From NCBI RefSeq assembly GCF_900182635.1, contig NZ_FXTD01000006.1, forward strand, positions 62,001 to 126,000: a DNA stretch of 64,000 nucleotides, in the 5' to 3' direction. Position 1 is the stretch's first letter. Every line of letters begins with the position of its first letter. Below the pieces are notes generated by a model. It was not told the DNA's origin and made no database searches. It saw only the letters and a list, made by a program, of their open reading frames with translations. Source of the DNA: Halorubrum cibi (GTDB lineage: Archaea > Halobacteriota > Halobacteria > Halobacteriales > Haloferacaceae). Both the position numbers and the translations under genes were made by a program. Positions 1 to 64,000 of this stretch are shown here, in pieces.

Positions 1-445
1 CGATTCCGATCGGGAGGAACCCGATTCCGAGCACGCTCGAGACGGCAGTTCCGGCCCCCGCGAGCGCCCCGGCGAGACCCGTTTCCACGTAGTTTGACGA
101 GGAGAACGCCAGCCCGACGAGAAACGTCCCGAGCAGTACGCCTGCGACGGCGCCGATCGTCCCGCCGACGAGCGGAACCAGCCCGGCGAGGACGGTACCG
201 ACGGCGACGGCGACGACGGCGACGCCGAACGCCTTCAACGAGAACCAGCGACCGTCGACGCCGACCCGACCGCCTCCGCTCGACCCGGACACGGAACCCG
301 CGTCCGCGGGGGCGGTCGAGTCCGTGGAAGCACCGGATCTACCTCCTGAGAGGTCGTCGTCGAGGAGGTCGTCGAGGTCGTCGAGCGGATCGCCCTCTCC
401 GGCGTCGACCGCCTCTTCGGCGTCCCGCTCCTTGGAGGGTTGCAT
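1..445 (-). CDS. Hypothetical membrane protein, C-terminus beyond the window
   Basis: The frame begins at the complementary ATG at 443-445 and runs off the left edge. The first ~70 residues are acidic and Gly/Ser rich with repeated Asp-Asp-Leu units and no predicted fold. They are followed by at least three hydrophobic Ala/Val/Gly-rich segments separated by short turns, so this looks like a small polytopic membrane protein with a disordered cytoplasmic N-terminal tail. I do not recognise the family. About 105 nt separate its start from the 3' end of the convergently named epimerase gene, which lies on the same strand upstream. Confidence 0.7.
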   Translation of the reverse strand, partial: MQPSKERDAEEAVDAGEGDPLDDLDDLLDDDLSGGRSGASTDSTAPADAGSVSGSSGGGRVGVDGRWFSLKAFGVAVVAVAVGTVLAGLVPLVGGTIGAVAGVLLGTFLVGLAFSSSNYVETGLAGALAGAGTAVSSVLGIGFLPIGI

Positions 446-549
446 GTCTCCGGATCCGGTACGTGAGGTCTTGTGTCTTGTGCCGAGAGGGATCGCGCCG
501 ATTCACCGGAAATCAGGTGTCGACGGCGGCCCACGGTCGGGCCGTCCCC

Positions 550-1542
550 TCATATCGTGTCTTTCACACCCAGAACCCGCTCTTCCGCCTCGCGGCCGGG
601 GTCCCACTCGCTGCCGTCACGGTCGGACTCGCGGTGGTCGGCGACGCTCCGCGCCATCGCCTCCTCGACGGGCGTCGACTCCCAGCCGAGGTCGGCGAGC
701 GCGCACGTGTCGAGCAGGTGCGGGTACTCCCGGTACAGCGTGAAGTCGGATGGCTCGAGCCCGCCCGCCGCGAGGGCGTCCGCGCTCGCTGGCACGACCG
801 TACACGTCGTGTCGGCGACCGCGGCTATCGTCTCCAGCGTCTCCTCGAGGGTGAGCGCTCGACGGTCACCGACGTTGTACGCCGCGCCGGGATCGCCCCG
901 TTCGGCGACGACCCGGAGCGCTCGCGCCACGTCCTCGACGTACGCCCGGTGCCAGAGGTTCTGGCCGTCGCCGGGGACGACCACGCGGTCGCACGTGAGG
1001 ACGCGGTCGATCCAGTAGTCGAGTCGCTCGGTGTGATCGTGGGGACCGTACACGATACACGGCCTGACGGCCATGGCGTTGACCCCGTCCTCGGCGGCGG
1101 CGAAGACCCCCCGGTCTCCCGCGGCCTTCCGGTTGCCGTAGGTCGCGTCGCTATCGTCGGTCGCCTGTTCGGACGTACACTCCTCGAGAGGCGTCTCGCC
1201 CTCGCGTTTCGGGACGTGCTCGGCCCCGTAGGCCGCCCCGGAGGAGACGTACACGTAGGCGTCGACGTCGGCGAAGAGATCGGTCGCGGCCTCGACGTCG
1301 GCGGGGTGGTACGCCACGCAGTCGATCACGACGTCGGGATCCGCCGACAGCTTCGCGGCCTCCAGGTCGCGGTCGTTCGTCCGGTCGCCGTCGACGTGCG
1401 AGACTCGATCGTCGTCCGCGAACGGGTCCTCGCGGTTCCCGCGGGTCAGCGTCGTAACTCGGTAGTCGTTCTCGATGAGATCCTCGACCGCGTGTCGGCC
1501 GATGAATCGCGTGCCGCCGATGACGAGCGCCGTGTCGGTCAT
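550..1542 (-). CDS. NAD-dependent epimerase/dehydratase (extended SDR)
   Basis: 330 residues. The N-terminus holds a Rossmann dinucleotide motif GGTRFIG at residues 9-15, an acidic residue-rich second strand region, and a downstream Ser plus Tyr-x3-Lys (YGNRK) catalytic set typical of extended short-chain dehydrogenases acting on nucleotide sugars or similar substrates. A VRPCIVYGP segment in the middle matches the substrate-side part of NAD-dependent epimerases. Substrate cannot be told from sequence. Its start is followed upstream by a short gap to a small membrane protein on the same strand, so it may be the second gene of a two-gene unit. Confidence 0.85.
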   Translation of the reverse strand: MTDTALVIGGTRFIGRHAVEDLIENDYRVTTLTRGNREDPFADDDRVSHVDGDRTNDRDLEAAKLSADPDVVIDCVAYHPADVEAATDLFADVDAYVYVSSGAAYGAEHVPKREGETPLEECTSEQATDDSDATYGNRKAAGDRGVFAAAEDGVNAMAVRPCIVYGPHDHTERLDYWIDRVLTCDRVVVPGDGQNLWHRAYVEDVARALRVVAERGDPGAAYNVGDRRALTLEETLETIAAVADTTCTVVPASADALAAGGLEPSDFTLYREYPHLLDTCALADLGWESTPVEEAMARSVADHRESDRDGSEWDPGREAEERVLGVKDTI

Positions 1543-1626
1543 ACCGGTCCTCCGGCGGGCGACGGCAAAAGCGTGGCCGAAGCGGAAGCGAGGGTCGTTC
1601 CCGCGATCTCGCGGGCCGCGTCGAGG

Positions 1627-1782
1627 CTAGTCGTCCGCCTCGCCGTCGGTGTCGCGCGGGCCGTCGCCGCGCCACCGCCTGTACAGGAGGTACGCCACCA
1701 CGAACCCGCCGCCCCAGTAGGCGACAGCGAGGAGGGCGATCCGGAGCCCCGTGAGGAGCTCCGTCGTCGGGATCCCTGCCAT
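1627..1782 (-). CDS. Small single-span membrane protein
   Basis: 51 residues beginning MAGIPTTELL. One long hydrophobic segment (about residues 12-33) is followed by a basic stretch (YRRWRG) and an acidic tail, as expected for a membrane protein with a cytoplasmic C-terminus. A longer in-frame start at 1830 would add 16 residues lacking hydrophobic character; the downstream ATG is preferred because the extra stretch overlaps the AT-rich promoter-like region shared with the divergent zinc-ribbon gene. Function unknown. Confidence 0.5.
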   Translation of the reverse strand: MAGIPTTELLTGLRIALLAVAYWGGGFVVAYLLYRRWRGDGPRDTDGEADD

Positions 1783-1862
1783 ACGCCGACTCGGCGCCTC
1801 GGAGGGATAAACGCACCGAGAGAGGGACAACTACAGGGTACCGGAGTCCGTACCGCCGAGAC

Positions 1863-2441
1863 ATGAGCGAGATCCGTCGACGGCGACCGTGGCTCGCCGT
1901 GCTGTTAGCGCTGTTGATATCCGGGCTCGGCCACGCGTACCTCCGGCGGTGGGCCCGCGCGTTCGGCTGGTACGCCGTGATCACGGCGACGCTCGTCTTC
2001 CTCGTGCCGGACGCGGCCGTCGACCAGCTGCTGGCGCGGGAAACGCCGCCTGCCGTCGACATCGCGCCCGGTCTGCTCGCGGTGCTCGCCAGCGTCGTTG
2101 ACGCGTACGTCCTCGCGATCCGGAACAACCGTCGCTACGACCGCCGACGGGGAGCCGCCGGCGCGCCCACGGGCGCGAATGGAGGTGAAGGGACCGGGAC
2201 GGGAACCGGCACGGTCGAGCGGTCCGGAACGGACGGTGACGCGGCCGACGTCTCCGACACCGGATCCGGGGGGCACGAAAGAGGTGCGAGACGAACCGGC
2301 TCCGACGCCGGAACGAAGTCGCCGGGGGCGGTCCCGTCGACGATCGAGTGTCCCCACTGTGGCCGCGACACCGACGCGGATCTCGACTTCTGTCACTGGT
2401 GTACCGAGCCGATCGACGTCTCGGGTGGAGCGGCGGAGTAG
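1863..2441 (+). CDS. Membrane protein with C-terminal zinc ribbon
   Basis: 192 residues. The N-terminal ~85 residues contain two or three hydrophobic helices; the middle ~70 residues are a Gly/Thr/Asp-rich low-complexity linker with a GTGTGTGT run; the C-terminus carries CPHCG...CHWCTEP, a two-CxxC zinc ribbon of the kind found in many archaeal membrane proteins. The architecture (TM bundle, disordered linker, zinc ribbon) suggests a membrane-tethered interaction protein; no specific role can be assigned. It is divergent from the small membrane protein on the left. Confidence 0.75.
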   Translation: MSEIRRRRPWLAVLLALLISGLGHAYLRRWARAFGWYAVITATLVFLVPDAAVDQLLARETPPAVDIAPGLLAVLASVVDAYVLAIRNNRRYDRRRGAAGAPTGANGGEGTGTGTGTVERSGTDGDAADVSDTGSGGHERGARRTGSDAGTKSPGAVPSTIECPHCGRDTDADLDFCHWCTEPIDVSGGAAE

Positions 2442-2463
2442 CGCGGGGACCGCCGTCACTCTC

Positions 2464-3117
2464 TCACCGAAGCCGCGCCTCGACGAACGCGACCACGTCG
2501 GCGAGCTCCGCCTGCCCGATCCCGTGGCCGGTCGCGTACGTCTCGTAGGTCACGTCCGCACCGATCTCGGCGAGCCGGTCGGCTGCCGCCTCGGCCCTCG
2601 AATCGGGGATCACGCGATCGCCCGTGCCGGCACCGACGAAGACCGGTTTCCCCTCGATCCCCTCGGGAGTCAGATCGAGGTGCGAGTCGGGCAGGTAGCC
2701 GTGGAGCCCGACGACCCAGTCGTAGGAATCGGGGGTCTCCAAGAGCAGCGAGAGGCTCGTGATCGCACCCTGACTGAACCCGAGCAGCCCGATCCGGTCG
2801 GCGTCGAGGCCGTAGGCGTCGGTCGCGGCCGACACGCTCTCGTCGATCAGATCGAGGCTCCGGCGGAAGTCCTCGACGTGCGGCTGGCTCTCGTGGAGTC
2901 CGCCGCCGGAGAGGTCGAGCTCGTACCACGTGTAGCCTCCTTGGAGCGGGTCGGGCGCGCGGAGACTGATCACGTGAAGGTCGTCCGGCAGCGACTCGGC
3001 GACCGGAAGGAGGTCCTCCTCGTCGGCGCCGCGGCCGTGGAGCACGAAGACCGCCGGGGCGGGGCCGGCGTCGTGGTCGGGAGCGACGTGGACGTGTTCC
3101 AGCGGAAGATCGGTCAT
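2464..3117 (-). CDS. Alpha/beta hydrolase, phospholipase/carboxylesterase type
   Basis: 217 residues from the ATG complement at 3115-3117. It shows the oxyanion-hole motif HGRGADEED (residues 27-35), the nucleophile elbow GFSQGA with Ser115, the acid Asp167 in GDRVIP and the base His198 in GHGIG, i.e. a complete serine hydrolase triad in family order. Length equals that of bacterial and archaeal carboxylesterases (about 210-220 residues) that hydrolyse short acyl esters. The open frame extends further upstream but the upstream part is repetitive Gly/Pro/Arg-rich sequence produced by a 28-bp tandem repeat, so the start at 3117 is preferred. Confidence 0.88.
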   Translation of the reverse strand: MTDLPLEHVHVAPDHDAGPAPAVFVLHGRGADEEDLLPVAESLPDDLHVISLRAPDPLQGGYTWYELDLSGGGLHESQPHVEDFRRSLDLIDESVSAATDAYGLDADRIGLLGFSQGAITSLSLLLETPDSYDWVVGLHGYLPDSHLDLTPEGIEGKPVFVGAGTGDRVIPDSRAEAAADRLAEIGADVTYETYATGHGIGQAELADVVAFVEARLR

Positions 3118-3174
3118 GTGGAGAGGTTCGACCGCTCGGCGGTTGTATCCGTCGACCGCGGCAGCGGCCGGCGT

Positions 3175-3255
3175 GCGTGCGGTCGGGGCGGGGTCGGAGG
3201 CGGCGTGCGGTCGGGGCGGAGTCGGAGGCGGCGTACGGTCCGGGCGGATCCGGCG
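3175..3255. repeat. 28-bp tandem repeat, about 2.9 copies
   Basis: Copies at 3175-3202 and 3203-3230 differ at one base; a diverged third copy runs from 3231 to about 3255. The unit is a G-rich sequence built from GGTCGGGGCGG and GTCGGAGGCGG. It fills the gap between the hydrolase start and the stop of the DUF5799-like gene. Confidence 0.85.
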
Positions 3256-3256
3256 A

Positions 3257-3721
3257 TCACTCCTGGTAAGCGACCCGCACCTGCTCCCACTTGCCGACCT
3301 GCTCGAGGTGCGCCTGAAGCTCCTCGGCGTACTCCTCGAGGAGCCGTTCAGCCGCCTCCAGCTCCTCGTCGCTCGTGCCGCCGCCTCCGCCGCCGAGGCC
3401 GAGTGCTCCCTTGATCGAGTCGACGATCCCGCCGCCGCCGTCGCCGGAGCCACCGGATCCGCCTCCCGCGCCGGCCCCGCCGCCCATCGCGGCGACCTGC
3501 GACCGGACGTTCTCCAGTTCCGGCATGATCGCGGGGAGGTTCGAGGTGTCGGCGACGATCCGCGCCGCCTCGGGGTCACCGGAGTCCTCGATCTCGAACT
3601 CCGCCGCGGTCATGATCAGTCCCCACTCCTGACTGGAGAACCGGGAGGCCATCACGCGGTCGTTGAACTCGTTGTCGACGGTCATTCGCTCGCCGACGAT
3701 CGCGTCGGTCCACTCACTCAT
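3257..3721 (-). CDS. DUF5799-like haloarchaeal protein
   Basis: 154 residues. The N-terminal ~75 residues (with SRFSSQEWGLIMTA and an acidic helix) resemble my recollection of the haloarchaeal DUF5799 family; the middle is an almost pure Gly/Ala/Ser linker (two Gly-rich runs around residues 79-115); the C-terminal ~40 residues form a predicted amphipathic, Glu-rich helix. Soluble and acidic, with no catalytic motif visible. Start chosen at the ATG complement 3719-3721, directly before a short spacer to the divergent halocyanin promoter. The family name is from memory and the function is unknown. Confidence 0.7.
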   Translation of the reverse strand: MSEWTDAIVGERMTVDNEFNDRVMASRFSSQEWGLIMTAAEFEIEDSGDPEAARIVADTSNLPAIMPELENVRSQVAAMGGGAGAGGGSGGSGDGGGGIVDSIKGALGLGGGGGGTSDEELEAAERLLEEYAEELQAHLEQVGKWEQVRVAYQE

Positions 3722-3812
3722 ACGAACGCCTTCGGCGCTATCGGTGAAAAACCCGTTCCCATCGCCGGGGAGCGGCCGAGACGTTTTACCCGATCGGCGG
3801 CGTCCCCACCAC

Positions 3813-4223
3813 ATGGTCGAACGCAGCCGTCGCGCGCTCGTCGGGTCGTGTGGTGCCGCCTCGCTCGCCCTCCTCGCCGGATGTGCCGGGTTGACCGGCG
3901 GAACGGGCGGAGGCGGTGAGGACGCGGAGCCGGTCGATCGAACCGGGCGGGAGACGGTCGAGGTCGCCGTCGGGGCCGGAAACGGGCTCTCCTTTTCGCC
4001 GGCGAACGTTCGGATCGATCCCGGGACGACCGTCGTCTGGGAGTGGACCGGCGAGGGCGGCGGCCACAACGTCGTCGACGTCGACGGGGCCTTCGAGTCC
4101 GAGCTGACCGACGAGGCCGGCCACACCTTCGAGCACGCCTTCGAGGAGGCGGGCGTTCACGAGTACGTCTGTACCCCGCACCAGACGCAGGGGATGCGTG
4201 GGGTCGTCGAGGTCGTCGAGTGA
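3813..4223 (+). CDS. Halocyanin-type blue copper lipoprotein
   Basis: 136 residues. A twin-Arg-like N-terminus (SRRALVG) precedes a hydrophobic stretch and the lipobox LAGC with Cys24, so the mature protein should be lipid-anchored outside the cell. The plastocyanin fold is marked by FSPANVRIDPGTTV, the copper ligand His85 (GGHNVV) and the C-terminal ligand cluster Cys120, His123 and Met128 (YVCTPHQTQGM). Such proteins carry electrons between membrane complexes. The start at 3813 lies about 27 nt after a TTTTACC TATA-like box near 3785, consistent with a leaderless transcript. Confidence 0.93.
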   Translation: MVERSRRALVGSCGAASLALLAGCAGLTGGTGGGGEDAEPVDRTGRETVEVAVGAGNGLSFSPANVRIDPGTTVVWEWTGEGGGHNVVDVDGAFESELTDEAGHTFEHAFEEAGVHEYVCTPHQTQGMRGVVEVVE

Positions 4224-4345
4224 GGATCGAAGCGGTGACCGGACGTCCCGTCGCTCTCGGCTGATCGGTTCTGCGGCGGGACGAACCGCCCCCACCGCTC
4301 GAACGGGAAGCGAAGCGATTAGTCGCGGCCGCCGCAAGGTCGCGT

Positions 4346-5566
4346 ATGGAGACGACGGAGACGTTCCGCGGGCTGGAGAGTCGCGCGTCCGGTCGGGTGT
4401 ACGAGACGGCCGACCCGACGGAACTCCCGGACGACGCGGACCACCTCGAGGCGACCTACGACTACGACGCGATCGACCCCGAGACCTTCCTCGATGGAAG
4501 TGGCGGAAGCGTCGTCGACGACGGCGAGCCAGCCGTGGCGGGCCACTGGCGGTACGACGCGCTCCTGCCGTTCCCCGCGTCGACCGGACTCTCCGCCAGC
4601 GAGGGGTCGACGCCGCTGGTTCCGACCGAGCGGCTGGCCGACGAACTCGGCGTCGCGAGCGTGTACGTCAAAGACGAGGGGCGAAACCCGACGGGAACCG
4701 TCCTCGACCGCGGGCTCTCCGTCGCGATGACCGCGGTCGCGGGAGTCGCCGCCGACCGCGAGGTGGAGCCGCTGGCGTGTGCGAGCCCCGGCAACGCCGG
4801 GCAGTCGATGGCGGCGTACGCGGGGCGGGCGGACCTGCGGTCATACGCGTTCGTCCCGTCGCGGTGCGCGTTCTCGAACAAGGCGATGACGAACGTCCAC
4901 GGCGGCGACATGCGGGTGGTCGGCGGGCGCTATCCCGACGCGGCCGCCGCCGTCGACGACCAACTGGAGACCGACTACACCGACCTCAACGAGTTCGCGA
5001 CTCCCTACCGCCACGAAGGGATCAAGACGGTCGCGTTCGAACTCGTCGCCGACCTCGGGGACGCGCCCGACGCCGTCGTCGTCCCGACGGGCACCGGCGA
5101 GGTGCTCGCGGGCGTGTACAAGGGTTTCGCCGAGCTGGCGCGGATCGGCGCGATCGACGCGGTTCCCCGGCTGGTCGCGGCTCAAGCGAGCGGCTGTGCC
5201 CCGATCGCGGCCGCGATCGAGCGCGGGCTCGACGAGCCTGAGCCGTGGTCCACGCCCGACACGATCTGCGGCGAACTGGAGATCCCCGATCCCGCCGGCG
5301 GCCGCGAGGCCCTGGAGGCGATCGAGGAGAGCGGCGGGACGGCGGTGACGGCCGACGACGAGGACGTCCTCGCGAGTGCGGTCGCCGTCGCCCAGAACGA
5401 GGTGATCGAGATGGGCGCGGCCGGCGGGGCCGCGCCGGCGGGTGCGTGGGAACTCGCCGAGGAGGACTACTTCGACGGCGACGAGACGGTCGTCCTGCTC
5501 AACACCGACGCCGGACTCAAGACGCCCGACGTGTTGCGCAGCCACCTGATGGGACAGGGGGTCTGA
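4346..5566 (+). CDS. Threonine synthase homologue lacking the PLP lysine
   Basis: 406 residues with the overall plan of archaeal threonine synthases: N-terminal zone ending in VPTERLADELG, a KDEGRNPTG segment (109-117), SPGNAGQSMAAYA, an AFSNKAMTNVHGG segment, and the phosphate-cup equivalent VPTGTGEVL. In the family the KDEG-NPTG stretch is followed by SFK, whose Lys forms the Schiff base with PLP. Here the equivalent residues are T118-V119-L120, so Lys is replaced by Leu while the following Arg-Gly is kept. The protein may be a non-catalytic or altered paralogue; PLP-fold membership is clear, threonine synthase activity is not. Confidence 0.85.
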   Translation: METTETFRGLESRASGRVYETADPTELPDDADHLEATYDYDAIDPETFLDGSGGSVVDDGEPAVAGHWRYDALLPFPASTGLSASEGSTPLVPTERLADELGVASVYVKDEGRNPTGTVLDRGLSVAMTAVAGVAADREVEPLACASPGNAGQSMAAYAGRADLRSYAFVPSRCAFSNKAMTNVHGGDMRVVGGRYPDAAAAVDDQLETDYTDLNEFATPYRHEGIKTVAFELVADLGDAPDAVVVPTGTGEVLAGVYKGFAELARIGAIDAVPRLVAAQASGCAPIAAAIERGLDEPEPWSTPDTICGELEIPDPAGGREALEAIEESGGTAVTADDEDVLASAVAVAQNEVIEMGAAGGAAPAGAWELAEEDYFDGDETVVLLNTDAGLKTPDVLRSHLMGQGV

Positions 5567-5638
5567 GACCCCCGGCAGGTGTGGCTCGCGGAGTCTGTTT
5601 CCACGATCGGTGAGCTCCCTACGGCCGGCGAGCCCCCC

Positions 5639-6748
5639 CTACGGCCGGCGGGTCACGCCGACGGCGAGCGTCGCGAGCACGGCCAGCACCGCGGCGACGA
5701 CTCCGAATCCGGGAGCCGCCTCTCCCGTTCCCGACGAGCCGTCATCGGCGCTCTGATCGCCCTCCTCGCTGCTCGCGTCGTACTCCTCGACCGCGTCCGC
5801 GATGGTCGCGGTCGTCTCCATCACGCTGCGGGGTGCCGGCTGGTTCAGCCACTGGACTTCGACCACGACCGCGTTCCCCTCCCGGCCGGCGGTCGTGCTC
5901 GCGTACGGCTCCTCGTCCATGATCGGCGCGTCGGGATCGTTGACGAGGATGAGTTCGGGATCCAGCTCGAGGACGACCTCGGCCGAGAGCTGCGGGTACC
6001 CCTCGTGCTCGGCGGCGGCGACGTTCTCGACCCCGCCGATCGTCATCAGCTCGTCGATGAAGGTGTCGCCGGCGGCGACGAACCCGCTCCCCAGCGGGTA
6101 GAGCGCGGCCGGCCGATCGAGGTCAGCGGTCCGGTTCCGGACCTCCTCAACGGTGTCGTTCATCTCCGCGTTGGTCTCGGCGGCGGCGTCACACTCGCCG
6201 ACGAGTCGGCCGACCGTCTCGGTCTTGTCGGCGATGTCGTCGACGTTAGTCGCCTCGGGGAAGTGGTACACCGTGAGTCCGGCGTTCCGGAGCGCCTCGA
6301 CCTGGTCTGCGGAGGCGTTGGGTGCCAACACCAGGTCGGGATCGGTGTCGACGACCCGCTCGACGCTGACGCCGAGTCCCGCCGCGGAGACGTTCGCCTT
6401 CCCTCCCGCGCCGTCGAGGTACGCGGCGTACTGGGTCACGCCGACGACGCGGTCGCGCGCGCCGATCTCCCACAGCGTCTGTGCGGCCGAGGGGTTCGTC
6501 GTCGCGATCCGCTCCGGTCGCTCCTCGAGCGCGATCGTCTCGCCCGTCGCGTCGGTCGTCTCGAGCGGGAACGAACACGCGGCGTCGTCCGTCTGGTGAG
6601 TCCCCGTCTGATGGATCCCCGTCCCGCGAATCTCCGTGGCCTCTCCCGTCTCGATCGTCGGCTGTGCGCCCGCCGCCCCGCCCGCGACGCCGCCCAGGAG
6701 GGCCGTCGTCACGAGCAGGGCGACCGTGACCGCGAAGCTGTCTCGCAT
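5639..6748 (-). CDS. btuF: Corrinoid (BtuF-like) ABC transporter substrate-binding protein, PGF-CTERM anchored
   Basis: 369 residues. A signal peptide (residues 1-28, ending AGGAAGAQ) leads into a class III periplasmic-binding fold: RPERIATTNPSAAQ, VVGVTQY, DPDLVLAPN, GLTVYHFP and the C-terminal half with ELDPELILVND. After an acidic Ser/Asp linker the protein ends with a PGF motif, a hydrophobic helix and RRP, the archaeosortase-processed PGF-CTERM anchor. It is divergent from the permease and ATPase genes. The two lobes and gene order match BtuF; haem or iron-chelate binding by the same fold cannot be excluded. Confidence 0.85.
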   Translation of the reverse strand: MRDSFAVTVALLVTTALLGGVAGGAAGAQPTIETGEATEIRGTGIHQTGTHQTDDAACSFPLETTDATGETIALEERPERIATTNPSAAQTLWEIGARDRVVGVTQYAAYLDGAGGKANVSAAGLGVSVERVVDTDPDLVLAPNASADQVEALRNAGLTVYHFPEATNVDDIADKTETVGRLVGECDAAAETNAEMNDTVEEVRNRTADLDRPAALYPLGSGFVAAGDTFIDELMTIGGVENVAAAEHEGYPQLSAEVVLELDPELILVNDPDAPIMDEEPYASTTAGREGNAVVVEVQWLNQPAPRSVMETTATIADAVEEYDASSEEGDQSADDGSSGTGEAAPGFGVVAAVLAVLATLAVGVTRRP

Positions 6749-6810
6749 CGACGTATCGACACGGGCGGTCCAATAAGTATTTACCTACTACAAGTTTTGT
6801 TGCCTATCGA
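6749..6810. promoter_or_regulatory. Divergent btuF / btuC promoter region
   Basis: A 62-nt AT-rich spacer between divergent starts. It contains AATAAGTATTTACC (about 6771-6784), which is about 27 nt before the btuF ATG on the minus strand, and AAGTTTTGTTG (about 6791-6801) before btuC. Both genes therefore look nearly leaderless. I see no TTAGG-type iron box, which argues against DtxR-type iron control. Confidence 0.55.
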
Positions 6811-7953
6811 ATGCGAGTCCGGCGTCGAGCCGTCGCGTGGTCGACCGCGTTAGCGGCCGCGCTGGCCGTTGTCGTCGTCGTCAGCGCCGGTATCGGTCCG
6901 GTTCGGATCCCGCCCGCGGAGGTGCTGAAGATCGTCTTGAACGCGGCGGTCGTGCCCGCGGGCGTGGAGTTCGGCACGGCGGGCGTCGGGCCGCTCGCGC
7001 TCCCCGGTGTCGAGTTCGCCTACCGGTCGCCGTTCGCGTTCCCGGTCGACGACGTCCACCGCCGGATCGTGCTGCTCGTCAGGCTCCCGCGGATCCTGCT
7101 CGCGGCGCTCGTCGGGTTCTCGCTCGCGGCCGCGGGCACCGTGATGCAGGGGTTCTTCCGGAACCCGATGGCCGACCCGTCGATCATCGGCGTCTCCTCG
7201 GGCGCGGCCGTCGGCGCGGTGTCGTTCATCGTCTTCCCGGTCGCGCTGTCGACGACGCTGACGCTCCCGCTTCTCGGCGCGGTCGACGTGGGCGTCTCCT
7301 ACGGGGCCGGCGTGAGCCTGTTCGCGTTCGTCGGCGCGCTGGTCGCGGCGTTCGGCGTGTACGCCATCGCGACCCGGCACGGCCGGACTCCGGTCGCGAC
7401 GCTGCTCTTGGCGGGCGTGGCCGTCCAGACGTTCCTCGGCGCGGTCATCTCGTACCTCCAACTGCGCGCCGGCGAGTCGCTCCGACGGATCGTCGCGTGG
7501 CTGATGGGCCACCTCTCGGGGGCAGCCTGGAGCGAGGTCGCGGTCGCGGCGCTCGTCGTCCCGCCGCTTTTCGCGGTGCTTCTCGCGTACGCTCGCGATC
7601 TCAACGTCCTGCTGCTCGGCGAGGAGGAGGCCCGTGGACTCGGCATAGCGGTCGAGCGCACGAAGCGGATCCTGCTCGCGACGAGCGCGCTGATCACGGC
7701 CGCGGGCGTCGCGTTCGCGGGGATCATCGGGTTCGTCGGCCTGATCGTCCCGCACATGCTCCGGCTCGTCGTCGGTCCCGATCACCGAATACTGCTCCCG
7801 ACCGCGGCGCTCTCGGGCGGGGCGTTCCTCGTCGCCGCCGACACCGCCGCCCGCTCCGGTACCGCCGAGTTGCCGGTCGGCGTCGTCACTGCCGCCGTCG
7901 GCGCGCCCTTCTTCGTCTACCTGCTGATGAACCGCGAGGTGTACGAGCTGTGA
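6811..7953 (+). CDS. btuC: Corrinoid ABC transporter permease (FecCD/BtuC family)
   Basis: 380 residues with about ten hydrophobic segments. Family landmarks are RLPRILLAALVGFSLAAAG near the first helices, GFFRNPMADPSIIGVSSGAA (the loop contacting the ATPase and binding protein), ARDLNVLLLGEEEARGLG (coupling helix region) and GFVGLIVPHMLRL near the C-terminus. It shares a divergent promoter with btuF and its stop codon overlaps the GTG start of the ATPase gene, so the two are translationally coupled. Length is slightly above the usual ~330-350 because of a longer first periplasmic loop. Confidence 0.92.
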   Translation: MRVRRRAVAWSTALAAALAVVVVVSAGIGPVRIPPAEVLKIVLNAAVVPAGVEFGTAGVGPLALPGVEFAYRSPFAFPVDDVHRRIVLLVRLPRILLAALVGFSLAAAGTVMQGFFRNPMADPSIIGVSSGAAVGAVSFIVFPVALSTTLTLPLLGAVDVGVSYGAGVSLFAFVGALVAAFGVYAIATRHGRTPVATLLLAGVAVQTFLGAVISYLQLRAGESLRRIVAWLMGHLSGAAWSEVAVAALVVPPLFAVLLAYARDLNVLLLGEEEARGLGIAVERTKRILLATSALITAAGVAFAGIIGFVGLIVPHMLRLVVGPDHRILLPTAALSGGAFLVAADTAARSGTAELPVGVVTAAVGAPFFVYLLMNREVYEL

Positions 7954-9221
7954 GCGGGGACGTCGGTCCCGCGGACGACGCCACCGCCGGCGTCGCCGCC
8001 GCGGACGACACCGGCGATGGCGACGCCGCGGACCGCCCCTCCGCCGGCGGTCCGCTCGTCGCCGTCCGCGATCTGACCGTCTCCTTCGGTGACATCGAGG
8101 CGGTCTCCGGGGTCGACCTGACCGTCGAGCGGGGAACGCTCGTCGGTCTCGTCGGTCCGAATGGCGCGGGAAAGACGACCGCGCTCCGAGCGATCACGGG
8201 GGCGCTCGAGGCCGACGAGGGCGACGTGCGTCTCGACGGCGACCCGACGTCGGAGCTGTCGGCCCGCGAGGTCGCTCGCCGGGTGGCGAGCGTGCCGCAG
8301 GAGACCGGGCTCTCCTTCGACTTCCCGGTCCGCCACGTCGTCGAGATGGGTCGAACCCCGTACCTCGGGCGGTTCGACGGACACGACGCCGAGGACGCGG
8401 CCGCGGTCGACGAGGCGATGGCCGCCGCCGGTGTCGAACGGTTCGCCGACCGGTCCATAACCGAGGTGTCGGGGGGCGAGCGCCAGCGCGTCCTCCTCGC
8501 GCGGGCGCTGGCTCAGGAGACGCCGACGCTGCTGCTCGACGAGCCGACGGCGAGCCTCGACGTGAACCACGCCGTGGCGACGATGGAACTGGTCCGCGAC
8601 ATCGCCGACGACGGCCGCGCCGCGATCGCGGCGATCCACGACCTCGACATGGCGGCCCGCTACTGCGACCGGATCGTCGTCATCGCCGGCGGCCGGGTCC
8701 GCGCCGACGGCCCGCCGGCGGACGTGCTCGACGCCGCGGCGGTCCGCGACGCGTTCGACGCGGAAGCGTTCGTCGGCCGGAACCCGGCGACCGGGACGCC
8801 CGCGGTCACGGCCTTCCCGCGGTCCGAAGTCGACTCCCGTCGGGTCCACGTCGTCGGTACCGGCCCGGACGCGGCGCGGGTCGTGGCGCGGCTCGCGGCC
8901 GCCGGCCACGAGACCTCTCTCGGCGTCGTTCCCGAGGGCGACGCCGCCGCCGTGGCCGCCGCGGACGCGAGCGCGAGGGTAGTGACCGTCCCGCCCTTCG
9001 CCGGCGTCGACGACGAGTCGCTGGCGGCGGCGAGCGAACTGGCCGCCGACGCGGACGTCGCGGTCGTCGTCGGCGGAGACGGGGGGTACTCCGACGGGAC
9101 GGACCCCTACCGAATGGACTCATGCGATCGGATCGCGGGCGCGGTGGAGCGCGTCGTCGAGGTCCCGAGCGACGTCGCCGGCGAGGACTTGCTGGCCGCG
9201 GTGGCGGACGCCACGGCGTAG
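7950..9221 (+). CDS. btuD: Corrinoid ABC transporter ATPase with C-terminal extension
   Basis: 423 residues from a GTG that overlaps the btuC stop by 4 nt (GTGA). After an acidic ~35-residue leader come Walker A GPNGAGKT (69-76), Q-loop VPQETG, signature VSGGERQ, Walker B LLLDEP and the H-loop HD, so the ATPase is complete within about 290 residues. The remaining ~130 residues form a second domain beginning RRVHVVGTGPDAARVV, which resembles a small Rossmann-like fold (VVVGG and repeated beta-alpha pattern) and is absent from bacterial BtuD. Its role is unknown. Confidence 0.9.
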   Translation: MSGDVGPADDATAGVAAADDTGDGDAADRPSAGGPLVAVRDLTVSFGDIEAVSGVDLTVERGTLVGLVGPNGAGKTTALRAITGALEADEGDVRLDGDPTSELSAREVARRVASVPQETGLSFDFPVRHVVEMGRTPYLGRFDGHDAEDAAAVDEAMAAAGVERFADRSITEVSGGERQRVLLARALAQETPTLLLDEPTASLDVNHAVATMELVRDIADDGRAAIAAIHDLDMAARYCDRIVVIAGGRVRADGPPADVLDAAAVRDAFDAEAFVGRNPATGTPAVTAFPRSEVDSRRVHVVGTGPDAARVVARLAAAGHETSLGVVPEGDAAAVAAADASARVVTVPPFAGVDDESLAAASELAADADVAVVVGGDGGYSDGTDPYRMDSCDRIAGAVERVVEVPSDVAGEDLLAAVADATA

Positions 9222-9300
9222 TCCCTCCGCCCGCCGCATCCCGCCGCGTCCGTCCCCGCGAAGCGTCACGCTTTATCCGACCGCCCCCCTCCGTCCGCCA

Positions 9301-10290
9301 ATGAGCGTCCCCTGCGTCGCCGTCGAGCGCGAGCGCGGCGAGGCCGTCCGCGCGCGGCTCGCCGAGGTCGACCTCCTCGACGGCGACCACGAGATCGCCG
9401 TCGACGACGGGACCATCTACGTCCCGGTCACCGATCCGTCGGCGGTCCCCGCCGACCTCGCCGACCGGATCGTCGAGCGTGACGCGGCCGAGCGCGACCG
9501 GCCGCGGACGCCCGCCGACCTGCTCGGCTACGAGCCGTCACTGGAGCGGCTCGGCGACATCGTGATCGTCGACGAGGACGACGACGAGCGCGCCCGCGAG
9601 ATCGCCGACGCCGTGATGGCCTCTGACCTGCCGTGTGCGACCGTCCTCAACCGGGCGTCGCCGATCGAGGGGGAGCTACGCGTCCGCGAGTGGGACGTGC
9701 TCGCGGGGAACGGCACCGAGACCGTCCACCGCGAGTACGGCCACGAGTTCGCGCTCGACGTCGCCGAGGTGTACTTCTCCCCGCGGCTCGCGACGGAGCG
9801 CCACCGCGTGATCGAGCGGGTGGGTCCGGACGAACGAGTCGTCGACATGTTCGCGGGCGTCGGCCCGTACGCGGTCCCGATGGCCGCTCGCGGTGCCGAC
9901 GTCGTCGCCTGCGATCTCAACGAGGCGGCGATCGCGTACCTCGAGGAGAACGCCGAGCGCAACGGCGTGGCCGACCGGGTGACGGCGATCGCCGGCGACG
10001 TGCGCGAGACGACCGCGGCGTACGCGGACTCGGCCGACCGGCTCGTGATGAACCTCCCGCACTCCGCCGACGAGTTCCTCGAGACCGCGGTGTCGCTCGC
10101 GGGCGACGACTGCGTCATTCACTACTACGACATCCAACACGAGGACGACCCGTTCGGCCCCGGCGAGCGGGCGATCCGCGCGGCCGCGGGCGACGAGTAC
10201 GAGGTCGTCGTGGAGACCGAACGCGTCGTCCGGTCGTACGCGCCCCACGAGTACAACGTCTGTCTCGACGTCCGGCTAACCCGGTCGTGA
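9301..10290 (+). CDS. Trm5/Taw2-like tRNA methyltransferase
   Basis: 329 residues. The C-terminal class I SAM domain has motif I VVDMFAGVGPYAVP, motif II VVACDLNEAAI, a GDVRET acidic motif and motif IV MNLPHSADEFL, the pattern of the archaeal Trm5 group that makes m1G at position 37 of tRNA or acts in wyosine synthesis. The N-terminal third matches the D1/D2 tRNA-recognition region, including LLGYEPSLERLGDIVIVDE. The ATG lies about 27 nt downstream of a CTTTATCC box (near 9270), consistent with a leaderless gene. Trm5 versus Taw2 cannot be separated by eye. Confidence 0.88.
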   Translation: MSVPCVAVERERGEAVRARLAEVDLLDGDHEIAVDDGTIYVPVTDPSAVPADLADRIVERDAAERDRPRTPADLLGYEPSLERLGDIVIVDEDDDERAREIADAVMASDLPCATVLNRASPIEGELRVREWDVLAGNGTETVHREYGHEFALDVAEVYFSPRLATERHRVIERVGPDERVVDMFAGVGPYAVPMAARGADVVACDLNEAAIAYLEENAERNGVADRVTAIAGDVRETTAAYADSADRLVMNLPHSADEFLETAVSLAGDDCVIHYYDIQHEDDPFGPGERAIRAAAGDEYEVVVETERVVRSYAPHEYNVCLDVRLTRS

Positions 10291-10330
10291 GTGGTGGTCG
10301 AACCGACGGCTGACGACGCACCGCCCGCGG

Positions 10331-10744
10331 TCAGTACGCGATCAGCGCGACCGCGACGACGGCCGCGGCGATCCCCGCCAGGTCGCTTATCTCAGGGGCG
10401 TTGCCGAAGACGAGGAAGCCGAGCGCCGCGGCAACGACGAAGTACATCGCCGTGATCGTCGTCGCGATCCCCGCCGAGCCGACCTGGAGCGCCGCGTAGT
10501 AGGCGACCGCCCCGACGCCGGAGGCGACGCCGGCGAGGCCCGCGAACCAGAGCGCGGTCGGGTCGTTGCCGAGGAACGCCGTCCCGCGATACCAGACGTA
10601 GACCCCGGCGACGGCGATGGCGACCGAGTAGGAGATTATCATCGCGATCTCGGGAGGCATCGACCGGGTCGCCACGTCGGCGAACAGCGCCCAGAACCCC
10701 CACGCGATCGCGCCGACCAGCGCGAGGAGGACGACCTGGTTCAT
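10331..10744 (-). CDS. Half-size EamA/DMT transporter
   Basis: 137 residues with five hydrophobic helices, starting MNQVVLLALVGAIAWGFWAL. It corresponds to a single EamA repeat with PPEIAMIISY and a GSAGIATTITAMYFVVAAA stretch typical of the drug/metabolite transporter superfamily. Full-length members have two such repeats and ten helices, so this one probably works as a dimer, like small DMT proteins. Substrate unknown. It is convergent with the Trm5-like gene, with only 40 nt between stops. Confidence 0.82.
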   Translation of the reverse strand: MNQVVLLALVGAIAWGFWALFADVATRSMPPEIAMIISYSVAIAVAGVYVWYRGTAFLGNDPTALWFAGLAGVASGVGAVAYYAALQVGSAGIATTITAMYFVVAAALGFLVFGNAPEISDLAGIAAAVVAVALIAY

Positions 10745-11484
10745 CGACGGTCCCTACCCCTCGCGTCCTCGCTTCGGACGTATCTCGGTCGCAGGCGGTC
10801 CTCGATCGCGGCCGACGCGGTCGGCGGTGTGAGACGCATACGCCGACTGGAACCGGCGTCGTGAAAAGCGAACCGCGATCCGGTCGGTACCGGACGCGTG
10901 CGGTTCCCGAATCGGACCGGATCAGACCGGATCGGATCGGGCCATGCTGGATCGAATCGACCGGGTTGGATCGGATCCGCGTGGAGAACGCCGTCGTCCC
11001 CGAGCGACGGTCGGGGCGGACGGCTACGGCCCGTCACATGACGAGATCCGCGGCCGGGGAGGCGGGGCCAGAGGCGATCTCGCGCTTGGCACGTCGAGGA
11101 CGTGGATCACACGTTGGCCGCGGTCGTTGCTGACAGCCGATGACCGATCGCCGGCGATTCGTGGGGAACGTCGCCGGCGGGTCGTCGCCGCCCGATACGG
11201 GCTCCGATCGGGCAGACACCGATGGGGAGCCGATCTCGCCGCCGAGAGGCGGCCGGTGTCTTTCGGCATCCGATGAATGTTCAACGTTGTATTTATGCTT
11301 TTTCCTTATATACGTATCAAGAAACGGAATACTGTGAAACGATCGAGTACGTATTACGCCGATTAGATCGGATATCGAACATCACTGGCGCGATTCGATC
11401 GGAGACGGTTCGGGGATCGGCGATCCCGTCGACGGCTCCGTTTCGGAACCCTTATTTTCGTCATCGGGGTATGAACGGATGCGC
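10745..11484. other. 740-nt gap: GGATC-type simple repeats then an AT-rich stretch
   Basis: No convincing gene. About 10910-10980 consists of short degenerate repeats of CGGATCGGATC/GACCGGATC, which make long open frames of low-complexity Arg/Pro/Asp composition that I reject as genes. About 11270-11400 is strikingly AT-rich for this genome, with TATTTATG (about 11288) and CTTATATACG (about 11304) boxes that could drive a rightward transcript, and a GGGATC-GGC-GATCCC mini-hairpin near 11413-11427. Nothing here resembles a known RNA family by eye. Confidence 0.5.
11452..11458 (+). promoter_or_regulatory. TATA box of the tRNA-Thr gene
   Basis: TTATTTT ends 26 nt before the first base of the tRNA, the usual archaeal spacing for a transcript starting at or just before the mature 5' end. 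Confidence 0.6.
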
Positions 11485-11557
11485 GCCGGGGTAGCTCAGC
11501 TGGCAGAGCGATTCCTTCGTAAGGAATAGGTCGAGGGTTCAAATCCCTCCTCCGGCT
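11485..11557 (+). tRNA. tRNA-Thr, anticodon CGT
   Basis: 73 nt folding into a full cloverleaf by hand: acceptor stem GCCGGGG with CTCCGGC (one G-U pair), D arm GCTC/GAGC, anticodon stem ATTCC/GGAAT with loop TTCGTAA placing CGT at positions 34-36, and T stem GAGGG/CCCTC around TTCAAAT. The discriminator base is T and no 3' CCA is encoded. CGT reads the Thr codon ACG. No intron is present. Confidence 0.96.
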
Positions 11558-11612
11558 CTCGCTTCACTTCGTCCACCACGGGATTGTGACCGATAGCGGC
11601 GCTGATGTTTGG

Positions 11613-11620
11613 TTTTTTTT
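11613..11620 (+). terminator. T-tract terminator after tRNA-Thr
   Basis: A run of eight T residues about 55 nt beyond the tRNA 3' end, followed by GGGTTTGG. Oligo-T tracts are the normal archaeal termination signal, and such a run is rare in this GC-rich sequence. Confidence 0.65.
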
Positions 11621-11778
11621 GGGTTTGGCTAAAGATAGATGGTGTATCCGTTCCCTGCTCGCGCCCTCCCGTCGGTCGGCGTTCGCTGAGGGAGAGGTCC
11701 TAGCGCCTACTTTCAGCCACTCAGAACGCACTCTCTACTGACGATTCCTACGGAATCGAGAGGAAGGGAAGCGGCGGG

Positions 11779-12825
11779 CTACGCCGAGAGTTCCTCGACG
11801 ACCTCGCCCACCCGATCGATCGCGTCCTCGACGTCCCCGTCGTCGATCCCGAGGTTCGTCGTGAACCGCGTCGTGTACGTGTCGAACTCGCCGCAGCCGA
11901 CGCCGGCGTCCGTACAGGCCTCGACGAGGTCGCTCGCCTCGATCCCGGCCGCCTCGGTGTCGGCGACGACGATGTTCGTGTCGGGTTCGGGAACCGAGAC
12001 GCCGGGAAGCGCGTCGAGCCCGGCCGCGAGGGCGGCGGCGTTTGCGTGGTCCTCCGCGAGACGCTCGACGTTCTCCAGCGCGAGCAGGCCGGGCGCGGCG
12101 ATCATCCCCGCCTGACGCATCCCGCCGCCGAACAGCTTGCGGACCCGCCGGGCCTCGTCGATGAACGCCTCGTCGCCGGCGAGGATCGAGCCGACCGGCG
12201 CACCGAGTCCCTTCGAGAGACAGAAAGTGACGCTGTCGATCTCCTCGAGCAACGAGGGAACGGACGTACCGAGCGCGACGCTCGCGTTGAACACGCGTGC
12301 GCCGTCGAGGTGAACCGGCACGCCGGCGTCGTGCGCGGCGGTCGCGGCCGCGTCGAGCCGCGCTTTGGGAACCGCGACTCCCCCGCGGTAGTTGTGGGTG
12401 TTCTCGAGGCTCAAGAGACCGGTCCCCGGCCGGTGGAGGTCCTCCTCGACGACCTCCCGCTCGACCTCCTCGGCGGTCGGGACGCACCGATCGCCGGCGT
12501 CGATCGTCCGGGTCTGAAGCCCCGAGAGCGCCGACGCGCCCGCGAGCTCCCACCGGTAGACGTGCGACTCACGCTCGAGGAGGATCTCCTGTCCGGGCTC
12601 GGTGTGGACGCTGATCGCGATCTGGTTCGCCATCGTCCCGCTCGGCGTGTAGAGGGCGGCCTCCGTGCCGACGGCCTCGGCCGCGCGGCGCTCCAGCTCG
12701 TTGACCGTCGGGTCGTCGCGGTACACGTCGTCGCCGACCTCGGCGTCCCGCGCCGCGTCCCGCATCGCTTCCGAGGGCTTCGTGACGGTGTCGGATCGCA
12801 TGTCGATGAAGTCGTCCGTGGACAT
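11779..12825 (-). CDS. ltaE: Low-specificity L-threonine aldolase
   Basis: 348 residues of the fold-type I PLP beta-eliminating lyase family. Seen are the N-terminal DMRSDTVTKPSEAMRDA, GDDVYRDDPTVNELE, the TPSGTMANQIAI loop, HLDGARVFNA (Asp and Arg that bind PLP and carboxylate) and the Schiff-base lysine in FCLSKGLGAPVGS. This enzyme cleaves L-threonine or allo-threonine to glycine and acetaldehyde. The start at 12825 gives the canonical N-terminus. A 7-bp hairpin (CGATTCC-TAC-GGAATCG, 11742-11758) lies just after the stop and may help termination. Confidence 0.93.
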   Translation of the reverse strand: MSTDDFIDMRSDTVTKPSEAMRDAARDAEVGDDVYRDDPTVNELERRAAEAVGTEAALYTPSGTMANQIAISVHTEPGQEILLERESHVYRWELAGASALSGLQTRTIDAGDRCVPTAEEVEREVVEEDLHRPGTGLLSLENTHNYRGGVAVPKARLDAAATAAHDAGVPVHLDGARVFNASVALGTSVPSLLEEIDSVTFCLSKGLGAPVGSILAGDEAFIDEARRVRKLFGGGMRQAGMIAAPGLLALENVERLAEDHANAAALAAGLDALPGVSVPEPDTNIVVADTEAAGIEASDLVEACTDAGVGCGEFDTYTTRFTTNLGIDDGDVEDAIDRVGEVVEELSA

Positions 12826-12938
12826 TCTTGTGCCGCCGTTTCGCGGCCGGCATCAAATAGCCCGCGCTCTCGGAACCGCCTCGTTTCCGGGATTCCGCGA
12901 GCGCGTCCTTCTTAACGCGGCCGGCCGTGTCACGCGAC

Positions 12939-14465
12939 ATGGCAACGGAAGCCGCACCCGACGACGGGTCCGACGCCCCGGACGCGTACGACGCCCTCCT
13001 CGAGCGCGCGAAGCGCTGGAACGCGGTCGGCAGCGCCGCGGGCGTCCTCGGCTGGGACCAGCAGGTGATGATGCCCGAGGGCGGCACGCCCGCCCGCTCG
13101 AAACAGCTCTCCGCGCTCTCGTCGGTCCGCCACGACATGCTGACCGACGACGAGACCGCCGACCTCCTCGCGGAGCTCTCGGACGCCGACCTGACCGACG
13201 AGGAGTCCGCGGTCGTCCGCGAGATCCGCCGAGACCACGAGCGCGCCGACGCGGTCCCCGGCGAACTCGTCGAGCGGATCTCCGAGGCGAGTTCCGAGGC
13301 GCTCGCGGCTTGGGAGGAGGCGCGGGCCGAGGACGACTTCGAGGCGTTCGCGCCGCACCTGGAGCGCCAGGTCGAACTCAAACGCGAGTACGCCGACCAC
13401 GTCGCCCCCGACCGCGATCCCTACGAGGTCCTCTTCGAGGAGTACGAGCCGTGCCTCTCCATCGAGCGTGCGGAGGAGATCCTCGAGGAGCTTCGGGAGA
13501 CGCTCGTCCCCGTGATCGACGCGATCCGCGAGTCCGACCGCGACCTCGCCGTCGACACCTTCGAGGGGACCTTCCCGACCGACGACCAGGAGGCGCTCGC
13601 GCGCGACGCCCTGGAGACGGTGGGATACGACTTCGACCGCGGTCGGCTGGACGTCTCCTCGCACCCGTTCACCTCCGGCAACCAGTTCGACTGTCGGGTG
13701 ACGACGCGGTTCGACGAGTCCGACCCGCTCGCCGCGGTGGGGTCGACGATCCACGAGTTCGGCCACGCCCAGTACAACCTCGGGTTGCCGCGGGAACACT
13801 GGGGGACGCCGCTCGGGGAGTCTCGCGACCTCTCGGTCCACGAGTCGCAGTCGCGGCTCTGGGAGAACCACGTCGGCCGGAGCCGGGCGTTCTGGGAGCT
13901 ATTCCTCCCGGCGTTCAAGGAGCGCTTCCCCGACACTGCCGACGCGACCGTCGAGGACGCCTACGAGGCCGTAAACCAGGTGTACGAGGACAACCTCGTC
14001 CGCGTCGAGGCCGACGAGCTCACCTACCACCTCCACATCGTCGTCCGCTTCGAGATCGAGCGCGACCTGGTCCGCGGCGACCTCGCGATCGAGGACGTGC
14101 CCGAGGTCTGGAACGACAAGTACGAGGAGTACCTCGGGATCCGACCCGAGAGCGACGCGGAGGGCTGTCTCCAGGACATCCACTGGAGCCACGGCAACTT
14201 CGGCTACTTCCCGACGTACTCGCTCGGCTCCGTCATGGCCGCACAGCTGTACGCGGCCGCCGAGAGCGAGATCGACGACCTGGAGGGGTCGATCGCCGAC
14301 GGCGACTTCGACCCGCTCCGCGAGTGGCTCGGCGAGAACGTCCACCGGCACGGCTCCCGCTACGAGACGAACGAGCTGGTGAGGCGGGCGACCGGCGAGG
14401 ACTTCTCCGCGGACGCGTTCCTCGCTTACGTCGATGAGAAGTACGGCGAGCTGTACGACCTCTAG
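12939..14465 (+). CDS. Carboxypeptidase M32 (Taq-type metallocarboxypeptidase)
   Basis: 508 residues. The HEXXH zinc site is IHEFGHAQYN (near residue 273), with the M32 motif DQQVMMPEGGTPARS near the N-terminus, HPFTSGNQFDCRVTTR before the active site and ESQSRLWENHVGRS after it, which supplies the third zinc ligand Glu. The all-helical enzyme removes C-terminal residues from peptides in the cytoplasm. The ATG at 12939 is preferred over an in-frame GTG at 12927 because a CTTAAC TATA-like box near 12911 lies about 27 nt upstream of the ATG. Confidence 0.94.
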   Translation: MATEAAPDDGSDAPDAYDALLERAKRWNAVGSAAGVLGWDQQVMMPEGGTPARSKQLSALSSVRHDMLTDDETADLLAELSDADLTDEESAVVREIRRDHERADAVPGELVERISEASSEALAAWEEARAEDDFEAFAPHLERQVELKREYADHVAPDRDPYEVLFEEYEPCLSIERAEEILEELRETLVPVIDAIRESDRDLAVDTFEGTFPTDDQEALARDALETVGYDFDRGRLDVSSHPFTSGNQFDCRVTTRFDESDPLAAVGSTIHEFGHAQYNLGLPREHWGTPLGESRDLSVHESQSRLWENHVGRSRAFWELFLPAFKERFPDTADATVEDAYEAVNQVYEDNLVRVEADELTYHLHIVVRFEIERDLVRGDLAIEDVPEVWNDKYEEYLGIRPESDAEGCLQDIHWSHGNFGYFPTYSLGSVMAAQLYAAAESEIDDLEGSIADGDFDPLREWLGENVHRHGSRYETNELVRRATGEDFSADAFLAYVDEKYGELYDL

Positions 14466-14491
14466 GGCGCGTCTAGGGTCGCGTCCCGAAC

Positions 14492-15574
14492 TCACTCCTC
14501 CTCGGCGACCCGCTCGCCGACGTCGAGCCCGTTCGCGAGCGCGGCGTGGAGCCGTCCCTCGCCGGCGATCCAGTCGCCGAGGACGTACAGCCCCTCGCGC
14601 GCCGCGGCGTCGACCGGGTCCTCCCCGTCGACCGGATCGCGGTCGAGTTCACCCTCCGGGATCGCGTAGCGCCACCCCTGGTGGTCCGTCCAGTCGGGGT
14701 CCAGCAGGCGGTCGTCGCCCACGATCTCGGCGGCGTGACCGGCCAGTTCGGCGACGTTGTCGGCGGGGTCGGCGTCGTAGCGCTCGGCCGACCAGTCGCC
14801 GCCGGCCTGGACGACGAGCAGCGACTCGCCGTCGGGGACGTGCCCGGCCTTACACTCCTCGCGGGAGATCCAGCCGACCTCGTGTTGTTTGTCCGTGTTG
14901 ACGAGCCCGTAGTACGGTCGGTCGAGCGCGAACGAGTAGTGGAGGACCGCGGTCCAGACGGTGCGGTAGGGCACGTCGGCGGCGGCCGCCCGAAGCGACT
15001 CTCGGGCCGGCGACTCCCACTCGGCGTCGGCGAGGAGATCGGCGGTCTGCGGGGCCGGCGGGTTCACGAGGAGCACGTCGAAGGGTCCCCACGAGTCGCC
15101 GTCGGTGTCGACGAGGGTCCACGCGTCGTCGCGGTCGCTCCCGCCACCCCCTGCCCGCCGGATCGTCTCGACGCGAGTCCGTCGGTGGACCGTCGCGTCG
15201 GTCTCGCCGAAGAGCCGCTTCGCGATCTGGGTCAGTCCCTTCCGATAGCTCCACTTGTGTCCGTCGGCGTCGCGGCCGGGAGACACCTCGCCCGACTCCT
15301 CGAAGGTGTAGATCGGCTCCGTCACCTCGACCATCCCCTCGTCGTCGAGCACCTCGGTCACGAGGTCGACGACCCGCTCGTCGTCGGATCTGAGGTAGTT
15401 CGCGCCGTAATCGTACACGAGGTCGCGGTCGTCGTTCCGTCGGGTCGCGGCCCGGCCGCAGAGCCCGCCCGACTTCTCGAGAACGGTCACCTCCGCGTCC
15501 GGGACGGCCGAGTCGAGGACGTGGGTCGCCGCCGCCGCGGCCGCGCCCGCGCCGACGATTCCGATGGTGGTCAT
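14492..15574 (-). CDS. FAD-dependent oxidoreductase (renalase/amine oxidase-like)
   Basis: 360 residues. The N-terminal FAD-binding motif GIVGAGAAAAAATH is followed by VTVLEKSGGLCGRAATRR, the arrangement seen in the renalase-like branch of the amine oxidase superfamily. The C-terminus ends with LYVLGDWIAGEGRLHAALANG, the conserved GD-containing FAD motif. Alternative in-frame starts up to 15679 exist but would put extra residues before the Rossmann motif, so 15574 is chosen. Substrate is unknown; the gene sits next to a sensor kinase on the same strand with only a 44-nt gap. Confidence 0.85.
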   Translation of the reverse strand: MTTIGIVGAGAAAAAATHVLDSAVPDAEVTVLEKSGGLCGRAATRRNDDRDLVYDYGANYLRSDDERVVDLVTEVLDDEGMVEVTEPIYTFEESGEVSPGRDADGHKWSYRKGLTQIAKRLFGETDATVHRRTRVETIRRAGGGGSDRDDAWTLVDTDGDSWGPFDVLLVNPPAPQTADLLADAEWESPARESLRAAAADVPYRTVWTAVLHYSFALDRPYYGLVNTDKQHEVGWISREECKAGHVPDGESLLVVQAGGDWSAERYDADPADNVAELAGHAAEIVGDDRLLDPDWTDHQGWRYAIPEGELDRDPVDGEDPVDAAAREGLYVLGDWIAGEGRLHAALANGLDVGERVAEEE

Positions 15575-15618
15575 GGACGTGTGAGCGTACGGCCGCCGAG
15601 GGATAACGGTTGCCGAGG

Positions 15619-16641
15619 TCAGAAGGCGATCTCGAAGCGCGCCCCGCCGCCGTCTCCCTCGGTCGCCGAGACCTCCCACCCGTGTCCCTCCGCGATCTGC
15701 GCCACGATCGAGAGCCCGTATCCGGTCCCCTCCTCGCTCGTCGAGTAGCCGTACTCGAACACCTCCCTACGCACGTCCTCGGGGATCCCCGGACCGTCGT
15801 CAGCGACGTACAGCGTTCCGCCGTCGGGCGTTCTCCCCACGCTGACGGTCGCGTCGTCGCCGCCGTGGTCGACCGCGTTTCGAAAGAGGTTCTCCAGGAG
15901 TTCGCGGAACCGGCTCTCGTCGGCGTCGATCTCGCCCAGATCGCCGTCGATCCGCAGCGTGGCCCCGTCCGTCTCCACGTTCCGCCACGACTCGCGAACG
16001 ACCGCCTCGACGTCGACGGCCTCGGTCTCGCCGATCGACCGGCCGTCCTTCGAGAGCGCGAGCACGTCGTCGACGAGGTCGTCGATCCGCGAAAGCGACT
16101 CCGCGATGTTGTCCAGTTCGGGGGCGTCGTGCTCCTCTCGCGCGATGTCCGTGTAGCCGATCGCGACCGAGAGCGGGTTGCGGATGTCGTGTGCGAGGAT
16201 GTCCGCGAACTCGTCGAGCCGCTCCTTCTGGTCGCGGAGCTGTTCCTCCCGGCGTTTCCGTTCGGTGATGTCACGGATGATCCCCGTGAAGTACTGCTCT
16301 CCGTCGTACTCGTGTTCCCGGAGGCTGATGAGCGTCGGCACTTCGTGGCCCGCCTTGTGCTCGGCGGGCAGTTCGATCCCGTCCCAGTCGATGTTCCGAT
16401 CGCCCGTCTCGACGTACGACGCGAGCGCGGCCATGTGGACCGGCTGGAGCCGCTCCGGGATGATCTTCATCTTCGAACTGCCGATCAGCTCCTCGGGCGC
16501 GTACCCGAGGATGTCCTCGACCGCCGCGTTGGCGTAGACGATCTCGCTCTCGGCGTCGATCGTCAACATTCCCTCCGAGGCGTTCTCGACGAGCGTCCGG
16601 TAGAAGTCGTCCGAGTCGGCGGGAGACGTGGAGGGATCCAT
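15619..16641 (-). CDS. PAS-domain sensor histidine kinase
   Basis: 340 residues, no membrane segment. An N-terminal PAS domain spans about residues 10-130 (VENASEGMLTIDAESEIVYAN, ILGYAPEELIGS, EYDGEQYFTGIIRDITERK). It is followed by a coiled-coil linker, the phospho-acceptor H-box LAHDIRNPLSVAIGY, and the HATPase_c domain with an N-box LLENLFRNAVDHG, G1 DDGPGIPEDV and G2 GTGYGLSIV. A soluble cytoplasmic kinase; signal unknown. No dedicated response regulator gene is adjacent, as is common in haloarchaea. Confidence 0.93.
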   Translation of the reverse strand: MDPSTSPADSDDFYRTLVENASEGMLTIDAESEIVYANAAVEDILGYAPEELIGSSKMKIIPERLQPVHMAALASYVETGDRNIDWDGIELPAEHKAGHEVPTLISLREHEYDGEQYFTGIIRDITERKRREEQLRDQKERLDEFADILAHDIRNPLSVAIGYTDIAREEHDAPELDNIAESLSRIDDLVDDVLALSKDGRSIGETEAVDVEAVVRESWRNVETDGATLRIDGDLGEIDADESRFRELLENLFRNAVDHGGDDATVSVGRTPDGGTLYVADDGPGIPEDVRREVFEYGYSTSEEGTGYGLSIVAQIAEGHGWEVSATEGDGGGARFEIAF

Positions 16642-16747
16642 TCGTCCTCTGGAAGTCCCTGAACCTCCCGACAGTTAACCTTTGATACCGGTCAGTTCGG
16701 GACGGCGGGACGAAGACGATCGGTTCGGGGCGGCGAGACGAACCGAA

Positions 16748-18556
16748 TCACTCCGTGACGATCTCGAATCGGACCCCGGCCAGCTCCGCGGCCTCGTCGA
16801 TCTCGATCTCCCAACCGTGTGCCAACACGATCTGGCGGACGCTCGCCATCCCCATCCCGATCCCCTCCTCGCCCGATTTCGTCGAGAATCCCGGCGTAAA
16901 CACGTGATCGCGGTGTTCGGGGGCGATTCCGGGGCCGTCGTCCTCGTAGAAGATCCCGCGGTCGAACGCGCCGAACCGGACCTCGACGTCGTCGTTCCCG
17001 TGTTCGATCGAGTTGCGGACGACGTTCTCTAACAGCCGTCTCAAAGCGTCGACGTCCGCCTCGACGGACGCGTCGTCCACCGTGTACGAGGCGGACTCCG
17101 GCGGGTCGATCGCGGTCCAGACCGTCTCGAACAGGGCGTCGAGGTCGGCCGACTCGACGGTCGAGACGACCTCGCCGGTCCGGAGGGTGTCGACGAGGTC
17201 GCGCCGCAGGTGGTCGACCCGCTCCATCGCCCGCCGCGCGTGCTCGACGTGTTCCATCTCCCCGGTGTCGAGCGCCAGGTCCAGTCGACCGCGGACCGTC
17301 GAGACCGGTCCCTGGAGGTCGTGTGAAACGAAGCTGGCGAACTCGTCGAACCGCTCATTCCGACGTTTCAGCTCGCGCGTTCGCCGCTCGAGCTGTCTGG
17401 TTCGCCGCTCCCGTTCGCTCACGTCCTTCGCGGAGACGACGATCCGCGTCGCCGACCCGTCGGCGTCGGTGACGGGTCTAAACGTGCCCTCGACGGTCAC
17501 CGACCCGCCGTCGTCCGTCGGGTGGACGGCGTCGTACTCCACGTACTCGCCGTCCGCGGCTCGGTCGATCCACCCCTCGACCGCCTCCCGATACTCGTCC
17601 GTCCACCACGGCGCCTCCGAGAAAGGTCGACCGACGAGGTCCTCGCGGTCGACGTCGACGTACCCGAGCGCCGTGTCGTTCACGTCGACGATGGTACCGT
17701 CGGGCTCGAGGAGACCGACGAGGAGGTTCGGGTCGTCGAAGATCGCCTCGAAGCGACGCTCCTTCCGTCGGAGCGCCGCTTTCCGGTCCTTCAGCTCGGT
17801 GATGTCCCTCCCCTCGGGGATGAGCAGGATCACCTCGCCCTCCTCGTTCGTGACGGGTCGGACCGAGAAGTCGACTATCGCCTCGCCGTCAACTCCGTGG
17901 ATCGCGATCTCTTCGCGATAGAGGTCGCCGTTTCGGGCCGCCTCGACCCCTTCACGGGCCGATTCGCGGGCGTCCGGGGACGACTCGAACCACGGTCCCT
18001 CCCAGAGGGGATCGCCGACGACCGCGTCGCGTTCGGTGTCCGCGAACGAGAGCGCCGCCTCGTTGGCCTCGAGTATCGTCCCGTCGGGATCGAGCAGGCC
18101 CGTGAACTGGTAGGTGTTGTCGAAGATCGCCTCGAACCGACGCTTCCCGCGCTCGACCGCTCGCTGCGAGCGATATCGCTCGACGGCGTTCTCGATGCGG
18201 TTCGCCAACAGCGTGTACTGGTCCGTGCCGCCCTCCTTCTGGAGGTAGTCGGTCACGCCGGCGGAGACCGCCTCGCTCGCGATCTCCTCGCTTCCCTTCC
18301 CCGTGAACAACACGAAGGGGATCTCCGAACGTTCGTCGCGGACCGCCTCGAGGAGTTCGATCCCGTCCATCTCCGGCATGTCGTGATCCGAGACCACGCA
18401 GTCGACGTCGTCCTCCCGGACCGGCTCGAGGGCGTTCTCCGGGCTCGTCTCGGTTCGAACGTTCAGCCGGTCACCCTCGCGTTCGAGGAACTCCGCGGCG
18501 AGATCCGCGAACGCCGGATCGTCGTCGACGTGGAGCACCTGGATCGGACCGGTCAC
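16748..18556 (-). CDS. Hybrid receiver-PAS-PAS histidine kinase
   Basis: 602 residues. Order: a response-regulator receiver domain (VLHVDDDPAFAD, phospho-acceptor Asp in VVSDHDMPEMDG, Lys in YLQKEGG), two PAS domains (each with FEAIFD-N/D and GLL-PDGTI), H-box FVSHDLQGPVSTVRG, and an HATPase_c domain with NVVRNSIEHG, DDGPGIAPEH and GIGMGMASV. The receiver at the N-terminus is typical of haloarchaeal hybrid kinases. It has the same strand and similar plan as the preceding kinase gene, with a 106-nt gap, and the two may be ancient duplicates. Confidence 0.93.
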   Translation of the reverse strand: MTGPIQVLHVDDDPAFADLAAEFLEREGDRLNVRTETSPENALEPVREDDVDCVVSDHDMPEMDGIELLEAVRDERSEIPFVLFTGKGSEEIASEAVSAGVTDYLQKEGGTDQYTLLANRIENAVERYRSQRAVERGKRRFEAIFDNTYQFTGLLDPDGTILEANEAALSFADTERDAVVGDPLWEGPWFESSPDARESAREGVEAARNGDLYREEIAIHGVDGEAIVDFSVRPVTNEEGEVILLIPEGRDITELKDRKAALRRKERRFEAIFDDPNLLVGLLEPDGTIVDVNDTALGYVDVDREDLVGRPFSEAPWWTDEYREAVEGWIDRAADGEYVEYDAVHPTDDGGSVTVEGTFRPVTDADGSATRIVVSAKDVSERERRTRQLERRTRELKRRNERFDEFASFVSHDLQGPVSTVRGRLDLALDTGEMEHVEHARRAMERVDHLRRDLVDTLRTGEVVSTVESADLDALFETVWTAIDPPESASYTVDDASVEADVDALRRLLENVVRNSIEHGNDDVEVRFGAFDRGIFYEDDGPGIAPEHRDHVFTPGFSTKSGEEGIGMGMASVRQIVLAHGWEIEIDEAAELAGVRFEIVTE

Positions 18557-18619
18557 GACCGGCCGCTTGAGCGAGGATCCTAATAGGAGTTGTCAACTGA
18601 TCGGGAGACGCGAGCCGCG

Positions 18620-19792
18620 TCACTTCTCGATGATGCTCTCCTCGACGGCCTCGCCGAAGTGCCGCGCGACGTCCTCGTAGTAGACGAGCGCCTCGTCGCC
18701 GACCTCGAGGTCGGTGACCGCCTTGCGCCCCTCGCTCGTGGCGACTTTCACGGTCTCGGCGTTCTGGATGAGCGTCTCGATCCGGTCGACCCCGTCGTCG
18801 GTCTCGACTTCCGCCTGGACCCGGAACATCGGCCGCTTCTCGATCTTCACGCGACCGACGATCGCCTCGCGGGTGTGCCCCTCCGTGTCGACGACCTGGA
18901 CCTCGTCGCCGCTCGACAGCTCCGCGAGGTAGTTCGTGCCGCCCTCGGGGTTCCGCACGTAGGCGTGGACCGCGCCCGCATTCACGCGGAACGGGCGCGA
19001 CTCGACGTACGGCGACTCCGCGGTCTCCGCGTGGACGAAGAAGAGCCCGCGCGACATCGACCCGACCAACATCCCCTCGGCGTCGTCCATCAGCGATCCG
19101 GTGTCGATACAGACCCGGTCGGCCATGCCGGTGGCCTCGACCGCGGTCACCTCGGCGTACCGGAGATCGAGCGTCTCGCGGTCGGCCGCGTCCCGGGCCT
19201 CGACCGCCCCGCGGATCTCGTCGGGCGAGTCCGAGTCGATGAGCACGCCGTCCGCGCCGATCTCGAGCGTCTCGAAGGCGGTCCGCGCCTCGGCGGCGGT
19301 CGTCGCGCCCGCGATCAGGTGGGTCTCCTCGCCGACGCGCGCGATCAGGTTCTCGAGGGGAATGATCGACCAGTCCTCGCCGACGATCACCGTGAAGTCG
19401 GCCGCCTCGGCCGCCTCCTCGGCGAACGCCTCGTACTCCGTGCCGAGCACGCGGACGTACGCGCCCTGCGCGCGGTCGTCGCGCCGCCGGAGCGTCGTGA
19501 GGTCGGCCGACCCGGAGAAGTCGTCGGGGAGGTCGATGGTGCCGTCGCCCTCGCCGCCCTTCCCGACGAAGCAGGCGTCCGCCTCCGCCTGCTCGTCGTC
19601 GCCGTCGACGACGTCGGCGTCCGCGAGGAACGCCGCCACGTTCACGTCGCCGAGCTCCCTGACGCGCGCGACGTCCGCCTCGTCGACGAGCACCCAGTCG
19701 GCTCCCGCCTCGATGGCGGCCGTGATCCGTCGCTTCCGCGCCTCCCAGTCGCCGACCGCGCCGTCGGCTTTGACCCAGACCGTGCGTGTCAT
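18620..19792 (-). CDS. aroB': 3-dehydroquinate synthase II
   Basis: 390 residues matching the archaeal-type DHQ synthase II: N-terminus TVWVKADGAVGDWEARKRR, central DWSIIPLENLIA, MADRVCIDTGSLM, GMLVGSMSRGLFFVHAE and RPFRVNAGAVHAYV. It converts 2-amino-3,7-dideoxy-D-threo-hept-6-ulosonate to 3-dehydroquinate, replacing classical AroB. The preceding gene on the same strand encodes the enzyme that makes its substrate, and the trp genes lie just upstream, so the block supplies and spends shikimate-pathway carbon. Confidence 0.94.
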   Translation of the reverse strand: MTRTVWVKADGAVGDWEARKRRITAAIEAGADWVLVDEADVARVRELGDVNVAAFLADADVVDGDDEQAEADACFVGKGGEGDGTIDLPDDFSGSADLTTLRRRDDRAQGAYVRVLGTEYEAFAEEAAEAADFTVIVGEDWSIIPLENLIARVGEETHLIAGATTAAEARTAFETLEIGADGVLIDSDSPDEIRGAVEARDAADRETLDLRYAEVTAVEATGMADRVCIDTGSLMDDAEGMLVGSMSRGLFFVHAETAESPYVESRPFRVNAGAVHAYVRNPEGGTNYLAELSSGDEVQVVDTEGHTREAIVGRVKIEKRPMFRVQAEVETDDGVDRIETLIQNAETVKVATSEGRKAVTDLEVGDEALVYYEDVARHFGEAVEESIIEK

Positions 19793-19890
19793 TACCGGAA
19801 CCTCACGGGGGCGATGCTTGAAAACTGCGGAAGGGACATGCGGGCGGTCGGATCGACGTTGCGTTCGATATCGTCACCGAAGCCGGATCT

Positions 19891-20682
19891 TCAGGCCTCG
19901 AGGAACCCGCCGGCCTCGAGCGCCTCCTCGACGGGGGCGTCGTCGTGGACGACCGCCGACACCGCGCTCGCGATCCCCTCTGGGTCGTCGTGCTGGAAGA
20001 TCGACCGCCCCATCGAGACGCCGGCCGCGCCGCCGTCCATCGCGCCGCGCACCATCTCGACGGTCTCGCGGTCGGTCCCCTTCGAGCCGCCGGCGATGAC
20101 GACGGGGAGTCGGGTGGACTCGGTGACGCGTCCGAAGGAGTCGCCGTCGCCGGAGTAGCCGGTCTTCACCACGTCCGCGCCGAGTTCCTCGGCGAGCCGC
20201 ACCGCGTGCCCGAGCGACTCGGGATCCGTGCTGTCGACGCCCGGACCGCGCGCGTACGCCATCGCGAGCACGGGGAGTCCGAGCCGCGAGGCCTCGTCCG
20301 TGAGCTCCGCGAGCTCCTCTATCTGTTCGGGCTCGTGGTCAGAGCCGACGTTGATGTGGAACGAGACCGCGTCCGCGCCGGCGCGGACCGCCGCCTCCGC
20401 GCTCGCGGTGACGCGTTTGTCCTGTTCGTCCGGGCCGATCGTCGTCGAGGCGTTCACGTGGACGATGTAGCCCGCGCCGTTCTTGTTGTCGTGGACGCGC
20501 GGGGCGATCCCCCGCTGGGTGAGCACCGCGTCCGCGCCGCCGCTCGTGACGCCGTCTATCGTCGACTCGATGTCGACGAGGCCCTTCACGGCGCCCATCG
20601 TGATCCCGTGGTCCATGGGGACGATGAGGTATCGATCGTTCGTCGAGATCCGGTCGAGTCGTGCCGAGAGTCCTGCTGTCAT
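19891..20682 (-). CDS. aroA': 2-amino-3,7-dideoxy-D-threo-hept-6-ulosonate (ADH) synthase
   Basis: 263 residues of the class I aldolase (DhnA) family. Motifs: LIVPMDHGITMGAVKG, GGADAVLTQRGIA, the lysine in ADVVKTGYSGD that forms the Schiff base, and IAGGSKGTDRETVEM with GGAAGVSMGRSIFQ as the phosphate site. It is the first step of the archaeal route to 3-dehydroquinate. A CATAAGACC box lies about 25 nt upstream of the ATG on the minus strand, so this gene probably has its own promoter 125 nt after trpA. Fructose-bisphosphate aldolase activity is a family alternative, but the neighbour aroB' favours ADH synthase. Confidence 0.93.
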   Translation of the reverse strand: MTAGLSARLDRISTNDRYLIVPMDHGITMGAVKGLVDIESTIDGVTSGGADAVLTQRGIAPRVHDNKNGAGYIVHVNASTTIGPDEQDKRVTASAEAAVRAGADAVSFHINVGSDHEPEQIEELAELTDEASRLGLPVLAMAYARGPGVDSTDPESLGHAVRLAEELGADVVKTGYSGDGDSFGRVTESTRLPVVIAGGSKGTDRETVEMVRGAMDGGAAGVSMGRSIFQHDDPEGIASAVSAVVHDDAPVEEALEAGGFLEA

Positions 20683-20807
20683 TGTGGATCGGTCTTATGT
20701 GACCCTGTGTCAAAGGGAGGTAAGTCGGTTTCGTTCCGGGAGGAATTGGCTCCGATCCCGGCGGCGGGCCGGTCGCCGCCCGACACGGACCGCCACACCC
20801 GCCCCGC

Positions 20808-21719
20808 TCAGCGCGACTCCGCCGCCCCGGTGCGCGCCGCGTAGCCGCGCTCGGCGCCCGCCTTCAGCTCCCGCGAGAGCGACTCGAGCCGGTCGGCGAC
20901 GGCCTCCGTCGACAGGTCCTCCTCGACGCCGTCGGCGACGATGTCCACGAGGGCGGAGCCGACGATGATCCCGTCCGCGCCGCCCGCGACGATGCGCTCC
21001 GCGTGTTCGCCGGTCGAGATGCCGAAGCCGACCGCCTTCGGCACGTCGTACTCGCGGAGCCGGTCGAGGCTCTCGGTCGTGCTGTCCGCCACGTCGCTCT
21101 TCGCGCCCGTCGTCCCGAGCCGAGCCTGGACGTAGACGTACCCCGAGACCCGACTCATGATGCGCTCGAGCCGCTCGCCCTTCGTGGTCGGGGCGACGAT
21201 GAACACGAGGTCCAGCCCGAACTCGTCGCAGGCCTCCCGCAGCGGGTCGGCCTCCTCGGCGGGGAGGTCGGGGACGACGAACCCCTCCAGGCCGACCTCG
21301 GCGGCCTTCTCGACGAAGGCGCGGGGGCCGTCGCTGCTCGCGGCGTCGCCGCTCGTCTCCGAGGCGCTCCGCGCCTCGCTACCTCCGTACTGGTATATGA
21401 GGTTGTAGTAGGTCATACACACGAGCGGCGCGTCCACGTCGAGCTCCTCGACGAACGCGAAGAAGCGGTCGGGCGTCATCCCTCCCTCAAGCGAGCGCAC
21501 GACCGCGCCCTGGATCGTCGGCCCCTCGGCGATCGGTTCGGAGAAGGGGAGCCCGAGCTCGATCACGTCGGCCCCGCCGCGGTCGAGCGCCTCGACGTAC
21601 GCGAGCGACGACTCGTAGTCCGGGTCGCCGACAGCGAGGTAGGGGACGTAGGCCGGGCCGTCCGCGAACGCGGCGGCGATCGCCTCGCTGTTGCCGGTTC
21701 CGGGCGTTCGGTCCGCCAT
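20808..21719 (-). CDS. trpA: Tryptophan synthase alpha subunit, with an in-frame insertion
   Basis: 303 residues, longer than the usual ~265-280. TIM-barrel landmarks are [27 protein letters not shown] with the catalytic Glu and Asp-equivalent positions, [21 protein letters not shown] and [20 protein letters not shown]. Between YQYG and FVEKAAEVG, where homologues are nearly continuous, about 20 low-complexity residues (113-133, Ser/Ala/Glu rich) are inserted; their DNA contains a perfect 7-bp palindrome (21361-21377). The start is 1 nt after the trpB stop. It cleaves indole-3-glycerol phosphate to indole. Confidence 0.95.
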
Positions 21720-21720
21720 C

Positions 21721-23025
21721 TCAGATCCCCCCCGTGAACATCGACATGTCGGGTGCGCCTTCGATGTCGCGCTTGTCGGTCTCCTCGATGACGGACTCGA
21801 GGTCCTTGTCGCCGCGGCCGGAGACGGTCACGACCACCCGCTCGCCGAGGTCCTCGGCGTGCTCCTCGAGGTAGCCGAAGGCGTGGGCGGTCTCCAGCGC
21901 GGGAATGATCCCCTCGGTGTTCGAGAGCCGGTGGAACCCCTCGAGCGCGGCGTCGTCGTCGACCGCCACCGGCGTGACCCGTCCCTCGTCGACGAGGTAC
22001 GCGAGTTCGGGGCCGACGCCGGCGTAATCGAGCCCTGAGGATACGGAGTGACTCTCCATGATCTGGCCGTGGGAGTCCTGGAGCAGCTTGGTTCGCGCGC
22101 CGTGGAGCACGCCCTCCTCGCCGGCGAAAAGCGACGCGGAGTTGGGTGCGACGCCGGCCTCCTCGTCGACCTCCAGCGTGGAGCCGCCCGCCTCGATCGC
22201 GTGGAGCGCGACAGACTCGTCGTCGACGAACCCCGCGAACGACCCCATCGTGTTGGAGCCGCCGCCCGCGCAGGCGACCACGTCGGTCGGTAGCTCGCCC
22301 GTCTTCTCGATCGACTGCGCGCGCGCCTCCTCGGAGATGACCGCCTGGAAGTCCCGGACCATCACCGGGAACGGGTGGGGACCGACCACCGACCCGATCA
22401 CGTAGTGGGTGTTCTCGACGGTGGTCGCCCAGTCGCGCATCGTCTCCGAGATGGCCTCCTTCAGCGTGCCGCGGCCCGCGGTGACGGGATTTACCTCCGC
22501 GCCGTTGAGCTTCATCCGGAAGACGTTGGGGCGCTGGCGGTTGATGTCGCGCTCGCCCATGTAGATCTCACAGGGCATGTCGAGGTGGGCGGCCGCCATC
22601 GCGGTCGCGGTGCCGTGCTGGCCCGCGCCCGTCTCCGCGACGATGCGTTCCTTGCCCATGTACTTCGCGAGAAGCACCTGACCTAAGGCGTTGTTCAGCT
22701 TGTGTGCGCCGCCGTGGAGCAGGTCCTCGCGTTTGAGGTACACCTCCCGGTCGTAGCGCTCGGAGAGCCGCTCGGCGCGCTGAAGCGGCGTCGGTCGGCC
22801 GCCGAAGTCCGCGAGCCGCTCGCGGAACTCGTCCATGAAGCCGTCCTCGTTTCCGAGGACGTAGCGGTCGTAGGCGTCGGTCAGTTCCTCGATCGCGGGC
22901 ATCAGCGCCTCAGGGACGTACTGGCCGCCGTAGCGGCCGAACTTCCCGTCGTCGCGGCCACGCTCGCGGCCCGGTCGCCGCGAGGGCTCCGGTGCGTCGG
23001 TCGTCGTGGGTTCCGTCTCGCTCAT
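21721..23025 (-). CDS. trpB: Tryptophan synthase beta subunit
   Basis: 434 residues of the TrpB1 type. A ~25-residue charged N-terminal extension precedes [20 protein letters not shown]. The PLP lysine is in [13 protein letters not shown], the phosphate cup is [10 protein letters not shown], and [12 protein letters not shown] and the C-terminal SGRGDKDLE are all present. It condenses indole with serine and pairs with the adjacent alpha subunit. Its start overlaps the trpC stop by 4 nt (ATGA) and its stop is 1 nt from the trpA start, so trpC-trpB-trpA are one operon. Confidence 0.97.
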
Positions 23026-23888
23026 ATACGTGTCTCCGGGGCGTCGTCGGTGGAGTGCGTGTCGGTTTCCGCTCGAGTCAGCTCTCGGGTATTCGCCTCG
23101 ACGTCGCCGTCCATGATCGCGCTCCCGACGAGGAGCGCGTCCGCGCCGGCCGCCCGCATCCGGCGGACGTCCGCGGGGGAGGCGATCCCGCTCTCGGCGA
23201 TCAGCGTCGCGTCGTCGGGGACTGCCGGCGCGACCGACTCAAAAGTCCCGAGGTCGACGACCAGTTCCGCGAGGTCGCGGTTGTTCACGCCGATGAGCTT
23301 CGCGCCCGCGTCGACGGCAGTCTCCAGCTCCTCGCGGTCGTGGACCTCCACGAGGACCTGGAACCCGCGGTCGCGCGCGGCAGCGAGCAGGTCGGGGAAG
23401 TCGTCGCCGACGAACCGGGCGATGAGCAGGACGACGTCGCTCTCGACGGCGTCGAGCTGCGACTCCGCCACGACGAAGTCCTTGCGGAGGACCGGCACGT
23501 CGACCGCCTCGCGCACGCGGTCGAGCGTCTCCGTGCTCCCGCCGAAGTGTTCGGGTTCCGTGAGTACGCTCAGCGCGGCCGCGCCGCCGGCGACCATCGA
23601 CTCGGCCAGCTCCACCGGGTCGTCCTCGCGGGTACCTTCGGTGGTCGGACTGGTGGGTTTGACCTCCGCGATCACGGGGACGCGGTCGTCCGCCTCCGCG
23701 CGTTCGAAGGCGGCGCGCAGGTCGCGGGGGTCGACGGCGACGCGGTCCGAACCGGCCGGCTCGCCCGACTCGTCGCCTTCTCCCCCTCCGTCGTCGCCGC
23801 CTGCGCCCTCCTCGCCCTCTCGTGCCCTCTCGCGGGCCGCGGCGAGGATCGACCGTACCGCCGGATCCAACTCCGCTGTATCGTCCAT
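23022..23888 (-). CDS. trpC: Indole-3-glycerol phosphate synthase
   Basis: 288 residues. The barrel shows [15 protein letters not shown] (catalytic Lys on strand 1), [12 protein letters not shown] (second catalytic Lys), [22 protein letters not shown] and the C-terminal [11 protein letters not shown] phosphate site. Residues ~18-50 are an acidic Gly/Glu/Asp-rich insertion not found in bacterial TrpC. First gene of the trpCBA operon; it has an upstream AT-rich promoter with two TGTACA boxes, and the TATA-like element is about 30 nt before the ATG, so the transcript is probably leaderless. Confidence 0.96.
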
Positions 23889-23891
23889 TAC

Positions 23892-23917
23892 TGTACACTA
23901 ATGGACGTATTTGTACA
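23892..23917 (-). promoter_or_regulatory. trp promoter with two TGTACA boxes (candidate TRP boxes)
   Basis: Perfect palindromic TGTACA hexamers occupy 23892-23897 and 23912-23917, centres 20 bp apart (two helical turns). The distal one overlaps the probable TATA element (TTATGTACAAATA on the minus strand) and the proximal one lies at the expected transcription start just before the trpC ATG. In Methanothermobacter, TrpY represses trp genes at TGTACA boxes, which makes this a plausible tryptophan-responsive operator. The hexamer also occurs before copA (39794-39799), so the motif alone is not unique. Confidence 0.5.
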
Positions 23918-24012
23918 TAAGGCTTGTGGGGGCGGAGCCACCGACAGCGAGAAGTCCTCGGTCCGATCGGTTCCTCACTCCGTTTATCCGTCGCGGGGAC
24001 CCACCGAAGCCC

Positions 24013-24474
24013 ATGGCCACGAGCGGCACTTCCGGCGTCTTCGCGCGCGAGTACGACTTCGGACGAGCGGTCGAGATCGGGTTCGCCGGCGGGCGGGCGA
24101 TCGCCGTCTCCTTCCCGGAGCGGGTTCCGGACGACGCGACCGGTGATCACGAACTCCTCGATCGGATCGGCGACGCCCTCGACGGCGACCCCGAACCGTT
24201 CGACGACGTCGAGATCGGGCTCACCGTTCCGACCGACCAGCGCCGGGTGCTCGAGGCGCTCCGCGAGCTTCCAGTCGGCGAGTCGTCGTCGCTGAGTCGA
24301 CTCACGCGGCTCGCGGGGCTCGACGACAACGACGCCGAGGACCTCGAACTGGTGACGCGGGCCCTCCGCGAGAACCCGCTCCCGGTGATCCTCCCGGACC
24401 ACCGCGTGGAGGGCGGCCCGTACGCGACCCCCGCTGACGTGCGCGAGCGACTCCGAGACGCGGAGGGGTTGTGA
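24013..24474 (+). CDS. MGMT-domain protein with Asp in place of the acceptor Cys
   Basis: 153 residues. The C-terminal half follows the O6-alkylguanine-DNA alkyltransferase DNA-binding domain: QRRVLEALRELPVGESSSLSR, the LTRLAGL helix and ALRENPLPVILPDHRVEGG. In active enzymes the last motif is PCHRV with the alkyl-accepting Cys; here Asp129 occupies it. Alkyltransferase-like (ATL) proteins also lack the Cys and bind lesions without repairing them, so a lesion-sensing role is possible. The ATG at 24013 is chosen because TTTATCC near 23980 forms a suitable TATA box; upstream in-frame codons have no counterpart in the family. Confidence 0.75.
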   Translation: MATSGTSGVFAREYDFGRAVEIGFAGGRAIAVSFPERVPDDATGDHELLDRIGDALDGDPEPFDDVEIGLTVPTDQRRVLEALRELPVGESSSLSRLTRLAGLDDNDAEDLELVTRALRENPLPVILPDHRVEGGPYATPADVRERLRDAEGL

Positions 24475-24520
24475 CCCACGCGGAGGAATTGTGATCCGAG
24501 GCGCGGAGGGATCGTGACCG
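24458..24520 (+). repeat. Three degenerate 20-bp repeats covering the gene's 3' end
   Basis: ACGCGGAGGGGTTGTGACCC (24458-24477) recurs at 24478-24497 and, less exactly, at 24501-24520. The first copy carries the stop codon of the MGMT-like gene, so the repeat looks like a local duplication of its last codons plus stop. Confidence 0.7.
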
Positions 24521-24596
24521 AACGCGCTCGGAGGCTGTAACGAGCGAGTACCGCCGGTCGGACAAAGTATACGGTCCTCCGGTCTGGAGTACACCC

Positions 24597-26555
<1,959 letters not shown>

Positions 26556-26556
26556 G

Positions 26557-26575
26557 TTTCGGTCTCAGACTGAAA
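26557..26575 (+). terminator. Imperfect hairpin after acetyl-CoA synthetase 1
   Basis: TTTCGGTCT-C-AGACTGAAA, a 9-bp stem with one G-T mismatch, starts 2 nt after the stop codon. It may be a terminator or, since the Bat-type regulator gene follows, an operator. The 166-nt gap to that gene has no other feature beyond an AT-rich GAATTACC box near 26684. Confidence 0.35.
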
Positions 26576-26721
26576 TACGAAACGAGACGAAGTTCTGAGG
26601 GGAGCATCAAAGGACGCAGAGGGCCAGAGGTCTCAGAAACTCTCTGGAACGGTCCGAGACGCCCCGGATAGGGAGGACACCACAAGAATTACCTTTCGCG
26701 TTTTCGAACAAACACGAAATC

Positions 26722-28443
26722 ATGAGCGAGGCCCTCTCCGCCGACTCGTACGACGCGCTCGTGGCGGCGGCGGAGACGTATCGCGCCGCGGTCGTCGTCC
26801 GTCTGACGGGGGAGGCCGGCCTCCGGGCGGCCGAGATCCCGCGCGTCCGCCCCTGCGACCTCGGAGAGTCGCCGGCCGCCGAGGGGACGTTCCTCCTCGC
26901 GGTGCCGGCGGCTTCCGGGGCTATGAAAACCGAGGGCGTCGAGGCGTCGGACGACCCCGTCCCGATCGATCGCGAGACGGTCGTGCCCGCGTCGCTCGCG
27001 GCCGACCTTCGTCGGTACGCCGAGAGCGAGGGGCTCGCCGCGGAGGACCCCTTCGTCGGCGTCTCGACCCGCCGCGTCCAGATGTTGGTGCGCGAGACCG
27101 CCGATCGGGCTCGGGAGCGCCGCGACGACCCGGCGCTGTCGTCGGTCACGCCGCGGGACCTCCGGCGGACCTTCGCCCGGCGGCTCCTCGTCGACCGCGG
27201 CGTCGACCCGCACGTCGTCCGCGAGGCCGGCGGCTGGGAGACGATGGACGCGCTGGACGATCACCTCGATCCGCTCGACGGCGAGGCCGTCGCCACGGCC
27301 GTCGCCGGCGGCGGGCGCGACTCCCCGGACGTCGGCGGGGACGCGCGAGTCGACTGGACCGACCGCGGCGGCGACCGCGACGGCGACACGGACGACCGCC
27401 AGGGCGCGACGCTCACGCTCGTGCGCGCCTTCGAGGCGGTGGCCGAGGTTCCGGACCGAGAGGCCCTCTTCGAGACGGTCGTCGATCGGGCCTCCGAGAC
27501 GGACCGGTGGCGAGAGGCGCGAATCCGCCGCGAGTCGTCCGCGTCGGAGTCGGAACCGGGCGACGAGAGAGCGGAGCGGAGCGTCGAGGACGACCGGTGG
27601 CTCTCCGTCCCGATCGGCCACTGGGAGACGACCTACGGGACGCTTCGGCTCCTCCCGGACGGCGCGCCGGCGGGCCCGGCGGAGCGTCGCGAGGCCGAGG
27701 CGCTCGGTCGGTGTCTCGGCTGGGCGGTCACGGCGGGGCGCTGGCGGGACCTCCTCCGCTCCGACGCGGTCACCGAGGTCGAGTTCCACACCGAAGCCGA
27801 GGCCGCGTTCCTCGCGTCGGCGAGCGCGGCGCTCAACTGCCGGATCGAGCTCGAGTCGACGGTCGCGGTGTCGGGATCGGCCTCGCGGTGGTACCTCTCC
27901 GTGACCGGTGCGGGGCCGCAGGCGGTCGCGGACGCGGTCGACGTCGCGGACGGTGTCTCCGAGCTTCGCGTGATCGAGACCCGCGAGGACGGCTGTGCGG
28001 TGTCGGCCCGCGCGACCGGCGGGTCGATCGTCCGCGCGCTGACGGGCCACGGCGCGGCCGTCCGGGAGGCGGTGGCCGAGGACGGCCGCGTACGGGTCGT
28101 CGCCGACCTCCCGGACGGGACCGACGTGCGGCCGATCGCCGACGACCTCCGGGAAGTCTTTCCCGACGCGCGGCTCGTGAGCAAGGAGTCGGTCGCGCGA
28201 TCGCCACGGACGGAGTCGGCGCTCCGCGAGGAGGTGGTCGATCGGCTCACCGACCGCCAGTGGGCGACGCTGTCGGCGGCGTACCACAGCGGCTACTTCG
28301 ACTGGCCGCGCGGCAGCACGGCCGAGGAGGTCGCGGACGCGATGGACGTCTCCTCGCCGACGTTCCACAACCACCTCCGGAAGGCGGAGCGGGCCCTCCT
28401 CGAGACGCTCTTCGAGGAACGCGACGCGCGGGATCGGCCGTGA
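26722..28443 (+). CDS. Degenerate tyrosine-integrase / Bat-type HTH fusion regulator
   Basis: 573 residues. Residues 1-185 follow the tyrosine recombinase catalytic fold: box I Arg35 in GEAGLRAAEI and box II TPRDLRRTFARRL (Arg148 kept, His replaced by Arg145), but the GH position is W172 and the nucleophile Tyr appears to be His181, so strand transfer is unlikely. The rest resembles Bat (bacterio-opsin activator) proteins: a GAF-like region (~215-340), a bacterio-opsin activator module (~345-480), and a C-terminal HTH_10 (RQWATLSAAYHSGYFDWPRG then STAEEVADAM) at ~500-560. Its place between two acetyl-CoA synthetase genes suggests it controls acetate or related metabolism. Confidence 0.83.
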   Translation: MSEALSADSYDALVAAAETYRAAVVVRLTGEAGLRAAEIPRVRPCDLGESPAAEGTFLLAVPAASGAMKTEGVEASDDPVPIDRETVVPASLAADLRRYAESEGLAAEDPFVGVSTRRVQMLVRETADRARERRDDPALSSVTPRDLRRTFARRLLVDRGVDPHVVREAGGWETMDALDDHLDPLDGEAVATAVAGGGRDSPDVGGDARVDWTDRGGDRDGDTDDRQGATLTLVRAFEAVAEVPDREALFETVVDRASETDRWREARIRRESSASESEPGDERAERSVEDDRWLSVPIGHWETTYGTLRLLPDGAPAGPAERREAEALGRCLGWAVTAGRWRDLLRSDAVTEVEFHTEAEAAFLASASAALNCRIELESTVAVSGSASRWYLSVTGAGPQAVADAVDVADGVSELRVIETREDGCAVSARATGGSIVRALTGHGAAVREAVAEDGRVRVVADLPDGTDVRPIADDLREVFPDARLVSKESVARSPRTESALREEVVDRLTDRQWATLSAAYHSGYFDWPRGSTAEEVADAMDVSSPTFHNHLRKAERALLETLFEERDARDRP

Positions 28444-28542
28444 CTCCCCGGGAGGAGCCGCCTCGACCGTCGTATCCTTCACGATTTTTCCTATTTAGGG
28501 TGGTTGTTTATGTGGGGGTGTTCGGTGTATACGATCGTACCC

Positions 28543-30537
28543 ATGACCGAGGACGACGGACAACTGGAAGCGCGGCTACAGGAACAGGAGGTGTTCGAGC
28601 CGTCCGATTCCTTCGTATCGGGGGCCAACGTGAACGACCCCGATATCTACGAGGAGTTCGAGGAGAACTGGCCGGAGTGTTGGGAGGGCGCGGCAGACCT
28701 CCTCGACTGGGAGACGGAGTACGACCGCGTGCTCGACGACGACGACCCGCCCTTCTACGAGTGGTTCACGGGCGGGGAGCTGAACGCCTCGGCGAACTGC
28801 CTCGACCGACACCTCGACGAGCGCGGCGACGAGGCCGCCATCGAGTGGGTCGGCGAGCCGGTCGACGAGGAGGACCGCACGTACACGTACGAGGAACTCC
28901 ACCGCGAAGTCAACGAGTTCGCGGCCGCGCTGCGGGAGATGGGCGTCGAGGAGGACGACGTCGTCACCATGTACATGCCGATGATCCCGGAGCTGCCGGT
29001 CGCGATGCTGGCGTGCGCCCGCATCGGCGCGCCGCACAGCGTCGTCTTCGCGGGGTTCTCCGCGGACGCGCTCGCGACCCGGATGAACTCGGCGGACTCG
29101 GAGTTCCTCGTCACGTGTGACGGCTACTACCGCCGCGGCGACCCGCTCGACCACCTCGCAAAGGCCAACGAGGGTCTCGGAGACGTCGAACACGACACGG
29201 AGACGGTCGTCGTCGACCGACTCGGCCCCAACGGCGACGACTTCGGCCACGACCTGACCGACGACCAGTACGACTACGGCGACCTGGTGGCGGAGCACGC
29301 CGGCGCCGAGGTCGAGCCCGTGACGCGGGACGCCGAGGACATGCTCTTTTTGATGTACACCTCGGGGACGACGGGCAAGCCGAAAGGGGTGAAACACACC
29401 ACCGGCGGCTACCTCTCGTGGGTGTCGTGGACCTCGCAGGCGGTGCTCGACATCAAGCCCGAGGACACCTACTTCTGTTCGGCCGACATCGGCTGGATCA
29501 CGGGTCACTCCTACATCGTGTACGGGCCGCTCGCGCTCGGCACGACGACGATGATGTACGAGGGGACGCCGGATCACCCCGACCGCGACCGCCTCTGGGA
29601 GATAGTCGAGGAGTACGAGGCGACCCAGCTGTACACCGCGCCCACCGCGATCCGCGCGTTCATGAAGTGGGGCGAGGAGTACCCCGCCGCCCACGACCTC
29701 TCCTCGCTGCGGCTGCTCGGGACCGTCGGCGAGCCGATCAACCCGCGCGCCTGGAAGTGGTACTACAAGCACATCGGCGACGAGGAGTGTCCCGTCGTCG
29801 ACACGTGGTGGCAGACGGAGACCGGCGGGATGATGATCACCACGCTGCCGGGCGTCAAGGACATGAAACCCGGCTCCGCCGGTCCGCCGCTCCCCGGCCT
29901 CGATGTCCAGATCCTCGACACGGCGGGCGAGGAGATCGAACCGGGACAGGCCGGCTACCTCACCGTCCAGAAGCCGTGGCCGGGGATGTTGCGGACCCTC
30001 TATAAGAACGACGAGCGGTTCATCGAGGAGTACTGGGCGGAGTACTCCGACACGGACAGCGACGACCCCGACGACTGGGTGTACTTCCCCGAGGACGGCG
30101 CGAAGATCGATGAGGACGGCTACATCACCGTGCTCGGCCGCGTCGACGACGTGATCAACGTATCCGGCCACCGGCTCGGGACGATGGAGATCGAGTCGGC
30201 GATCGTCGGCGTCGAGGGCGTCGCCGAGGCCGCCGTCGTCGGCGGCAACCACGACATCAAGGGCGAGGCCGTCTACGCGTACGTGATCACGGAGGACGGC
30301 TACGAGGGGAACGACGACCTCCGCGAGCGGATCGTCGCGGGCGTCGAGGACGCGATCGGCCCGATCGCCCGCCCCGAGCGGATCGTGTTCAGCCCCGATC
30401 TCCCGAAGACCCGGTCCGGGAAGATCATGCGACGCCTGCTCGAGAACATCGCCGACGGCGAGGCGATCGGCAACACCAGCACGCTCCGTAACCCCGAGAT
30501 CGTCGAGGAGATCCAAGCCAAGGCGAACGACGACTGA
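28543..30537 (+). CDS. acs: AMP-forming acetyl-CoA synthetase paralogue 2
   Basis: 664 residues. Complete acetyl-CoA synthetase pattern: MYTSGTTGKPKGVKHTTGGY, FCSADIGWITGHSYIVYGPL, DTWWQTETGGMM (Trp that limits the acyl pocket), GRVDDVINVSGHRLGTMEIE and PKTRSGKIMRR with the regulatory lysine. It activates acetate to acetyl-CoA via acetyl-AMP. Start chosen at the ATG 28543, about 27 nt after a GTATACG box near 28528; in-frame codons upstream have no homology. About 60% of aligned motifs are identical to the paralogue at 24597, suggesting an old local duplication. Confidence 0.93.
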   Translation: MTEDDGQLEARLQEQEVFEPSDSFVSGANVNDPDIYEEFEENWPECWEGAADLLDWETEYDRVLDDDDPPFYEWFTGGELNASANCLDRHLDERGDEAAIEWVGEPVDEEDRTYTYEELHREVNEFAAALREMGVEEDDVVTMYMPMIPELPVAMLACARIGAPHSVVFAGFSADALATRMNSADSEFLVTCDGYYRRGDPLDHLAKANEGLGDVEHDTETVVVDRLGPNGDDFGHDLTDDQYDYGDLVAEHAGAEVEPVTRDAEDMLFLMYTSGTTGKPKGVKHTTGGYLSWVSWTSQAVLDIKPEDTYFCSADIGWITGHSYIVYGPLALGTTTMMYEGTPDHPDRDRLWEIVEEYEATQLYTAPTAIRAFMKWGEEYPAAHDLSSLRLLGTVGEPINPRAWKWYYKHIGDEECPVVDTWWQTETGGMMITTLPGVKDMKPGSAGPPLPGLDVQILDTAGEEIEPGQAGYLTVQKPWPGMLRTLYKNDERFIEEYWAEYSDTDSDDPDDWVYFPEDGAKIDEDGYITVLGRVDDVINVSGHRLGTMEIESAIVGVEGVAEAAVVGGNHDIKGEAVYAYVITEDGYEGNDDLRERIVAGVEDAIGPIARPERIVFSPDLPKTRSGKIMRRLLENIADGEAIGNTSTLRNPEIVEEIQAKANDD

Positions 30538-30653
30538 GCCCGCCCTGCCCCGGCCCGGATCGTCCGGTCCGGCTCGCTATCGACGACGTGCGATTCGCGA
30601 CTCTCGATTCACGATTCACGACGACCACCCGCGGAGACCGAACGGACCATACC

Positions 30654-31094
30654 ATGACAGATAACGACACGCACGACCGAGCGAACGCCGTCGAGACCGA
30701 CGGCGGCGTCGCGACCGGAGCCGCACAGGCACATCAGGAAACGAACTACCTCGACGCGGAGGTGAACCTCCTCGATCCGAGCACGCCGTACATGCGCGAA
30801 CACCTCCGGATCGTCTGGACGGGGTTCGCCGTGTGGGTCCTCGCGGTGTGGGGCCCGGTGACGCTGACGCGACTCGCTCCCGGTCCGATGACGAGCCAGA
30901 TGCCGATCCTGGGCTTCCCGCTCCACTACTTCCTCGTCGCGTTCGGGGCGCCGACCAGCGCGTTGATCCTCGCGTTCTGGTACTCGCGCAAGCGGGACGC
31001 GCTCGACGAGAAGTACGGTATCGATCACGCCACGACCGCGGAGGCCCCGAGCGGTGCTGAGGCCGCGGCGGCCGACGGGGGATCCGACGAATGA
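30654..31094 (+). CDS. Sodium/solute symporter small subunit (DUF4212)
   Basis: 146 residues. An acidic ~55-residue N-terminus precedes YMREHLRIVWTGFAVWVLAVWGP and ILGFPLHYFLVAFGAPTSALILAFWYSRKRD, two membrane helices diagnostic of DUF4212 subunits, which are always found next to a large SSS-family permease. The stop overlaps the start of the permease (ATGA), so production is coupled. The upstream acetyl-CoA synthetase makes acetate or another short carboxylate a likely substrate; a 116-nt gap may hold a separate promoter. Confidence 0.9.
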   Translation: MTDNDTHDRANAVETDGGVATGAAQAHQETNYLDAEVNLLDPSTPYMREHLRIVWTGFAVWVLAVWGPVTLTRLAPGPMTSQMPILGFPLHYFLVAFGAPTSALILAFWYSRKRDALDEKYGIDHATTAEAPSGAEAAAADGGSDE

Positions 31095-32845
31095 CGGGGA
31101 GTTCCCTCCTCCTCCAGAGCGACCTCCTCCCGGAGGCCCTCGACATCTCGTTCAAGCTGGCACCGTCGATCCTCGTGATCGCGATGCTGGGGCTGTTCCT
31201 CACGATCGGGTTCGTCTTCCGCGTCGCCGACACCGAGAACATGTGGGTCGCCGGCCGGTCCATCGGGAACGTCGAGAACGGGATGGCGATCGGGGCGAAC
31301 TGGATGTCCGCCGCCTCCTACCTCGGCATGGCGGCGTCGATCGCGCTCGCGGGGTTCTACGGGCTGGTGTACGTCGTCGGCTGGACGACGGGGTACTTCA
31401 TCCTGCTCATCTTCCTCGCCGCGCAGCTGCGACGGTTCGGGAAGTACACCGCACCGGACTTCGTCGGCGACCGGTTCAACTCCGACACCGCGCGCGCCAT
31501 CGCGGCGGTGACGACGTTCCTCATCGGCTTCGTCTACGCCATCGGGCAGGCGAAGGGGATGGCGCTCGTCGGCCTGTACATCTTCGGCGACTACGGGGGA
31601 CTCATCCCCGGCCTGGACGGGTACCAGGTGATGGTCGTCGCGATGATGGTCGTCACCGTCGGCTACCTGACGCTATCCGGCATGCTGGGCGCGACGAAGA
31701 ACCAGGCGGTCCAGTACGTCATCCTCATCCTCGCGTTCGTCGTCGGGCTGTTCGTCGTCGGCTACACGAACGGCTACTCGACGGTGCTGCCGCAGCTCGA
31801 GTACGGTATGTTGATCAGCGAACTCGGCAGCGAGTTCTCCGAACCGTTCGCCTCCTCGAGTTACTACCTCTGGGTCGCGACGACGTTCTCGCTCATCGTC
31901 GGCACCTGCGGGCTCCCGCACGTGCTCGTCCGGTTCTACACGGTCGAGAGCGAGCGGACGGCCCGCTGGTCAACCGTCTGGGGGCTCTTTTTCATCTGTA
32001 TCCTGTACTGGAGCGCGCCCGCGTTCGCGGCGTTCGGGACCGACCTGTACACCCAGAACGTCGGTGCGACCTACGGCGACCCCGGCATGACGAGCGCGGC
32101 TAGCGAGGTCATCGTCGTATTGGCGGCACAGCTGTCCGGGCTCCCGGACTGGTTCGTCGGCATCGTCGCGGCGGGCGGTATCGCGGCGGCCATTGCGACG
32201 GTCGCCGGGCTGTTCATCGCCGGCTCGTCGGCGATCAGCCACGACATCTACACGAACATCATCAACGAGGACGCGACGCAGCGCCAGCAGATCCTCGTCG
32301 GCCGCCTCTCGATCGTCGCGCTGGGCGCGCTGACGACGCTGGCGGCGCTCAATCCCGCGTCGTCGATCGCCGCGCTCGTGGGGTACGCGTTCTCGCTCGC
32401 CGGCTCCGTCCTGTTCCCGATGTTCTTCCTCGGCATGTGGTGGGAGAACGCCAACCGGCAGGGCGCGCTCGCCGGCATGACGACCGGGCTGACGCTCTGG
32501 TCCATCCCGATGATCAACCAGATCGTCCCGACGTACATCGGCTCGCTCGAGGCGCCGCTGTCGGCGGGGCTGGCCCAGTGGATGCCAGCCATCGGCTCGG
32601 CGCTGATCACGCTCCCGGTCGTGTTCGCGGTCACCATCGTCGTCTCGATGGCGACCGACGAGCCGTCGCTCGAGACGAAGCGGATCGTCCGGCAGTGTCA
32701 CAGCCCCGAGCCGATGGGCCAACAGGAGACCGCCGAGGACGTCGTCGCCGACGGCGGCGAGGAGATGGCGACGGACGGGGGCCGCGCAGCTGACGACGCG
32801 GCCGCCGACGCGGACCGCGCTGACGACGCGGCCACGGAGGAGTGA
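31091..32845 (+). CDS. Sodium:solute symporter, VC_2705/ActP-like
   Basis: 584 residues with about 13 hydrophobic segments. Family motifs include the early AGRSIGNVENGMAIGANWMSAASYLG, YTAPDFVGDRFNS, GTCGLPHVLVRFYTV and a late VAGLFIAGSSAISHDIYTN. An acidic, Ala/Asp-rich C-terminal tail of ~60 residues is haloarchaeal. These permeases take up acetate and related monocarboxylates with sodium. It is coupled to the small subunit and followed after 3 nt by the universal stress protein gene, so at least three genes are co-transcribed. Confidence 0.92.
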   Translation: MTGSSLLLQSDLLPEALDISFKLAPSILVIAMLGLFLTIGFVFRVADTENMWVAGRSIGNVENGMAIGANWMSAASYLGMAASIALAGFYGLVYVVGWTTGYFILLIFLAAQLRRFGKYTAPDFVGDRFNSDTARAIAAVTTFLIGFVYAIGQAKGMALVGLYIFGDYGGLIPGLDGYQVMVVAMMVVTVGYLTLSGMLGATKNQAVQYVILILAFVVGLFVVGYTNGYSTVLPQLEYGMLISELGSEFSEPFASSSYYLWVATTFSLIVGTCGLPHVLVRFYTVESERTARWSTVWGLFFICILYWSAPAFAAFGTDLYTQNVGATYGDPGMTSAASEVIVVLAAQLSGLPDWFVGIVAAGGIAAAIATVAGLFIAGSSAISHDIYTNIINEDATQRQQILVGRLSIVALGALTTLAALNPASSIAALVGYAFSLAGSVLFPMFFLGMWWENANRQGALAGMTTGLTLWSIPMINQIVPTYIGSLEAPLSAGLAQWMPAIGSALITLPVVFAVTIVVSMATDEPSLETKRIVRQCHSPEPMGQQETAEDVVADGGEEMATDGGRAADDAAADADRADDAATEE

Positions 32846-32848
32846 TCC

Positions 32849-33310
32849 ATGTACGAACGCATCCTGATCCCGACCGACGGCAGCGACGTCGCGGAGGCAG
32901 CAGTCGACCACGCGCTCGACCTCGCGGAGAAGTACGACGCCGAGGTCCACGCGCTGTACGTGGTCGACATCGACTCCGTGAACTACAGCCTTGGAACCGA
33001 ACAGGTCGACCGGCTCAAACAGGGCCGGTTCGACGAGATGGAGGAGCTGAAAGAGAAGGCGGACGAGGCGACCGGCACCGTCGCCGAGCGCGGCGCGGAG
33101 CGCGACGTGGACGTCGTGGAACACGTCGCCGGCGGCCGCCCGCACAAGGTGATCGCCGACTACGCCGAGGACCACGAGATGGACCTCATCGTCATGGGAA
33201 GCCACGGGCGCGCCGGCGTCCGGCGCGCGCTCCTCGGGAGCGTCACCGAACGCACGCTGCGTTCGACGCACGTGCCCGTCCTCGTCGTGGACTACCTCGA
33301 GGAGGACTGA
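32849..33310 (+). CDS. Universal stress protein (UspA family)
   Basis: 153 residues. The family pattern is complete: N-terminal RILIPTDGSDVAEAAVDHAL, central VVEHVAGGRPHKVIADYAEDHEMDLIVMGSHGR, and the ATP-binding signature GSHGRAGVRRALLGSVTERTLRSTHVPVLVV (G-2x-G-9x-G-S/T). It probably binds ATP. It lies 3 nt after the symporter gene; UspA genes frequently accompany haloarchaeal transporters, where they may sense energy status of the carrier. Confidence 0.95.
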   Translation: MYERILIPTDGSDVAEAAVDHALDLAEKYDAEVHALYVVDIDSVNYSLGTEQVDRLKQGRFDEMEELKEKADEATGTVAERGAERDVDVVEHVAGGRPHKVIADYAEDHEMDLIVMGSHGRAGVRRALLGSVTERTLRSTHVPVLVVDYLEED

Positions 33311-33451
33311 AACCGCGAGAGCGGGTCTCGCCCCGCGTCTGGGCGTCGATCCGTTTTCCGTCGCCGACGGGCTTCCCGCCGTCGACGCGTTTCTCACACC
33401 ACCCCATCTCGCTTCCGGAACGCCGACGTACCCCGACCGACACGCTCACCC

Positions 33452-33709
33452 ATGACCGAGACCGACCCGACCGATGACTCGGACGAGGAGCCCCTCGTCG
33501 ACCGCCTCGGATCGCACGTCAGGGAGAACCGGACCGGCATGTTCCAGGACCTCGTGTTCGCGGTCGCGTGGGTGACGGTCGTCTCGCTGCTCTTCGATCA
33601 CGTCTTCGTCGGCGCTCCGGAGTGGGCGTTCTACCTGGCGATGGTCGGCGGCGTTCCGGCGTACTTCGGCTTCTTCGCGTCGCTCGCGATCGCGAAACGG
33701 GGGAAGTGA
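33452..33709 (+). CDS. Small two-span membrane protein
   Basis: 85 residues: an acidic soluble N-terminus of about 30 residues (TDDSDEEPLVDRLG), then two hydrophobic helices (DLVFAVAWVTVVSLLFDHVF and AFYLAMVGGVPAYFGFFASLAI) with a basic end KRGK. It is likely to be inserted in the membrane with the tail inside. I recognise no family; it is 142 nt downstream of the stress protein gene and convergent with the MATE gene. Confidence 0.7.
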   Translation: MTETDPTDDSDEEPLVDRLGSHVRENRTGMFQDLVFAVAWVTVVSLLFDHVFVGAPEWAFYLAMVGGVPAYFGFFASLAIAKRGK

Positions 33710-33725
33710 GTCCCCGATCGCCCGA

Positions 33726-35219
33726 TCAGTCGTCGGACGGCTCCGCGGAGGGGCCGTCGGCCGGCCCCTCGATGACTCCCTCCGTCCACGTTCCCCGTCG
33801 GAACCACGCGGCGCCGAGAAGGAAGGAGACGACGGCCGCCGTCGTGTACGCCCACCAGAGTCCCTCGACGCCCCAGCCGAGGCCCGTGTAGCCGACCTCG
33901 ACGGCGGGGATGACGAGGGGACCGATCGTGAACCCGCCGAGCGTAACGCTCACGGCTCCGAACGCCAACAGCGCGGCGACGGGGATCCGGAAGATCCACC
34001 GCGAGAGAAGCGACAGGGCCATCGCGACCTTGGTGTGGCCCGCGCCGCGGAACCCGCCCTGGATCACCATCAGCCCGCCGAAGAAGGCCCACGAGAGCGC
34101 GACGATCCGCAGGAAGCCGATCCCCTCGGCGATCGTCGCCGGGTCGTCGACGAAGACGCCCATCGCGACGCCGGGGAAGGTCCAGACGAGCCCACCGGCG
34201 ACCGCGAGCAGCCCCATCGTGCCCGCGGTGGCCGCGCGCGTGACGGCGGCCGCGCGCTCCGGGGTCCGCGCGCCGAGGTTCTGGCCCACGCCGGTCGCGG
34301 TCGCCTGCCCGACCGCACCGGCGACGCCCCACGAGATCGACATCAGCCGGACGCCGATGCCGTAGGCCGCGGTGGCGGCCGGCCCGAAGCGGGCGACGAG
34401 CGCCGCCATCGCGACCGCCGCGAACGACCGGGCCCAGCCGTCGAGCGTCCCCGGATAGCCCACGTCGATCAGCTTCCGGAGGATCTCCGGATTCGGGAGG
34501 AGGTCGCGGACGTACAGCTTCACGCCCCAGTCGCCGCGGATCAGGATCCAGATCCCGACCGCCGTCGCGAACAGTCGGGCGATGAACGTCGCGATCGCGG
34601 CCCCGCGGGTGCCGAGCGCGGGGACCGGCCCCCACCCGAGGATGAAGACGGGGTCGATGACGATGTTGAGCGCGGCGGAGATGGCGACGAGCCACATCGC
34701 GGTGCGGGTATCGCCCGCGCCCTGGAGCGACGCGCGGAACGCGAAGAAGAGGAAGGTGAGCGGCAGCGTGAGGAAGATCACCTCGATGTACGCGAGCGAC
34801 TCCGTGAACACCGCGTCGCGCGCGCCGATCCAGTAGAGCAGCCGGTGGCGCGCGAGGAAGCCGACGACCGCCAGGACGATCGAGACGACGACCGCCAGCA
34901 GTACGGTCTGGCCGACGATCTCGTCCGCGCGCCGGTCCTCGCCCGCGCCGACGTGTTGGGAGACCAAGGCGATGGTCGCGGCGGTGAGTCCCATCGCGGT
35001 GGAGACGAACAGCCACGAGAGCGGGAACATGAGCGAGACGGCGGCGACGGCGTCGGTACTCACGCGACCCACCCAGAACATGTCCGCGAGGTTGTACAGC
35101 GTCTGGAGGAGGTTACCGAGCACCAGCGGCCACGCGAGGTCGAACAGCTTCGGGGAGATCGCTCCCGTCGTCATGTCGACCCGGGCGTCGTCGTTTCCCA
35201 CGGGGTATCCTGTGCGCAT
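33726..35219 (-). CDS. MATE-family multidrug efflux transporter
   Basis: 497 residues with about 12 hydrophobic helices in two halves. Motifs: LAWPLVLGNLLQTLYNLADMFWVG near the N-terminus, VSQHVGAGEDRRA, FRASLQGAGDTRTAM and, in the second half, GVGQNLGARTPERA and GGFRGAGHTKVAM. It exports cationic or organic compounds with sodium or proton exchange. The start at 35219 lies about 25 nt downstream of a GGTTAGG TATA-like box; a shorter start at 35174 is possible and would still leave the full membrane core. Confidence 0.9.
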   Translation of the reverse strand: MRTGYPVGNDDARVDMTTGAISPKLFDLAWPLVLGNLLQTLYNLADMFWVGRVSTDAVAAVSLMFPLSWLFVSTAMGLTAATIALVSQHVGAGEDRRADEIVGQTVLLAVVVSIVLAVVGFLARHRLLYWIGARDAVFTESLAYIEVIFLTLPLTFLFFAFRASLQGAGDTRTAMWLVAISAALNIVIDPVFILGWGPVPALGTRGAAIATFIARLFATAVGIWILIRGDWGVKLYVRDLLPNPEILRKLIDVGYPGTLDGWARSFAAVAMAALVARFGPAATAAYGIGVRLMSISWGVAGAVGQATATGVGQNLGARTPERAAAVTRAATAGTMGLLAVAGGLVWTFPGVAMGVFVDDPATIAEGIGFLRIVALSWAFFGGLMVIQGGFRGAGHTKVAMALSLLSRWIFRIPVAALLAFGAVSVTLGGFTIGPLVIPAVEVGYTGLGWGVEGLWWAYTTAAVVSFLLGAAWFRRGTWTEGVIEGPADGPSAEPSDD

Positions 35220-35280
35220 TCTGGACCCCGTCGGACCTAACCTTTCGGGAGGCGGCGGGCGAGGCAAGCGAGGCCGAGGG

Positions 35281-35510
35281 AGCGAAGCGACCGAGGCCTC
35301 GTAGCGGAGCGGGGAGGAACGACCCGCGGAGCGTGGCGGTCCGGGAGGAGCGAAGCGACTGAGGCCTCGTAGCGGAGCGGGGAGGAACGACCCGCGAAGC
35401 AGGGCGGTTCGGAGAGGAAGCGAAGCGACGAGGCCTCGAAGCGGAGCGGGGAGGAACGACCCGCGAAGCAGGGCGGTTCATATGGACGAAGCGACCGAGG
35501 GTTCGTTCGC
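35281..35510. repeat. 68-70 bp tandem repeat, three copies plus remnant
   Basis: Copies start at 35281, 35349 and 35419 with AGCGAAGCGAC and each runs through GAGGCCTCG, GCGGAGCGGGGAGGAACGACCCGCG and GGGCGGTTC. A shortened fourth piece (GCGACCGAGGG) begins near 35489. The gap between the divergent MATE and dipeptidase genes (35220-35593) is otherwise empty; the repeat lies between their promoters. Confidence 0.85.
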
Positions 35511-35593
35511 TTCGCTCACTCACTCTCGCTCACCTCCCGGAGACGGGTGCCGCGACCGCAAGGACGAGGACCCGCCCCGGCGTCGGGGTCGAC

Positions 35594-37015
35594 ATGGACG
35601 CGATCACCGCGACGATAGACGATCGGACCGAGGCGTATCGAGAGCGCCTGTTCGAGCTACTCTCACAGCCGAGCGTCTCGACGACCGGCGAGGGAATGGA
35701 CGTCGCCGCCGACCTCGTGGTCGACGTACTCGAAGGGTCGGGACTCGACGCGGAACGGATCGAGACGGAGCGGTACCCCGTCGTCTACGCGGAGCGCGGC
35801 CCCGGAAGCGAGGGACGCGCTGGCGACGGCGAGAGAGGCGACGGAGGCGACGACGCGCCGACGATCCTGTTTTACGGTCACTACGACGTCCAGCCGCCGG
35901 GAGACGTGGACGCCTGGGAGTCGCCGGCGTTCGAGCCGACGGTCCGCGACGGCTCCATCTACGCCCGCGGCGCGGGCGACAACAAGGGTCAGTTCTCGGC
36001 CCACGCGTTCGCGGTCGACGCGCTCCTCGCGGCCGACGCGTTCCCGGACGTGACGGTGAAGCTGCTGATCGAAGGGGGCGAGGAGAGCGGCAGCGACGGC
36101 CTCCGTGAGTACCTCGAGGGGCAGCCCGCAGGTCTCTCCGACGTCGACCTCGTGTACGTCGCCGACGGGCCGCGCCACGCGGTCGCCGGTGAGGGCGGCG
36201 TCCGCTCGGGCGTCCCGACGCTGATGTACGGCAACCGCGGCGTCCTCTCGGTTCAGGTCGACCTGCGGACCGCGAACACCGACCTCCACTCCGGCAACTT
36301 CGGCGGACCGGTGCCTGGCGCGACGAACCGGCTCGTTGAGATCCTCGCGTCCATGCGCGCGGACGACGGCGACGGGATCGCCGTCGACGGCTTCCACGAC
36401 GGGACCGCGATCACCGACGCGGACCGCGAGTTGGTGGCGCGGATTCCGGACGACAGCGAGGCGATCCGCGAGGAGCTGGACGTCGACCGCTTCGTCACCG
36501 AGGATCCCTACTACGAGCGGCTGTTGACCCGGCCGAGCATGACGGTGAACGGGCTCTCCGGCGGCTACCAGGGCGAGGGGATGAAGACCGTCCTCCCGGC
36601 GAGGGCGTCGGCGAAACTCGACTTCCGGCTCGTCCCGAACCAGGACCCGGACGCGGTCTTCGAGGCGGTCGCGGCCCACCTCCGAGAGCGCGAGCCGCGG
36701 GTCGAGGTGTCGAAACACGGCACGTTCCCGCCGATGAAGACGCCGGTCGACACGCCGATGGCGGAGCCGGTGTTGGACGCGTTGGAGACGGTGTGGGACG
36801 AGGGACCCGTCGAACTGCCCGTGCTGGGCGGGAGCCTGCCGGCCGCCTACTTCCGCGACGTGGAGGCGCTCGCGGACGTGCCCGTGCTCGTCGTTCCCTA
36901 CGCCAATCACGACCAGGGGAACCACTCGCCGAACGAGCACCTCGACGTCGACTGCTTCGAGAACGGGATCCGGACGAGCGCGCGCGTCATCAGGTCGCTC
37001 GGCGACCGGAAGTGA
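35594..37015 (+). CDS. M20 family dipeptidase / metallopeptidase
   Basis: 473 residues. The dinuclear metal site is laid out as ILFYGHYDVQPPGDV (His and catalytic Asp), GAGDNKGQ (bridging Asp), IEGGEESGS (catalytic Glu plus metal Glu), YVADGPRHAV (Asp) and near the C-terminus VVPYANHDQGNHSPNEHL (His). A dimerisation domain with FRLVPNQDPDAV lies between. The pattern is that of the CPG2/carnosinase branch, which cleaves dipeptides in the cytoplasm. A Gly/Glu/Asp-rich insertion sits before the first motif. Confidence 0.93.
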   Translation: MDAITATIDDRTEAYRERLFELLSQPSVSTTGEGMDVAADLVVDVLEGSGLDAERIETERYPVVYAERGPGSEGRAGDGERGDGGDDAPTILFYGHYDVQPPGDVDAWESPAFEPTVRDGSIYARGAGDNKGQFSAHAFAVDALLAADAFPDVTVKLLIEGGEESGSDGLREYLEGQPAGLSDVDLVYVADGPRHAVAGEGGVRSGVPTLMYGNRGVLSVQVDLRTANTDLHSGNFGGPVPGATNRLVEILASMRADDGDGIAVDGFHDGTAITDADRELVARIPDDSEAIREELDVDRFVTEDPYYERLLTRPSMTVNGLSGGYQGEGMKTVLPARASAKLDFRLVPNQDPDAVFEAVAAHLREREPRVEVSKHGTFPPMKTPVDTPMAEPVLDALETVWDEGPVELPVLGGSLPAAYFRDVEALADVPVLVVPYANHDQGNHSPNEHLDVDCFENGIRTSARVIRSLGDRK

Positions 37016-37036
37016 GAAATCGGCGACGGCCGCCGA

Positions 37037-39787
37037 TCAGCCGATCAGCCGACGGACCGTCCGCACCGGAAGGAACCGGTAGTCGTGATCGGGGGTAAAG
37101 CGGCGGAACGCCAGGCTGTTCGTCATCACCGAGACCGACGAGCCGGCCATCGCAAAGCCGGCGAGCGCGGGGTTCAACAGGCCGAGCGAGGCCACCGGGA
37201 TCAGCGTCGCGTTGTACGCGAGCGCCCAGAACAGGTTCTGTCGGACCTTGGCGATCGTCGCCTCGGAGACCCGCAGCGCCTTGAGCACGTCACGGGGGTC
37301 GTCGCGCATCAGCGTCACGTCGGCCGCCTCGATCGCCACGTCGGTGCCGGACCCGATGGCGATCCCGACGTAGGCGGTCGTGAGCGCGGGCGCGTCGTTG
37401 ACGCCGTCACCGACCATGGCGGCGCGGCTCCCGTCCGCCTGGATCGCCTCGACCGCGTCGGCTTTGTCCTCGGGGAGGACCTCGGCGCGGACCCGGTCGG
37501 GGTCGATACCCACCTGCTCGGCCACCGCGCGGGCGGTGCGCTCGTTGTCGCCGGTCAGCATCGACACCGCGATCCCGCGTTCCCGTAGCTCGCTCACGGT
37601 CTCGCGGGCGCTCTCGCGGACCGTGTCCGCGGTGGCGACGACCCCGAGGAGTTCGCCGGCCTCGTCGTCAGCGGCGTCTCCGTCGCGGGGCGACACCCGG
37701 GCCACGAGCATCGCGGTCTTCCCCTCGCGTTCCAGCCGTTCCATCGTCTCCTCGGCCGGCTCGGGATCGATACCGTTCTCGCGCAACAGCGCCCGGTTCC
37801 CGACGAGAACCGCTCCCTCGGGCGTTTCGGCGCGCACTCCGTGGCCGGGAACGTTCTCGAAGCCGTCGGGACCGTCGACCTCGATCCCGCGGTCGCGAGC
37901 GCCGGCGACGATCGCCTCGCCGAGGGGATGTTCGCTACCGGACTCGGCGGTCGCGGCCGCTCGAAGGAGCCGGGTCTCGGGGTCGCTCGCGGCGTGACCC
38001 GGGCTCGATTCGCGGTCGACGTCGGAATCGACGGCGACGCCGCCGTCCGGAGTCGCCGGAGGGTCGTCGTCACGGGTCGACGATGGACCACCGTCCCCGA
38101 CCGGTCGCCCGTCGGCGAACGCGATCACGTCCGTGAGTTCCATCTCGCCGTGCGTGAGCGTCCCCGTCTTGTCGAAGACGACGGCGTCGACGTCGCGAAC
38201 GCGCTCGAGGACGTCGCCGCCCTTGAACAGGACGCCGTTCGTCGCCGCGATGGTGGATCCGACCATCGTCGCGGCCGGAGTCGCGAGCCCGAGCGCACAG
38301 GGACACGCGATGATGACCGCGGAGGCGAAGACGACCATCGAGAACTCGAGGACGCTCACGCCGCCCGCCACGGGCCCGCCGCCGACCGGCCCCCACAGCG
38401 GGAGCCACTCGACGAACGCCGCGAGCGTCTCGGGGAACAGTCCCCACAGGACCGCCCAGACCAGCGCGTTGACGATGACGACCGGGACGAAGACGCTCGA
38501 GACCCGATCCACGAGCCGCTGGACGTCCGGCTGACGGGACTGTGCCTCCCGGACGCGCTCGACGATCTGACGGATCGCGGTGTCCTTTCCGACCTTCGTG
38601 GCCTCGACGAGCAGGACGCCGTTCTCGTTGACCGTCGAGCCGACCACCTCGTCGCCCGGCCCCTTCTCGACGGGGACCGACTCGCCGGTGAGCATCGACT
38701 CGTCGACCGCGGACTCGCCGTCGACGACCACGCCGTCGGTCGGCACCTTCTCCCCGGGGTGGACCTTCATCACGTCGCCGACCTCGATCTCCTCGACCGG
38801 GACGGTGCGTTCGGTCCCGTCGTCGTCGACGAGGGTCGCCTCGTCGGCGCTCATTCGGAGCAGCTCGCGCAGGGCGTCGCTCGCGCGGGCCTTGGAGCGC
38901 GCCTCCAGCCAGTTGCCGACGGTGATGAACCAGAGGATGAACGCGACCGCCTCGAAGTAGAGGTCGCCGACGAGCGCGACGCCCACGAGCGGTCCGACGA
39001 GCACGACCGTGCTGAACAGGTAGCCGGCCGAGGTGCCGATCGCGACCAGCGTGTCCATGTTCACGTCGCGGCCGTTCCGCCAGGCGCGCCACGCGCCGGA
39101 GAGGAACTCGCGGCCGAGCGTTCCCATCAGTACCGTCGCGATCGCGAACTGGACCCAACCGAGGTCGATCCCGGCGACCGTCTCGGGGACGCCGTAGAGT
39201 CCGAGCATCCCGCCCATCAGGTACCAGAACGGCAGCGTGAGAACGCCCCCGGCGAGCACGAGCCGGCGCTGGTGGGCGAGCTCGCGCTCCGCGGCGCTCT
39301 TCCGAGCGTCGTCGCCGGCGTCGCCGGACCCGCCGTCTCCCGACCCGCCGGCTCCGTCCCCCTCGCTCTCGCGGACCGGGTCGTATCCGGCGTCCTCGAT
39401 CGCGGCGTACACGTCCTCCAAGTCGGCGTCGACCGGGTTGTACTCGACGCGTGCCTCGTCGGTGGCGGCGTTGACGTCGACGTCGACGACGCCCTCGACG
39501 CCGCCGATCGCCTCCTCGTTCGTCGCGGCGCAGGTCGAACAGCTCATTCCGCCGATCCCGACGGTGGCCGTCTCGGAGACCGGGTCGTAGCCCGCCTCGC
39601 GGATCGCTCCGTAGAGGTCCGCGAGGACGACACGATCGGGGTCGTACTCGACGGTCCCCTCGTCGGTCGCGAAGTTGACCGAGGCCGCCTCGACCCCGTC
39701 GAGGCCCTCCAACGCCTCCGTGACCGTCGACGAGCAGGTCGAACAGCTCATCCCTCCTATCTCGAGGTGCGCGGTGCGGGTGCTCAT
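37037..39787 (-). CDS. copA: Copper-exporting P1B-type ATPase
   Basis: 916 residues. Two N-terminal heavy-metal domains each have GGMSCSTC (residues ~11-18 and ~78-85). The pump core has the transmembrane CPC ([14 protein letters not shown]), TGES actuator motif, phosphorylation site DKTGTLTH, N-domain [17 protein letters not shown] and the C-terminal YN...MAGSSVSV that defines Cu(I)-specific pumps. An acidic ~50-residue insertion lies between the P-domain and the SEHP motif. Start at 39787 is preferred; an alternative ATG at 39800 would add four residues. Exports cytoplasmic Cu(I). Confidence 0.94.
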
Positions 39788-40146
39788 GTCGTGTGTACAT
39801 ACGTGGTCCCTACTCATGCGGATTGTGGTTACGATAGTGCCGATCTGACCCCCTCGTGACTTTCGAATGTGAAGCCAGACACGGGTTGCGGATCGGTCGA
39901 TGAAACGACGGAGGGCATGGTGGACGCGTTCCGGCTCGCGGACCGAATTCACGGGCGGCTCCGAGGGGGTCACGGTTCACGTGCCGTTCCGAGGGGATCA
40001 CGGACACGAACCCGGACGACGGTCCGGTCGGATCCGGTCCGGTCCGGTCCGGATCGCGACGCTCGGGGGCCGTATCCTCGATACACGGCGGATCGCGGGA
40101 TACACACCAAACACTTATTGCCCGGTTCCGCCTCTGTAGGGTCGCG
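39788..40146. other. 359-nt divergent gap between copA and the cold shock gene
   Basis: No gene is supported. The copA-proximal part is relatively AT-rich with a TGTACA at 39794-39799. The middle carries two 15-nt imperfect direct repeats (CCGAGGGG-TCACGG) at 39961-39975 and 39989-40003, then a short GGTCCGGTCC-type simple repeat at about 40019-40050. A CACTTATTG box at about 40112-40120 lies 27 nt before the cold shock ATG. Confidence 0.5.
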
Positions 40147-40341
40147 ATGGCGACAGGCAAGGTCGACTTCTTCAACGACACCGGCGGTTACGGATTCATC
40201 GAGACTGACGACGCTGACGAGGACGTGTTCTTCCACATGGAAGACGTCGGCGGCCCGGACCTCGAGGAAGGCCAGGAGGTAGAGTTCGAGATCGAGGAGG
40301 CGGACAAGGGTCCACGCGCCAAGAACCTCACTCGACTGTAG
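40147..40341 (+). CDS. cspA: Cold shock protein, CspA family
   Basis: 64 residues, full family length. MATGKVDFFNDTGGYGFIETDD contains RNP1-like GGYGFIE; RNP2 is DVFFHME. Surface residues are strongly acidic, as in other haloarchaeal members, yet the aromatic nucleic-acid-contacting positions (Phe/Tyr/Phe) are kept. It should bind single-stranded RNA or DNA and act as an RNA chaperone. The ATG follows a CACTTATTG TATA box by about 27 nt, suggesting a leaderless single-gene transcript. Confidence 0.96.
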   Translation: MATGKVDFFNDTGGYGFIETDDADEDVFFHMEDVGGPDLEEGQEVEFEIEEADKGPRAKNLTRL

Positions 40342-40430
40342 CTCGCTCGGCAGCACCCGCTACCGACGACGTCGGACAGCTCTCGAAACGCGTCCCGCGT
40401 ATATTACGAACCGTGAGCGGCCGCGCCGGC

Positions 40431-41456
40431 TCACGGATCGAGGGATTCCTCCGATCCGAACGGAAACGTCACCCCGGTCGCCTCGGTCGAGTACTCCCAG
40501 AGGCGGCGAGCGTCGGCGCGGTCGTAGGACGCGTCGTTCGACCGGCCGATCGTCGGATGCCCGCGCATGTTCATGAACCCGCCCGGCTCGACGTACGCAC
40601 CGCCGTCGACGTCGGCGGTCGCGGCGTACAGCATGGGTTCGACACCCACCGCGGCGTCCTGGCCGAAGACGGCGTTCGCGAGCCGCATGCCGACCGTCAT
40701 CAGGGGATTACCGCTCTCGCGAGCGGTGCGCATCTGGAGGTCGGTGTCGGCGTAGCCGGGGTGACACGCGACGCTTCGGACCCCGAGGTCGGCGGCGTCG
40801 ATGCGACGCTGGAGCTCGTAGGCGAAGAGCAGGTTTGCGAGCTTGCTTCGACCGTACGCCTTCCACTTGCCGTACGACTCCTCCCAGTTGAGGTCGGCGA
40901 AGTCCATCTCGCCCTGCTCGTGTGCGCCCGAGGACTGGGTCACGATGCGGGCGGCGCCGGACCCCGTCCGGCTTGAAGCGGCGCTTCGCGCCGCGCTTTT
41001 CCCGTCGATCCCGTCAGCCGTGAGAAGGAGGTCGAACAGCCGGCCGGTCAGCGCGAAGTGACCGAGGTGGTTGACGCCGAACTGGGTCTCGAAGCCGTCC
41101 TCGGTCTCGCTCCGCGGGATCGCCATCACGCCCGCGTTGTTACAGAGCACGTCGACCGCGTCGTAATCCGCGGAGAGCCCCTCCGCGAACGACCGGATCG
41201 AGTCGAGCGAGGCGAGGTCACACTTGCGGACGTCGAGGTCGAGATCCGGGTCGGAGTCGGGATCGGCCGCCGCCGATTCCCGTATCTCCGTCGCTGCGTG
41301 TTCTCCACGGTCGACGCTTCTACACGCCATCACGACGGTCGCGCCCCTCCGGGCGAACGCTCGCGTTCCCTCGAAGCCGAGGCCGCTGTTGGCTCCGGTC
41401 ACGACCACCGTCGTTCCCTCGAGGTCGGGCATATCCGCGGGGGTCCAGTCGGCCAT
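40431..41456 (-). CDS. SDR oxidoreductase with an in-frame insertion
   Basis: 341 residues. Rossmann TGxxxGxG is VTGANSGLGFEGTRAFARRGATVV, then NNAGVM, catalytic Ser in VTQSSGAH, and Tyr-x3-Lys in YGRSKLAN, all in the order of retinol-dehydrogenase-like classical SDRs. Between the helix ending LLLTADG and ARIVTQSS about 18 extra residues (Ser/Ala/Arg-rich, ~150-167) are present; their DNA has a perfect palindrome GCGGCGC-TTC-GCGCCGC at 40978-40994. Substrate unknown; NADP preference is suggested by ACRS after strand two. Confidence 0.9.
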   Translation of the reverse strand: MADWTPADMPDLEGTTVVVTGANSGLGFEGTRAFARRGATVVMACRSVDRGEHAATEIRESAAADPDSDPDLDLDVRKCDLASLDSIRSFAEGLSADYDAVDVLCNNAGVMAIPRSETEDGFETQFGVNHLGHFALTGRLFDLLLTADGIDGKSAARSAASSRTGSGAARIVTQSSGAHEQGEMDFADLNWEESYGKWKAYGRSKLANLLFAYELQRRIDAADLGVRSVACHPGYADTDLQMRTARESGNPLMTVGMRLANAVFGQDAAVGVEPMLYAATADVDGGAYVEPGGFMNMRGHPTIGRSNDASYDRADARRLWEYSTEATGVTFPFGSEESLDP

Positions 41457-41575
41457 GGGAGACGAAAGGGAGCCGGAAGGAGAAACCTGTCGCCGGTTCG
41501 ATCGATCTCGGATGACCCGCGGCGACCGCGGACGACTGACGATTTAAGCCCCCGCGGCCCGGACACCCGACGTCC

Positions 41576-42325
41576 ATGAGCTCCACCGACGCCGACGATC
41601 CGACGATCTACGTGGTCCGCAGCGAACCCGACCCGGACAGCGAGTACCACTGTAACGCCCTCGCGTCGTGGTTCCCCGAAGCGATCGAGATCGACTTCGT
41701 CGCCGGCGAGCGCGTCCCGGTCGAGGAGGCCGACGGCGTCGTCCTCACCGGGAGCACGGCCGGCGTCTACGAGGTCGAGGACCGCCCGTGGATCGCCGAC
41801 CAGGAAGAACTCGTGTGCGACCTCGTCGATCGGGAGATCCCGACGCTCGGGGTCTGCTTCGGCCACCAGGTCGTGAACTCCGCGCTCGGCGGAACCGTCG
41901 AGAGGGTGGGAGAGACCACCGCACTCGTCGAGGCGGAACTCGACGACGACCCGATCTTCGAGGGCGTCTCCCCCGTCGTCGTCTCACTCCACGGCGACGC
42001 GGTGACCGAGTTGGGCGATGGTCTCGAGGTGATCGCCGCCGCCGACCACGCTCGGATCTTCGGAACTCGCCACCGAACCGCGCCGGTATGGACCGTCCAG
42101 TTCCACCCGGAGATCGAGGTCGAACACCGCGAACACCTCCGAGAGACGTTCGAGTGGGACGAACGCGAGTTCTCCTTCGCGGACCCGACCCCGGGACGTG
42201 TCTTCGAGAACTTCGAGCGGCTCGTGGCCGACGCGAATGAGGTTGGTGAAGCGGGGGGTGCGACCGAGGCGGCCGAGGTGGCCGATGCGGGTGAGGTGGC
42301 CGAAGCGGGCGAAACGAGGGAGTGA
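41576..42325 (+). CDS. Class I glutamine amidotransferase-like protein
   Basis: 249 residues. Catalytic Cys is in LGVCFGHQVVNSALGG and the His-Glu pair in VQFHPEIE, as in GMP synthase-type glutaminases. A TGSTAGVYE oxyanion segment precedes the Cys. No synthase domain is attached, so it either serves a separate partner or hydrolyses a gamma-glutamyl compound. The last ~30 residues are an Ala/Glu/Gly repeat (AEVADAGEVAEAGE) with no structural role visible. A TTTAAGC box about 33 nt upstream fits a leaderless start at 41576. Confidence 0.9.
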   Translation: MSSTDADDPTIYVVRSEPDPDSEYHCNALASWFPEAIEIDFVAGERVPVEEADGVVLTGSTAGVYEVEDRPWIADQEELVCDLVDREIPTLGVCFGHQVVNSALGGTVERVGETTALVEAELDDDPIFEGVSPVVVSLHGDAVTELGDGLEVIAAADHARIFGTRHRTAPVWTVQFHPEIEVEHREHLRETFEWDEREFSFADPTPGRVFENFERLVADANEVGEAGGATEAAEVADAGEVAEAGETRE

Positions 42326-42399
42326 GCGGGCCACTCGGGATCGCTCGTGGATCCGTTCACGAGCGTATCGATCGCCGTTCGGTTTTCAGAACGCACGAC

Positions 42400-42780
42400 G
42401 TGAAACGAGCGGGATGTCTTGAGAGCTTGTAGAACGGGTGTTTCGTGAATGATCACGGTGATGAAAACGGGATCGTTGCGGGCGCGGTGACTGTTTTCAA
42501 AGCCCCAGCCACGAGGACTCGCGTGACTCGCTGTGGTCCTCGTCGCTCGTTTCACTCGCTCCTGCGGTCCTTGCGTCGTCAGGCTTCGTCCTCGTGGCTG
42601 GGGCTTTGAGTCCCACCCGAATCACACAGCTCCGCACCTCACGCCTCCCCAACCTCCCGGCTCATTCCACTCGCCGCGTCCCTCGCGGGCTCCTCGTGCC
42701 CTCTCGGGCACTCGGAGGCGCGCCACCGCGATTGCTCTCTCCTTGGTCTCTACTGAACGATCGGAAGTGCGGAAAGCCAT
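42400..42780. repeat. Dispersed hairpin element, copy A
   Basis: Occupies most of the 521-nt gap between two co-directional genes. Its core is a perfect 20-bp inverted repeat (42498-42517 with 42589-42608, CAAAGCCCCAGCCACGAGGA and complement), loop 71 nt. It is followed by CCTCACGCCTCCCC and a second small hairpin TGCCC-TCTC-GGGCA (42697-42710). A 60-nt block (42679-42738) is almost identical to the copy at 45479-45538. No intact ORF in the element has family resemblance. Confidence 0.8.
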
Positions 42781-42846
42781 CGACTGCCGCGGATCTCGGC
42801 GGCGTCTCCCGCGGGGTTTTTGCCCGCCCGTCTCCCGGTAGCGGAC

Positions 42847-43608
42847 ATGCGCATCGAGAACAGCTTCATCCCGGTGGAGGGGGTCGGCGAGACGACGGAG
42901 CGCCGGCTTTGGGAGCGAGGCGTCCGGACCTGGGACGAGTTCGATCCCGCGGTCGACGTCGCCGGCGTCGGCTCCACCACGGCCGAGCGGATCGAGTCGT
43001 TCATCGCGGAGGCCCGGGCCCGCCTCGACGACGGCGACGCCGCGTACTTCGACCGACGCTTCCCGAGCGGCGAGCGCTGGCGGCTCTACGAGGACTTCCG
43101 CGAAGGGACCTGTTTCTTCGACATCGAGACCACCGGCCTCGACGAACACCGCGACCGGGTCACCACCGTCAGCTTCCACCAGGGCGGGGAGACGACGACC
43201 CTGGTGGCGGGCCGGGACCTCACCGCCGACCGCCTCCGCGAGCGGTTCCGGGAGGCCGACCTGCTGGCGACGTTCAACGGCGCGCGCTTCGACGTGCCCT
43301 TCCTCGAGGCGTCCTTCGGGATCGACGTCGACACGCCGCACCTGGATCTGATGTATCCGGCGAAGCGGATCGGGCTCTCGGGCGGGTTGAAACCGATCGA
43401 AAAGCAGATCGGCATCGACCGCGACCGCCCCGACATCTCCGGGCGCGACGCGGTCCGGCTCTGGCGCGAGTACGAGCGCGGCGACGACGAGGCCCTCCAG
43501 ACGCTGATCTCGTACAATCGAGAGGACACGGAGAACCTACGGACGCTCGCTGATGCGGTCTGTGACTCGCTCCACCGAGACGTGTTCGCGCGGGCGATAG
43601 AAGGGTAG
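42847..43608 (+). CDS. RNase H-fold 3'-5' exonuclease-like protein (YprB type)
   Basis: 253 residues. The N-terminus (VEGVGETTERRLWERGVRTWDEF) is a helix-hairpin-helix-like DNA-binding element. The catalytic part shows DEDD signature pieces: FFDIETTGLDEH, LLATFNGARFDVPFLEA, and YNREDTENLRTLAD, as in the YprB group of RNase H-like nucleases. The start at 42847 follows a GTTTTTG stretch at 27-30 nt, supporting leaderless translation and excluding a longer frame from 42820. DNA or RNA substrate not determined. Confidence 0.83.
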   Translation: MRIENSFIPVEGVGETTERRLWERGVRTWDEFDPAVDVAGVGSTTAERIESFIAEARARLDDGDAAYFDRRFPSGERWRLYEDFREGTCFFDIETTGLDEHRDRVTTVSFHQGGETTTLVAGRDLTADRLRERFREADLLATFNGARFDVPFLEASFGIDVDTPHLDLMYPAKRIGLSGGLKPIEKQIGIDRDRPDISGRDAVRLWREYERGDDEALQTLISYNREDTENLRTLADAVCDSLHRDVFARAIEG

Positions 43609-44829
43609 TCAGCTCGATTCGTTCGAGCCGTCCTCGGCGACCGCCGCGGCCGCCGCGTCGTCGCCCTCGACCCCCGCATCGCCGCCCTCGACCCCCGCGT
43701 CGTCGACTTCGGCGTTTGCGAGCGCCGTCTCGAGTCCCTCGATGCTCGATTCCGAGTCGTCTCGGGAGTCGCCGTCGCCAGCTTCCGGAGGTACGTCACC
43801 GTTCGCTTCGCTCCCGCTCGCAATGGGGTCGTCATCTATCGCTTCGGACTCGTCCTCGAGGTCGACGGCCGAGCCGATCTCGTCGTCGCTGTCCTCGTCC
43901 ACGTTGTCCGTGGCGTCTTCGGCGTCTCCGTCCGCTTCCGCCTCTCCGTCCGACTCATCGTCCGCGATCGACTGAACCAACTTCATTTCGCCGCGAGCCC
44001 GCAGCGAGCCGTCGATCTCCGCGCCGTCGTGGATCACGAGATCGCCGGCGGAGACGTCACCGCGGACGTGAGCGTCCGCCTCGATCGTGACCGTCCCGCC
44101 GCGGGTCGTCACGTCGCCGTGGATCGTGGTCTCGGCACCGACGCTCACGTCCTCGCGGGCGCGCAGCGAGCCGAACACCTCGTTTCGCTCGCCGACGACG
44201 ACCGACTCCGCACGGAGGTTGCCGTGGAGTCGGCAGTCGTCGCCGACGGTCGCGGGCGTCGAGACGCGCCAGGCGTCGTCGGAGATCTCCGCGCCGCGGG
44301 GGACGAGGAGCGGGTCGCGCACGTCGTCGCCGTCGGCGAGCGCCTCGGCCAGCTCGTCGGCCGCGTTCGTCTCGCCGACGCGCAACAGCTGAGAGAGCAC
44401 GATGAAGTAGAAGACGAGCGTGGGGACGGGGTTCCGGATCACGATCCAGCCGTTGGCCTCGAATCCCTCCTCGATGTCCACGTCGTCGCCGATGTCGAGA
44501 TCGCCGGAGACCATCAGCCGACCGGTGACCGTCACCCGCTCGCCGAGGTAGGCGTCCTCGCCGACGAGGACGTTCCCGTCGACGGAACACCAGGTGTCGA
44601 GCCGGCAGTCGCCGTCGGCCTCGATGTCGTCACCGACGTCGACGCGCTCGCCGATCGCGACGTTGCGGCCGCGGATCCCGAACTCGACCGTCGACTGCCC
44701 GCCCACGAGCACGTCGCCGTCGACGACCACGTCGTGCTCCTCGACGGTGGTCCCCGACGGGACCGAGAGCTCGTCTATCGGACCGCTCCCCCTCAGTGAC
44801 ACACCCGTGGGAAGTCCCCGCGGCGACAT
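43609..44829 (-). CDS. Bactofilin-like polymer-forming protein with acidic tail
   Basis: 406 residues. Residues ~28-130 and ~165-290 consist of regular ~16-18-residue repeats (for example VDGDVLVGG, VSGDLDIGDDVDIEEG, IHGDVTTRGGTVTI) that would form a right-handed beta-helix, as in bactofilins (DUF583). Between the halves is one hydrophobic segment (PTLVFYFIVLSQLL, about 136-149), so the protein may attach to the membrane. The last ~120 residues are Asp/Glu/Ser rich and disordered. Possible cytoskeletal or envelope scaffold; the membrane helix between the repeat blocks is unusual for the family. Confidence 0.72.
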   Translation of the reverse strand: MSPRGLPTGVSLRGSGPIDELSVPSGTTVEEHDVVVDGDVLVGGQSTVEFGIRGRNVAIGERVDVGDDIEADGDCRLDTWCSVDGNVLVGEDAYLGERVTVTGRLMVSGDLDIGDDVDIEEGFEANGWIVIRNPVPTLVFYFIVLSQLLRVGETNAADELAEALADGDDVRDPLLVPRGAEISDDAWRVSTPATVGDDCRLHGNLRAESVVVGERNEVFGSLRAREDVSVGAETTIHGDVTTRGGTVTIEADAHVRGDVSAGDLVIHDGAEIDGSLRARGEMKLVQSIADDESDGEAEADGDAEDATDNVDEDSDDEIGSAVDLEDESEAIDDDPIASGSEANGDVPPEAGDGDSRDDSESSIEGLETALANAEVDDAGVEGGDAGVEGDDAAAAAVAEDGSNESS

Positions 44830-44956
44830 AAACGATAGGGGGGCGTCCGACGCCCGTCGGACGGCGGCGATGGGGGCGACCGCCCCGTGCGTGTGGATCG
44901 CTCTCGGGGCGACCCGCGGCCAGCGGGTTTTTCACTACGGGCCCGAAGTCCGAGAC

Positions 44957-45133
44957 ATGGGATTCGGATCGTACGACGAGAGCGAACAGGGGAGCCAGGA
45001 CGTCGACACCGACGAGGACGGGGCCGTCAACGTCCACGAACACGACCACGACGGCGACGTGTCCGTCGAGGGCGGCGCGGACACCGACGCACTCGTCGAC
45101 CGGCTCGGCGCGATGAAAGAGGACGAGGAGTAG
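44957..45133 (+). CDS. DUF5786-like small acidic protein
   Basis: 58 residues, MGFGSYDESEQGSQDVDTD followed by VHEHDHDGDVSVEGGAD and TDALVDRLGAMK. It matches, from memory, the widespread haloarchaeal family DUF5786, which has the same start and a short C-terminal helix. Extremely acidic (over 30% Asp and Glu) with four His in the middle. Function unknown. It lies between the divergent bactofilin-like gene and the second hairpin element. Confidence 0.75.
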   Translation: MGFGSYDESEQGSQDVDTDEDGAVNVHEHDHDGDVSVEGGADTDALVDRLGAMKEDEE

Positions 45134-45214
45134 GACGCGGATCCGGGGAGGTCGTACCGGTCTCCGCTCCGCATCGTTTTCGGATCGGAACGGATAGCTG
45201 TCCGTTCCATAGAG

Positions 45215-45560
45215 GTGCTTATAGAGCGGGTGTTTCGATGGAAATTGAGGTGAGTAGAACGGGATCGTTGCTGGCGCAGTGAACACCGCCAAAGCCCCAG
45301 CCGCGAGGACTCGCGCACCTCGTTGCGCGCTTCAGTCGTTCGCTCTGCTCTCTCCTTCCAGTGCTTACGTCGGTGAGCTTCGTCCTCGCGACTGCCCCTT
45401 TGAATCCCACTCCCACCCGACCGCACCGCAACCGTACCTCACGCCTCCCCAGCCTCGCTGCTCACTTCGTTCGCAGCGTCCCTCGCGGGCTCCTCGTGCC
45501 CTGTTGGGCACTCGGAGGCGCGCCACCGCGATCGCTCGTTGCTTCGTCTGTATTGAACAG
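45215..45560. repeat. Dispersed hairpin element, copy B
   Basis: Same layout as copy A: a leading TATAGAGCGGGTGTTTCG block, left arm CAAAGCCCCAGCCGCGAGGA (45290-45309), decayed right arm (45383-45402), CCTCACGCCTCCCC, then TGCCC-TGTT-GGGCA hairpin (45497-45510) and TATTGAACAG at the end. The remainder of the gap up to 45780 holds a GCGAGCGGAGCGAGCGGTTC-like stretch and GTTTTCGAGGAGCGG, with no gene, plus a TTTTATCG box near 45750 for the next gene. Confidence 0.8.
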
Positions 45561-45780
45561 TAGGGATCGAGCATCCGCGAGCGGAGCGAGCGGTTCACCG
45601 ACGGAGCCGTCGAAGACGGCGGAGTCGGCTTTTTGCCTCCAGGGTTTTCGAGGAGCGGTTCCCGAAGCGAACGCAGTGAGCGAGGGTACCCGACGATGAA
45701 AAAGGTGGCTGTACTGAGCGAAACTGCCGCATGATCTCGTCGGTCGCGCCCCTTTTATCGGTCGACGGGATAGGACGACC

Positions 45781-45978
45781 ATGAGCACGGACCTGACGTT
45801 CAACGAGGACGGCGTCGACGTCGTCTACGAGGGGATCGAGTTCGAACTCGAGAAGGACCTGATCGAGGAGGCCACGGGAAAGGGGTACCGCGACGTGACC
45901 GACCACGAGATAATCCAGATCGTCGCCGAGGAACCGGACCTCGACGGCGAGCCGGTCCGGGTCGGCGACGTGTTGTAG
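45781..45978 (+). CDS. DUF5800-like small protein
   Basis: 65 residues beginning MSTDLTFNEDGVDVVYEG and ending GEPVRVGDVL; I recall this as the haloarchaeal DUF5800 family, whose members share FELEKDLIEEA and DVTDHEIIQIVAEEP. Small acidic alpha/beta protein without catalytic signature; function unknown. The ATG is about 27 nt after TTTTATCG, so leaderless. Confidence 0.8.
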   Translation: MSTDLTFNEDGVDVVYEGIEFELEKDLIEEATGKGYRDVTDHEIIQIVAEEPDLDGEPVRVGDVL

Positions 45979-46044
45979 TCCTCGTCGGCCGCGTCGTCGA
46001 TCCGGAGCGGTCGGATTTTATGCGCCCCGCGGTTCTCACGACGC

Positions 46045-46941
46045 GTGACGTCCGCCCTTCGTCCTCCCTCCCCGAGCGACCACGGCGATCGCGGCGGCCT
46101 CGCGGTCGTGCTCGCCGCCAACCTCCTGCCGTTGGCCGGCGTCGTCCTCCTGGGTTGGCGTGCGGCCGAGATCCTCGTCGTCTACTGGATCGAACTCGTC
46201 GTCACGGTCGCCGCCTACAGCGTCGTTGCCCTGTTCGCCGAGCGACCGATCGACCTCGAGGACCGCGAGTTCTACATCGTCGGCTTCTCCGAGAACTCCG
46301 AGATCGATTCGGACCGATGGAGCGGCGACCCCGAGCCGATCGGCGTCGTCGGCCGAGTCCTTCCCTCCGCGGTCGCCGACCGCGTGCCGCCGATCTACCG
46401 GCGGAACGTCCCCGTCGTCGCGCGCTCGCTCGGAATCGTCGGGTTCCTCGCGTTCGGGGCGATCGTCCTCGCCGACACGGTCGTCACCGATCCGGTCGCC
46501 GCGGCGTCGTCACCGGCGGTCATCGGCGCCGCGCTCGCGGTCTGCGTCTCGCAGGCGGCCGAGATCCGTCGGGAGTTCTTCGTCACCCCGCGCTACGAGG
46601 AGTGGTCGCCGTACATGGTCTTGGAGGCGGCACAGCGGGTCGTCACCTACTACCTCTGTATCGGCATGGTGGCGGTGCCGGTCTCGTTTCTCGGCCTCGT
46701 CCTCGTCGCGGGGGCGGTCGACGCGCTCGCCGTCGACCCGGCCGCTCTCGGACCGCTCGCCCCGGCCGACGTCGACCCGTTCGCGCTGGCGTACGTGATC
46801 CCCTTCGCGCTCGCGAAGGCCGCCGCGGACCGGTCGCGGCGGGTCGCGTTCGACGAGGTCGACCCCGGCGGGCTCGCGGGGTGGTTCGCGCCCGAGGACC
46901 CGCGGCCCGCGTGGCTGCGCGAGCAGGAGCGGGAGTGGTGA
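46045..46941 (+). CDS. DUF6498-like polytopic membrane protein
   Basis: 298 residues with about six hydrophobic helices. The N-terminal half has VVYWIELVVTVAAYSVVALF, a motif I associate with DUF6498; after a soluble loop (residues ~80-125) further helices follow, and FVTPRYEEWSPYMVLE and VTYYLCIG are conserved-looking. The C-terminus is soluble and basic-acidic mixed. The start is a GTG at 46045, chosen because a TTTTATG box lies about 28 nt upstream. Function unknown. Confidence 0.8.
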   Translation: MTSALRPPSPSDHGDRGGLAVVLAANLLPLAGVVLLGWRAAEILVVYWIELVVTVAAYSVVALFAERPIDLEDREFYIVGFSENSEIDSDRWSGDPEPIGVVGRVLPSAVADRVPPIYRRNVPVVARSLGIVGFLAFGAIVLADTVVTDPVAAASSPAVIGAALAVCVSQAAEIRREFFVTPRYEEWSPYMVLEAAQRVVTYYLCIGMVAVPVSFLGLVLVAGAVDALAVDPAALGPLAPADVDPFALAYVIPFALAKAAADRSRRVAFDEVDPGGLAGWFAPEDPRPAWLREQEREW

Positions 46942-47018
46942 GGCGGGAGGATCGGCCCGCACCGACGCGGCCGCCCGGAAGCGCAACGCCGATACCGCGG
47001 GCCCCCGAACCGCGGGGC

Positions 47019-47762
47019 ATGTACGAGGCGGTCCACGCGTATCCCGACGGCGACGCCACCGTCGCGCGACAGGCCATGACGGCGGCGCGGTACGGCTACG
47101 ACGGGATCGTCGTCCGGACGCGATCCGCGCTGGAGCCGCCGGACGGCGCGGAGAGCGAAGCGGCCCCCACGTCCCCGGCGAGGGACCCGGACGCGATCGC
47201 CGACGAGTACGGGATCGACGTCGTCGACGCGGTCGAGGTCGACGCCGACGGCCCGAGAGAGGCCTCCGGCGCGGTCGGAAACCACCGCTCCGAGCACACG
47301 GTCGTCTGCGTCGTCGGGGGGGACGACCGACTGAACCGGTACGCGGTTGAGGAGCCGCGCGTCGACGTGCTCGCGCGACCGAACGCGGGATCGGGCGGAT
47401 TCAACCACGTCCTCGCGAAGGCCGCCCGCGACAACGGCGTCCACGTGGAGTTCGACCTCGGCCCGGTCCTCGGGGAGACGGGCGGGAACCGCGTCCGGGC
47501 GCTCGCTGACCTCCGGAAGCTCCGCGAGATCGTGACCTACTACGACGCCCCGCACGTCGTCAGCGCGAACGCCGCCTCCCATCTCGAACTGCGCGCGCCC
47601 CGCGAGGTCGTCGCCGTCGCCGAGGAGGCCGGGTTCGATCCGGAGTGGGTCCGCGAGGGGCTGCGTGCGTGGGGTTCGATCGCGGAGCGGAACCGCGAGC
47701 GACTCTCCGGGAGGTTCATTGAGCCGGGGGTCCGACGTGGACGGTATGAAACGGAGCGTTGA
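47019..47762 (+). CDS. rnp3: RNase P protein component 3 (Rpp30)
   Basis: 247 residues of the PHP/TIM-barrel-like archaeal Rpp30 family: MYEAVHAYPDGDATV, DGIVVRTRS, YGIDVVDAVEV, DVLARPNAGSGGFNHVLAKAA, VHVEFDLGPVL and a region with VSANAASHLELRAPREVVAV. A low-complexity acidic insertion sits near residues 39-60. It pairs with Pop5 in the RNase P holoenzyme that trims tRNA 5' ends. Its end overlaps the methyltransferase gene by 17 nt and the Pop5 gene follows, so they form one operon. Confidence 0.93.
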   Translation: MYEAVHAYPDGDATVARQAMTAARYGYDGIVVRTRSALEPPDGAESEAAPTSPARDPDAIADEYGIDVVDAVEVDADGPREASGAVGNHRSEHTVVCVVGGDDRLNRYAVEEPRVDVLARPNAGSGGFNHVLAKAARDNGVHVEFDLGPVLGETGGNRVRALADLRKLREIVTYYDAPHVVSANAASHLELRAPREVVAVAEEAGFDPEWVREGLRAWGSIAERNRERLSGRFIEPGVRRGRYETER

Positions 47763-48390
47763 GGATCACGCGGCCCGCTTCTCCGAGAAGGCCGCCGAGT
47801 ACGACGACTCGAAGAGCGACGAGTACCACGCCTGTGCGGACCTCGTCGTCGACTACGCCGACCCTGACCCGGACGACGTGGTGGCCGACCTCGGCGCGGG
47901 GACCGGCGCGATCACGCTCGCGCTCGCGCCGGACGCGAAGTTCATCCTCGCTCGGGACGTCAGCGAGGGGATGATGGAGGAGGGGCGTCGGAAGGCCTCG
48001 GAGGCGCGGATCACGAACGTCGAGTTCGCCTACGGCGAGTTCCGGGAACCGAACCTCGACGGGCCGGACGGTCAGTCGGTGGACGTCGTCACCTCGAACT
48101 TCGCGCTGCATCACCTCGCGGACGACGAGAAGCGCGAGGCGATCCGCGTCATGGCCGCGACGGGCGCGCGCCGGATCGTTCTCGGCGACGTGATGTTCTT
48201 CGAGGAGCCGGACCCCGAGGAGCCGTACTACAGCCCCGAGGTCGACGACCCCGCGACGGTCGGGACGCTCGTCGAGGCGTTCACGTCGGTCGGCTTCGCG
48301 GTCGTGGCGGTCGAGCGCGTCCACGACCAGGTCGGCGTGATCGTCGCCGAGCGGATCGGCTCGGGCGACGAGGTGCCCGGTGCGGAGTGA
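47746..48390 (+). CDS. Class I SAM-dependent methyltransferase
   Basis: 214 residues. SAM motif I VVADLGAGTGAITLAL, then VSEGMMEEGR, motif VVTSNFALHHLADDEKRE and GDVMFFEEPD follow in normal order; the last two resemble menaquinone/ubiquinone-type or small-molecule methyltransferases. The ATG at 47746 overlaps the Rpp30 stop by 17 nt, and the next gene is Pop5, so it sits between two RNase P subunit genes. Substrate is unknown; a tRNA or RNase P-related role is only suggested by position. Confidence 0.87.
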   Translation: MKRSVEDHAARFSEKAAEYDDSKSDEYHACADLVVDYADPDPDDVVADLGAGTGAITLALAPDAKFILARDVSEGMMEEGRRKASEARITNVEFAYGEFREPNLDGPDGQSVDVVTSNFALHHLADDEKREAIRVMAATGARRIVLGDVMFFEEPDPEEPYYSPEVDDPATVGTLVEAFTSVGFAVVAVERVHDQVGVIVAERIGSGDEVPGAE

Positions 48391-48450
48391 CCGGATGCGG
48401 AGCGATCGGATTCGAGGCGGCCGAATGCGGGGCGGCCGGGTGACGAAACC

Positions 48451-48930
48451 GTGAAACACCTCCCGAAACACCTCCGTCCGCGCTGGCGGTACCTCGCCGT
48501 CGGGATCGAGACGTGGCCGAACGCCGAGGTCGATCGCCGCGCGTTCCAGCGCGCGCTCTGGTACGGCGCCGGCAATCTGCTCGGCGACGCGGGCAGCGCC
48601 GACGCCGACCTGAAGCTGCTCTCCTTCTCGTTTTCGGGCGGTGCGGGCGAGGCAGTCGTCCGGGTCCGTCGCGGCCACGTCGAGGCGGCACGAGCCGCGA
48701 TCGGCTGTGTGGGCATGATCGACGGCGACTCCGTCGGGATCCGCGTTCGAGGAGTCTCCGGGACGGTCCGTGCCTGTGAGGAAAGATATATGGGTCGTGC
48801 GGCCGCCAGTTCGACACAGCGAGACGTCGCGTTCGAGGACGCCGAGCGGTCCGCCGTCGTGCGTGGTGACGCGTGTGACGTACGGATCGAGTCTGGATAC
48901 GTCGGCGCGGCGGCGTTCGACACCGAGTGA
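48451..48930 (+). CDS. rnp2: RNase P protein component 2 (Pop5)
   Basis: 159 residues from a GTG start. MKHLPKHLRPRWRYLAVGIE and NLLGDAGSADADLKLLSFSF match the archaeal Pop5 fold, with VRVRRGHVEAARAAIG and ISVRGVSGT-like ending (IRVRGVSGTVRACEER). The last ~40 residues (after YMGRAAA) are an extension typical of haloarchaea. Together with Rpp30 it activates the RNase P RNA. It is followed after 4 nt by the proteasome gene. Confidence 0.93.
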   Translation: MKHLPKHLRPRWRYLAVGIETWPNAEVDRRAFQRALWYGAGNLLGDAGSADADLKLLSFSFSGGAGEAVVRVRRGHVEAARAAIGCVGMIDGDSVGIRVRGVSGTVRACEERYMGRAAASSTQRDVAFEDAERSAVVRGDACDVRIESGYVGAAAFDTE

Positions 48931-48934
48931 TATC

Positions 48935-49717
48935 ATGCAGGGCCAATCCCAACAACAGGCGTACGACCGAGGCATCACCATCTTCTCTCCCGACGGCAGG
49001 CTCTACCAGGTCGAGTACGCGCGGGAGGCGGTCAAACGCGGCACGGCGAGCGTCGGCATCCGCGCCGAGGACGGGGTCGTCCTCGCGGCCGACAAGCGCG
49101 CCCGTTCCCCGCTCATGGAACCCGCGAGCATCGAGAAGCTCCACAAGGCCGACGACCACGTCGGCGTCGCCAGCGCGGGCCACGTCGCCGACGCCCGCCA
49201 GCTCATCGACTTCGCACGCCGCCAGGCACAGGTGAACCGCCTGCGGTACGGCGAGGCGATGGGGATCGAGACGCTGACGAAGACGATCACCGACCACATC
49301 CAGCAGTACACCCAGATCGGCGGAGCGCGCCCCTTCGGCGTCGCGCTCATCGTCGGCGGGATCGAGAACGGCGAGCCGCGGCTCTTCGAGACCGATCCCT
49401 CCGGCACCCCCTACGAGTGGCAGGCGCTCTCCATCGGCTCGGACCGGAGCGATCTCCGGGACTACCTCGAGTCGGAGTACGAGGAGGGGATCTCCACGGA
49501 CGAGGCGGTCGGGCTCGCGCTCGACACCCTCGCACAGACCAACGACGAGGGGCTCACCCCCGAGGGCGTCGGCGTCGCCACGATCACCGTCGACGACGAG
49601 CAGTACGCCGAGGTACCCGCCGAGGACCTCGAGTCGATCCTCGCCGATCGCGACCTGCTCGCGACCGACGAGGAGGACGGAGACGACGGCGAGTCGGCGG
49701 ACGCTGACGAGGAGTAG
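48935..49717 (+). CDS. psmA: Proteasome alpha subunit
   Basis: 260 residues. Typical alpha-subunit N-terminus YDRGITIFSPDGRLYQVEYAREAVKRG, then GVVLAADKRARSPLM, FGVALIVGG, and ETDPSGTPYEWQALSIGSD. It forms the outer gate rings of the 20S proteasome and docks AAA+ unfoldases via its C-terminus, here an acidic tail instead of the bacterial end. The start at 48935 gives the family's N-terminus. It lies immediately after Pop5, forming an RNase P/proteasome superoperon that is known in other archaea. Confidence 0.96.
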   Translation: MQGQSQQQAYDRGITIFSPDGRLYQVEYAREAVKRGTASVGIRAEDGVVLAADKRARSPLMEPASIEKLHKADDHVGVASAGHVADARQLIDFARRQAQVNRLRYGEAMGIETLTKTITDHIQQYTQIGGARPFGVALIVGGIENGEPRLFETDPSGTPYEWQALSIGSDRSDLRDYLESEYEEGISTDEAVGLALDTLAQTNDEGLTPEGVGVATITVDDEQYAEVPAEDLESILADRDLLATDEEDGDDGESADADEE

Positions 49718-49790
49718 GACGCCCCGAACCGACCGACTCCGACTCGGTCCGGTCGAAACGACCATTTTCCGGGACGCGAAACGGGACTCC

Positions 49791-50276
49791 ATGAGCGACG
49801 GTGACGCGGTCGAAGCGGGCGGACCGGGACGAGGACGCGACGAGTCCCCGCTCCCGACCGGTTATGAATTGCGCGAGACGACGCCCTCGATCGACGCGTT
49901 CGTCCGTCTTCGCCGGGAGGCCGGCATGAGCGACCGGTCGCGCGAGGCGGTCGAGCGGGGGCTCCCGAACACGACGTACGGCGTCCACGTGGTCGAGACC
50001 GGATCGACGACCGAAACGACGGTCGGGATGGCGCGGATCGTCGGCGACGGCGGGTCGATCTTCCACCTCTCGGACATGGCCGTCGCGGAGTCCCACCAGG
50101 GACGGGGGATCGGGTCGGCGATGATGGACGCGCTCGTCGCGTGGCTCCGCGCAAACGCGCCCGACGGGGCGTACGTCGACCTCCTCGCCGACGTCGACGG
50201 CTTCTACGAGCGGTGGGGGTTCGAGCGGACCGCGCCCGCCTCGAAGGGGATGGGAATTCGGACCGAGGATCTGTGA
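49791..50276 (+). CDS. GNAT-family N-acetyltransferase
   Basis: 161 residues. A GNAT fold with motif A MAVAESHQGRGIGSAMMDALVAWL (Q/R-x-x-G-x-G/A acetyl-CoA loop) and a final strand YERWGFERTAPASKGM. The N-terminal ~20 residues are acidic and probably disordered. Substrate unknown. TTTTCCG lies about 27 nt upstream of the ATG. Confidence 0.9.
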   Translation: MSDGDAVEAGGPGRGRDESPLPTGYELRETTPSIDAFVRLRREAGMSDRSREAVERGLPNTTYGVHVVETGSTTETTVGMARIVGDGGSIFHLSDMAVAESHQGRGIGSAMMDALVAWLRANAPDGAYVDLLADVDGFYERWGFERTAPASKGMGIRTEDL

Positions 50277-50356
50277 GTGAGGACCGACCCGACGGGCCGT
50301 GAGGGAACCGCACTCGGGTCGGGAGAGTTATGCCGGCGGGGGCCGACCGACGACGC

Positions 50357-51196
50357 GTGCAGAAGACGGTACTCATCACCGGGTGTTCCTCGGGCATCGG
50401 CCGCGCGACCGCGCACGCGTTCAACGACGAGGGGTGGACGGTGTACGCCACCGCGCGGAACCCCGCGGACGTCGAGACGCTCGGCGAGGCGGGCTGTACG
50501 CTGGCGACGCTCGACGTCACCGATCAGGAGGACATCGACCGCGTCGTCGACCGCGTCCTCGACGAGGAGGGCGCGATCGACGCGCTCGTCAACAACGCCG
50601 GTTACGGCCAGTTCGGGCCGATAGAGGACGTCGAGACCGAGACGGTTCACGAGCAGTTCGACGTCAACGTGTACGGTCCCCACCGGTTGACGCGAGCCGT
50701 GTTGCCGGCGATGCGCCGCGAGCGTGACGGAACGATACTCAACGTCTCCTCGGTGGCGGGAAGGGTGTCGTTCCCCGGCGGCGGCGTCTACGCCGGATCG
50801 AAGTTCGCGCTCGAGGCGATGTCCGACGCGCTCCGAAACGAGGTCCGAGAGTTCGGCGTCGACGTCGTCGTCGTCGAGCCCGGTCCCGTCCGGACGGAGT
50901 TCTCGGACCGCGTCGCGCGTGAGGCCGACCCCGAGGAGAGCGACGGGATCGAGCGATCGGGAGCGTACGAGGACTTCTACGCGCTCTTCGAGGACGCGAA
51001 ACTGATCGGCGGAGACGGGCCGGGAGCGGTCGAGCCGGAACTCGTCGCCGGGGAGATACTCAACGCCGCCAGCGCGACGAAACCGCCGGCGCGCGTCCAG
51101 CCCGGAACGCCCGCGCGCGTCGGCGTGCTCGCTCGATTCCTCCCCGACGCGATCCGCGACAAGGGGTTCGACCTGCTCCGGAGTTTCACCTCGTAG
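50357..51196 (+). CDS. SDR-family oxidoreductase
   Basis: 279 residues from GTG at 50357: TVLITGCSSGIGRATAHAF (cofactor loop), VNNAGYGQFGPIED, NVSSVAGRVSFPGGGVYAGSKFA with the Ser, Tyr and Lys catalytic set, and VEPGPVRTEF. The upstream ATG at 50330 falls inside the GTTATG TATA-like box that lies about 27 nt before this GTG, so I chose the later start; it also gives the family's normal N-terminus. Substrate unknown. Confidence 0.87.
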   Translation: MQKTVLITGCSSGIGRATAHAFNDEGWTVYATARNPADVETLGEAGCTLATLDVTDQEDIDRVVDRVLDEEGAIDALVNNAGYGQFGPIEDVETETVHEQFDVNVYGPHRLTRAVLPAMRRERDGTILNVSSVAGRVSFPGGGVYAGSKFALEAMSDALRNEVREFGVDVVVVEPGPVRTEFSDRVAREADPEESDGIERSGAYEDFYALFEDAKLIGGDGPGAVEPELVAGEILNAASATKPPARVQPGTPARVGVLARFLPDAIRDKGFDLLRSFTS

Positions 51197-51278
51197 CCGG
51201 GTCGTCGCGGAGCCGTCTTCCAGTGTTCGTTCACACGGAGACTCGCCACCGTCCGGGAATTCGCGATCGTCCGGGGAC

Positions 51279-51794
51279 TCACCGCTCGGGATCGATCGCG
51301 AACGGACTGTCTCCCTCCCGCCACTCCCAGCCGGGGAGCCGCGTCTGAAAGCCCGCGGCGAGCGCGGCGTCGAGGTCGTCCGCGCCCGCGGTTCCCGCGC
51401 CGGCTCCGTCCCTCTCGGCCGTGGCGTCCCGGTCGACGTGGACGTCCGCGAAGTGGAACGTCGCCTGCGCGAGCAGCGAGAGCGGCTGCCCGCCCGCGAT
51501 GGCCGCCGCGAGCTCCCGGCCGAGGACCTCGTCGACGACGAATCCGGGGTAGTCGCCGGCGACGTCGAGGTCGCGGAGGAGCGCGGCGTACCCCGCCACG
51601 TTGACTCCGACCTCGCCGTCCGCGAAGACGGCATCGACCTCGCGGCGGTAGGTTCCTTCGTCGACTCGGTCGACCTCGGTGCCGAACAGCGTCCCGAGTC
51701 GATCGCGCGTGTCGTTGAGTATCGGGACGACGACGGGGGCTCGATCGCGGACGCGGGCGTGCTCCTCGCGGACCGTCTCGGGGGTGATGCGCAT
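51279..51794 (-). CDS. Hypothetical haloarchaeal protein, 171 residues
   Basis: MRITPETVREEHARVRDRAPVV start, mixed alpha/beta composition with no membrane segment and no recognised motif; a low-complexity Gly/Ala/Asp stretch lies near residues 125-145 and a WEWREGDSPFAIDP ending. The TATA box CTTTTATA (51835-51842, read TATAAAAG on the minus strand) lies about 40 nt upstream, so a short leader is likely rather than the longer frame to 51902. Divergent from the aCPSF1 gene. Function unknown. Confidence 0.6.
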   Translation of the reverse strand: MRITPETVREEHARVRDRAPVVVPILNDTRDRLGTLFGTEVDRVDEGTYRREVDAVFADGEVGVNVAGYAALLRDLDVAGDYPGFVVDEVLGRELAAAIAGGQPLSLLAQATFHFADVHVDRDATAERDGAGAGTAGADDLDAALAAGFQTRLPGWEWREGDSPFAIDPER

Positions 51795-52016
51795 GAGCGG
51801 ACCACGCCGGCAAGCGGTATCGGTTTTGCGAAGTCTTTTATAACGAAGGGAGTGTATTCCGAGACAAGCGGGTTTTCGCTGGCTGTTCCCGCAACGGTAC
51901 ATACGGACAGTACTTCCACTATGCCTCCCCCGTCACGGTCGAGCGCGAAGGCGACGTGCCGCGTATCGGTTCCATACGGCCCGGCGGCGGCGGCGATCTA
52001 CGGCCCGCGGTGAGCT

Positions 52017-53942
52017 ATGAGCCAAGTCGATAAGCAACTCGAGAACCTGAAGTCGACGATAGAACAGGAGGTCCCGAACGACGTGAGCGTCACGGACGTC
52101 AAATACGAGGGGCCGGAGCTAGTCGTGTACACCCGAGATCCGAAGCGGTTCGCGGGCGACGGCGACCTGATCCGGCGACTCGCCTCGAAGCTCCGCAAGC
52201 GGATCACGGTCCGCCCGGATCCCTCCGTCCTGTCCCCGCCGAAGCAGGCGGAAGGGGAGATCAGAGACGTCATCCCCGAGGACGCCGGCGTGACCGACCT
52301 CGATTTCCACGAGGACACCGGCGAGGTGGTGATCGAGGCCGAAAAGCCCGGCATGGTGATCGGCCGACGCGGCTCCACGCTGCGGGAGATCACCCAGGAG
52401 ATCGGCTGGACCCCGGAGGTCGTCCGGACGCCGCCGATCGAGTCCTCGACCGTCTCGAACGTCCGCAACTTCCTGAAAAACGAGCGCGAGGAGCGCCGCG
52501 ACATCTTAGAGCGCGTCGGCAGACAGATCCACCGCGAGGAGATGTCCGACGACGAATGGGTCCGGATCACGACGCTCGGCTGCTGTCGCGAGGTCGGTCG
52601 AGCCGCGTTCATCCTCTCGACGCCCGAGACGCGGATCCTGATCGACTGCGGGGACAAACCGGGCGCGGAGGGGGAGGTCCCGTACCTCCAGGTGCCCGAG
52701 GCGCTCGGCGCGGGCGCACACACGATCGACGCGGTCGTGTTGACGCACGCCCACCTCGACCACTCCGCGCTGTTGCCCCTGTTGTTCAAGTACGGCTACG
52801 ACGGTCCGGTGTACACCACCGAGCCGACCCGGGACCTGATGGGGCTGCTCCAGCTCGACTACCTCGACGTGGCGGCCAAAGAGGGGCGCACGCCGCCGTA
52901 CGAGTCCGCGCAGGTCCGTGAGACGATCAAGCACACGATCCCGCTGGAGTTCGGCGACGTGACGGACATCGCGCCCGACATCAAGCTCACCTTCCACAAC
53001 GCGGGGCACATCCTCGGCAGCGCGGTGACGCACTTCCACATCGGCGACGGCCTCTACAACGTCGCCTTCTCCGGGGACATCCACTACGAGGACACCCGCC
53101 TCTTCAACGGCGCGGTCAACGATTTCCCGCGCGTCGAGACGCTGGTGTTAGAGTCCACCTACGGCGGCCGCAACGACTACCAGACCGACCAGGCGGACTC
53201 CGAGGAGGCGCTCAAACGCGTCATCAACGAGACGTACGAGGAGGGCGGCAAGGTCGTCATCCCCGCGTTCGCGGTCGGGCGGTCACAGGAGATCATGCTC
53301 GTCTTGGAGGAGGCGATGCGGGAAGGGGAGATCCCGGAGATGCCGGTCCACCTCGACGGGATGATCTGGGAGGCGACCGCGATCCACACCACCTACCCCG
53401 AGTATCTCCGCGACGACCTCCGGAACCGCATCTTCCATGAGGACGAGAACCCCTTCCTCGCCGAGCAGTTCAACCACATCGACGGCGGCGAGGACGAGCG
53501 CCAGGACGTCGCCGACGGCGAGGAGTGTATCATTCTCTCGACGTCGGGGATGATCGAGGGCGGTCCCATCATGTCGTGGCTCCGCCACATCGGGCCGGAG
53601 CCGGACTCGAACCTCGTGTTCGTCGGCTACCAGGCGCAGGGAACGCTCGGTCGTCGGATCCAGAACGGCTGGGACGAGATCCCCGTCTCCGACTGGGGCA
53701 ACGGCGGCCGCGGCGACACCCTCTCGCTCGAGATGGGCGTCGAGACCGTCGACGGCTTCTCCGGACACGCCGACCGGCAGGGCCTGGAGAACTTCGTGAA
53801 GACGATGAACCCCCGCCCGGAGAAGGTGCTTTGCGTCCACGGCGACGAGCGGTCCGTCCAGGACCTCTCCTCGGCGCTGTATCACGACTACAACATGCGG
53901 ACGTTCGCCCCGAAGAACCTGGAGACGTTCCGGTTCAAGTAG
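52017..53942 (+). CDS. Archaeal CPSF ribonuclease (aCPSF1, beta-CASP)
   Basis: 641 residues. N-terminal KH-like domains (residues ~1-170, with VIGRRGSTLREITQEIGW) are followed by the metallo-beta-lactamase core: THAHLDHSALLP (HxHxDH, near residue 244), GHILGSAVTHF, FSGDIHYEDTRLF, and the beta-CASP part with IPAFAVGRSQEIML, SGMIEGGPIMSWLRH and VDGFSGHADRQGL. It is an RNA endo- and 5'-3' exonuclease that in archaea carries out transcription termination at U-rich ends. A leaderless-looking ATG at 52017 has no upstream frame homology. Confidence 0.97.
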   Translation: MSQVDKQLENLKSTIEQEVPNDVSVTDVKYEGPELVVYTRDPKRFAGDGDLIRRLASKLRKRITVRPDPSVLSPPKQAEGEIRDVIPEDAGVTDLDFHEDTGEVVIEAEKPGMVIGRRGSTLREITQEIGWTPEVVRTPPIESSTVSNVRNFLKNEREERRDILERVGRQIHREEMSDDEWVRITTLGCCREVGRAAFILSTPETRILIDCGDKPGAEGEVPYLQVPEALGAGAHTIDAVVLTHAHLDHSALLPLLFKYGYDGPVYTTEPTRDLMGLLQLDYLDVAAKEGRTPPYESAQVRETIKHTIPLEFGDVTDIAPDIKLTFHNAGHILGSAVTHFHIGDGLYNVAFSGDIHYEDTRLFNGAVNDFPRVETLVLESTYGGRNDYQTDQADSEEALKRVINETYEEGGKVVIPAFAVGRSQEIMLVLEEAMREGEIPEMPVHLDGMIWEATAIHTTYPEYLRDDLRNRIFHEDENPFLAEQFNHIDGGEDERQDVADGEECIILSTSGMIEGGPIMSWLRHIGPEPDSNLVFVGYQAQGTLGRRIQNGWDEIPVSDWGNGGRGDTLSLEMGVETVDGFSGHADRQGLENFVKTMNPRPEKVLCVHGDERSVQDLSSALYHDYNMRTFAPKNLETFRFK

Positions 53943-53951
53943 GGCGCCGGA

Positions 53952-53987
53952 GACGTGACGGGTCGGAACGTTCCGCGCCGTCACGTC
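53952..53987. promoter_or_regulatory. Long interrupted palindrome between aCPSF1 and mgsA genes
   Basis: Perfect 10-bp arms GACGTGACGG (53952-53961) and CCGTCACGTC (53978-53987) enclose a 16-nt loop holding a second palindrome, CGGAACGTTCCG (53964-53975). It lies 10 nt after the aCPSF1 stop and about 20 nt before the TATTTTAA TATA box of the next gene, so it could be a terminator stem or an operator. Confidence 0.6.
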
Positions 53988-54034
53988 GGCGCTCGCGGCT
54001 GGTATTTTAAGACCCGCCGAGCCGATGCCGATCC

Positions 54035-54469
54035 ATGCGCATCGCGCTCATCGCTCACGACGAACTCAAAGACGAGATGGTGGCGTTCGTGGAGACGCAC
54101 GCGGACGTGCTCGGCGAACACGAACTGGTCACGACGGGGACGACCGGGAAGCGGATCGGCGACGAGACCGGCCTGGCGGTGAACCGGCAGGCCTCCGGGC
54201 CGCTCGGCGGCGACCTCCAGATCGGGGCGATGGTGGCGAACGGCGAGATCGACGGGCTGGTCTTCCTGCGCGACCCGCTCACCGCGCAGCCGCACGAGCC
54301 GGACATCTCCGCGCTGTTGCGCGTCTGCGACGTGAAGGACGTGCCGGTGGCGACGAACCTCGCGTCGGCCGAACTGCTCGTTCGGGGGCTTCTCCTCGGG
54401 GAACACCCGATCGCCGAGGAGCTCTTAGACGAGGAGTCGCCGCTTCGCGACGACGGATCTCGAGAGTGA
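54035..54469 (+). CDS. mgsA: Methylglyoxal synthase
   Basis: 144 residues, the family length. [16 protein letters not shown] contains the conserved His/Asp start; TTGTTGKRI binds phosphate; [33 protein letters not shown] (catalytic Asp) and [13 protein letters not shown] complete the pattern. It turns dihydroxyacetone phosphate into methylglyoxal. A TATTTTAA box (54003-54010) sits about 27 nt before the ATG, so the gene is leaderless. Confidence 0.94.
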
Positions 54470-54516
54470 TAACCGGGGGTGCGAGGTTTATGTCCGGGGC
54501 GTCGTAGCCGCGGTCG

Positions 54517-55086
54517 ATGGAAGGCGATCCCGATCGGGCGACCACGAGCGAACCCGCCGCCGCGGGACCGGCGGACCCCCCCGTGACGCCGGCGTCCGCC
54601 GCCGTCCTCCTCGCGTGTCTCGTCACGGTCGCGGTCGTCCCCGGCGGGATCGTCGGGGCCGTCGGAGCGGCCGACGGGCCGGTCGCGGGAGGGGACGCGG
54701 ATTCGCCCGAGGGAGCCGCCGAGCGCGAAGTGAGTCCGCTGACCGAGTGTTTCGCCGGCGAGGGGTACCCGCTGGCGATCGGCGACCCGCCGGCGACGAT
54801 CGACGCGCTCGTTCACGTCTCCGTGCTCACCGACCCCGCCGCGGGCGACGAGTTCGGCGTCGAACTCGCCGGGACGCTCGAGGGCGACCCGGTCGTGACG
54901 CTCGCGGCGGGCGTCCGGCTGAACGCGCCCGGACTGATCGCCACCGGGATCGACCCGTTCGCGGCGTTCGACCTGTTGTACGCCTACGAGCTCCGGCTGC
55001 CGATGTTCGACGGGGGGATCGACGACACGACCTACGACGAGGACCGCCCGCCCGTCGGATCGGCCGCCGGAGCGGTTCCCTGTTGA
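54517..55086 (+). CDS. Hypothetical secreted or membrane-anchored protein
   Basis: 189 residues. Residues ~25-52 form one long hydrophobic stretch (VLLACLVTVAVVPGGIVGAVGAA) acting as signal peptide or anchor, then a linker and a domain of ~110 residues without known motif, ending with AGAVPC whose Cys is the second of two cysteines. The ATG is about 27 nt after a GTTTATG box. Function unknown. Confidence 0.65.
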   Translation: MEGDPDRATTSEPAAAGPADPPVTPASAAVLLACLVTVAVVPGGIVGAVGAADGPVAGGDADSPEGAAEREVSPLTECFAGEGYPLAIGDPPATIDALVHVSVLTDPAAGDEFGVELAGTLEGDPVVTLAAGVRLNAPGLIATGIDPFAAFDLLYAYELRLPMFDGGIDDTTYDEDRPPVGSAAGAVPC

Positions 55087-55206
55087 CCGCGGATCGGATC
55101 GTTCCGAGCCGCTCCGGGGCGATCGGCTCTCTCCCCCTTTCCTCCCCTCCCCTCCCCAACCGTCGACGACTTTATTTTCGTGACCGCGGGAACGTGGAAC
55201 CGCATC

Positions 55207-55506
55207 ATGTCCGACGAGGAGTTGGAGGACTTCACGATCCTGCGCGAGTTGGACGAACCGATCACCGAGGAGGAACTCGACGCCGCCGGCGAGCAGTCGG
55301 GCGAGGTGCTCGAACGGCTCCGCGAGGAGGGCGTCGGGATCGAGTGGGTCGATTCGGAGGTCATGACCGACGAGGACGGCGACGTGACCGGGACGTTCTG
55401 TCACTACCGCGCCGAGGACGCCGAGGCGATCCGCGAACACGCCGAACGGGCCGGGCTGCCGGCGACGCGTATCGACCGACGCGGGGAACCGCTCGAGGGC
55501 GAGTAA
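55207..55506 (+). CDS. DUF4242-like small protein
   Basis: 99 residues. ILRELDEPITEEELDAAGEQS, VEWVDSEVM-like strand, and GTFCHYRAEDAEAIREHAERAGLPATRI are the layout of DUF4242 (nickel-binding ferredoxin-like) proteins: one ferredoxin-like half with a conserved Cys-x-Tyr. The ATG at 55207 is chosen because longer in-frame codons up to 55180 lie inside the ATTTTCG box region. Exact role in haloarchaea unknown. Confidence 0.75.
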   Translation: MSDEELEDFTILRELDEPITEEELDAAGEQSGEVLERLREEGVGIEWVDSEVMTDEDGDVTGTFCHYRAEDAEAIREHAERAGLPATRIDRRGEPLEGE

Positions 55507-55539
55507 TCCGCGACCGTTCCCCCGCGAGGACCGAGGCTG

Positions 55540-56052
55540 TCAGTCGGGGCGAACGCCGCGCACGAGCCCGACGAGCTCCCGTCTCGCGTCGTTCGCGTCC
55601 GTATCGAGTCGGTAGGCGCCGCCCGCGATCAGGTACGGCCCGGCCTCCCACACCGCGAGCAGCGCCTCGACCGGCACCGTTCCCTCGTCGAGCGCGCAAC
55701 GACCGCGGAGGGTGACGAGTGTCGCCTCGGCAGCGTCGGGATCGTCGACCGCGATCGTCCGCTCGCCGCGGGGCTCGACGCCCTCGATGTCGCGCTCGGC
55801 GAGCCGGTCGCGGAAGCCCGCCTCGGCTCTGTTCTCGACGAGTCGCGTGAGCGCAGCGTTCGGCGACGTCTCGGGACGGATCCGGAGGCGACTCGCGAAG
55901 AAGAAGGGACGCGGTTCCGGCCGGTCGGCACGCTCGTACCGGACCGTGCTCGCGGTCACCGAGACGGGGCCGGCGGCGAACGGCCGGTCGGTCGTCTCGT
56001 CGACGCGTCGCCAACCGTCGAGGCGGTCGGCGGGGACGACCGGTGGCTCCAT
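55540..56052 (-). CDS. Hypothetical protein, 170 residues
   Basis: MEPPVVPADRLDGWRRVDET start, a soluble predominantly beta protein with FFFASRLRIRPET and LLAVWEAGPYLIAGGAYR segments. No signal peptide, membrane helix or catalytic motif is visible. The ATG at 56052 is preferred; the frame could extend to 56265 but overlaps the TFS gene's 3' region. Family not recognised. Confidence 0.55.
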   Translation of the reverse strand: MEPPVVPADRLDGWRRVDETTDRPFAAGPVSVTASTVRYERADRPEPRPFFFASRLRIRPETSPNAALTRLVENRAEAGFRDRLAERDIEGVEPRGERTIAVDDPDAAEATLVTLRGRCALDEGTVPVEALLAVWEAGPYLIAGGAYRLDTDANDARRELVGLVRGVRPD

Positions 56053-56147
56053 ACCCCCTCTTTCGGCAGGAGTCAAGGTAAACGACGGGGGCGGTTCGGG
56101 ACCGACCGGAGCGTTCGGGCCGCAGCGCGCTTCGGCTACGGAACCCC

Positions 56148-56477
56148 TCAGTGGTCGTCCTCGCGCCACTTGTGCTCGCACTCGGTACAGACGAAGAATC
56201 GCGTCTCGGACTCGTCGGCCGAGCGGATCTGTTGCATGTACCAGTACGCGCGGTCGTTGCCGCACTCCGGACAGTAGGCGGTCGTCTCCGGGAGCCCCTT
56301 GTCCTCGGCGTCGCTGACGTCGATGATCTCGGACTCCTCCTGTGACTGCGTCGTCCAGGCGTCCTCCTCGTTCTCCGCTTCGGCGCGATCAGTCTCGTAG
56401 CCGCACGCGTCACAGACCCAGTGGTCCTCGCCCTCGCCCGACTTCATCATCGAGCCGCACTCGTCGCAGAACTTCAT
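56148..56477 (-). CDS. tfs: Transcription factor S (TFS, TFIIS-like cleavage factor)
   Basis: 109 residues. Two zinc ribbons: CDECGSMM...CDACGY at the N-terminus and CPECGNDRAYWYMQQIRSADE...CTECEH at the C-terminus. The catalytic acidic DE pair in RSADESETRFF, which stimulates RNA cleavage by a backtracked polymerase, is present. Start at 56477 gives the usual MKFCDECG. It helps archaeal RNA polymerase recover from arrest. Confidence 0.96.
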   Translation of the reverse strand: MKFCDECGSMMKSGEGEDHWVCDACGYETDRAEAENEEDAWTTQSQEESEIIDVSDAEDKGLPETTAYCPECGNDRAYWYMQQIRSADESETRFFVCTECEHKWREDDH

Positions 56478-56538
56478 GCCCGAATCAACGAGGGGCGACA
56501 CATAAACGACGGGATTCCGCCGCGGGGGCCGACCGATC

Positions 56539-57369
56539 TCACTCGACGTGGTCGGCGAGGGCGAACCGGATCCGTTCCTCCTCGCTTCCCTTGGTCTCAC
56601 GGCCGGTGACGACGATCTCGCCGATCTCGCCGGTCGATCCGACGTGGGTTCCCGCACAGGCCGTCCGATCGTAGGGATCGGCGGCGTCGGACGTGTCATC
56701 GACCTCACGGATTCCGCCGATCTCGACGATCCGCAGTTCGGAGATCGAGTCCGGAAGGAGGTCGATCCGAGTTCGGTCGGTGTCGAGCGTCGCCTCCGCT
56801 TCGACCCGATCCATCGCGTAACTCGTGACCCGGCGGTCGTCCTCCACGAGTTCATTGAGTCGCGTCTCGATCCGGGCGAGGTCGTCCGCGTCGAACCGGT
56901 CGTAGGCCGCATCGAGGTGGGCGCGGTCCGCGTACAGCTGGTTCCCGGTCGTGCGCGCGTCGTACTCCTCGAGGAGGAGCGCCGAGAGCAGGTGTTGTGC
57001 GGTGTGGTATCTCGCGTGCGCTCGACGGCGGTCCCAGTCGATCTCGCCGATCACGGTCGCGCCGGACTCGGGGAGCGGGACCGCCGAGCGATCGTCGTCT
57101 TCCGCGGTCCCGGCGGCGGGTTCGAGCGTGTGATAGACCGCGTCCGACTTCTCGACGTCGACGACCCGGAAGCGTCGATCGGGGTCGTCGGCGACTCGGA
57201 GCGTCCCGGTGTCGTGCGGCTGCCCGCCGCCGGTCGGGTAGAAGTGGGTTCCGTCGAGGGAGACCCGGTCCTCGAGGCTCCGTTCCACGGTCGCCTCGAA
57301 CCGCCGGACCGTGTCGTCGGCGAGGTAGCGTTGCTCGGTCACGTGATCCGAGAGCGGTCGAGCGAGCAT
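56539..57369 (-). CDS. alaX: Alanyl-tRNA editing protein (AlaX type)
   Basis: 276 residues. The zinc/editing site HTAQH (HxxxH) and CAGTH (CxxxH) are both present, with the AlaRS-like FYPTGGGQPHDTGTL glycine-rich motif at the N-terminus and HLLSALLLE next to HTAQH. Residues between ~155 and 230 form the second half of the editing domain. It hydrolyses Ser- or Gly-tRNA(Ala) in trans. Length suggests an AlaX-L/M form with the N-terminal beta-barrel but no C-Ala domain. Confidence 0.92.
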   Translation of the reverse strand: MLARPLSDHVTEQRYLADDTVRRFEATVERSLEDRVSLDGTHFYPTGGGQPHDTGTLRVADDPDRRFRVVDVEKSDAVYHTLEPAAGTAEDDDRSAVPLPESGATVIGEIDWDRRRAHARYHTAQHLLSALLLEEYDARTTGNQLYADRAHLDAAYDRFDADDLARIETRLNELVEDDRRVTSYAMDRVEAEATLDTDRTRIDLLPDSISELRIVEIGGIREVDDTSDAADPYDRTACAGTHVGSTGEIGEIVVTGRETKGSEEERIRFALADHVE

Positions 57370-57517
57370 AAATCACCCTTTCAGACGGCCGATGCTAGAT
57401 CGGCGGCGGGGAGCACACGATGATGGAGACCGATATCCGTCGCGACACACGAATCGCGCTCGAACCGCTCACCTCCCTCCCCCAACCGCCCACTTCCCAC
57501 CTCTCGAAACAACTCCA

Positions 57518-57604
57518 CAGCCACTCCACTGCCACCCCACAGCCACTCCACGCCACCCCACAGCCACTCCACCGCCACCCCACAGCCACTCCACTGCCAC
57601 CCCA
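57518..57604. repeat. 22-bp tandem repeat, four copies
   Basis: Unit CAGCCACTCCACTGCCACCC plus CA at 57518-57539, 57540-57560 (one base short), 57561-57582 and 57583-57604. It lies in the 500-nt gap between the divergent AlaX and HD genes. No spacers separate the copies, so it is not a CRISPR array. Confidence 0.9.
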
Positions 57605-57760
57605 CAGCGACCCCGCGACCGCACCTCACGCCTCCCCAACCTCGTCGCTCACGCTTTTCAAGCGTTCGCGACTCCCTCGCGCACGACTCGCGGCTTCGCC
57701 GCTCGCTTCGCGCACGCCACCGCGGTACTGCCTCGGATCCCTCGTCTCCGGTCGGTTTCT
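57605..57760. repeat. Partial copy of the dispersed hairpin element (copy C)
   Basis: CCTCACGCCTCCCCAACCTCG (57625-57645, matching copies A and B) is followed by ACTCCCTCGCG and a CGCACGCCACCGCGG block homologous to the tail of the other copies. The CAAAGCCCC stem is missing. The rest of this gap up to 57869 has only a GAGTTTTTC box near 57853 for the HD gene. Confidence 0.55.
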
Positions 57761-57869
57761 CGCCGTTCTCCGGGCGGTTCGTCGCGGCGGCTTCCGAAGC
57801 CCTCGTCGTAACGACTAAGAACGGAACGCCCCTCCGTTAGGCTAATGAATCACGAGTTTTTCGCCCGGG

Positions 57870-58571
57870 GTGGTCTCCGTGGGCGTCGAGATTAAGGAAA
57901 CGGAGGTGGACGAAGCGGACTTCGAGGAGATGAAGCGATTCGTTCGGGATTACCTGGCGGCCAGCGTCGAGAGCGAGGACGACGGCGGCCGGATGCGGTG
58001 GTACCCGTGGCACTCGTCGGAGTACCGATTCAACCACATCCTCAACGTGGTCGACCTCGCCGGGGAGATCGCCGAGGCCGAGGGCGCGAACCTCGACGTG
58101 GTCAGAGTGGCGGCCGTGTTCCACGACGTGGCCAAACTCGAGGCCGACCAGGACGTCCACGCCGAGGCCGGCGCGCGCGTCACCCGCGAGTACCTCCGCA
58201 GCCGCGGAAACTACCCCGAATCGTTCATCGAGGAGGTGTGCGGGGCGGTCGTCGATCACTCCTACACCGGCGATCTGGCGGACGTCCCCTTGGAGAGTCG
58301 GTGTCTGATCGAGGCCGACGTGCTCGACAAGGTCGGCGCGAACGGCGCCGTGTTGATGCTGTTGCGGATGGGATACGAGTCCCGAACGCACATGGACGCC
58401 GCGAAGATGGTCGACCGGGTGCTCGACCGCGGCCGCGACCACACCGATCGGGTCGTCTCCGACACCGCGGAGAGCATCGCCCACCAGCGGATCAAACGCG
58501 TCCAGTGGATCCGCGAGTGGCTCGAGGAGGAGGTCAGCCGGATGGACGCGAACGGCGCCACCGAGCGCTGA
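57870..58571 (+). CDS. HD-domain phosphohydrolase-like protein
   Basis: 233 residues. HD signature: NHILNVVDLA, VFHDVAKLE (metal His-Asp), VVDHSYTGD and EADVLDKVGANG. The N-terminal ~50 residues are an acidic helical region; the C-terminus ends with a Gln/Arg/Trp helix. Substrate is unknown; small HD proteins often cleave nucleotides or phosphodiesters. Starts as GTG at 57870; a GTG at 57879 is an alternative nearer to the TATA-like GAGTTTTT box. Confidence 0.88.
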   Translation: MVSVGVEIKETEVDEADFEEMKRFVRDYLAASVESEDDGGRMRWYPWHSSEYRFNHILNVVDLAGEIAEAEGANLDVVRVAAVFHDVAKLEADQDVHAEAGARVTREYLRSRGNYPESFIEEVCGAVVDHSYTGDLADVPLESRCLIEADVLDKVGANGAVLMLLRMGYESRTHMDAAKMVDRVLDRGRDHTDRVVSDTAESIAHQRIKRVQWIREWLEEEVSRMDANGATER

Positions 58572-58608
58572 GACGCTCCCTAACCGCCTCGAAGCGACCC
58601 CGTCGCTC

Positions 58609-59265
58609 CTAAGTCTCCGGATCCACCACGGGGAGCGTCCGCGAGAGGTACCGGCTCGCCTCCTCGCGGACCGCGCCGGTCCAGTCACGGTCCGTCGTCG
58701 TCGCCCAGCGCAGCATCGCGCCGGTCGCGAGCGTCTGGAGCGTCTCCGCGACGGCCGCCGGGTCGACGTCGCCGTCGGCTTCCCTCGAAGCGACGCCCTC
58801 GCTCGCGGCCGACTCGGCGGCGGCCTCGCGGACCGACCGCTCGAGGAACCGCCGGAACACGCGATCGCTCCGGTCGAAGTGCTCGCGGTACGCCTCGTCA
58901 GTCGCCGCCTGCGCGCGGAGTTCGACCATCGCGACGAGGAACCGCCCGTCGGGAGCGTGCTCGTCGTCGACGCCGCCGGGGTCGGTCATCGCTGCCACGT
59001 AGGCGTCGAGCCGCGCTCGGGGCGGGAGGTCGAAGGCGTCCCCCGCGACGGCCGCCTCGAAGCTGTCGAGCAGGAACTCGAGGAGGTCCACCAACAGCTC
59101 GTCCTTCCCGCCGTAGTGGTGGTACACGAGCGAGGGGCTCTTCTCGAACGCCTCGCCGATCCGCTTTATCGTGAGGTCGGCGTACCCGTGTTCACAGAGC
59201 GCACGGAACGCCGCGCCGAGGATGGCCTCCCGCGTGTCCGCCGGCTCCGCGAACGGGTCGTCCAT
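58609..59265 (-). CDS. TetR/AcrR-family transcriptional regulator
   Basis: 218 residues. The N-terminal HTH spans residues ~10-55 (REAILGAAFRALCEHGYADLTIKRIGEAFEKSPSLVYHHYGGKDEL), which is the TetR signature; the C-terminal ligand domain is Ala/Glu-rich and unclassified. A TATATA box about 25 nt before its ATG is leaderless-type. It is divergent from an export operon and the shared 86-nt spacer holds a palindromic operator candidate, so it likely autoregulates and represses that operon. Confidence 0.94.
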   Translation of the reverse strand: MDDPFAEPADTREAILGAAFRALCEHGYADLTIKRIGEAFEKSPSLVYHHYGGKDELLVDLLEFLLDSFEAAVAGDAFDLPPRARLDAYVAAMTDPGGVDDEHAPDGRFLVAMVELRAQAATDEAYREHFDRSDRVFRRFLERSVREAAAESAASEGVASREADGDVDPAAVAETLQTLATGAMLRWATTTDRDWTGAVREEASRYLSRTLPVVDPET

Positions 59266-59302
59266 GCGGAGTGTACCGCGGTGTGGTATATATCGGTCCT
59301 GA

Positions 59303-59318
59303 TTGAACGTTCATTCAA
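59303..59318. promoter_or_regulatory. TetR operator candidate
   Basis: TTGAACGTTCATTCAA in the divergent spacer: a perfect inner palindrome TGAACGTTCA at 59304-59313 and outer TTGAA/TTCAA arms. It lies between the tetR TATA (about 59287-59292) and the CTTATG box (about 59322) that serves the rightward operon, so binding would cover both promoters. Confidence 0.6.
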
Positions 59319-59351
59319 CACGCTTATGCCGCGGGCGTGAGAGACGAACCC

Positions 59352-59525
59352 ATGACCCCACCACCGGCGATCGGAGCGCCGTCCCTCCGAAGTCGCGGCG
59401 TCGCGCTCGCGGCCTCCACCGCCACCGCCCTTCTCACGTCCCGTCTCCGCGTCTCGTTCGACGTTCGAGTTCCCGCCCTCCGGACACCGGTTTCCCGGCA
59501 CTCGAGCGCCGGGGGTGAGCGGTGA
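59352..59525 (+). CDS. 57-residue small ORF heading the export operon
   Basis: ATG at 59352 is about 27 nt downstream of CTTATG (59322-59327), the archaeal spacing for a leaderless start. The ORF runs MTPPPAIGAPSLRSRGVALAASTATALL with a weak hydrophobic patch after Arg, and its TGA overlaps the GTG start of the following gene (59522). It could be a small translated leader that couples downstream translation, or a signal-like protein. No family is recognised, and the reading frame might be accidental. Confidence 0.4.
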   Translation: MTPPPAIGAPSLRSRGVALAASTATALLTSRLRVSFDVRVPALRTPVSRHSSAGGER

Positions 59526-61546
59526 CGTCCCCGAGCGGACGCGCGGCCGTCGCGGTCGTCGTCGTCGCGGGCGCGCTCCTCGTCGCCGCGGTCGGGAGTT
59601 TCGCCGGCGTCGCCGCGCAGCCGGCGCCGACCCCCGAACCGATGACCTCCGCGGGGACGGCCTCCGTGGCCGCCGGTGACGCGGTCGATCAGTTCGGACA
59701 GGTCCGCGGCGAACCGGATCTCGAGGCGTACCTCCCGCAACCGACCGTCCCCACCGGCGGCGAGACGACGATCGAGGTCGACCTCCTCAACACCGGCGAG
59801 ATGGACATCGGCAGCGACATCGACCCGCGCGTGACGACCGCGCGGAGCCTCACGCTCGAGGCGGAGGCCGAGGACGAAGACGACCCGATCGCGGTGACGA
59901 CCGGTGAGGTCGCCGTCGGCGACGTGCCGCCCGGCACGCCCACCTCGGTCCCGATCGAACTCGCCGTCCCCGACGACGCGGCGGACGGCGAGTACGAACT
60001 CGACGTGACGGTCCGCTACAGTTACACCCGGACGATCGTCCCGAACGGGAGCACCAACTACGACTCCTCTCGGAGCGAGGAGCTCGACGTCACCGTCGTG
60101 GTCGACGACGGGGCGCGGTTCGCGATCGTCGACGCCGAGACCGACGCGCAGGTGGGCGGGACCGGCGAGGTCCGGACCACGCTGCGGAACGTCGGCGACG
60201 AGACCGCCCGCGACGCGATCGTCACCGGGAGCGCCTCGGGAAGCGGCGTCACCGTGGGCGCGAACGGCCCGCCGGACGTGTTCGTCGGTGACTGGGCTCC
60301 CGGGGAGAACCGAACCGTGACGTTCGACTCCTCGATCGCGCCCGACTTCGCCGGCGAGACCTACGTGTTGCGCTCGAGCGTCGAGTACCGCGACGGCGAC
60401 GGGGGCGAACTCGCCTCGCCGTCCTCGCGCGTCGGCGTGACGCCGACCCCCGAACAGCGGTTCGCCGTCGACGGGGTCGACGGGAGTCTGGCGGTCGGCC
60501 ACTCGGGGAACGTCACCGGGATGGTCGAGAACGACGGTCCGCTGGCGGTCGACGACGCCGTCCTCGTCGCCGAGTCGACGAGCCCCGGCGTGACGTTCCC
60601 CGAGAGCCGGTACGCGCTCCCGGACCTCGAACCCGGCGAGTCGGCCGAGTTCTCGCTCGACGCCGCCGTGACTCCGGAGGCCGACGCCGGCCCGCGACAG
60701 TTCCGATTCACCGTCGAACACGAGAGCGGCGACCGCGTCGCGACCGACGAGTCGACCGCCCGGATCGAGGTGGGTCCCGGCCAGTCGTTCGCGGTCGACG
60801 GCGTCGATTCGACCCTGGAGGTGGGCTACTCGGGGTCGATAGACGGGACGCTCACGAACGACGGACCGCGGACCGTCGACGAGGCGGTGCTGGTGGCCGA
60901 GCCGCAGAGCTCCCGCGTGACGCTCGGCGAGAGCCGGTACGCGCTTCCCGACCTCGCGCCCGGCGAGTCGACCGGTTTCTCGTTCGACGCCGACGTGAGC
61001 GGGCAGGCCGATCCGGGTCCCCGACAGGTCCGGTTCACCGTGGAGTACACGGGTGACGACGCGACGCTGACCGAGGAATCGACCGCCCGAATCGAGGTCG
61101 CCCCGCGGGAGCCGGAGTTCGCGATCGAGGCGGACGACCCGGTCGTGCCGGCCGGCGAGACGCGACGGATCACCTTCGAGATCACCAACCAGCGCCCCGA
61201 GACGCTCTCGTCGATCAACGCCGGGCTGTACGCCGACGATCCGATCTCGGCCGCGACCGACGAGGCGTTCGTCGACGAGCTCGAGCCCGGCGAGTCGAGG
61301 GAGATCTGGTTCGAGGTGTCCGCCGCCGGCAGCGCCGGCGTCCGGACGTATCCGGTCGAGTTGGACTTCCGGTACGACGACGAGCGCGGAAACGACCGGA
61401 TCTCGGACGTGACCCAGTACCCGCTCGAGGTGACCGAACCCGTCGACGACGGCGGTGGCGGTCCCTCGATCGGCACCATCGTTTTCGGGCTCTTGGCCCT
61501 CGCCGTGCTCGTGGGCGGGGCGGTCTGGTACCGCGGGCGACAGTGA
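59522..61546 (+). CDS. CARDB/COG1361-like exported protein, RND-linked
   Basis: 674 residues starting at GTG. A signal peptide (VAVVVVAGALLVAAVGSFAGVAA) leads to an extracellular part made of several beta-sandwich domains of the NEW3/CARDB type. Two ~109-residue repeats (residues ~314-422 and ~423-530, each beginning FAVDGVD and ending TARIEV) are strikingly similar; another such domain follows. Ends with one hydrophobic helix (IGTIVFGLLALAVLVGGAVWY) and a short basic tail. It is coupled to an RND/MMPL pump gene and probably provides the extracellular partner. Confidence 0.82.
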   Translation: MTSPSGRAAVAVVVVAGALLVAAVGSFAGVAAQPAPTPEPMTSAGTASVAAGDAVDQFGQVRGEPDLEAYLPQPTVPTGGETTIEVDLLNTGEMDIGSDIDPRVTTARSLTLEAEAEDEDDPIAVTTGEVAVGDVPPGTPTSVPIELAVPDDAADGEYELDVTVRYSYTRTIVPNGSTNYDSSRSEELDVTVVVDDGARFAIVDAETDAQVGGTGEVRTTLRNVGDETARDAIVTGSASGSGVTVGANGPPDVFVGDWAPGENRTVTFDSSIAPDFAGETYVLRSSVEYRDGDGGELASPSSRVGVTPTPEQRFAVDGVDGSLAVGHSGNVTGMVENDGPLAVDDAVLVAESTSPGVTFPESRYALPDLEPGESAEFSLDAAVTPEADAGPRQFRFTVEHESGDRVATDESTARIEVGPGQSFAVDGVDSTLEVGYSGSIDGTLTNDGPRTVDEAVLVAEPQSSRVTLGESRYALPDLAPGESTGFSFDADVSGQADPGPRQVRFTVEYTGDDATLTEESTARIEVAPREPEFAIEADDPVVPAGETRRITFEITNQRPETLSSINAGLYADDPISAATDEAFVDELEPGESREIWFEVSAAGSAGVRTYPVELDFRYDDERGNDRISDVTQYPLEVTEPVDDGGGGPSIGTIVFGLLALAVLVGGAVWYRGRQ

Positions 61547-61612
61547 CCCGATGACCGGACCCGAGCCGAGCCGATCTCCGGGAAGTCGACGTCCGCGGCG
61601 GCGGAGGCGACG

Positions 61613-64000
61613 GTGACCCTCGCCGATCGGGCCGTCGAGCGGGTCGACGAGCTCGCCACCGAGCGCCCGGTGACCGTCATCGTCGCGTTCCTGCTCGTGA
61701 GCGTCGTCGCGCTCGGGGGCGTCACGGCGATCTCGACGTCCGCGGGGGCCGACCAGTTCACCCAGGACATCCCGGCCCAGCAGGCGCTCGACGAGATCGA
61801 CGAGGAGTTCGAGTCCTCGATCGGCGGCTCGGCCACCGCCGCACAGGTCATCGTCACCGAGGACAACGTCCTCTCTCGCGACGCGCTCGTGCGGATCCTC
61901 GAGACACAGGACAGACTGGAGTCGCGCTCGACGCTGCGCGTCGGATCGACGACCAGCCACGCGAACGCGATCGCCCGCCAGCTCGATCCGTCGGCCGAGA
62001 CGTCCGGCGAACAGCGCGACGCGGTCGCGGCGGCGACGCCGACCGAACTCGCCGCGGCGATCGACGCCGCCGACGAGTCCGGCGCGGTGGCCGCGCAGGT
62101 GTCAACGGACTACAATCCGACCGCACAGCAGGCCGACAGCGCGATCGTCGGCGTCACCTACGACGTGCCCGACTCGGCGACGACCGCGCGGGTCGAGACG
62201 CTCCAGGTCCGGAGCGTCGAGGTCGTCGACTCCGTGCCGGGCATGGAGGCCGGCGAGAACGCGATCCTCTTCGGCGACGGGATCCTCCAAAGCGAGATCA
62301 CCGCGCTCTTGACCGACACCGCGGTCATCGTCTTCCCCGCGGCGTTCGTGTTCATCCTCCTGTTCCTGCTTTTGGCCTACCGCGACCCGATCGACATGAC
62401 GCTCGGACTCTCCGCGCTCGGGATGTCGGTGCTGTGGACGTTCGGGTTCATGGGGTACGCCGGGATCCCCTTCTCGGACTCGTTGATAACCGTCTTCCCG
62501 CTTCTCGTCGCGGTCGGGATCGACTTCGGGATCCACATCATCAACCGATATCGCGAGGAACGGTTGGACGGCCACGGGATCGGCGACTCCATGCGGACGA
62601 CGACCGACCAGCTGTTCATCGCGTTCCTGCTCGTGACGATCACGACCGTCGTCAGCCTGATCGCCAACGTCGTGAGCCCGTTCGATCCGAACCGCGACTT
62701 CGGGATCGTCGCCGCCGTGGGGATGGTGTTCACGCTCGCCGTCTTCGGCGTCTACCTCCCCGCGGCGAAGGTGTTCGTCGACCGGTGGCGTGAGCGACTT
62801 CCCGTCCCCGACTTCGGATCGACGCCGCTCGGGACTGGGGGATCCCGGCTCGGGCGCGCGCTCCACGTCGGCGTCGACCTCTCGCGGGTCGCACCCGTCC
62901 TCGTCGTGGTCGTCGTGCTTCTCGGCGGGGCGCTCGGCGGCGCGTACGGGACCGGCGTCGACACCGAGTTCTCCGAGGAGGCGTTCTTCCCGGACGAACA
63001 GCGGCTGGAGACCTACAGCCAGCTTCCGGAGCCGCTCGCGCCGACCGACTACACGTTCCTCGACGTGCTCACCCTCTTCGAGGAGGACTTCGACCAGAGC
63101 TTCGTCGGCTCCGTGACGTTGTACATCGACCAGTCCGTCCGCGACGACGACTCGCTCGAGCTCATCGACCGGACCACCCGAAACCCGCCCGACACCTTCG
63201 CGACGACCGACGAGCGTCGCGCCCAGAGCACGAGCGTCGTCACGGTGATCGAAGAGCACGCCGAGAGCGACGCCGAGTTCCGCCGACTCGTCGAGCGGAA
63301 CGACCGCCTCGGCACGGGCGTCCCCGACCGCAACGTCGACGAGGTGTACGACGCGCTGCTCGACTCCCCGGCGGAGGAGCGGGCGCGCGGGTACATCGCG
63401 GCCGACCGCGGGAGCGCCCGGATCGACTACACGGTCCGGCCGGGCGTCGAGAGCGCGCAGGCGGTCGGGGACGCGCGGGCGCTCGCGGAGCGGACGCCGC
63501 TGACCGCGGTCGCGACCGGGACGCTCGTCGTCAACGAGGCCGTGATCGACCTGCTCCTCGACTCGGCGGTTCGGAGCCTGATCGCGGCGTTCGTCTTCAC
63601 GGCGGCGTTCCTGATGCTCTCGTACCGGTATCTGGAGGGGAAGGCGGTCTACGGGGTCCTCAACCTCGTCCCCGTCCTCGCGACCGTCGGGCTGCTCGCC
63701 GGGTCGATGTGGCTGCTGGACATCCCGCTGACGCCGATCAACGCGCCCATCCTCTCCGTCTCCATCGGGCTCGGAGTGGACTACACCGTCCACTTCGTCC
63801 ACCGGTTCGTCGACGAGTACAAGGGTGGCGCGCCGCTTCAGGAGGCGCTCGACGTCACCATCGGCGGCACCGGCGGGGCACTCACCGGGAGCATGCTCAC
63901 GACCGTCACCGGCCTCGGCGTGCTCTGGCTCGCCGTGATCCCGCTGATCCAGGAGTTCGGGGCCTTACTCGCGCTCGGCGTGTTCTACGCGTACCTCTGT
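61613..64000 (+). CDS. RND/MMPL-family exporter, 3' end beyond the window
   Basis: 796 codons are visible from GTG 61613, still open at the window end. It has an N-terminal helix (VTVIVAFLLVSVVALGGV), a large extracytoplasmic loop, a block of helices with AVGIDFGIHIINRYREERLDG, and, in the second half, a matching block with SIGLGVDYTVHFVHRFVDEYKGG; the paired GxDF/Y motifs in helix 4-type segments are the RND/MMPL hallmark. It would export lipids, terpenoids or drugs in partnership with the preceding CARDB-like protein. The gene lies 66 nt after that gene on the same strand. Confidence 0.9.
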   Translation, partial: MTLADRAVERVDELATERPVTVIVAFLLVSVVALGGVTAISTSAGADQFTQDIPAQQALDEIDEEFESSIGGSATAAQVIVTEDNVLSRDALVRILETQDRLESRSTLRVGSTTSHANAIARQLDPSAETSGEQRDAVAAATPTELAAAIDAADESGAVAAQVSTDYNPTAQQADSAIVGVTYDVPDSATTARVETLQVRSVEVVDSVPGMEAGENAILFGDGILQSEITALLTDTAVIVFPAAFVFILLFLLLAYRDPIDMTLGLSALGMSVLWTFGFMGYAGIPFSDSLITVFPLLVAVGIDFGIHIINRYREERLDGHGIGDSMRTTTDQLFIAFLLVTITTVVSLIANVVSPFDPNRDFGIVAAVGMVFTLAVFGVYLPAAKVFVDRWRERLPVPDFGSTPLGTGGSRLGRALHVGVDLSRVAPVLVVVVVLLGGALGGAYGTGVDTEFSEEAFFPDEQRLETYSQLPEPLAPTDYTFLDVLTLFEEDFDQSFVGSVTLYIDQSVRDDDSLELIDRTTRNPPDTFATTDERRAQSTSVVTVIEEHAESDAEFRRLVERNDRLGTGVPDRNVDEVYDALLDSPAEERARGYIAADRGSARIDYTVRPGVESAQAVGDARALAERTPLTAVATGTLVVNEAVIDLLLDSAVRSLIAAFVFTAAFLMLSYRYLEGKAVYGVLNLVPVLATVGLLAGSMWLLDIPLTPINAPILSVSIGLGVDYTVHFVHRFVDEYKGGAPLQEALDVTIGGTGGALTGSMLTTVTGLGVLWLAVIPLIQEFGALLALGVFYAYLC

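Follow-up and report, generated by a model that had tools for sequence, protein, structure and literature searches.

Threonine synthases (ThrC; TIGR00260/PRK08197; PDB entries 2zsj, 1uim, 2d1f, and 6nmx) gave the top sequence and structure matches to the haloarchaeal protein studied here, and both shared a common fold, the KDEG-NPT-DR frame, S-x-GN, EGxKT, and the GxK C-terminal motif; in contrast to ThrC, however, this protein had no Schiff-base lysine, displayed TGTGEV at the phosphate cup, where TGGGVG or VGNAGN would be found, and scored under the PRK08197 cut-off. LCB1 of serine palmitoyltransferase is likewise a PLP-fold protein without the PLP lysine, but it belongs to fold type I and forms an obligate heterodimer with LCB2. 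In eudicots, the dead tryptophan-synthase beta paralogue TSB-like activates the alpha subunit, its loss of activity being ascribed to changes at E190 and D386 (PMC12727527). TSB-like thus offers, as a fold type II PLP-enzyme paralogue without catalysis, a precedent for partner activation, but its inactivation is not ascribed to loss of the lysine, which the subfamily described below lost recurrently. In trypanosomatids, a catalytically dead paralogue of deoxyhypusine synthase, whose fold is unrelated, reportedly serves its active counterpart as an allosteric partner (PMC3663545).

The gene was located in the window, by which is meant the whole 64,000-nucleotide stretch analysed (Halorubrum cibi contig NZ_FXTD01000006.1, positions 62,001 to 126,000 of the forward strand). 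This putative pseudo-threonine-synthase gene (4346..5566, + strand, as are all its inner features) encoded a 406-aa protein (P0001, the window protein), which is a fold type II member of the PALP superfamily: Pfam PALP (PF00291) matched residues 84-388 with 213.7 bits, the AlphaFold2 model (built from 37 family sequences) had a mean pLDDT of 94.1, and the top PDB structure matches of this model were threonine synthases with TM-scores up to 0.87. The scores of the window protein lay under the cut-offs of both NCBIfam PRK08197 (261.3 vs 303 bits) and TIGR00260 (133.7 vs 167.1 bits). Its inner features were as follows: (i) KDEGRNPTGTVLDRG (residues 109-123; 4670..4714), the counterpart of KDEG-NPTG-SFK-DRG, with the Leu120 codon ctc (4703..4705) at the Schiff-base lysine position; (ii) SPGNAGQ (residues 147-153; 4784..4804), retained as an earlier note on this DNA had claimed for SPGNAG; (iii) the subfamily block RCAFSNKAMTNVHGGDM (residues 173-189; 4862..4912), absent from canonical ThrC; (iv) the degenerate phosphate cup PTGTGEVL (residues 247-254; 5084..5107), with Glu252 in the loop; and (v) NTDAGLK (residues 386-392; 5501..5521) in the region of the pyridine-N1 contact, in which Thr387 was kept and position 388 was changed from Gly to Asp. 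Contact roles of single residues are assigned here by analogy with fold type II enzymes in general and by the alignment, rather than from coordinates; Asn150 in SPGNAGQ, for instance, was taken to be the O3' contact of PLP.

The sequences of the PDB matches 2zsj, 1uim, and 2d1f carried SFKDRG aligned over TVLDRG of the window protein, with Leu120 under their lysine, so the earlier description of a ThrC homologue having Leu in place of the Schiff-base Lys held. A sequencing error was rejected, since the nearest relatives were lysine-less too (TVL, TVF, or SVL in the Halorubrum-clade rows; closest relative Halorubrum aquaticum, 92%) and since the lysine was missing in 149 of the 218 distinct subfamily members read from several families and present in the other 69, a 149:69 ratio that is biased and gives no population estimate because members were sampled by similarity to a lysine-less query. 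The subfamily itself was found in 239/242 sampled Halobacteria genomes (E<=1e-58). Position 120 of the lysine-less members was occupied by thirteen different residues (L74, A22, T14, V10, R6, D6, F4, Y4, G3, S2, E2, H1, and I1), without any conserved replacement of the kind of a ColD-type catalytic base, which argues that no new residue was selected there and that the position was simply released. The Haloferacaceae orthologues read were lysine-less, and the two forms were mixed down to the genus level in Natrialbaceae, Haloarculaceae, and Halobacteriaceae; the TVL form was not one odd clade, a point that the earlier note had proposed to check, but part of a recurrent lysine loss. The lysine-less Natronorubrum protein L060 (6001-7191) passed PRK08197 (329.8 vs cut-off 303).

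The loss extended to other parts of the cofactor site. The cup TGGGVG was present in 66/69 lysine-bearing members and 0/149 lysine-less ones (the canonical ThrC cup being VGNAGN), and the phosphate-cup region of the window protein, previously read as intact, was TGTGEV. Similarly, T387-G388 in the pyridine-nitrogen region was found in 60/69 lysine-bearing vs 13/149 lysine-less members, and K226-K227 in 66/69 vs 2/149. The loss of the cup along with the lysine indicates that the whole PLP site, not one residue alone, was abandoned. Asn150 and Thr/Ser at position 387 were kept in many lysine-less members including the window protein, and weak non-covalent binding of PLP or of another ligand may thus be possible. 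Sign tests for co-loss of cup and lysine across independent lineages gave no significance, there being too few pairs. Three members (L158, L160, and L241) had Lys120 yet degenerate cups (LEGTEG, LDGTAG, and TGAGTG, respectively), so lysine state and cup were not perfectly tied; these members are possibly relics, or cases in which lysine came back by chance. At the N-terminus, the zinc-ribbon with four cysteines known from ThrC was intact in 67/69 lysine-bearing members and absent in 47 lysine-less members including the window protein (residues 15-30; window 4388-4435).

The subfamily block had the pattern R173-x2-F176-x2-K179-A-M181-x-N183-V-H185-G-G, in which R173 and K179 were invariant in 218/218 members and F176, M181, N183, and H185 were nearly so, in both forms. 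Lysine-bearing members (L002 and L063 type) shared this block (R-x2-F-x2-KAM-x-NVHGG) with the window protein but differed from it in having Lys120 and TGGGVG and in scoring above the PRK08197 cut-off (366-390 bits). In comparison with canonical ThrC, the block R173-G187 was confined to the window subfamily, and no block at about residues 173-187 was found in canonical-type ThrC matches read from other archaea of the phylum. A total of 47 positions were >=98% conserved among lysine-less members, including K109, T116, D121, R122, R173, F176, K179, M181, N183, H185, Q280, and R398; Q153, R173, F176, K179, M181, N183, and R398 were different in the canonical ThrC (L003) of the same genome. Values of dN/dS between lysine-less pairs were 0.09-0.26, the K112, K113, and K056 pairs being left out as their coordinates were out of frame. 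The near-invariant positions and low dN/dS point to selection acting elsewhere than on the cofactor site; a pseudogene was ruled out by these dN/dS values together with the presence in nearly all genomes, in agreement with the earlier remark that the gene is not simply decayed. As in pseudoenzymes, essential catalytic residues (lysine and cup) were gone, yet the protein was conserved under selection.

The lysine-less members are, on balance, best understood as PLP-independent pseudoenzymes under selection, a reading that seems fairly likely. The ancestor would have been a haloarchaea-specific ThrC relative with Lys120 and the TGGGVG cup, several lineages would independently have lost covalent and phosphate-mediated PLP binding, and fold and subfamily block would have been held under strong selection throughout. 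The loss of the PLP site with retention of fold and block suggests a near-universal function independent of PLP catalysis; the protein would presumably neither bind PLP nor catalyse, and it probably acts as a regulator or partner protein, with a regulatory or scaffolding role in which the former active-site cleft may bind another protein or a ligand. The ThrC fold would be kept for this along with a conserved cleft or surface. A more tentative version, plausible but short of an even chance, holds that the role never was the PLP reaction: the protein would have been a subunit that activates or senses, serving canonical ThrC or another amino-acid enzyme, for instance, and the PLP site would have been shed repeatedly in parallel lineages, leaving a natural gradation from working enzyme over intermediates (e.g., L181) to pseudoenzyme.

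Candidate partners would be canonical lysine-bearing ThrC and, in Halorubrum, also the L002-type lysine copy. The existence of lysine-containing paralogues in the same genome, raised as a question before, was established: L002 (TFK; G000:C2:158238-159434) was a lysine-bearing member of the same subfamily, L003 (SFK) was canonical ThrC (TIGR00260 296 bits vs cut-off 167), and further homologues were present. Most Halorubrum genomes carried such a second, lysine-bearing subfamily copy, and most non-Halorubrum Haloferacaceae had one subfamily copy only; canonical ThrC was found in 77/79 Haloferacaceae genomes. Halohasta (G004) had only the lysine-less gene and canonical ThrC above threshold, and canonical ThrC would therefore be the sole ThrC-family partner there; as the partner in general it is a doubtful candidate. 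In Haloferax volcanii, insertion in thrC3/HVO_2969 gave an auxotrophic strain whose growth was restored by Gly, Ser, and Thr (PMC4300041), and HVO_2970 is the regulator OxsR (PMC9426492). An OxsR-matching ORF (single winged helix, Cys24) immediately preceded the lysine-bearing ThrC in Haloferax-like genomes; HVO_2969 was thus rejected as the lysine-less gene and is most likely canonical ThrC, in which case the auxotrophy indicates that canonical ThrC cannot be substituted by its lysine-less paralogue. A search for the H. volcanii orthologue through a link to aIF2-alpha (HVO_0699) was abandoned, aIF2-alpha being missing from the flanking regions that were read in the Haloferax-like genome.

Gene order gave no functional partner: only a divergent FAD oxidoreductase gene recurred, adjoining the subject gene in 41 related loci (most families) with no obvious functional tie, and its place in the window was taken by a halocyanin-like gene upstream (3744..4223, +; halocyanin/plastocyanin-type by eye from the sequence). 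Downstream, and outside the finding, lay a gene of BtuF-type substrate-binding look (5639..6748, -), the first of BtuF-BtuC-BtuD ABC uptake-like ORFs (5639-9221), and farther on a threonine-aldolase-like ORF (11779-12825, -), all named by eye.

Lysine-bearing and lysine-less members occupied the same chromosomal slot in Natrialbaceae, and the gene tree with the motif masked required at least 7 state changes (18 losses if loss is irreversible); the minimum was 9 when the pocket columns were also masked. An alternative history, compatible with the pseudoenzyme reading and judged unlikely, is one ancient loss that gave rise to a lysine-less paralogue, after which lineages would have differed in the copy that they lost and would have replaced genes from one another. 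Haloarchaea recombine widely, both forms were present in Halorubrum, and Natronorubrum L060 (STT) and L063 (TFK) fell into different clades despite common flanking genes, all of which would suit such a history. Several losses are needed, however, by well supported contrasts within one genus, namely, L148 (VAA) vs L146 (SFK) and L175 (SIA) vs L163 (SFK), and by L181 (TFR, cup TGDGGG), which sat inside a TFK group; they are needed anyway in the Natrialbaceae-focused tree, where lysine-less forms stood beside Natrialbaceae lysine forms and apart from other families, a grouping that argues for loss within Natrialbaceae. A constraint placing L060, L061, L063, and L243 in one clade was rejected. The separation of L060 and L063 in the gene tree, with their common chromosomal slot, reflects either recombination replacement or a fast-evolving lysine-less lineage.

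Slightly less likely still is an enzyme with new chemistry in the retained cleft, either PLP-free or using non-covalent PLP/PMP like lysine-free ColD-type enzymes. The cleft residues K109, T116, G149, Q153, Q280, R222, and K227 were conserved and retention was near-universal, which speaks for it, but the variety of residues at position 120 and the variable cup leave no common catalytic replacement, and ColD-like chemistry requires the PLP phosphate site. Improbable, too, is a relaxed, slowly dying ThrC paralogue without important function: lysine-less members did evolve faster (mean column entropy 1.32 vs 0.70) on long branches, and the N-terminal zinc-ribbon cysteines were lost in Halorubrum, but the low dN/dS, reading frames open over their full length, the 47 nearly invariant positions, and the occurrence in almost every genome stand against it. 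Least probable of all is a relocated aldimine lysine (K109 or K179) in a protein that is still a PLP enzyme, the "other lysine" allowed for in the earlier note: both residues were lysine in 149/149 lysine-less members, but also in 69/69 Lys120 members and so are not compensatory, the phosphate cup that such an aldimine would still need was lost along with Lys120, and none of the P0001 lysines 109, 179, 227, 259, and 392 looks like a replacement because all five were lysine in every lysine-bearing relative, no lysine being specific to lysine-less members.

No description of this subfamily was found in the open-access literature searched. Pseudoenzymes are already known; what would be new is that an archaeal protein of ThrC fold, present almost universally, underwent such loss recurrently. 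Automatic annotation can label lysine-less proteins as threonine synthase, as with L060, and thereby mislead pathway reconstruction in haloarchaea. If the pseudoenzyme reading is true, a fold type II PLP pseudoenzyme would have arisen several times within a single group of organisms, and live and dead forms within one genus or within the Natrialbaceae slot would allow a direct test of what a dead enzyme is for, the same contrast showing which residues were released first.
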